Shown here: one piece after another, positions 1 to 26,023 of the stretch
How the letters are laid out: the number at the start of each line of letters is the position of its first letter
Numbering within the stretch: the stretch's first letter is position 1
Source: a virus
DNA length: 26,023 nucleotides
Strand: one strand, 5' to 3'
IMG/VR virus record: IMGVR_UViG_3300004770_000098
Location: 1-26,023 of that record
The notes under the pieces: generated by a model
What the model saw: only the letters and a program-made list of their open reading frames with translations
Told to the model about the DNA's origin: nothing
Database searches by the model: none
Made by a program: the position numbers and the translations under genes

Positions 1-259
1 TAGAAATACCGCCTACCCCACCTGCACCAACTGATACTGAATATATGTTACCTTTGGTAAATGTAATGGTACCTGATAATACACCACCTGCGCCACCGCC
101 GCCAGCACCTTGATTGCCTCCTCGGCTAGCACCACCTCCACCGCCACCTGCCACTACCAAATAGTCTACCGAATACTGAGGTGGAGGCACAAATGATGAT
201 ATGAGAATTCCTGCACCTATGGTGATTCCTGCACCAATTTCTATTTCTGGTAAAGACAT
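1..259 (-). CDS. Glycine-rich tail fibre / adhesin protein (N-terminal part only)
   Basis: The gene starts at the ATG at 259 and runs off the left end of the window, so only about 86 residues are visible. It has a GGAG ribosome site about 8 bases upstream and an exact late-promoter box at 287-294. The protein begins MSLPEIEIGAGITIGAG, then has YSVDYLVVAGGGGGGA and further glycine-rich turns (GAGGGGAGG, VGAGGVGG). The YLVVAGGGGGG motif is widespread in phage tail-fibre and adhesin proteins, where glycine-rich segments can form receptor-binding tips. That assignment rests on the motif alone; the C-terminus, where specificity would lie, is not in the window. Late expression from its own promoter fits a virion protein. 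Confidence 0.75.
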   Translation of the reverse strand, partial: MSLPEIEIGAGITIGAGILISSFVPPPQYSVDYLVVAGGGGGGASRGGNQGAGGGGAGGVLSGTITFTKGNIYSVSVGAGGVGGIS

Positions 260-286
260 AAAGCGACTCCTATTTTGTTGTCATTA

Positions 287-294
287 TATTTATA
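287..294 (-). promoter_or_regulatory. T4-type late promoter box TATAAATA
   Basis: The minus strand reads TATAAATA here, the exact core recognised by T4 gp55 with host RNA polymerase. It lies 27 bases before the ATG at 259, which leaves room for a short leader and the GGAG ribosome site. Confidence 0.7.
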
Positions 295-321
295 GGAATA
301 TCTTGATCTGCTGTTTGTTGA

Positions 322-338
322 GTTTACAATGGTAACCG
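322..338. repeat. Dispersed repeat copy A (GTTTACA-N6-ACCG)
   Basis: The plus strand reads GTTTACA, six variable bases, then ACCG. It is the most diverged of three copies (others at 371-394 and 849-872). Confidence 0.45.
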
Positions 339-370
339 CGGTGCAATCAGGAGTGTGGGTTAAGATTTGA

Positions 371-394
371 GTTTACACCGGTCACCGTGCCAAC
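371..394. repeat. Dispersed repeat copy B (GTTTACA-N6-ACCGTGCCAAC)
   Basis: GTTTACA, six variable bases, then ACCGTGCCAAC. It shares these 18 fixed positions exactly with copy C at 849-872, the 3' end of the HNH gene. Confidence 0.55.
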
Positions 395-403
395 ATCGGC
401 GTG

Positions 404-691
404 TTAAAAAGTTAATGATTCTAATTTAGATTTAATATCTATGGCTTCATTTACTAGTTTGATAATATCATGGTCAGTTTTGTCTGGCCAATCAAAATTA
501 ATAAACCATTCTAAGTTGCTTATTAACTCGTCAGCTTGACTTTTTACAATAGACAATTTGTTTAAGTGTTTTAATTTAATAAACAGTGAATATGATCGCA
601 AAATAAGAGCATATTCGTTTTTAAAATTTAAATTATAATTCCTTAATGTTATTAATAACAAATTTTTGTCAGTTATCTCAAATATTTTCAT
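404..691 (-). CDS. Hypothetical protein, 95 aa
   Basis: No family is recognised. The ORF starts with ATG at 691, inside the last codons of the 51-aa gene upstream (14-base overlap, ATGAAAATATTTGA), so the two are probably translationally coupled. The protein is Leu/Lys/Asn-rich with no Cys, no signal peptide and no clear membrane segment. An amphipathic helical C-terminus (DHDIIKLVNEAIDIKSKLESL) is suggested by the heptad-like leucines. No strong ribosome site is visible. It sits between a homing endonuclease and a tail fibre gene, a typical place for small accessory phage genes. Confidence 0.6.
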   Translation of the reverse strand: MKIFEITDKNLLLITLRNYNLNFKNEYALILRSYSLFIKLKHLNKLSIVKSQADELISNLEWFINFDWPDKTDHDIIKLVNEAIDIKSKLESLTF

Positions 692-833
692 CTGTATTAT
701 TTTCTAATATTTCATTTAATAACGAAGATAATATTTTTTGTCTTTCTATAGAGCGATTATTTAACTCGTTTAATAAGTGAATAGCTTGCTGTTCTTTCTC
801 TTGATATTCTGTAAGTTTTTGAGGATTTTCCAT
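678..833 (-). CDS. Hypothetical small acidic protein, 51 aa
   Basis: The ATG at 833 lies four bases after the stop of the HNH gene, and the ORF ends with TGA at 678. The sequence begins MENPQKLTEYQEKEQQAIHL and ends ILENNTDENI. It is highly charged, Gln/Glu/Asn-rich and probably one long helix or coiled coil. No function is recognised. Tight spacing to the gene before it and overlap with the gene after it support a real coding unit, though no good Shine-Dalgarno sequence is present. Confidence 0.5.
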   Translation of the reverse strand: MENPQKLTEYQEKEQQAIHLLNELNNRSIERQKILSSLLNEILENNTDENI

Positions 834-837
834 ATGA

Positions 838-1641
838 TTATTTATTATGTTTACAGTTAGTACCGTGCCAACGAGCGTACCCGTTTACTGCTACATGTTG
901 ATCACAATGTGGACATAGTTTCTTTTCACGCTTTTTACCTATGTTAGCTAAACTTCTTACTAACTTTTCTTCTTCTGTTTGCTTACGACCACGAAGTTTA
1001 TCACCAATTCTTTTACGAGTTACTTCTGATACTTCAACACCATAACGAGGATTGCCTTCGCCTGTGTACATTTTACTTCTTTCTAATTTGTATTCTTCAC
1101 TATACTCTGCTCGTTTAATCCCATCATCTCTTCTTTTTGCCCAAGCCGCTTTCTGTTTTTCTTTTTCATGTGCAGGTTGTTTTCTTCCAGTAATTTTTTT
1201 ACTATGCTCTTCTTTTTGTTCATCAGTCCAACTAATTCCGTAATTAGGATTACCTTCTCCTTTCATTGATTCACTTTGTAATTTTGCTCGTTCTGCTCGT
1301 ATACCAGCGAGTCTACGAGATGAGAAATATCGTTTACCTTCTTGATTTGAGTTTACCATACTACGCATTTCGTATGCTTTAAGCACTTTAAAGTATGCTT
1401 GTTTATTATCTTTGTGTATCTTCGTCAATAGATAATGCGCTAACTCATGTTCTCTATCAGTTAAGTGAGTTATATTTTCTATAGCGTCACTATCACCAAC
1501 TATCCAACCACTCGGTCCTTTTCTTTTGCGAATTGAGTAAAATGATTCAGGAATAATATGATGTTTTTCAGTATATCCTTCTATTATCCGATTTTGACCT
1601 CGTTTACAGATGTTGTTATACCATTTTGTGTATTTGTTCAT
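838..1641 (-). CDS. HNH homing endonuclease with NUMOD3-like repeats, 267 aa
   Basis: Free-standing homing endonuclease of the kind common in T4-like phages. Near the N-terminus YTEKHHIIPESF supplies the His-His of an HNH/ββα-metal site, followed by ENITHLTDREHELAHYLL, the usual second part. Two copies of a GEGNP(N/R)YG motif, each followed by a charged helix ending in GRK(Q), match NUMOD3-type DNA-binding repeats. A final CPHC-x15-H-x4-C looks like a zinc finger. The frame is open back to an ATG at 1734, but that extension would cover the terminator at 1695-1719, so the ATG at 1641 (MNKYTKW) is chosen. A CATAAATA box, one base off the late consensus, lies five bases before it. The gene sits just after the gp23 operon and interrupts nothing visible. 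Confidence 0.85.
   Translation of the reverse strand: MNKYTKWYNNICKRGQNRIIEGYTEKHHIIPESFYSIRKRKGPSGWIVGDSDAIENITHLTDREHELAHYLLTKIHKDNKQAYFKVLKAYEMRSMVNSNQEGKRYFSSRRLAGIRAERAKLQSESMKGEGNPNYGISWTDEQKEEHSKKITGRKQPAHEKEKQKAAWAKRRDDGIKRAEYSEEYKLERSKMYTGEGNPRYGVEVSEVTRKRIGDKLRGRKQTEEEKLVRSLANIGKKREKKLCPHCDQHVAVNGYARWHGTNCKHNK
849..872. repeat. Dispersed repeat copy C, within the 3' end of the HNH gene
   Basis: GTTTACA-N6-ACCGTGCCAAC, identical at the fixed positions to copy B at 371-394. Here it encodes WHGTNCK of the C-terminal zinc finger. Confidence 0.55.
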
Positions 1642-1694
1642 ATGTTTATTTATGTTAGTAAGCTCAATATTAACATTTTTATAAACAAAAGTCA

Positions 1695-1719
1695 ACAAAA
1701 AAGCACCTTGCGGTGCTTT
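1695..1719 (-). terminator. Rho-independent terminator closing the head operon
   Basis: On the minus strand AAAGCACC-GCAA-GGTGCTTT forms an 8-bp stem with a stable GNRA-type loop, and its 3' arm runs into a T-run (positions 1697-1702 as A on the plus strand). It lies about 45 bases after the gp23 stop. Confidence 0.85.
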
Positions 1720-1761
1720 CCTGAAACTTCCCATCCCTGAGTTGTTTGTATTGCGTTTGTA

Positions 1762-2958
1762 TTAACTGAACGATAAATTTTGGACGGCTATCTCGCCCAC
1801 ATAATCGGCAGCATTTCCGAACGAAGATGCAGTATTTGTTAATTCCACAAACCCGTACCTTGTCATAAATGATACGACTGGTTCGAATGTTGATGGATCC
1901 AATACAACACCTGACGACATCAACGGAATGTATGGGCAATAGAACGCAGCAGCATCAGCTTCTGACGAACCTTTGTAACCCACTAATACTGATTGAGTAT
2001 CTGGAGCATAGCTGTTTACGAATACACGTAAAGAACCGTTTAATGTACCAACAAACTTAGTGTTTGTAGGAGCTTCAAATGTACCTTCAGTTGTACGAGC
2101 AAATGCTGATGTAGTAGCTGATTGTAATACTGTCAATGCAGCACTTGAAACAACTGCCCAGTTACCAGCGCCACGACGTGTACGCTGAGCGATCAAGTTA
2201 GCAACACGATTGATAAGAACAGCTAAAGCAGCGTGTTCGTCACCAACGAATGTAGCAGTACCAGATACTGTAGCTTGGTTGTATGTGTACTCAGTTGCAG
2301 CTAATGAGCTTAATGACAACAGGATTTCCTGGTCAATTTCAGCTGTGATTTCTTGTGCTAAAGCAGCCATAATTTCTGCTTCAACGTCGATACCATGCAT
2401 AGCTTGTGCGTCTTGAGCACTTTCAAATGTCCAACGAGCTTGTAACTTACGTGTCTTTGCTTCAACAGCTTGTTTCAAGATTTGGATACTGATTTGTTTA
2501 CCGCCAGTACCTTCCATAGTAGCTGTATTGTTACCAGTATAACCAGTAGCAGTAGTAGTACCTTGTGGAACTGTTGAGTATGCTGTAGCAATGGTAAATG
2601 GGCTTAACGCTTCTTGACCAGCTGTTACAGAAGTTGCAGCTAAACTATTGTCAGTCAATGACTGAGCATAACGTACACGTAATGTATGGATCTGTGAAAC
2701 AGGACCAGTCATTGGTTGTACACCTACCAACTCGTTAGCAATAACAGTTGGCATTACACGTCGTATAACTGGCAGAATCACACGGTTAAGTGTAGCGATG
2801 TTGCCTGACGCAGTTGAACCCGATGTAGCATTTTCTTTCAAATACTTACGAGTGTTTTCGAGGATTACAGACATCGAATTGCGCTTTGAACCGTTTAAGC
2901 CCTCTAGCAACGCATCTTTAGTCTCGCCCCAACGGCTTTCGATTAATGCTTGTGACAT
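1762..2958 (-). CDS. 23: Major capsid protein, gp23-like, 398 aa
   Basis: Forms the capsid hexamers. It lies directly after the scaffold gene and before a terminator, as in T4. The segment from about residue 58, TLNRVILPVIRRVMPTVIAN followed by ELVGVQPMTGPV, is the signature N-terminal arm of T4-family gp23. EIDQEILLSLS and the C-terminal GYVEL-like FVELTN segments also fit. At 398 aa it is much shorter than T4 gp23 (521 aa). T4 prohead protease cuts after (I/L)xE; ILE and LKE occur shortly before residue 45, and cutting at YLKE would leave a chain starting NATSG. A good AAGGAG ribosome site precedes the ATG. No separate gp24 vertex gene is seen in this window. Confidence 0.95.
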   Translation of the reverse strand: MSQALIESRWGETKDALLEGLNGSKRNSMSVILENTRKYLKENATSGSTASGNIATLNRVILPVIRRVMPTVIANELVGVQPMTGPVSQIHTLRVRYAQSLTDNSLAATSVTAGQEALSPFTIATAYSTVPQGTTTATGYTGNNTATMEGTGGKQISIQILKQAVEAKTRKLQARWTFESAQDAQAMHGIDVEAEIMAALAQEITAEIDQEILLSLSSLAATEYTYNQATVSGTATFVGDEHAALAVLINRVANLIAQRTRRGAGNWAVVSSAALTVLQSATTSAFARTTEGTFEAPTNTKFVGTLNGSLRVFVNSYAPDTQSVLVGYKGSSEADAAAFYCPYIPLMSSGVVLDPSTFEPVVSFMTRYGFVELTNTASSFGNAADYVGEIAVQNLSFS

Positions 2959-2977
2959 TTAAGTCTCCTTTGTGTTT

Positions 2978-4075
2978 TTACAGCCCTGCCAACCGCTTAA
3001 GATCAATGACATTGCTTTCGCTTTCGTCTTCTTGCTCTTGGACACGGGCAGATTTATCGCCAGTTGCTTCAGTTAATGTTTCAGTAATTACTGGTTTAGT
3101 AGCTTTTACTGAACGATTCTCTAATACCGCTGGTAGATACTTTTCAAAAGCAGATTTCAAACGTGTAGTTTGAACGCTTTCAAGTAAATTACGCATTACT
3201 TCTGCTTTTTCTTCATTTAGAGGACTAAGCAATTCTTCCATTGTACGAGTACGTACATTAGATTCTTTTAGGATGCGTACTTCACGTTCCTTGGATTCGA
3301 CTAAGACAGTTGCCTTCTTAGCGAATTTGATGGCTTCAGCAATTTTTTGATCTTTCTGAGCAATTACATCATGCAGTTTACGAACTTCTGCTTTCTCATT
3401 TAAATGAGTAGCACCAAATTCTGCTGAGTATGCTTCAAAAATACGACGACCAAAATTGTTCTCGCGAGCAACTTGGATGTCTTCTTTCAATTGGCTGAGT
3501 TCAGCCTTGAGATGCTTGGATACAGCTTGTGACATTTTTTCAGCAGATTCTTTTACGAAACGGCTCTTTAATGATTCTAATTGACCACGTGCATTTTGAA
3601 CCAGGCGTACCTTAGTTTCAACTACATCACGCTTGTCTTCTTGGAATTCACGAATTTCACGAGCTAACGCATGAACGATAAAGCCTTCTAATTTCTCTAG
3701 GCCTTCGTTATGTGTTTTGCGGTCTTTACGCAATTCGCCAATTTCTTCCGCTAATTTAGATACCATAAAGTTGTTAAACTTGTTGCTATCTTCTTTCATT
3801 TTGCGTTGGAACTTGACACGATCTTCAGCTAATTGAGCTTTTTCAGCTTTTAACTGTTGGACTTCTGCGATAAGACTTTCTGATACCATGCGATCTAGGG
3901 CTTCCACCATCACTGATTTGTCATGCTCGTAGCGTTGTGCGAACTCTTCGCGGAGTTCCGCACGGGCTTGTTCTTTGGCTTCAACAATCTTAGCTTCCCA
4001 AGCCTCGTTGATTTCTGCTTTCGCTTCCTCTGTAACAAACTCGCTATCTAGTAACGGTTTCAATGCGTCTAGCAT
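2978..4075 (-). CDS. 22: Prohead scaffold protein, gp22-like, 365 aa
   Basis: Internal scaffold on which the prohead shell assembles; in T4 it is degraded by gp21 during maturation. The protein is almost entirely charged helix, rich in Lys/Glu/Ala, with long heptad patterns from residue ~15 to ~280 that indicate coiled coil. The N-terminus MLDALKPLLDSEFVTEEAKA and the C-terminal ESNVIDLKRLAGL resemble other T4-like gp22 ends. It begins one base after the protease gene, with AAGGAAAA as ribosome site in the end of that gene, and ends 19 bases before gp23. It is longer than T4 gp22 (269 aa). Position and composition, more than motifs, carry the call. Confidence 0.9.
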   Translation of the reverse strand: MLDALKPLLDSEFVTEEAKAEINEAWEAKIVEAKEQARAELREEFAQRYEHDKSVMVEALDRMVSESLIAEVQQLKAEKAQLAEDRVKFQRKMKEDSNKFNNFMVSKLAEEIGELRKDRKTHNEGLEKLEGFIVHALAREIREFQEDKRDVVETKVRLVQNARGQLESLKSRFVKESAEKMSQAVSKHLKAELSQLKEDIQVARENNFGRRIFEAYSAEFGATHLNEKAEVRKLHDVIAQKDQKIAEAIKFAKKATVLVESKEREVRILKESNVRTRTMEELLSPLNEEKAEVMRNLLESVQTTRLKSAFEKYLPAVLENRSVKATKPVITETLTEATGDKSARVQEQEDESESNVIDLKRLAGL

Positions 4076-4076
4076 A

Positions 4077-4727
4077 TTATTTTCCTTCGATCTTCAGACT
4101 ACGTATTAAACGAATTACTTCATTTGATACGTATTTCTGTGCTTTGTTGCTTTTAGCTGGATCCTTAAACATTTCCAATAGTTTTTGACCGCCGGCATGA
4201 TTTAACAAGCCTTCGTAAATTGCTGTTGGATATGCATTTGGAGCACTTGGCTGAGCAACTACATCAACAGTGACGATTTCAAAGTCACTGACATGTCCGT
4301 TGGAGTCGTTGACATTTCCTGATCCACGACTACTAACCCCTAACTTCACACCTGAATCTAACATTGTTTTTACAAGTTGACCCATAGGTGTTGGTAATAT
4401 CTTTAACTTTCCGTAGCCGCAGGGACCTTCCATCCACATACCTTCAATCATGTGACTCACACGATCTAAATTAATTTTCAAATCATCGGGATGGTCTACT
4501 TCGCCTAATACTGAATGACCTGATTTAAGTTGTTCGTTGATAGTGTCTACTGCTTTGGCAATTTCGTTAACTGGATATACACGCTCATTAGCGTTTCTTA
4601 CGCCGCCCTCAATACAAATACCCTTCATATAAAGAGTTTTGCCGCCATCTTTGGCTTCCTCAGTTAAAAGTTCTACTTTTGCCTGAGTGAAGCTTAGATG
4701 TTCTTTGAGATATGTATGACGAGCCAT
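4077..4727 (-). CDS. 21: Prohead core protease, gp21-like, 216 aa
   Basis: Serine protease that cleaves head proteins during maturation and then itself (peptidase family U9/S-type T4 protease). Visible motifs are GICIEGGVRNANERVYP, the catalytic His in GEVDHP (residue 79), and the Ser in LGVSSRGSG (residue 132 or 133), in the order and spacing of herpes-like prohead proteases. DFEIVTVDVVAQPSAPNA follows as in other gp21 proteins. The length is close to T4 gp21 (212 aa). It sits between the acidic core protein and the scaffold, with a nine-base gap upstream and AAAGG before the start. Confidence 0.95.
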   Translation of the reverse strand: MARHTYLKEHLSFTQAKVELLTEEAKDGGKTLYMKGICIEGGVRNANERVYPVNEIAKAVDTINEQLKSGHSVLGEVDHPDDLKINLDRVSHMIEGMWMEGPCGYGKLKILPTPMGQLVKTMLDSGVKLGVSSRGSGNVNDSNGHVSDFEIVTVDVVAQPSAPNAYPTAIYEGLLNHAGGQKLLEMFKDPAKSNKAQKYVSNEVIRLIRSLKIEGK

Positions 4728-4736
4728 ATCTATCTA

Positions 4737-5630
4737 TTAACCTTTTGGAAAAGGTGTTTTAGTATTAACACCAGTTGCCTGGGCTAAATGTGGTTTTGGA
4801 GCTGGAGTTAATTTACTATTAACACCGCCTTTTGCTGGAGTATTTTTGAATTTTCCAGCACCTGGTAAATCTCCGCGTCCTTTATCAGCATAGCTATTTG
4901 GAGCTTTGTATGCTGATGTTCCATCTGGATTTGCCTCTGCTGCTACGTTACGTACTGGTTTTCCTTGCATACCAGCTGCACCTGAATTAAACGCAGTAGT
5001 TGACTTAGGGTTTGCACCGTTGTCACCATGTTTCGGAGCAGGAACTTTGTCTAAACTAACGTTTTCGCTCATTGGCATGTCTTTGAATTCTGAAGTATCA
5101 TCGTCTGCATACGCATCGCCGCCAACTTCACCATCTACTGGTTCCATATCAAACTCGTCATCGCCATGACCTTCTTCGCCGCCCATGAGTTCTTCAAATT
5201 CAGCCATTAATTCGTCGAGTTTGTCTTCAAGATCAACAACACGATCTTCTAAATCTTCGCCGCCGTCCATCTCATCATGGTCATGTTCCATGTCTTTAGT
5301 AAATTCGTCGCCATCTTCTTCAGCTTCGTCGTCGAATTCAGTATCTGCGCCTTCTTCTTCTTCCTCTTCTTCATTCATGCCGCTTTCGTCAGTTTCGACT
5401 TCACGCATTAAATCTTGACTAGAGTCACCAGAAGTATTATCCATACCTTCTTCAACGGATTCTTCTTCTTCTTCGGCAGATTCGTCAACTTCCTCGATAT
5501 CTTCCTCGTTCATTAGTGTTTCATAAATTTCGCGCGATTTCTCAACTACAATATTATGGAAAAGCTCTTTAGCTTTGTCGGTGTCATCGTTAATCACATA
5601 TTCGATTAACTGTTCAAATTTCGATTTCAT
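4737..5630 (-). CDS. 68: Acidic prohead core protein at the gp68 position, 297 aa
   Basis: A very acidic protein. Residues ~40-180 are dominated by Glu/Asp runs (EESAEEEEE-type stretches, DDEAEEDGDEF), and the C-terminal third is basic, Pro/Gly/Asn-rich and likely disordered. The N-terminus, MKSKFEQLIEYVINDD then AKELFHNIVVEKSREIYETL, matches the short conserved domain I know from gp68-type prohead core proteins of T4-like phages. It probably lines the prohead interior with the scaffold. LxE/IxE triplets give possible protease sites. It has its own late-promoter box (5662-5669) and AAGGAG before the ATG. The gp68 name follows from synteny (20-67-68-21-22-23) and the N-terminal domain. Confidence 0.75.
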   Translation of the reverse strand: MKSKFEQLIEYVINDDTDKAKELFHNIVVEKSREIYETLMNEEDIEEVDESAEEEEESVEEGMDNTSGDSSQDLMREVETDESGMNEEEEEEEGADTEFDDEAEEDGDEFTKDMEHDHDEMDGGEDLEDRVVDLEDKLDELMAEFEELMGGEEGHGDDEFDMEPVDGEVGGDAYADDDTSEFKDMPMSENVSLDKVPAPKHGDNGANPKSTTAFNSGAAGMQGKPVRNVAAEANPDGTSAYKAPNSYADKGRGDLPGAGKFKNTPAKGGVNSKLTPAPKPHLAQATGVNTKTPFPKG

Positions 5631-5661
5631 TTTATCTCCTTAGATGAATGGCTCGTGAATA

Positions 5662-5669
5662 TATTTATA
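5662..5669 (-). promoter_or_regulatory. T4-type late promoter box TATAAATA
   Basis: Exact TATAAATA on the minus strand, 31 bases before the ATG at 5630, in the 107-base gap between the gp67-position gene and the acidic core gene. It would drive the core protein, gp21, gp22 and gp23 as one late unit ending at the 1695-1719 terminator. Confidence 0.75.
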
Positions 5670-5737
5670 TTAACTGCTAATATTAGACTTGTAAGGACAT
5701 AAAAGTGATGTATTTTGTGTAATTTATGTATTTTTTG

Positions 5738-5965
5738 TTACATTGGAGGTGCAGTAGGCTCTACTGCTGGTGAATATTGAGCCTTAACGTATTTCAATTT
5801 ATTTTTGAATTCTATTTCACGGAGCTCATTCATTTTTCTTAATTTATGAATTTGTTTTAATGTTAAACGACTTTTTCGCAATTGTCCCATTTGAGGTTGT
5901 GAATTATCATCCTCTAAGTCTTGATAAGAGTTCGGGCTTTTTTTGTAAAGTTCGTTTAAAATCAT
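5738..5965 (-). CDS. Small basic prohead protein at the gp67 position, 75 aa
   Basis: The ORF lies between the portal gene and the acidic core gene, where T4 has gene 67. It begins MILNELYKKSPNSYQDLEDD and has a basic helical core (QLRKSRLTLKQIHKLRKMNE) and a Pro-rich end (AVEPTAPPM). T4 gp67 is small and acidic, so the match is positional only. I recall similar LRK-RLTL-x-x-INKLRKM proteins at this locus in environmental T4-like phages. A role in prohead core assembly is inferred from neighbours. No exact late box precedes it; the 29-base gap to the portal stop has only weak TAAAT-type sequence. Confidence 0.65.
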   Translation of the reverse strand: MILNELYKKSPNSYQDLEDDNSQPQMGQLRKSRLTLKQIHKLRKMNELREIEFKNKLKYVKAQYSPAVEPTAPPM

Positions 5966-5994
5966 AGTAATGTATTTAGTTGATTATTTTAAAT

Positions 5995-7833
5995 TTATGC
6001 ACCAGCAGTGTTTCCTGCGGGACTACCAACTGATCCTGCACCTGGAGCAGTTTGTGGTGCTTGTGCAGGACCTGCGCCTGTATCAGTTTCGGCGCTACCT
6101 AATTCTGACCCAGCTAATTCATCACCCATATCTATATCTGCATCCATCCCGCCAGGAGTAACTCCAACTGAGCGCAAATCCTGTCCAGATGGTTTGATAA
6201 TTTCAGTTAAATCTCTTTCTTCTTTCCATAATGTTTCATTTTCTAGAATCTCTTCTTCAGTTAATCCTAAGTATCTCTTCAATAAAAAGCGTTTTGAAAG
6301 ATATGGAAGTGGTTCAATCGCAGTAAATGTGCTTACACGAGCAGTATCAAGTTCAGACTGACGATAGCTGGCAAAATTTTGTGGTTGTGTTAGTTTAATT
6401 GAGAAGATACTGCTATCAATACTGAAGCCTCTCCACTGAAGGAACATCTTGAACTCATCATCTAACTTCTGCATAATTAATTTTTGCAAACGTTCACAGT
6501 ATTTGTTAAAGCGGAATTCTTGTATTAGTGCAGTTCCGACGCGTCCATCATTCATTGGTGCTGAACTATCATCTGGTCCAGTGGGCAAATAACTACTTGG
6601 AACACGTAGACCACGTGCCATTTTGTTGTTAAAATATTTTAAATCGTCAATTTCGCCTAGATTTTGTCCGCCTGGCAGTACTTCAACACTACTACCACGT
6701 CCTTCGCTAGTTTGAGGAAAGAAATAATCTTCGTTTACACTTAATGGATTATAGCTTGCATCCATCATATTAGCACCACCACCTGTTACAGTAGGTATAC
6801 GACGTTGATGCATTTCATTTTTAACACGTTCTACAAAGGCCATTGCTAAATGACTTGGCATATTACCCACGTCAATTTTAAATAAGCGACGTTCCGGAGC
6901 ACGCTGTACACGATAAATTAATACAGAATCTTCTAATAATTCTTTTTGTTTGTAAACTTTATAAATGTTTTCTAAAATGCTTTGACCAAATGGCCAAAAG
7001 TAGTCTAAACCTTCATTTAAACTTAAATGTACTACATGTTTAGCATCGATACACGATTCATTCATTGCCTGCGTAAAACGACTGTTCCCAACTCCACCAC
7101 CTCCGCCGCCACCTGCACCGCCATTAGGTGCGTTATAGTTATTTCCAGTGGTAACTGATCCAGTTGAACGACTTACATAATAGTCTGACGTAGTTTTAGC
7201 CGCCATACTCATGTTTTGGAAGTTGGGATTGATGTCACGTATGATATATTGCTCAGGACGCTTACCTTCACTTTCATTGACAATAATACGTGCTACTTTA
7301 ATCATATCAATCCAGTACATTTGGAATGTTTCTGGATCACGTACAAACACTTGATCGCCATACTTAATGGTATTTCTGAATAATTTAAATATTCTTTGGT
7401 CAAATTTGTTTAATTTAGACCATTGCTGTAATTGTTTTTTAATAATTTCAATTTCGTGATCACTAGGTTGTTCAGCAAAATCAATATCAAATGGAGTACC
7501 ATTATCTCCATTGGCTTGCGTGCTAAATTCAGCAATAATATCCAAACAGGCATTTACTTCGCTATCACAATCCATATTTTCATATTGATTGTAGCGTTCT
7601 AAACGATTTGGGTGCCCTGAATAAACTTCAGGCAGTCTACTTGCATAGTTACGGAATGCAAACTCATTACGAGTGCCTTCATCGAAATCAGATCCAGGTC
7701 GATTATAACCCGGGAGTCCAAAGTTATTTTTCCCCGATATCGGGCTGAGTTGTCCTAGCTGATTTGTATCAGCAAGTTTGAAGTACTTGCGCCAGCTGCC
7801 GTTGCGGCCATTGCGTCCATTTGAAGTTGCCAT
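5995..7833 (-). CDS. 20: Portal vertex protein, gp20-like, 612 aa
   Basis: Forms the dodecameric portal through which DNA enters and leaves the head, and initiates prohead assembly. Recognisable gp20 segments include RNYASRLPEVYSGHPNRLERYNQYENMDCDSEVNACLDI (cited here by key residues only: RLERY, DCDSEVNACLDIIAEF), FRNTIKYGDQVFVRD, KHVVHLSLNEG, the VYRVQRAPERR-like segment at IYRVQRAPERRLFKIDVG, and KMARGLRVPSSYLP. It is longer than T4 gp20 (524 aa). The extra length includes a Gly-rich loop near residue 235 (GGAGGGGGGGVG) and a Pro/Gly/Ala-rich C-terminal tail of about 50 residues. It begins 18 bases after the tape-measure-like gene and has no strong ribosome site. Confidence 0.96.
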   Translation of the reverse strand: MATSNGRNGRNGSWRKYFKLADTNQLGQLSPISGKNNFGLPGYNRPGSDFDEGTRNEFAFRNYASRLPEVYSGHPNRLERYNQYENMDCDSEVNACLDIIAEFSTQANGDNGTPFDIDFAEQPSDHEIEIIKKQLQQWSKLNKFDQRIFKLFRNTIKYGDQVFVRDPETFQMYWIDMIKVARIIVNESEGKRPEQYIIRDINPNFQNMSMAAKTTSDYYVSRSTGSVTTGNNYNAPNGGAGGGGGGGVGNSRFTQAMNESCIDAKHVVHLSLNEGLDYFWPFGQSILENIYKVYKQKELLEDSVLIYRVQRAPERRLFKIDVGNMPSHLAMAFVERVKNEMHQRRIPTVTGGGANMMDASYNPLSVNEDYFFPQTSEGRGSSVEVLPGGQNLGEIDDLKYFNNKMARGLRVPSSYLPTGPDDSSAPMNDGRVGTALIQEFRFNKYCERLQKLIMQKLDDEFKMFLQWRGFSIDSSIFSIKLTQPQNFASYRQSELDTARVSTFTAIEPLPYLSKRFLLKRYLGLTEEEILENETLWKEERDLTEIIKPSGQDLRSVGVTPGGMDADIDMGDELAGSELGSAETDTGAGPAQAPQTAPGAGSVGSPAGNTAGA

Positions 7834-7851
7834 AGTGTATTATTTAGCTTA

Positions 7852-10212
7852 TTAGCTTTGTAGTTGTAATATCTTGTTAGAAGTACGCACGTGACTTTGC
7901 ATACTGTTTATTATTTTATCTAATTTCTGTACTTTCATTGCTAACATTTCAATTACTTCTGTAGATTCTTCATCTTCATTTGTTTCTACTTGAATTGTTT
8001 TACCGTCACGTAACGGAACTACAGCTTCTACCCCATGTAACAAAGCCATAAATCCACTAGTTGGCCCACTTAATATATTACCCGATGCACCTTTAGGAAT
8101 TTCTCCTGTGTTTAATGTTGCAACTGATGAAGGTAAATCTTTTCCGCCCCATTTATTTGTCGAAACCGCTTCTTCAGCTTTTGCTACTTTTGATCCCATC
8201 AATGCGTAAACATCTTTTAAGCTTCTTGGAGTATCTTTATCATAAAATATAGAATGATTTGCAGCAGCAGGTGCAGGAAAGAAGTTGGCTGCAATAGCAT
8301 CGGGATTAGCATTCATAAGATTTAAAAATCTAGCAGCATTTCCTGCACCTAAGAAATGTGCCATATATAAATCAGTAGACGTCGCTGCCTTACCTGTGGT
8401 TGTTTCTAATATCTTTTTGTTGTTTTCTGTAAAATATTTCATTACTTCCGCAGATTTTACAGGATCGTATCTATCTTGGAGTGTATAATTTTTACCCATT
8501 TGTTTTACAGTATCGATCCACGTTTTATCTATAAACTGAAACATGCCAGTTGCACTACTAGTTCCTGCACGAGCATTAGTATTTCCCCCAGATTCTAACA
8601 ATGCAGTAGTTTTTAAATACTGGGTCATGTTAGCAGGACTACTCGATGGCGTCATTAAAGGTGCAGTACTTGTACTGAATCCTAAACTTGGACTAGGTGC
8701 TGTATAACTAGTTGGAGTTGCACCAAATGTTGACTTAGCTTTATCTAATAATGTTGTACCTCCTCCAGCCTGTCCTTGTTTTCCTAATAATTCAGCAGGC
8801 AAGCCAACTACTTGATCAATAACATCAGTAGTTGCACCAAAGGCTTTTAATACAGGTCCGATGCCTATATTAATAAAAGCTTCAGCTGATTGTGTGGCAT
8901 TACGTTGTGCTTGAGTAATATCAGTCATATTTTTAGTTGACTGATCTACTTCTCCTTTCTGTTGTAATACTTGATCTTTACGAGCTTTGTCTTGTAGTTT
9001 AATTCTATCACCAACTGCTCTACCAGCTTGACGTTGAATAGCTGGGAAATCACTGATTGCTTTGTTTGCAATACTTACCCTTGCTCTTTCTTCATAATCT
9101 TTGCTAGTTTGTACAGCATCTTCATCCATAAGATTCATGATAGAATTAGCATCTTTAACACCATTTCTCAATGACGCAAACGCTTTAGGATATGCTATAC
9201 TAAATGCTTGAAACCCAGGGTCATTAATTGAACCTGCTAATACTTTAGTAAGATTGTCAACTATCTTTTCACTTTCTGTAGAACCCAGTGTATATGAAAT
9301 TAAAGTTCGATTTAATTCTAATTCTTTTCTAGCATCTTCTGCACCTTCTGCTCCAGCATCTGCTATTCTTTGCAATTTTGCATTGCGAGCAGCATATTGT
9401 TCAGTAGACAAAGCATGTTCCATCGCTTTATTTTGTGCCTCTGCACTGAGCCCAGTTATCTTTGTCAATCTATCTTGTTGTTCGATAAAATCTTTAGCAC
9501 CTTCTGTTTGTTCCTGCAGGGTTTTTATTTTAATCGACCCGCTATTTTTTTGGAATTTGATATAGTTGAGAGTACTATCATTAATATCATTAACTGTCAT
9601 TCCCATGTTAAGAAATTCAGTTCTTATGCCCGAAGATGTTATAGCCTCGGAAATTTTAACAAACTCACTAGCACCCTGTGCCGCTGTACCACCATATGTA
9701 GCCAATAGTTGAGCATTGTTTTTCATTAGCTCAGTGAATTGACTCATTTCCTTTAAAGTATATCCTGCAGATTGGAGATTTTTAAAAGTATCATCCATAC
9801 CTAATGTCAGTCCATTTTTGCTGACATCTTGATAAATTTTAAATAATGCATCACCTTGTTTTTGTGTTGCAATAACGTAGTCAGCTCCTGCTTTTGCAGC
9901 ACCTGATAATGCTGGCCCAATAACAGGAATCCAACCTAGTAAATCACCTAATGCATCACCTAATGATTTAGTTAAATCATTATAAACACTGAGTCCTTCC
10001 TCGCCTTCGATAAATTTATCAGTCAAACCTAGTAAAGAACTACTTAAATTATTAAAACTGGCTTTTAATGTATCAGTATATTCTTTTTGTCCTTTACTAG
10101 CATCAGCCATTCTTTTGGCCAAATCTCTAGATACAGGTATATTCTTATCTATTGCATTATTATATTCGTCAATAATGGCTGATATTTCAGAGGGTGAGTA
10201 TTGATTTGCCAT
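7852..10212 (-). CDS. Tape-measure-like protein with SLT/lysozyme-like domain, 786 aa
   Basis: The second of two tandem paralogues. Residues 1-~480 are helical, with a hydrophobic Gly/Ala segment at ~90-110 (LGWIPVIGPALSGAAKAGAD). They align with the upstream gene: YDV/LS(K/R)NGL(T/A)LGMD, AGYTLKE, NMGMTV versus NMGKTV. Residues ~530-660 form an SLT-like glycan hydrolase: LLESGGNTNARAG with likely catalytic Glu near 540, GMFQFIDKTW, and MAHFLGAGNAARFL. The C-terminus has SGPTSGFMALLHGVEAVVPL, a motif typical of tape-measure C-termini, then a coiled coil. I infer a tail-interior protein that sets tube length and/or cuts peptidoglycan during entry. A stand-alone virion transglycosylase is the alternative. 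AAGGAT lies upstream of the ATG. Confidence 0.75.
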   Translation of the reverse strand: MANQYSPSEISAIIDEYNNAIDKNIPVSRDLAKRMADASKGQKEYTDTLKASFNNLSSSLLGLTDKFIEGEEGLSVYNDLTKSLGDALGDLLGWIPVIGPALSGAAKAGADYVIATQKQGDALFKIYQDVSKNGLTLGMDDTFKNLQSAGYTLKEMSQFTELMKNNAQLLATYGGTAAQGASEFVKISEAITSSGIRTEFLNMGMTVNDINDSTLNYIKFQKNSGSIKIKTLQEQTEGAKDFIEQQDRLTKITGLSAEAQNKAMEHALSTEQYAARNAKLQRIADAGAEGAEDARKELELNRTLISYTLGSTESEKIVDNLTKVLAGSINDPGFQAFSIAYPKAFASLRNGVKDANSIMNLMDEDAVQTSKDYEERARVSIANKAISDFPAIQRQAGRAVGDRIKLQDKARKDQVLQQKGEVDQSTKNMTDITQAQRNATQSAEAFINIGIGPVLKAFGATTDVIDQVVGLPAELLGKQGQAGGGTTLLDKAKSTFGATPTSYTAPSPSLGFSTSTAPLMTPSSSPANMTQYLKTTALLESGGNTNARAGTSSATGMFQFIDKTWIDTVKQMGKNYTLQDRYDPVKSAEVMKYFTENNKKILETTTGKAATSTDLYMAHFLGAGNAARFLNLMNANPDAIAANFFPAPAAANHSIFYDKDTPRSLKDVYALMGSKVAKAEEAVSTNKWGGKDLPSSVATLNTGEIPKGASGNILSGPTSGFMALLHGVEAVVPLRDGKTIQVETNEDEESTEVIEMLAMKVQKLDKIINSMQSHVRTSNKILQLQS

Positions 10213-10221
10213 TTATTTGAC

Positions 10222-12513
10222 TTATCCTTGTTTTTGCAACATACGAGACGCAATATCATTTTGTTTTTGCATGACATTTAATATTGAATCTAATCTATCT
10301 AATTCTTCACTTAGTATTTTAACCTGCTCTCGAGATGCATTTCCGGAATTATTTTTTATTTTTGCAGGTATAGATCTTCCGTCAGGCAGTGGGACTTTAA
10401 CATTCGTGTCTGACAAAGCTGTATGATATCCTCCAGTAGGTCCACTTAGTACCCCGCCATTAGCCGCTGATGGCATTTGCAAGTGCCCTGGATCATTCGC
10501 TACGCCGCTAAATCCATATTTGGCAGCTAATCCTGAAGATATCAAAGCATTATAATCACTTATATTAAGATCTAATGCTCTACCTTCTACATGAGAATCT
10601 TTACCTCCTGGTGGTACTGGTTTAGTAATTCTGCCATAAGGCGTTCCATCTACAGTATCTTTACCGGGTCCACCGCCGCCGTTTTTCCAAGCAGTGTATA
10701 ATCGTTCTTGATCAGCTATTTCTCTTTTTGCTGAATTTATAGTAACTGGTTTTCCATATTCTTTAACCATGGCAGTAAACGACTGCTTTACCTTTTCACT
10801 CATTGCATCAAAATTTGCTCTGTTGCCGGTATTGCCACCTTGGAATTTTATCAAACCATTTGCATCTGGATTTTGCGCAGCAGTTTCTGCTTCTATACGA
10901 CTTTTAGCCGCACGATCTGATATAGAACTGAGTCCGATTAAATTTCCTGCTTTTTCAATTGATCTCGGAATACTAGATATTACTTTTTCCGTAGTTGACA
11001 TTTTGTTCCAGTTTTTATCGTCCTGGGCATTGAGTTTGGCTTTTTCTTTTTCGTTCCTTACATTTTTAGTCTTTCCTGCTATCTCTCCAGCGACTCCAGC
11101 TGCATCTTCAACAGTTTCGGCTAGCGCAGCTAATCCAGTTGTTACCATTGGTATGGCTTGATGAAATATATATTCTAAGGATTGAGTTGAATTGCGCTGT
11201 GCTTGACGTAGCTTAACCATATCGGCTGTTGCTGCATCTGCACCTGACATTTGTAATGTTATTTGTCCATCTGCGTCTCGAATAGATTTAGTATAATCTT
11301 GTGTGCTTAATCCAGCTAATTTTAAATTTTCAGAAAAATTACCAAATATCTTATTGTAAACACCATATGTAGCTAAACTATTTTGTGTACGAGTACTTTG
11401 TTCAGCATCTTTATGATATTGATTAAGGATAAGACCAAAATCTGTTGAACCAGAATCTATTTTATTAGCTGTTGCAGAAAAAGTTTGTTGAAATTTTCTA
11501 TAGTCTTCAGTGTTAGAAGCACCTGCCAAATAAGCTGTCATTTGTTTTACAGCTTCAGGTCCTGCTCTTTGCGCATCTGCTAGTAACAATGCATTACGTT
11601 GTAATTTTTGTTTAGCAGCGTCTCCTCGTGCAGTACCTGCAAATTCCGCAGCTTCTCTTTCTAATTTGCCTTTTTCAGCAGCATAATATTCAACGTTTTG
11701 TGCTGCTTCGAGCGTTTTAGTTTGTGCATCTGCACTAATACCAGTTAACTTGGTTATTCTATCTTGTTCAATCATGAATTCAGCGGCACTTTGTGCTACT
11801 GTTGCATCATCAGCTGATAAAGTTCTGCCACTTATTTGTTGTAATTTTATATAATTTGCTATACTTGCATTGATTTCAGGAACAGTTTTGCCCATATTCA
11901 TGAACTGTGTTTCTAGCCCTGAATTAGCAATATTTTTCGATATACTGGCAAATTTATTAGCACCATCTTGGGCTGTACCTGCAATTCCCGCCATTACTTG
12001 CGAGTTTTCCTTCATTAGGGCACCGTAATCCCCAATTTCCTTCAGTGTATAACCGGCTTTTTGTAAGTTTGTAAAGGCACTGTCCATGCCTAATGCCAAC
12101 CCATTACGACTTAAATCTTGATATAATTTATATTCTTTGTCTGCTTGTTTAGCTACAGCGTTTTCAAACTTAGCTGCACCGTTGACTAAACCTTCTAATA
12201 ATTGACCAACATATGGAATTTTTGATAGAAAAACTCCCAATGTTTTAGCACCAGCATTGACAGTATCATTGTATACCGCAGCACCAGATTCGCCATCGAC
12301 TATACTTTTAATTAGCCCTGCGCCTGCTGTTTTTAATGCAGCTTGGCTTGCTTTTAAATTGGCAGTATAACCTCTGATGCCTACAGAAGCGTCTTTAAAT
12401 TCATCTGCAAGCCCCTGAGATATGGGAATACCCGTTTTTAGTGATCGTTCAACAGCTTCGTTGTATTCAGATACAATAGCCTGAATTTCTTCCCGTGTCA
12501 TTTGTTCTTGCAT
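10222..12513 (-). CDS. Tape-measure-like protein with M15-type peptidase domain, 763 aa
   Basis: Paralogue of the downstream 786-aa gene over the first ~480 residues (for example YQDLSRNGLALGMDSAFTNL and NMGKTVPEIN). In place of the SLT domain, residues ~565-680 form a D-Ala-D-Ala carboxypeptidase/VanY-like M15 domain: INSAKREIADQERLY, then SHVEGRALDL with zinc ligands near His641 and Asp648, and DPGHLQM with His near 677. The tail again has LSGPTGGYHTALS and VPLPDGRSIPAK, followed by a coiled coil. It probably sits in the tail tube and cleaves peptide cross-links on injection. A TATAAATA box ends only six bases before ATG 12513, so either a leaderless start or the in-frame Met5 at 12501 may be used. 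Confidence 0.75.
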   Translation of the reverse strand: MQEQMTREEIQAIVSEYNEAVERSLKTGIPISQGLADEFKDASVGIRGYTANLKASQAALKTAGAGLIKSIVDGESGAAVYNDTVNAGAKTLGVFLSKIPYVGQLLEGLVNGAAKFENAVAKQADKEYKLYQDLSRNGLALGMDSAFTNLQKAGYTLKEIGDYGALMKENSQVMAGIAGTAQDGANKFASISKNIANSGLETQFMNMGKTVPEINASIANYIKLQQISGRTLSADDATVAQSAAEFMIEQDRITKLTGISADAQTKTLEAAQNVEYYAAEKGKLEREAAEFAGTARGDAAKQKLQRNALLLADAQRAGPEAVKQMTAYLAGASNTEDYRKFQQTFSATANKIDSGSTDFGLILNQYHKDAEQSTRTQNSLATYGVYNKIFGNFSENLKLAGLSTQDYTKSIRDADGQITLQMSGADAATADMVKLRQAQRNSTQSLEYIFHQAIPMVTTGLAALAETVEDAAGVAGEIAGKTKNVRNEKEKAKLNAQDDKNWNKMSTTEKVISSIPRSIEKAGNLIGLSSISDRAAKSRIEAETAAQNPDANGLIKFQGGNTGNRANFDAMSEKVKQSFTAMVKEYGKPVTINSAKREIADQERLYTAWKNGGGGPGKDTVDGTPYGRITKPVPPGGKDSHVEGRALDLNISDYNALISSGLAAKYGFSGVANDPGHLQMPSAANGGVLSGPTGGYHTALSDTNVKVPLPDGRSIPAKIKNNSGNASREQVKILSEELDRLDSILNVMQKQNDIASRMLQKQG

Positions 12514-12519
12514 AATTAG

Positions 12520-12527
12520 TATTTATA
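12520..12527 (-). promoter_or_regulatory. Late promoter box TATAAATA in the divergent 26-base gap
   Basis: Exact TATAAATA on the minus strand between the tape-measure-like gene and the plus-strand gp26-like gene. It is only six bases from the minus ATG, so transcription would begin at or next to the start codon. The plus gene's ribosome site (AAGGA, 12529-12533) abuts it. Confidence 0.55.
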
Positions 12528-12539
12528 CAAGGAAAAATC

Positions 12540-13379
12540 ATGAATCCACTGAATCCGCTTAGTCATTATTTTAGACAGCCTTCAATTTATATTAAATTAC
12601 CAAGTCAAGGAAAATATTATCCGCCAGGGGCACTGGAGTTACCTGAAAACGGCGAGGCGGCTGTCTTGCCCATGACTGCTATTGATGAAATTACATATCG
12701 TACTCCTGATGCATTGTTTAGCGGACAAGCAGTTATCGATGTGATTCAAAGTTGCATTCCTGCTATTAAAAATGCTTGGGACATACCATCTATTGATATT
12801 GATACTATTTTAGTAGCAATACGTATTGCTAGTTATGGACATGAAATGAATTTTAATACTACTTGTCCAGCTTGTGCTAATTCCGATGAATATGGGATTG
12901 ATTTACGTACAGTATTGGGACAAATCAAAGCGCCTGATTATTCACATCCAATCAAACAAGGCGATATTGAAATTTATTTTAAACCTATGACTTACAAAAA
13001 TCTATCAGATAATAATAAAATTCAATTCGATGAACAAAGACTATTTCAATCAATTCCTACTGATGGTACTGCTGATGCCACGCATCTTAGTGCTATGTCA
13101 GAAGCACTTAAAAAAATGACTAAGATAACTGTTACTGCATTAAGTCAAAGTATTTTAACTATCAAGACCCCTACTGCAATTGTAACAGAGCCAGAATATA
13201 TTTCAGAATTTATGGAAAACTGTGATGGTACACTGTTTAATCGTATTCAAAATTATGTAGTTGAACATAAATCACAAGCAGAAATGAAACCTGTTAAAAT
13301 CAAATGTGCAGGTTGTTCTAACGAATATGAACAAAAAATTACTCTGGATATGACAAGTTTTTTCGAGCGCGCCTCCTAA
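12540..13379 (+). CDS. 26: Baseplate hub / tail assembly protein, gp26-like, 279 aa
   Basis: Matches the T4 gp26-type baseplate protein family: HYFRQPSIYIKLPSQGKYYP, then ELPENGEAAVLPMTAIDEI, TPDALFSGQAVIDVIQSCIPAIKN and IDTILVAIRIASYG. Two Cys pairs, CPAC (109-112) and CAGC (256-259), can form a zinc ribbon. T4 gp26 has 208 aa. AAGGA lies six bases before the ATG. It is transcribed divergently from the tape-measure-like genes. Its last codons contain T TTT TTC, where a -1 shift would fuse it to the following 58-aa frame. That arrangement is the hallmark of tail assembly chaperones (lambda G/GT), so a chaperone role toward the tape measure is inferred. No clear plus-strand promoter is visible upstream. 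Confidence 0.88.
   Translation: MNPLNPLSHYFRQPSIYIKLPSQGKYYPPGALELPENGEAAVLPMTAIDEITYRTPDALFSGQAVIDVIQSCIPAIKNAWDIPSIDIDTILVAIRIASYGHEMNFNTTCPACANSDEYGIDLRTVLGQIKAPDYSHPIKQGDIEIYFKPMTYKNLSDNNKIQFDEQRLFQSIPTDGTADATHLSAMSEALKKMTKITVTALSQSILTIKTPTAIVTEPEYISEFMENCDGTLFNRIQNYVVEHKSQAEMKPVKIKCAGCSNEYEQKITLDMTSFFERAS
13358..13364 (+). promoter_or_regulatory. Probable -1 programmed ribosomal frameshift site T TTT TTC
   Basis: In the gp26 frame the codons are AGT TTT TTC GAG, so the heptamer fits X XXY YYZ exactly. Sliding back one base enters the frame CGA GCG CGC CTC CTA ACC, which is open through to the 58-aa ORF and avoids the gp26 stop at 13377. A GC-rich GAGCGCGCC follows at once, and ACCTT (13379-13383)/AAGGT (13392-13396) can form a small stem. 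The fusion would be 351 aa (275 + 76). Confidence 0.7.
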
Positions 13380-13417
13380 CCTTAGACTCTGAAGGTGTTG
13401 CCAAATATATTGACAAC

Positions 13418-13594
13418 ATGGATAAAGAGATAAACGATATTAGGAAGGAGGCATTAAGGATGGCTTGGTATATGCGTGGTGGTATTCCTTACGATCAAGT
13501 TTTACAGCTCAGTGTTTCTGAAAGAAAGCTAATTAGTGATATTGTTAATGACAATATGGAAACGACTAAGAAAACAGGATTGAATTTTTTCTAA
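13418..13594 (+). CDS. Tail assembly chaperone 'T'-like domain, 58 aa or fused to gp26 by frameshift
   Basis: The ORF starts with ATG at 13418 (MDKEINDIRKEALRMAWYMRG) and ends KKTGLNFF, with LSVSERKLISDIV between. The pattern WYMRGG...LS..ER..I...N.E.TKKTG..FF is one I recall from small ORFs after gp26 in T4-like phages and from second frames of tail chaperone genes. No Shine-Dalgarno sequence precedes the ATG; the nearest AAGG is over 20 bases away. The same frame is open upstream to the gp26 slippery site at 13358-13364, adding RARLLTLDSEGVAKYIDN. Expression as the C-terminal domain of a -1 frameshift fusion (13364-13594) is therefore more likely than independent initiation. Terminator hairpins follow at 13642-13690. 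Confidence 0.75.
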   Translation: MDKEINDIRKEALRMAWYMRGGIPYDQVLQLSVSERKLISDIVNDNMETTKKTGLNFF

Positions 13595-13641
13595 AGAAGA
13601 GATCATTCAAAGAATAGTTTATATTTCTTTTTGATTTAACA

Positions 13642-13690
13642 GATTAGCTACGCTAATCCAAGACTCGCATACTGCTCGTCTTATTTTTTT
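13642..13690 (+). terminator. Tandem hairpins with T-run ending the gp26 unit
   Basis: First GATTAGC-TAC-GCTAATC (7 bp), then AAGAC-TC-GCA-TAC-TGC-TC-GTCTT (a symmetrical stem with a 2x2 internal loop) followed by ATTTTTTTATTTT. The second is a standard rho-independent terminator for the plus-strand transcript. Confidence 0.75.
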
Positions 13691-13734
13691 ATTTTGAAGT
13701 AGTTGCTTTTAGATACTATTCATCTAGAACTAAT

Positions 13735-13770
13735 GTCATAATTCACCGTAAGCACGGTGAAAAAAATGAC
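13735..13770. other. Long inverted repeat, no adjacent T-run
   Basis: TTCACCGT-AAGC-ACGGTGAA gives eight perfect base pairs, extended after a small bulge by GTCAT/ATGAC. On the plus strand it is followed by As, and on the minus strand it has no trailing T-run, so it is not a standard terminator in either direction. It could be an RNA processing or stability structure at the end of two converging transcripts. Confidence 0.5.
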
Positions 13771-14154
13771 CTCTTCATCTGAGTCCGCAGTCATTTATTA
13801 TAAAGAGATTGTGTTTGCACACACGGAGGCGGTTGACCTGTACCCCCTACTCTAGCTTCACATATCAACGGAACCCTAGTAACCCGATAATAAATCCAAG
13901 TCCTATAAGCATGGGTCGTATCTTTTTCACGTTGCCCAAACCATTTGTTGCCTTAAGTTGGCTTTTGCCTTTGACACCCGAGTAGGCTTGCGCCTCTTCT
14001 ATCCGAATTGGGTTTTTCACCAATCCTCAACGGGGATCGAGCTGCCTCGATCAAACACTGTCAGTATAGATGCGCCTTCAGACTTTCACTGAGTTCTGAC
14101 AATAGATTCGGGCTTCCCCTAGCTTTGTCTGTTTGATGCCTTACTAATTGTTTA
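13771..14154. other. Unexplained convergent intergenic stretch, possible structured RNA
   Basis: About 380 bases between the converging gp26 and gp46/GIY-YIG units with no recognisable gene, and visibly richer in G+C than the flanks. On the minus strand there are several small hairpins: GATCGAG-GCAG-CTCGATC, AGGC-GCAA-GCCT (GNRA loop), GGC-AAAA-GCC, and TTGTCAG pairing with CTGACAG about 30 bases later. Stop-free stretches of 50-75 codons exist on both strands, but without good starts or ribosome sites; plus 13911-13985 (MGRIFFTLPKPFVALSW...) and a short hydrophobic minus peptide are the best. I could not match it to tRNA, tmRNA, RNase P or a group I/II intron. Confidence 0.4.
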
Positions 14155-14583
14155 TTAAAATTTGTTTTTTATGTGACTACCATGTATACGGCATACTATT
14201 TGCCCGTTATAATAATCGTCACTTTCTAATACACGATGTTTAAATTGTTCACGAGCTTCTACATAACTACATTCAGCCTTGGACCTACAATAGTATAATA
14301 TTTCTCTCGTAAAATTTTCGATGCCTAACTGTTCGATGTCTTTGTTTAATTCAATGCTGCTGCCTGTGTATTGTTGCCAGTCTGAGTCTATTTTGCTTTT
14401 AATCTTTTTACGTTTTTTGGTGCCGTTCTTAAGTTTCACTGTTTTATATGTTGTTTTACTGAATTTTGATAATTTTTTTCCAATATATTTTCTGCCAGAT
14501 ACGTTATTGGTGATACAATAAACGAAGCCGACACAATCTTCTGGTAGTATTTCAACTTGAGTGTTTTCAAAAAGCCATGACAT
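14155..14583 (-). CDS. GIY-YIG family endonuclease, 142 aa
   Basis: Small nuclease with the GIY-YIG core: GFVYCITNNVSGRKYIGKK (GFVY for GIY, KYIG for YIG, residues ~19-37). After a Lys-rich insertion come SDWQQYTGSSIELN, REILYYC and the catalytic Glu context CSYVEAREQF, ending near DYYNGQIVCRIHGSH. This compact form, with no separate DNA-binding domain, is frequent in T4-like phages as a free-standing gene of unclear role (homing or DNA processing). It starts 44 bases after the gp46 stop in the same direction, so it is probably cotranscribed with gp47 and gp46. No intron or split gene is seen around it. Confidence 0.85.
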   Translation of the reverse strand: MSWLFENTQVEILPEDCVGFVYCITNNVSGRKYIGKKLSKFSKTTYKTVKLKNGTKKRKKIKSKIDSDWQQYTGSSIELNKDIEQLGIENFTREILYYCRSKAECSYVEAREQFKHRVLESDDYYNGQIVCRIHGSHIKNKF

Positions 14584-14626
14584 GGACTAGTAATTAGTGT
14601 CATATTCATGGCTGATAAAATTTTCA

Positions 14627-16390
14627 TCAAGATATTTCTATGTCTGTATTATAGCTGGTAAATCCACTATCTTTAATTACTTTGAGTATATTCTCTACTC
14701 TACCAGCTAACTCGTCTCTGTGGCTTACTAACCAAATTGATTTATGTCGTTCTCGTGACATTTGTTTGAGTAATCCCAACGCCGCTTCAACTCCTTGAGT
14801 ATCTAACCCATTGTCAATCATTTCATCGATGAACAATACATTAATGGGTTTGTATAAAGATTCAAAAACATCTCTGAATGCCCAACTCATACTTAATATA
14901 AGTCGATTGCGTTCTCCTCTAGATAAATTGTCAAAATCTAAGTCGCGGCCTAATTCTTCAATACTAACTGATAGATCATTTTGAAACACTACAGTATGTG
15001 GTAATCCAATACGATCTAAATAATGTGTTAAGCGATTATTAAGATAGGATAAGTTTTGATCAATAATTTTCTTACGTATAAAACTATCTTTACTGGTAAG
15101 AAGTTTTAACAAAAATTCTTGATGATCTTGTAATCTTGATAGTTCATTTAACGTATCATATGTAACTTCCTGTAATGCTTGATTAGTCATGTCTTCTATT
15201 TGCTCACGATAAGGATCAACCTCATTACGTTTGTTTTCTAATTGGTTTGTTAATCCAGCAATAGTAGCACGATGTTGAATAGCATCTTCTTCCTTATCAT
15301 AAAAAACAACAGGTGGTTTACCTAGTATTCCCAATGATGTTTGTGTATCAGTTAGTTCTTCTAGTAATTTAATATATTCAGCATAAGAAAATTCTGCTGT
15401 AGATAATTCTTTTTGTTTTGCTAAAACAACTTCTGTATGTTTTTCATCATGAAAAGGTTGACCACAGGTATGACATTCGTGATTACCAAGTGTTCCGATT
15501 TCTTTTAGAAGTTTATTAATTAATTTTTCTTCTCGTCCTATGTCTAGCTTAATCCTACTAATTTGTGTAGTCAGCTCATTAATATCTTTACGTTTTTGAT
15601 CCCAAGAAGTATGATCTTTATGCGCCTGTATTTCTTTATCAATATCAATTTCCTGCAAAGACTTTAATCCAGTTTCAAATTTAACAATATCTTCTGATTG
15701 CTTATTAAGCCATATCTTCTGTCGCCTGCGTAAACTTTCAATTTGTTCTTCGATACGTTTGTTAGCATCCTGTACAGCGCGAATTCTAAATTCTTCTTTT
15801 TGTATGGCATCTTTAGTAGAACGATTTAATTCTTTAATGCGTTCAGCACGTTCACTTAATAAAGTAATACCCAACAATTGCTCGATAATTGTACGCTGTT
15901 CATTAGACTTTAATGATAAAAACGGTTCAGTATAAGTGTTAAGAGCCATAATATGTTTAAACATATCGTGACTCATACCTAATAAGTTTTCAATGGCTTC
16001 TTGCGTTTCTCTGCTGTCACCTTGAGCATTATCATGCGATTCTGTTTCTTTATTATTAACATAAAACTTTAATATATTAGGTTTTCTACCACGTTCTATT
16101 CGATATTCTTGATCACCGATAACAAAATCTAGAGATACTAGCATATTTTTGCCATTCGTTTTGTTTACAAGATTATCTCGGCGAATGTTACTAAGTGCAA
16201 CCCCATATAATGAATAAGATAATGCGTTAATAATAGTTGTTTTGCCGGTGCCATTACGTGATCCATTGCCACCTAAATCTAAATTTTCACCTAATACTAA
16301 AGTTAAATCGTTACGGTCAAAATTAATAGCTTGAGTGGCATTGCCTATACTCATGAAATTTTTAACGGTTAAATTTTTTATTTGAATCAT
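14627..16390 (-). CDS. 46: Recombination endonuclease subunit gp46 (Rad50/SbcC-like ATPase), 587 aa
   Basis: ATPase partner of gp47. The complex resects DNA ends for recombination-dependent replication and helps degrade host DNA. The N-terminal Walker A is in NGSRNGTGKTTIINAL (about 42-57). Coiled coil covers ~165-300 and ~320-460. A CHTC zinc hook (Cys306, Cys309) lies at the apex. The ABC signature LSRGERNRLILSMSW starts at ~489, Walker B VLFIDEMID at ~518, and the H-loop VSHRDE at ~555. The length is near T4 gp46 (560 aa). Its ATG overlaps the gp47 stop by four bases, indicating translational coupling. The Walker A region carries a short Gly/Asn insertion (LDLGGNGS). Confidence 0.96.
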   Translation of the reverse strand: MIQIKNLTVKNFMSIGNATQAINFDRNDLTLVLGENLDLGGNGSRNGTGKTTIINALSYSLYGVALSNIRRDNLVNKTNGKNMLVSLDFVIGDQEYRIERGRKPNILKFYVNNKETESHDNAQGDSRETQEAIENLLGMSHDMFKHIMALNTYTEPFLSLKSNEQRTIIEQLLGITLLSERAERIKELNRSTKDAIQKEEFRIRAVQDANKRIEEQIESLRRRQKIWLNKQSEDIVKFETGLKSLQEIDIDKEIQAHKDHTSWDQKRKDINELTTQISRIKLDIGREEKLINKLLKEIGTLGNHECHTCGQPFHDEKHTEVVLAKQKELSTAEFSYAEYIKLLEELTDTQTSLGILGKPPVVFYDKEEDAIQHRATIAGLTNQLENKRNEVDPYREQIEDMTNQALQEVTYDTLNELSRLQDHQEFLLKLLTSKDSFIRKKIIDQNLSYLNNRLTHYLDRIGLPHTVVFQNDLSVSIEELGRDLDFDNLSRGERNRLILSMSWAFRDVFESLYKPINVLFIDEMIDNGLDTQGVEAALGLLKQMSRERHKSIWLVSHRDELAGRVENILKVIKDSGFTSYNTDIEIS

Positions 16391-17403
16391 AAATTTTGAT
16401 AAATCTTTAATAATAATTTTGGATCATAAAATTGTGATTCGATGTTAGTAATTTGATCGGTAACAATTTGATCCACTGACTCAAACTTTATTTCGCCAGG
16501 GGCTAGATCAGTTTCAACTGAGTTATGTTTAACAGGTATCAATGCCATTTCTCTTAATTTATGACTATTAATAAATGTTTCTTTGATATAATTTGCTTCT
16601 TCGTAGCTGATTTCTATATCTAGTTCTACACGAACATACATATTAGGTAGTAAAATTTTGTCTCCGTTGTCTATGACCTCGCTGAGTTTAAGTACACGAT
16701 ACAAAGGCTGTTTGGGCCAAGAAAAGTATTGATCTTCTTTACCCCATTCTTTAACCATCATACCACGAGCACTATCACCTGCATCGGCGAAATTATGTGG
16801 GAAACAATTTCCAATATATGTGACATTTTCTTTTTTCTGTCTCATATGAAAATGCCCACTGTAAACGCTTTCGAATCCATCAAAGTGGTTAACATTGATT
16901 TCGCCATGATCAGGCATTTCTACCATAGCATTCATTTTAAAATGTGGTAATTCAAAATGCCCAAACATATATTGCCCTGACAATTTTTGAATTTTTTTAT
17001 GATCTTCGCCAACTAACCAAGGTGCAATTGTAACATTACCTTCATGAAACCAATCATTGACTATAACTATATTAGGAATGTGTTTTGCCCATTCGACACC
17101 GTGAATATCACGTTTATCTCTGTAGTATAAATCGTGATTTCCTGGAATAAAATAAACTTGTTCAAATGCATTGGATAATTTTTCCAATGCATTAACACTA
17201 AATTGTAACGTTTGCAAATTGATCGATGCACGATGATTATGCCAATCACCTAAGAAGAAGCCTGTTTCGCAATCTTCTTCTTTTGCTTTGCTAATAAACC
17301 AATCAATAAATGCTTCACAATCTCGATTATGTACAATACTATTGGATTTTAATCCCCAATGTATATCCGTGCATACTGCCGCTTTCTTAAATAGATTTGT
17401 CAT
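16387..17403 (-). CDS. 47: Recombination endonuclease subunit gp47 (Mre11/SbcD-like nuclease), 338 aa
   Basis: Metallophosphoesterase nuclease subunit paired with gp46. All Mre11 metal motifs are in order: CTDIHWG (Asp13, His15), FFLGDWHNHR (Asp53), FIPGNHD (Asn89, His90), FGHFE (His149) and SGHFHMR (His184, His186). The length equals T4 gp47 (339 aa) to within one residue. A 10-bp inverted repeat lies between this gene and gp55 upstream. The start at 17403 has a weak GGA ribosome site. Confidence 0.96.
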   Translation of the reverse strand: MTNLFKKAAVCTDIHWGLKSNSIVHNRDCEAFIDWFISKAKEEDCETGFFLGDWHNHRASINLQTLQFSVNALEKLSNAFEQVYFIPGNHDLYYRDKRDIHGVEWAKHIPNIVIVNDWFHEGNVTIAPWLVGEDHKKIQKLSGQYMFGHFELPHFKMNAMVEMPDHGEINVNHFDGFESVYSGHFHMRQKKENVTYIGNCFPHNFADAGDSARGMMVKEWGKEDQYFSWPKQPLYRVLKLSEVIDNGDKILLPNMYVRVELDIEISYEEANYIKETFINSHKLREMALIPVKHNSVETDLAPGEIKFESVDQIVTDQITNIESQFYDPKLLLKIYQNL

Positions 17404-17419
17404 ATATCCAAGTATAAAC

Positions 17420-17445
17420 TTTTAGTTGTAGTAAAACAACTAAAA
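17420..17445. other. 10-bp perfect inverted repeat upstream of gp47
   Basis: TTTTAGTTGT-AGTAAA-ACAACTAAAA fills most of the 45-base gap between gp55 and gp47. In the minus-strand mRNA it forms a hairpin 17 bases before the gp47 start. There is no long T-run after it, so a weak terminator, attenuator or RNA processing site are all possible. Confidence 0.5.
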
Positions 17446-17448
17446 CGG

Positions 17449-18369
17449 CTATTCTTTATTATATTCTTCTACCGGAATATTAATAACTGGGCCGTGTGCA
17501 TGTGCTTCTTTTTTACCAGAATTTTGTCTAGTCCAACTAGGAGTTAATCCATGCTGCTCAAGTAAATCATCACGTATATTTTGATTTTTCTTTTCAGCAT
17601 TTAGTACATGTGTAAATGAATTAGTAATTGCAGCAGTATAATAAGCAAATGGATTTTGCGATTTTGATTCATCAAATCTTAGTCCAATTTGAGTTAATTG
17701 AACCAATGCCGACCCGCGCATTTCTTCATTATATGTATAGCCACGCCAATTTGATCGAGTTGCATACCTTTCACATAGTTTGATATACATAGTGGCTAAA
17801 GTACGAGTTACTGTGCCATGGTCTTTACAAAATTCTCCTGTTTCCAAGTCGCCTTTCCAATGACTTTTACCTACAAGATAAGGTTGTTTATTTTCATCTA
17901 AGCGATAATGATAAAATGGGGGAAACGGTAATCTAATATATTTTGTTTCACCTGGATCAATTGGTTCAGGAACTATCAAATCTAAAATAGAATCATCTGT
18001 TAGATCAAAATCAAATATATCTTCAATCTTTTTCTTTTTTGTTGCACTTTTTGGTATTTTTTTAGGTGCTGGAGGTATATGTTCCCATGAAGTTACTCTA
18101 AATACTAAATCAGTATTGGGTATCTTCTTCTGATCAATTATCACCCCGGTTTCTTTTTTAATACGATCTGCACGATTGCGTCGAGCTTCTACGACTGTGC
18201 GTTGATTGATTTTGGCTAAACTGGGTAAAATAATATCATATTGATGATCGTTTTTAGGATCGATAAATGAACAATATGTATTTTTACTTAGGTGAATTTG
18301 CTTTAACAGATCTCGGTTATTGAGATAAATGACTTTTTTTTGTGGTATTTGTGTGGGTGATGTGCTCAC
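17449..18369 (-). CDS. 55: Late-transcription sigma factor, gp55-like, 306 aa
   Basis: T4 gp55 replaces the host sigma factor and directs RNA polymerase to TATAAATA late promoters. The region ~185-280 matches the gp55 core: TLATMYIKLCERYATR, YNEEMRGSALVQLTQIGLRFD, then SKSQNPFAYYTAAITNSFTH and VLNAEKKNQNIRDDLL. The position next to gp47 is also T4-like. At 306 aa it is far longer than T4 gp55 (185 aa); the extra N-terminal ~150 residues carry a KKIPKSATKKKK basic patch and an acidic stretch and have no recognised domain. The start is GTG with AGGAG eight bases upstream. A near-consensus host promoter and a late box precede it. The family call is strong; the role of the extension is unknown. 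Confidence 0.88.
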   Translation of the reverse strand: MSTSPTQIPQKKVIYLNNRDLLKQIHLSKNTYCSFIDPKNDHQYDIILPSLAKINQRTVVEARRNRADRIKKETGVIIDQKKIPNTDLVFRVTSWEHIPPAPKKIPKSATKKKKIEDIFDFDLTDDSILDLIVPEPIDPGETKYIRLPFPPFYHYRLDENKQPYLVGKSHWKGDLETGEFCKDHGTVTRTLATMYIKLCERYATRSNWRGYTYNEEMRGSALVQLTQIGLRFDESKSQNPFAYYTAAITNSFTHVLNAEKKNQNIRDDLLEQHGLTPSWTRQNSGKKEAHAHGPVINIPVEEYNKE

Positions 18370-18394
18370 TAAAATGTCTCCTGGACGATTATTT

Positions 18395-18422
18395 ATTGTA
18401 GCATAAAAACAACATTTGTCAA
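18395..18422 (-). promoter_or_regulatory. Host sigma70-type promoter for gp55, extended -10
   Basis: On the minus strand: TTGACA (18417-18422), a 16-base spacer ending TGC, then TACAAT (18395-18400). That is a perfect -35, a 5/6 -10 and a TGn extension. Transcription would start near 18388, about 20 bases before the GTG of gp55, leaving the AGGAG site in the leader. Confidence 0.75.
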
Positions 18423-18424
18423 CC

Positions 18425-18432
18425 TATTTATA
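18425..18432 (-). promoter_or_regulatory. Late promoter box TATAAATA upstream of gp55
   Basis: Exact TATAAATA on the minus strand, placed just upstream of the -35 of the sigma70-type promoter. It could let gp55 maintain its own late expression. Confidence 0.6.
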
Positions 18433-18455
18433 TAATATATCCATATTATTATGTA

Positions 18456-18463
18456 TATAAATA
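18456..18463 (+). promoter_or_regulatory. Late promoter box TATAAATA for the baseplate operon
   Basis: Exact TATAAATA on the plus strand, 21 bases before the ATG at 18485, with AGGA between. It is the only promoter seen for the plus-strand baseplate genes to the right edge. Confidence 0.8.
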
Positions 18464-18484
18464 ATAATATAGGAAAAAATATTA

Positions 18485-19897
18485 ATGCCAACAACAAAAT
18501 ATATTTGGATAGGAAATTTAACGTATGTTCCGGGTGAACAGCTGACTCCTGCTCAAATGGCCATCTTGGCGTCGGCATCAGCAAATGAATTACAAAATTA
18601 TCCATCTGTTGTATTACAACAATTTTTTGATCAAGGTGGACAACATCTAACAATAGATAGTTCTCCGACAACAGTTAATCCAACGACAGATCCTGCTGCA
18701 ATGCCGGCAGAAAACTCAACTAGTGGCGGGGCTTACATTGCATATAGAAGTCCTAAATCTGTCAATGCTCAAATAGCAGGATTAGATCCAGTATATATAG
18801 CACCGCCACCTGATACTGAAAATGCTCGTTTGCTAGCTCGATACCCAGCTCCGGTTGACACTTCAGCTGATCCAGCTGCAACTGATGCGCGGTTGCTTGC
18901 ATCACAAGCCAGTACAGTTGCCGCAAATCAAATTAATACCAATAGAGATGTTACTTTAGATGATCCTGAAGCGGCTCGATTACTTGCTTCATCGGCTAGT
19001 ACAGTTTCGGCCAATCAACTTGCTTTAAATAATGACAGTAGCCCACTTGCGTCTAGTGTTGCAGCACAAACTAGAAATGCACAATCACAAGTACCAGTAG
19101 CAACCAACCTAGGATCAGCTGCTAGTAATGGGGACTGGCGTGTTAGATTGAGTTTAGCTCAAGGTGCTGATTATTTGTATAAAGCACCTAGTGATACAGT
19201 AGGTATATTACAACCTTTAATAGCAACCAACGGAGTTGTATTTCCGTATACTCCGAAAATAGATATGAGTTATAAGTCTAATTATCAAAATTATGATTTA
19301 ACGCACTCTAACTTTCGAGGTTATTTTTACCAAAATAGTCAAGTAAGTGATATTAATATCTCTGCACATTTTACTGCACAAAATACCTTTGAAGCAAATT
19401 ATTTACTGGCAGTAATACATTTTTTCCGTTCAGTTTCAAAGATGTTTTATGGTAAAGATGCACAACGAGGCACCCCGCCTCCATTATTATTTTTGTCAGG
19501 TCTAGGGCAATATCAATTTAATAATCATCCCTGTTTATTATCTGAATTTACATACAATTTACCAGATGAAGTAGATTATCTACGTGCAGGCGTTGCTAAT
19601 CAGTCTAACCTTAATTTGATAAATCAAAACTCTGTTAAACAATCGGTACCTACTAATAACGTATTTGCGTCGATACAACGGTTAACTAATGCATTTACTA
19701 CCAAAGGGGCGTTGCCAAATACTCCGTTTGGTTCACCTAATGTGCCAAATTTAGCATCTGGGTCTGCTACATACGTGCCAACTAAAATGGATATTAATAT
19801 TAGATTGCACCCAATCAATACACGTCAGCAAGTGAGCACGCAATTTAGTTTACAAAATTATGCCAATGGTAATGGTCTCAAAGGAGGATTTTGGTAA
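18485..19897 (+). CDS. Baseplate / tail-tube-initiating protein, gp48/gp54-like, 470 aa
   Basis: First gene of the baseplate operon. The C-terminal half (~215-400) carries the pattern I know from gp48/gp54-type baseplate proteins of T4-like phages: VFPYTPKIDMSYKSNY, HSNFRGYFYQNSQVSDINIS, HFTAQNTFEANYLLAVIHFF, RSVSKMFYGKDAQRGTPPPL and GLGQYQFNNHPCLLSEFTYN. These proteins cap the hub and nucleate the tube. Residues 1-~210 are Ser/Ala/Pro/Asn-rich and include three ARLLA repeats (DNA 18824-19036). T4 gp48 and gp54 are shorter (364 and 320 aa). Which of the two it equals cannot be decided. The stop overlaps the next start by one base (TAATG). Confidence 0.75.
   Translation: MPTTKYIWIGNLTYVPGEQLTPAQMAILASASANELQNYPSVVLQQFFDQGGQHLTIDSSPTTVNPTTDPAAMPAENSTSGGAYIAYRSPKSVNAQIAGLDPVYIAPPPDTENARLLARYPAPVDTSADPAATDARLLASQASTVAANQINTNRDVTLDDPEAARLLASSASTVSANQLALNNDSSPLASSVAAQTRNAQSQVPVATNLGSAASNGDWRVRLSLAQGADYLYKAPSDTVGILQPLIATNGVVFPYTPKIDMSYKSNYQNYDLTHSNFRGYFYQNSQVSDINISAHFTAQNTFEANYLLAVIHFFRSVSKMFYGKDAQRGTPPPLLFLSGLGQYQFNNHPCLLSEFTYNLPDEVDYLRAGVANQSNLNLINQNSVKQSVPTNNVFASIQRLTNAFTTKGALPNTPFGSPNVPNLASGSATYVPTKMDINIRLHPINTRQQVSTQFSLQNYANGNGLKGGFW
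18824..19036 (+). repeat. Internal coding repeat, ARLLA units
   Basis: Three in-frame units begin ARLLARYPAPVD, ARLLASQASTVAANQ and ARLLASSASTVSANQ. The last two (18887-18949 and 18974-19036) are diverged 63-base copies at DNA level. The hub gene at 21574 has a related EAARLEARYPINT. Confidence 0.65.
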
Positions 19898-20199
19898 TGG
19901 CTGCTACATACAATCAGACTAGTCCATATTTTTCAACCAAATATAGTCAATATTTTCTAGATGTAATGGTTAATCGTCCTATCCCAAAATTAACGGACGA
20001 TCAATATTTCACAATAAATTCGACATATCAATATAGACCAGATTTACTAGCCTACGATTTATACGATAACAGTAATTTATGGTGGGTATTTTATCAACGT
20101 AATCCTAATACGTTAACTGCCCCACCATTGGATTTTAAATCGGGAACACAAATTTATTTGCCAAAAATCAGCACATTAAAATCTGCATTGGGAATCTAA
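19897..20199 (+). CDS. 53: Baseplate wedge protein, gp53-like, 100 aa
   Basis: Contains SPYFSTKYSQYFLDVMVNRP and the LysM-like signature YRPDLLAYDLYDNSNLWWVF followed by QRNPN and a C-terminal GTQIYLPK, as in T4 gp53 and relatives. T4 gp53 joins neighbouring wedges; at 196 aa it is twice as long, so this is the minimal form. The start chosen is the ATG at 19897 rather than the in-frame TTG at 19891, because AGGAGG sits nine bases upstream and the stop of the previous gene overlaps it (TAATG). Confidence 0.85.
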   Translation: MAATYNQTSPYFSTKYSQYFLDVMVNRPIPKLTDDQYFTINSTYQYRPDLLAYDLYDNSNLWWVFYQRNPNTLTAPPLDFKSGTQIYLPKISTLKSALGI

Positions 20200-20200
20200 C

Positions 20201-21571
20201 GTGTCAACGACTAACAATAATACCACAGTTACCTTAGCACAAAGTCAAAGTACTACATCTGGGCCATCAACTGGGGCAATGCCTTATATTGCTCCCACTT
20301 CGGTTAAAACAGTAAACGGTGTAACTACTACTACATATGATTTTAGAACCATCGGTACAGATGCTAAGGGTGCAGCATATGATCAGGCAATTGCACAAGG
20401 AAAAACAAGTCAACAAGCTGAAAATATTGCATCGACGGCTGGATTGAACGCACAAACTGCGGCTTTAACTGGGGTAGGTAATACACCTGATACTCCTGCA
20501 ACTGGTATAGTTGGCAATGGACCAACTGCATCTAATTCTACAGGTGCAGGATCTGCAAATGATGATAATAGCAACAGTGTCAATACAACGTCAGGCACAA
20601 ATGCTGCTATCAATGCAAGTACGCAACCAGCTGGATTGATAACTCCGAGATCTAATTTACTAGATAATTATGCTAGCTATACGTATAACATTGGGTGGTA
20701 TTTACTCACGCCAGCACAGGCAGCAACTGCATATACAAATTCTAAATTAGACATTAGTCAATGGTCCTTACTGGTTCAAAGCGGCGGTGCAAGCCAAGAA
20801 AAAAGTAATTCCTCACAGGGAACATCGACGATTCCTATGCCTAATCGAAATAATTATTTTACTCTTGACTATTATTTGGACGATTTAGAAATAGAAACTC
20901 AGTTAGCCGGTAAAGCGCCTGGGACTAATACATCTATTACATTTAAAGTTTTTGAACCTAATGGATTAACGCTATTACCCAACCTTAATAATGCGGTAAG
21001 AACTTTTTACCAGGATACCGATGCTGCACCTAATAGTGCTCATTATTGTCTAGTTATAAAATTTTATGGATGGGATATTAATGGTAATTTAATAACTGAT
21101 CCTACGAAAAATAACGGAACTCCTGGTGCAGCTCCAAATAACACAAATTCAATAATTACAAGATACTATCCATTTGTAATGACATTTTTTCATTACAAAG
21201 TAGCTAATAAATTAGTTGAATATCAAATTACAGGGACACCTGCTCCATTTCAGTATGCAACATCGACAGCAACAGGAAGTCTTCCATATAATATAGAAAT
21301 TTCTGGGCAAACTGTAAAACAAATATTATCAGGTAATGGTACTATTAATATTTTACCTTTGGATAAAAATGGACAACCTGTTGGATCGGGTAGAGAATCA
21401 CAGGGCTCTGCATCCCCAAATCAAACGAATGGGTCTGCACAAAAATTTCCAGATCCAATCGGTTCTGAAAATGCAGGAGGTGCAAATAATCTTAATCCCA
21501 ATACTACAGCTGGGTCATTCTTAGGGCTCGCTCCTGTGCAAGTAGGTCCTGCTGAGTTTGGGGGTACATAA
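20201..21571 (+). CDS. Baseplate hub protein, N-terminal half (candidate), 456 aa
   Basis: GTG start one base after the gp53 stop, so probably coupled. Residues 1-~155 are low-complexity Thr/Asn/Ser/Ala. From ~155 a folded region begins: NLLDNYASYTYNIGWYLLTP, NYFTLDYYLDDLEIETQLAG, ITFKVFEPNGLTLLPNLNNA, YCLVIKFYGWDINGN and ITRYYPFVMTFFHYKV. This order (SYTY, then F..D..E, F.V.EP.G..L..NL, L.I.F.GYD.NG, then a paired-strand domain) is what I associate with the N-terminal part of large hub proteins of environmental T4-like phages. The C-terminal ~80 residues are again linker-like. I infer that it forms the hub with the next gene product. Confidence 0.55.
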   Translation: MSTTNNNTTVTLAQSQSTTSGPSTGAMPYIAPTSVKTVNGVTTTTYDFRTIGTDAKGAAYDQAIAQGKTSQQAENIASTAGLNAQTAALTGVGNTPDTPATGIVGNGPTASNSTGAGSANDDNSNSVNTTSGTNAAINASTQPAGLITPRSNLLDNYASYTYNIGWYLLTPAQAATAYTNSKLDISQWSLLVQSGGASQEKSNSSQGTSTIPMPNRNNYFTLDYYLDDLEIETQLAGKAPGTNTSITFKVFEPNGLTLLPNLNNAVRTFYQDTDAAPNSAHYCLVIKFYGWDINGNLITDPTKNNGTPGAAPNNTNSIITRYYPFVMTFFHYKVANKLVEYQITGTPAPFQYATSTATGSLPYNIEISGQTVKQILSGNGTINILPLDKNGQPVGSGRESQGSASPNQTNGSAQKFPDPIGSENAGGANNLNPNTTAGSFLGLAPVQVGPAEFGGT

Positions 21572-21573
21572 TT

Positions 21574-23559
21574 ATGCCAGGAATATCAAGCGCACAAATA
21601 GCGGCACAAAAAGCAGCCGCAGCCGAAGGGGCAGTGCCTGCGGGTAGGGGTGGTGGATTGCCTAATCCCGACTATAATTTAGCGTCGACTAATCGTACGG
21701 CTGCTATTGTAGGAAATCGTGGACGCGGGGCACAAGGCTCAGCGGTAATTACTAATTTTGAACAAGGAAGTCGTAGCGAGGCAGCGAGACTAGAAGCTAG
21801 ATATCCAATCAACACTACGTTGCAGTATTCAAGTCCAGAAAAAGCCAGTGCAGCCCCACAAGGTAGCACTATGTATTCTTATGTTGGGCTCGCTGATGCA
21901 ATGAATTCATATGAGGAAAGTTTAGTCACTGCTGGAGTAATCGATTACCCTAACAAATATGCCATAGAATTTGTTTCATCAAAAATAGCATCATCGAGTA
22001 TAGATTTGAAAGGACCAACTGCCTATGCACAAACATCGTCAGCTCAAACATTGACTGCCAAATTAAAACTTTTATCTGAATCTAATACTGTAGATATGAA
22101 AGGTAAAAATATTTCAATAGTGCAAGGTACACAAATTATACAATGTATAGAAATGATTGTGAGAAACAGTACATTCATAACTGATCAGTTGATTGCCACT
22201 CAAAATCAGCTGGATCCATCTGCTAAGGCCATGCCTAACACGTCTGTTAGCGATGCAAATACCACTAAATGGTTCAATATTGTAGTTAACGCGGTTCCAT
22301 ATGGAGATAAAATAGACACTAAACGTCACGATTACCCTTATCAAATAACTTATATTGTAACAGAATATGCTATTAATGAAATGGAAAGTCAATTTTTCCC
22401 TAACGCACAATTTCGTGGCGTGCATAAATTATATGATTATTGGTTTACTGGGCAAAATACACAGGTTTTAAGCTACGAGCAATCATATAACAATCAATAT
22501 ATAAATGTATTGAGTCAACGTGAACAATATCAAGGTAAACAGGGAGTAAATGATGAATTAGCCGCAAAAGTATCCGGATGGTACTTTGGTCCTAATAAAA
22601 ATGTCCCAGGTCAAACAGCAAGAAGTACACAAGGTTCGCCTAATGATGCTAACTTTCCTACTGCTACTGGTGCCGATTATTTGTATAGTTTTGCAGATCA
22701 AAGAGAAGTTACATTAAAAATTCTAGGAGATCCGGCTTGGTTAGTTCAAGGAGAAACTAAAGGAATAACTTCAGCTGATATCGGATTCAATGGATTTTAT
22801 CAAGATGGATCAGTTTGTATAGAAACACAGCAGGTAGTATTTGCTGTAAATTTTAATGCTCCTGCAGATTATGACAATGGAGATAGCGGACCTTATAGCG
22901 GCACTGGCTTGATAAATGTCAATGGGTCATCGGCGGTAAAAAATAATAATTTATCATCTACTCCTACTCAAGCCAGTGCCGCATACACTGCTATTTCTGT
23001 AAAAAGTACATTTAATAAAGGAAGATTTGAACAAGAATTAAAAGGTAATGCTCTTAAAAATTTAAATATAAATCAATTGAGCGCAGTAGTAGGAAGAGAA
23101 GCTAACAATAATACAATTTTAGGTAATAGGGGTGATGGTATATTAAATCCCAATGGCACTAATGCAGATACTGCTGTACCAAGTGGAGTTAGAACTGGAA
23201 TTGGAAATATGAATAGTTTAGCATTGGCAACCGGTGATCCAGCTCATGGCATAGCTACACAGGCACAGATGGACGTAATGGCACAGGTTAAGTCATTTGA
23301 ATCTGCATTACCTACAATACCAACACAAACTACTGCTGCGGTGGGCGCTCTATTACGCCCAATAGCTCCAGCGTCTCCTCCATCCTCTAATGGTAGTGAT
23401 GTTGGGTCAGCAGCTCCGGCTGAAAGCGCACCTTTATATTCAAGACCAGTAACCCCAGGATCATTAAGAGCGAACCGTACTCTTTTACCTAGCGTAAATA
23501 ACACAACAAGTAATAGCGCACAAATAATAGCAGCAGGAGATGATGCCAATGGCAACTAA
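21574..23559 (+). CDS. Baseplate hub protein, C-terminal half (candidate), 661 aa
   Basis: Starts three bases after the previous gene, with GGGGG as ribosome site. An Ala/Gly-rich leader includes EAARLEARYPINT, related to the repeats in the 18485 gene. Then come MNSYEESLVTAGVIDYPNKYAIEF (split: NSYEESLVTAG, DYPNKYAIEF), ISIVQGTQIIQCIEMIVRNSTFI, DYPYQITYIVTEYAINEME and KLYDYWFTGQNTQVLSYEQSYN. The last matches the YDY-TG-NT-VL motif of hub proteins. The region ~395-450 repeats an ILGDPAWLVQGE element also seen in such proteins. The C-terminal 200 residues are low complexity. In relatives I recall these blocks following the previous gene's domain in one chain, suggesting a split gene here. Confidence 0.6.
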   Translation: MPGISSAQIAAQKAAAAEGAVPAGRGGGLPNPDYNLASTNRTAAIVGNRGRGAQGSAVITNFEQGSRSEAARLEARYPINTTLQYSSPEKASAAPQGSTMYSYVGLADAMNSYEESLVTAGVIDYPNKYAIEFVSSKIASSSIDLKGPTAYAQTSSAQTLTAKLKLLSESNTVDMKGKNISIVQGTQIIQCIEMIVRNSTFITDQLIATQNQLDPSAKAMPNTSVSDANTTKWFNIVVNAVPYGDKIDTKRHDYPYQITYIVTEYAINEMESQFFPNAQFRGVHKLYDYWFTGQNTQVLSYEQSYNNQYINVLSQREQYQGKQGVNDELAAKVSGWYFGPNKNVPGQTARSTQGSPNDANFPTATGADYLYSFADQREVTLKILGDPAWLVQGETKGITSADIGFNGFYQDGSVCIETQQVVFAVNFNAPADYDNGDSGPYSGTGLINVNGSSAVKNNNLSSTPTQASAAYTAISVKSTFNKGRFEQELKGNALKNLNINQLSAVVGREANNNTILGNRGDGILNPNGTNADTAVPSGVRTGIGNMNSLALATGDPAHGIATQAQMDVMAQVKSFESALPTIPTQTTAAVGALLRPIAPASPPSSNGSDVGSAAPAESAPLYSRPVTPGSLRANRTLLPSVNNTTSNSAQIIAAGDDANGN

Positions 23560-25072
23560 TGTACCAAGAATTACAGGTAGATCTGAAGGTTATAGACCTG
23601 ACCGCGGAAATATGCCGGTCGAATTTGGTCCTTATATCGGCGAAGTAGTTAATAATGTTGATTCTACCCGTGGAGGTAGACTACAAGTTTATATCGAACA
23701 ATTTTCTGGCGGTGATAAAACCAATAAAACATTGTGGAGAACTGTTTCTCCTTTACAACCATCAGGGGGTGCTACTCCAAAAACAAGTACATCAGCTGGG
23801 CCAGGCACATATGGTTCTACAAATAATCAACAAAGTTATGGTGCAGCAATAACATCTCCTGACATAGGTACTAAGGTATTATGTCTATTTGTTGCCGGAG
23901 ATCCTAATGGAGGTTACTGGATAGGTATTGTGCCTACTCAAGGTACAAATCATATGGTACCAGCCCTAGGAGCAGCGACACAATTTGTTGCACAAAATAC
24001 AAATCAGTCTACATATTTTGCCAATAGTCCGCAATTACCAGTAACTGAAATTAATAATGCAGATCAAAATACTGAAATAACTGAAAGTTCTAAGTTTTTC
24101 GATAAATCAAAACCGGTACATAGTTATGCTGCTTCTACATTATTTCAACAGGGTATAGTTAATGATCCTATTCGCGGGCCAATAACATCGTCGAGTCAAC
24201 GCGAAAGTCCAAGCACAACTGTTGGGTTTAGTACTCCTGGTCGCCCTATATATCAAGGTGGATTACAAGATTCAACTATTCAACAACAAGTTTCTTCGGG
24301 TTCTGTTCCCCCAGATGCTGCTAATATTGTTGGACGTAGAGGAGGTCATACTTTTGTTATGGATGACGGCGATGTAAGCGGAAAAAATTCAGTGGTACGT
24401 ATACGTACTGCCAAAGGCCATCAGATTACAATGAGCGATGACGGTAATTGTTTTTATATTGCACATGCCAGTGGGCAAGTATGGTTAGAATTTGGGCAAG
24501 AAGGCACGTTAGATGTTTATTCTACAAATTCTATTAATTTACGTACAGAAGGTACATTAAATTTACATGCTGATAAAGATTTCAATGTATTTGCAGGCGG
24601 AAACATTAATATGAAAAGTAATGTATCAACCACTATGCAGAGTGAAGGATCATTTACTTGTGCAAATAAAGGATTAATGTCTTTGTTCAGTCAAATAGCA
24701 ATCGGCGTTAAAAGTAGTGGAGCGTTGGCATTCGATAGTAAAATAGGTTCCTGGAACGGAGGCGGATCATTAATATTGCAAGCAGGAGGAATAGATTTTA
24801 ATCCTGGGTTTGCGCTGCCTGTTCCTATACCATCGGGATTGGTAGAATACACAATGCCTGATAGCAGTTTTGATTCATCAACTGGATGGACTGTATCATC
24901 TACAGGCATAAAAAGCATTGTTACAAGAGCACCATCGCATGAACCGTGGCCTTATCACAATCAAGGAGTACAAGTTAACGTTAATTTAAGTAATGGATCT
25001 AACTCAAGTCCTCCTGGTGCCCCAACTGTTCCTGATGGCGTTTCCATAACTAAAACAAATGCTGGACCATAA
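23549..25072 (+). CDS. 5: Baseplate central spike protein, gp5-like without lysozyme domain, 507 aa
   Basis: The N-terminal OB-fold domain is clear: FGPYIGEVVNNVDSTRGGRL, LWRTVSPLQPSGG, ITSPDIGTKVLCLFVAGDPN and GGYWIGIVP. After a disordered stretch (~135-265) comes GRRGGHTFVMDDGDVSG, RIRTAKGHQITMSDDGNC and the triple-stranded beta-helix (INLRTEGTLNLHADKDF, NVFAGGNINMKS). T4 gp5 has a lysozyme domain between the OB fold and the helix; none is present here. The C-terminal ~90 residues include IVTRAPSHEPWPYHNQGV. The frame opens at ATG 23540, but AGGAG at 23535-23539 places the likely start at ATG 23549 (MATNVPR), overlapping the hub gene's end. Confidence 0.88.
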   Translation: MATNVPRITGRSEGYRPDRGNMPVEFGPYIGEVVNNVDSTRGGRLQVYIEQFSGGDKTNKTLWRTVSPLQPSGGATPKTSTSAGPGTYGSTNNQQSYGAAITSPDIGTKVLCLFVAGDPNGGYWIGIVPTQGTNHMVPALGAATQFVAQNTNQSTYFANSPQLPVTEINNADQNTEITESSKFFDKSKPVHSYAASTLFQQGIVNDPIRGPITSSSQRESPSTTVGFSTPGRPIYQGGLQDSTIQQQVSSGSVPPDAANIVGRRGGHTFVMDDGDVSGKNSVVRIRTAKGHQITMSDDGNCFYIAHASGQVWLEFGQEGTLDVYSTNSINLRTEGTLNLHADKDFNVFAGGNINMKSNVSTTMQSEGSFTCANKGLMSLFSQIAIGVKSSGALAFDSKIGSWNGGGSLILQAGGIDFNPGFALPVPIPSGLVEYTMPDSSFDSSTGWTVSSTGIKSIVTRAPSHEPWPYHNQGVQVNVNLSNGSNSSPPGAPTVPDGVSITKTNAGP

Positions 25073-25074
25073 AC

Positions 25075-26023
25075 ATGGCAATCTTTAACTATACTTTACC
25101 ATCTGGGGCACAGTTTCAATTAACTGCGCCTACTGGAACAACACAAACGCAAGCAGATAATATTTTTTATTCTCAAGTTGCCGCAGGAACTTTTGTTGGA
25201 TATAATAAAGGTGATACGTTAACACATCCTATGCAGGCATTGACTAATTTTGGAATTACAAGATTACAACGAGGAACCGCTGGAGTCGATGATAAAACAC
25301 TATTGGCAATTATATCAGGATTGCCTATCGTAGCACCGCTCCCAGCATTAGCTGTAGTTCCAGTACAAAATCCAATAGATCAAACTAGTTATATTCAAGT
25401 TACTAATACTCCTACTGGTGCAGTAAATTTATCATTGAAAGCCGGGCAGTTATCGTCTCAACAAACTCAAGCTCTTATGGCTCAAATGACTTCATTAACA
25501 AACAATACGCCTACTACATTTTCTCAAGAAAAAGGCATTGGTATGTATGGATTTAATTGCGCACAACTTGAACAAGCAGGATTAATTAAACCTGGTATGA
25601 GTCAACTATATTGTCCAATTAATGAAAATACCGGGGAAAATCCCACGAATTTTGTTTCGTTCATGAACTCCCCTACTCCTTGGACAGGATTATATGGAGT
25701 TACCAGTGTTAATGACATTTTAAATGATCAAGGATTACAAAATCAAATTCAAGAACAATTGTTACAGCAAAGTTATGATCAATTGGTTTCTACCGGAATA
25801 ATTGTACCACCTACCCCGGCAGTAACCACTCCAAGTGTTAGTACTGGACAAATATATAGTACAAATGGTACGTTAGTATCTACATCAATTTTAGCTTTAC
25901 TTGCAACTGGGCCAAATGATGCAACTGCTCTGCAAACTACTTTTTTAAACACCTTAGGTACTAGCGGAAGTACTACTAATAGTTTGTTTTCGGGGTTAAC
26001 CCCAACTTCGATAGGTGCTATAC
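25075..26023 (+). CDS. Virion structural protein, likely baseplate-associated (5' part only)
   Basis: ATG two bases after the spike gene stop, open to the right edge (316 residues visible). It starts MAIFNYTLPSGAQFQLTAPT with a short domain ending in an ADNIFYSQVAAGTFVGY region that resembles small phage structural repeats. Around residue 155 it has QEKGIGMYGFNCAQLEQAG then LIKPGMSQ, and later FMNSPTPWTGLYGVTSVNDIL. The YGF...LE.AG..KPG / WTG..GV..... pattern recurs in large structural proteins after the spike gene in environmental T4-like phages, some annotated VrlC-like. I recall that only from memory. Cotranscription with the spike and hub points to the baseplate; the function is unknown. 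Confidence 0.7.
   Translation, partial: MAIFNYTLPSGAQFQLTAPTGTTQTQADNIFYSQVAAGTFVGYNKGDTLTHPMQALTNFGITRLQRGTAGVDDKTLLAIISGLPIVAPLPALAVVPVQNPIDQTSYIQVTNTPTGAVNLSLKAGQLSSQQTQALMAQMTSLTNNTPTTFSQEKGIGMYGFNCAQLEQAGLIKPGMSQLYCPINENTGENPTNFVSFMNSPTPWTGLYGVTSVNDILNDQGLQNQIQEQLLQQSYDQLVSTGIIVPPTPAVTTPSVSTGQIYSTNGTLVSTSILALLATGPNDATALQTTFLNTLGTSGSTTNSLFSGLTPTSIGAI

Follow-up and report, generated by a model that had tools for sequence, protein, structure and literature searches.

A T4-like viral gp26 gene very likely encodes a short and a long tail-assembly chaperone by programmed –1 frameshifting, with a candidate long-range RNA stem behind the slip site

The window (the whole stretch of DNA analysed, 26,023 nucleotides) is a 26 kb viral fragment with T4-like structural genes. 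Its gp26-type gene carries a slippery heptamer close to its stop, and we consider it very likely, from sequence comparison and by analogy with lambda G/GT, that the locus undergoes programmed –1 frameshifting to make a short and a long form of a tail-assembly chaperone. Four features define the locus.

12540..13379, + strand: gp26-type gene, 279 aa, the putative short form (TAC-N, G-like); matches PF12322 T4_baseplate (E 4.8e-16) and PHROG 150 'baseplate hub' (E 3.4e-18)
13358..13364, + strand: slippery heptamer T TTT TTC in the gp26 frame, read directly; conserved in the related loci examined except Ackermannviridae 3M and the T4/Octan two-gene type
13364..13594, + strand: –1 frame extension, a putative T-like C-terminal domain of 76 aa plus stop (13592–13594), from translation and comparison with relatives
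13418..13594, + strand: 58-aa ORF inside the extension; its ATG at 13418 lacks a ribosome site

In a profile search, the window gp26 passed the curated cut-off of PF12322 (59.5 bits vs 24.5). Read directly, the 3′ end of the gene in the 0 frame is AGT TTT TTC GAG CGC GCC TCC TAA, with the stop at 13377–13379, so that a heptamer of the X XXY YYZ form lies in the 0 frame and the –1 frame is open past the 0-frame stop. The sequence-only reading that drew attention to this locus had the heptamer, its frame and its coordinates right; its distance of five codons to the stop holds only if the slipped TTC is counted, as four codons (GAG CGC GCC TCC) actually intervene. Its open –1 frame through the 58-aa ORF also stands, with 76 codons up to the stop. 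A –1 slip at the heptamer enters FRARLLTLDSEGVAKYIDNMDKEI...GLNFF and ends at 13594; the translation after the slip reads FF-RARLLTLDSEGVAKYIDNMDKEI..., and the predicted fusion measures 275+76=351 aa. This T TTT TTC differs from the slip site of lambda G/GT. The claim that the downstream ATG has no ribosome site is true of ATG 13418, which is preceded by GCCAAATATATTGACAAC and no Shine-Dalgarno; what had been passed over is a second ATG of this frame, at 13460, preceded at 8 nt by AAGGAGG. Initiation at ATG 13460 could yield a 44-aa T-domain fragment in the window phage.

The slip signal is real and far beyond chance. Slip site and open –1 frame were present in 28/28 IMG/VR relatives down to 38% identity (one of which ends right after the heptamer), in 80/80 cyanophage-like loci, in 53/53 loci among the matches listed for a DNA motif outside the gene, and in 22/22 isolates outside Ackermannviridae and the T4/Octan type (two with T TTT TTT)—samples that partly overlap and whose related sequences are not independent, drawn from deeply diverged lineages. 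The isolates span jumbo phages, KVP40-likes, cyanophages and PhiW-14, and include Atu_ph07, Phosso, BF, RaK2, PA5oct, Munch, 121Q, CBB, GAP32, SCTP-2, XacN1, a Vibrio jumbo phage, S-RIM8, two KVP40-likes, Melnitz-1 and ZPAH1. Because it was an unrelated DNA motif next to the gene that led to the 53 loci, the conservation is not an effect of protein-based ascertainment.

Elsewhere in 37 gp26 genes, in-frame X XXY YYZ heptamers occupy 36 of 10,153 other codon positions. The codon preceding the slip site ends in T in 37/37 cases, whatever the amino acid, as against about half at such positions elsewhere; TTT is invariably the first Phe codon of the slip site. The 0-frame tail past the slip site differs in length, between 0 and 11 codons, while the register of slip site and –1 frame is constant, and the –1 product has a conserved FFR..L at the junction, upstream of any ATG. 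The comparisons that had been proposed to probe the frameshift all came out in its favour: besides the conserved heptamer, they showed a –1 frame that stays open from the slip site to the first ATG and codes for FFR..L there, and frozen synonymous positions at the slip site. In the Ackermannviridae phage 3M (L050, about 3150–3370), the –1 frame is open and encodes a T-like sequence (FEISDMMPWHLDLMTEML), with GGTTTTC replacing the heptamer; one reading we offer is a different slip site or some other mechanism in this phage.

T4 is without such a slip site and has two PF12322 genes instead, gp26 (208 aa) and gp51 (249 aa). In HHalign, the T4 gp51 profile aligned end to end with a virtual cyano/KVP40-type fusion, straight through the junction (255 columns, prob 99.8, E 2e-26), and the cyano/KVP40-type fusions aligned by profile with the jumbo-type fusions (E 1.6e-25). 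Compared directly, gp51 and the jumbo-type fusions aligned poorly (prob 65). The jumbo-type T domain on its own was unrecognised by profile against gp51 or the cyano T domains (prob 8.5 and 0.1, respectively), so that it is the full-length alignment that links it to them. The gp51 C-terminus (1.2e-23) and the cyano and KVP frameshift domains (9e-30 and 6e-21) all match PHROG 634 'baseplate hub assembly catalyst'; the window T domain matched no family in Pfam or PHROGs. As in the T4-like TAC-N/TAC-NC scheme, the predicted long form consists of the short form plus a C-terminal domain and is collinear with T4 gp51 via the cyano/KVP fusions. From this collinearity and the PHROG 634 matches, T4 gp26 is the counterpart of the short form and gp51 that of the long form, and T4 thus encodes the two as paralogous genes. 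The window shares with T4 gp26/gp51 the family PF12322 and the same short/long logic; T4 has two paralogous genes and no frameshifting, whereas the window clade has one gene, the frameshift and a probable long-range stem.

Frameshifting also explains why cyanophage and vibriophage 'gp51' lack the first ~200 residues while their C-terminus matches T4 gp51, as observed by Sullivan et al. (2010, PMC3037559). The long-obscure 'hub assembly catalyst' gp51 is best understood as this frameshift product in fused form, and, T4's own relatives apart, most of the T4-like radiation has retained one slip site. In many records the extension is entered as a hypothetical protein of its own; many phage gene models therefore need correcting.

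Behind the slip site, two complementary stretches could form a stimulatory stem; RNA structures of this kind often accompany programmed –1 frameshifting but are not a requirement for it.

13371..13377, + strand: 5′ arm GCCTCCT of the proposed stem, starting 6 nt after the heptamer; pairs with AGGAGGC
13446..13452, + strand: 3′ arm AGGAGGC of the proposed stem, separated from the 5′ arm by 68 nt; Shine-Dalgarno-like with respect to ATG 13460

Among 14 close relatives, codon choice is frozen at few of the conserved residues in the extension, most clearly at CGC CTC right behind the slip site (14/14 each) and at GAG GCG, codons 29–30 (14/14 and 12/14); CGCCTC is complementary to GAGGCG. In the wider clade (n=64), 34 sequences have a run of at least 6 pairs in the window register and 18 others have the arm 21 nt closer, none having both. 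Either register is thus paired in 52/64 sequences, against a mean of 20.7 (max 28) in 200 synonymous shuffles of the downstream codons with the 5′ arm kept, in a test designed post hoc; 12/64 sequences fit neither. Some relatives with a different 5′ arm, GGCTTTTGACT, have a matching 3′ arm, AGTCAAAA. APC mutual information lent little support, most stem pairs not being ranked highly, and pair counting in the 14 close relatives gave weak covariation because half of the pairs never vary. The AGGAGG-like arm is not simply a ribosome site for ATG 13460, since its position moves between relatives, and dual coding with the 0-frame tail could contribute to the conservation of the 5′ arm.

Taken from sequence comparison, a long-range stem 5–6 nt after the slip site, with its 3′ arm at one of two mutually exclusive places, is probable; it is not proven, because the test was post hoc, 12 sequences do not fit and mutual information is weak. 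The GC-rich stretch that had been pointed out downstream of the heptamer is real and conserved, and makes up the 5′ arm of this proposed long-range stem, not part of a local hairpin: the local folding of the window is unremarkable (z –0.46), as is RNA folding after the slip site in its clade. We give roughly even chances to the fuller proposal that a long-range stem (or pseudoknot) drives the gp26 frameshift of this clade, its 5′ arm being fixed and its 3′ arm having been relocated in evolution between two exclusive sites 21 nt apart; it would be a new stimulator for T4-like chaperones. In the literature accessible to us (Vladimirov et al. 2022 via citing papers), we found no earlier description of a relocating stem behind a slip site. 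Such a stem would offer a natural sequence set for dissecting bacterial –1 frameshift stimulators.

In other lineages, stems 4–8 nt after the slip site beat synonymous shuffles in 28/110 sequences at p<0.05, which is above expectation for sequences that are related and not independent. In one cyanophage subgroup, a single position of a hairpin is occupied by three different Watson-Crick pairs. In the KVP40-like VH1_2019 (L051, 3271–3346), the region just after the slip site folds far better than its shuffles (z –5.16).

From the slip site, the open and conserved –1 frame, the synonymous constraint, the stem complementarity and the gp51/fusion collinearity seen in these comparisons, we propose the following mechanism. 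At T_TTT_TTC both tRNA-Phe would re-pair on UUU, a minority of ribosomes leaving the gp26 frame just before its stop to read 76 more codons, and in the window phage clade ribosomes are probably paused by the long-range stem that lies 5–6 nt past the slip site. One gene would then give two chaperones, mostly the short one (gp26, 279 aa) and to a lesser extent the long one (about 351 aa), with the gp26 domain in common and a helical C-terminal domain added in the long form. On the lambda model, the tape measure protein would be coated by the short part, with tail-tube subunits recruited by the extra domain. Lambda itself produces gpG and gpGT through a low-level –1 shift, and these bring tape measure and tube protein together (PMC5009743). 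The analogy with G/GT, put forward in the sequence-only reading, gains support from T4 gp51, an assembly factor absent from the virion that is collinear with the virtual fusion.

Structure prediction with AlphaFold2 rendered the extension all-helical (mean pLDDT 81) and the gp26 domain mixed (mean pLDDT 82). With VIA-align, the gp26 model matched the HK97 chaperone 2ob9_A over 101/107 residues (Z 6.0, rmsd 4.6), a Z that unrelated matches also reach, and the Foldseek comparison with a known chaperone was weak (E 5.2). Neither Foldseek nor VIA-align gave a confident fold match for the models, with no chaperone among the matches listed for the T model, and searching the PDB sequences with both profiles returned no match. 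The diversity of a profile built from all gp26 sequences precluded a pattern scan.

Divergently from gp26 lie two large genes.

7852..10212, – strand: 786-aa tape-measure-like protein with an SLT domain (E 5e-7); weak match to RaK2 ORF088 (E 5e-5)
10222..12513, – strand: 763-aa tape-measure-like protein, divergent neighbour of gp26; paralogue of the 7852..10212 gene (30% over 807 columns), with a putative role only

Their size, their hydrolase domains and the weak match to RaK2 ORF088, which its depositors called tape-measure-like, suggest that both are tape-measure-like. The window resembles lambda G/GT (Levin 1993; Xu 2004) in that a –1 slip near the end of the chaperone gene would give a minor C-terminally extended product; the window tape-measure-like genes are on the – strand, opposite gp26, whereas those of lambda follow directly downstream, in an arrangement typical of such pairs but not obligatory, and the likeness drawn here is one of mechanism. 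Given the divergent tape-measure-like genes, we therefore class the locus as working like G/GT and not as a member of the lambda family. A large co-oriented gene lies downstream of the locus in S-RIM8, VH1_2019 and phi-ST2. The tandem paralogues at 7852–12513 (– strand) differ in their C-terminal wall-hydrolase-like domains, one being an SLT transglycosylase and the other a weak M15/VanY or endolysin-like match.

Neither mechanism nor role is new for T4-like phages; both are largely prior knowledge, as follows from the Octan record and from what two papers cite from Vladimirov, Gautam and Davidson 2022. According to both (PMC10885494, PMC12846349), that work identified T4-like tail assembly chaperone genes; the PRFect authors refer to it for phages in which a short gene is accompanied by a fused long one (PMC10885494), and the paper on phage Adele does so for the poly-T slip sites of T4-like TAC-N genes (PMC12846349). 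A chaperone role for a supposed hub protein, presented as novel in the sequence-only reading, had thus been assigned to gp26 before: in PMC3004832, in Vladimirov et al. 2022 as cited, and in the record of phage Octan, which already names gp26 and gp51 tape measure chaperones. A 2016 review had the G-T shift widely conserved 'except T4' (PMC5009743). The TAC frameshift of Vandenendeviridae/Andersonviridae (PMC12846349), compared here by description, likewise has a T-run slip site at the TAC-N end and a –1 frame open family-wide, with the motif GTTTTT and in another phage group than that of the window. New here are the survey of the wide extent and the candidate stimulator stem.

Homopolymer runs are typical sites of indel errors, and a sequencing or assembly error or a decaying gene could mimic a frameshift. 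The same 6-T run and frame relation recur, however, in independent assemblies and in finished isolate genomes, together with synonymous constraint; this conservation led us to reject the sequencing-error or pseudogene reading, whose chance we hold to be negligible. The downstream ORF might instead encode a small protein of its own, translated through internal initiation or by stop-start coupling at ATG 13418 or ATG 13460, with the T run incidental. The AAGGAGG 8 nt before ATG 13460, the annotation of such a gene in several isolates and the stop-start overlaps in 121Q, PhiW-14 and the KVP40-likes speak for this, and separate protein and fusion could coexist. Yet most loci have no ATG near the junction while the conserved FFR..L is coded upstream of any ATG, and the AGGAGG-like element, shifted by 21 nt in 18/64 relatives, has not been maintained as the ribosome site of ATG 13460. 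Nor would this reading explain the fixed T TTT TTC or the single fused T4 gp51, and we regard a separate protein with an incidental T run as highly improbable.

Somewhat less remote, albeit still unlikely, is that frameshifting is real and yields structural proteins of the hub or baseplate instead of tape-measure chaperones. The traditional annotation of gp26 is baseplate hub, and genetic work, as cited in PMC3004832, put gp26 and gp28 in the hub. The same source nevertheless lists gp26 and gp51 as hub assembly chaperones, gp51 being required yet absent from the particle, and a short/long pair from one gene is a known chaperone pattern (PMC5009743). A frameshifted pair of tail-assembly chaperones hence remains our preferred reading of the locus.

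Downstream of the locus, the window contains a non-coding, hairpin-rich region (13640–14150) with 72–93% DNA identity in most relatives, which in L025 and L020 lies about 1.4 kb further downstream. At least 120 stretches of IMG/VR DNA contain its core motif; the region had no Rfam match up to E 1 and contains no tRNA or tmRNA. RNAalifold favours the – strand (covariation term –2.75 vs +0.42), and the region is a candidate for an uncatalogued structured RNA linked to gp26 and a SegE-like gene. A SegE-type GIY-YIG endonuclease gene lies at 14155–14583 (– strand; PF19835, E 2.6e-33), and such a gene is present in 62/78 loci with the neighbouring RNA-like motif, among the matches listed. Finally, an ORF at 838–1734 (– strand) with HHIIPES and repeated NP.YG motifs looks, by eye, HNH homing endonuclease-like.
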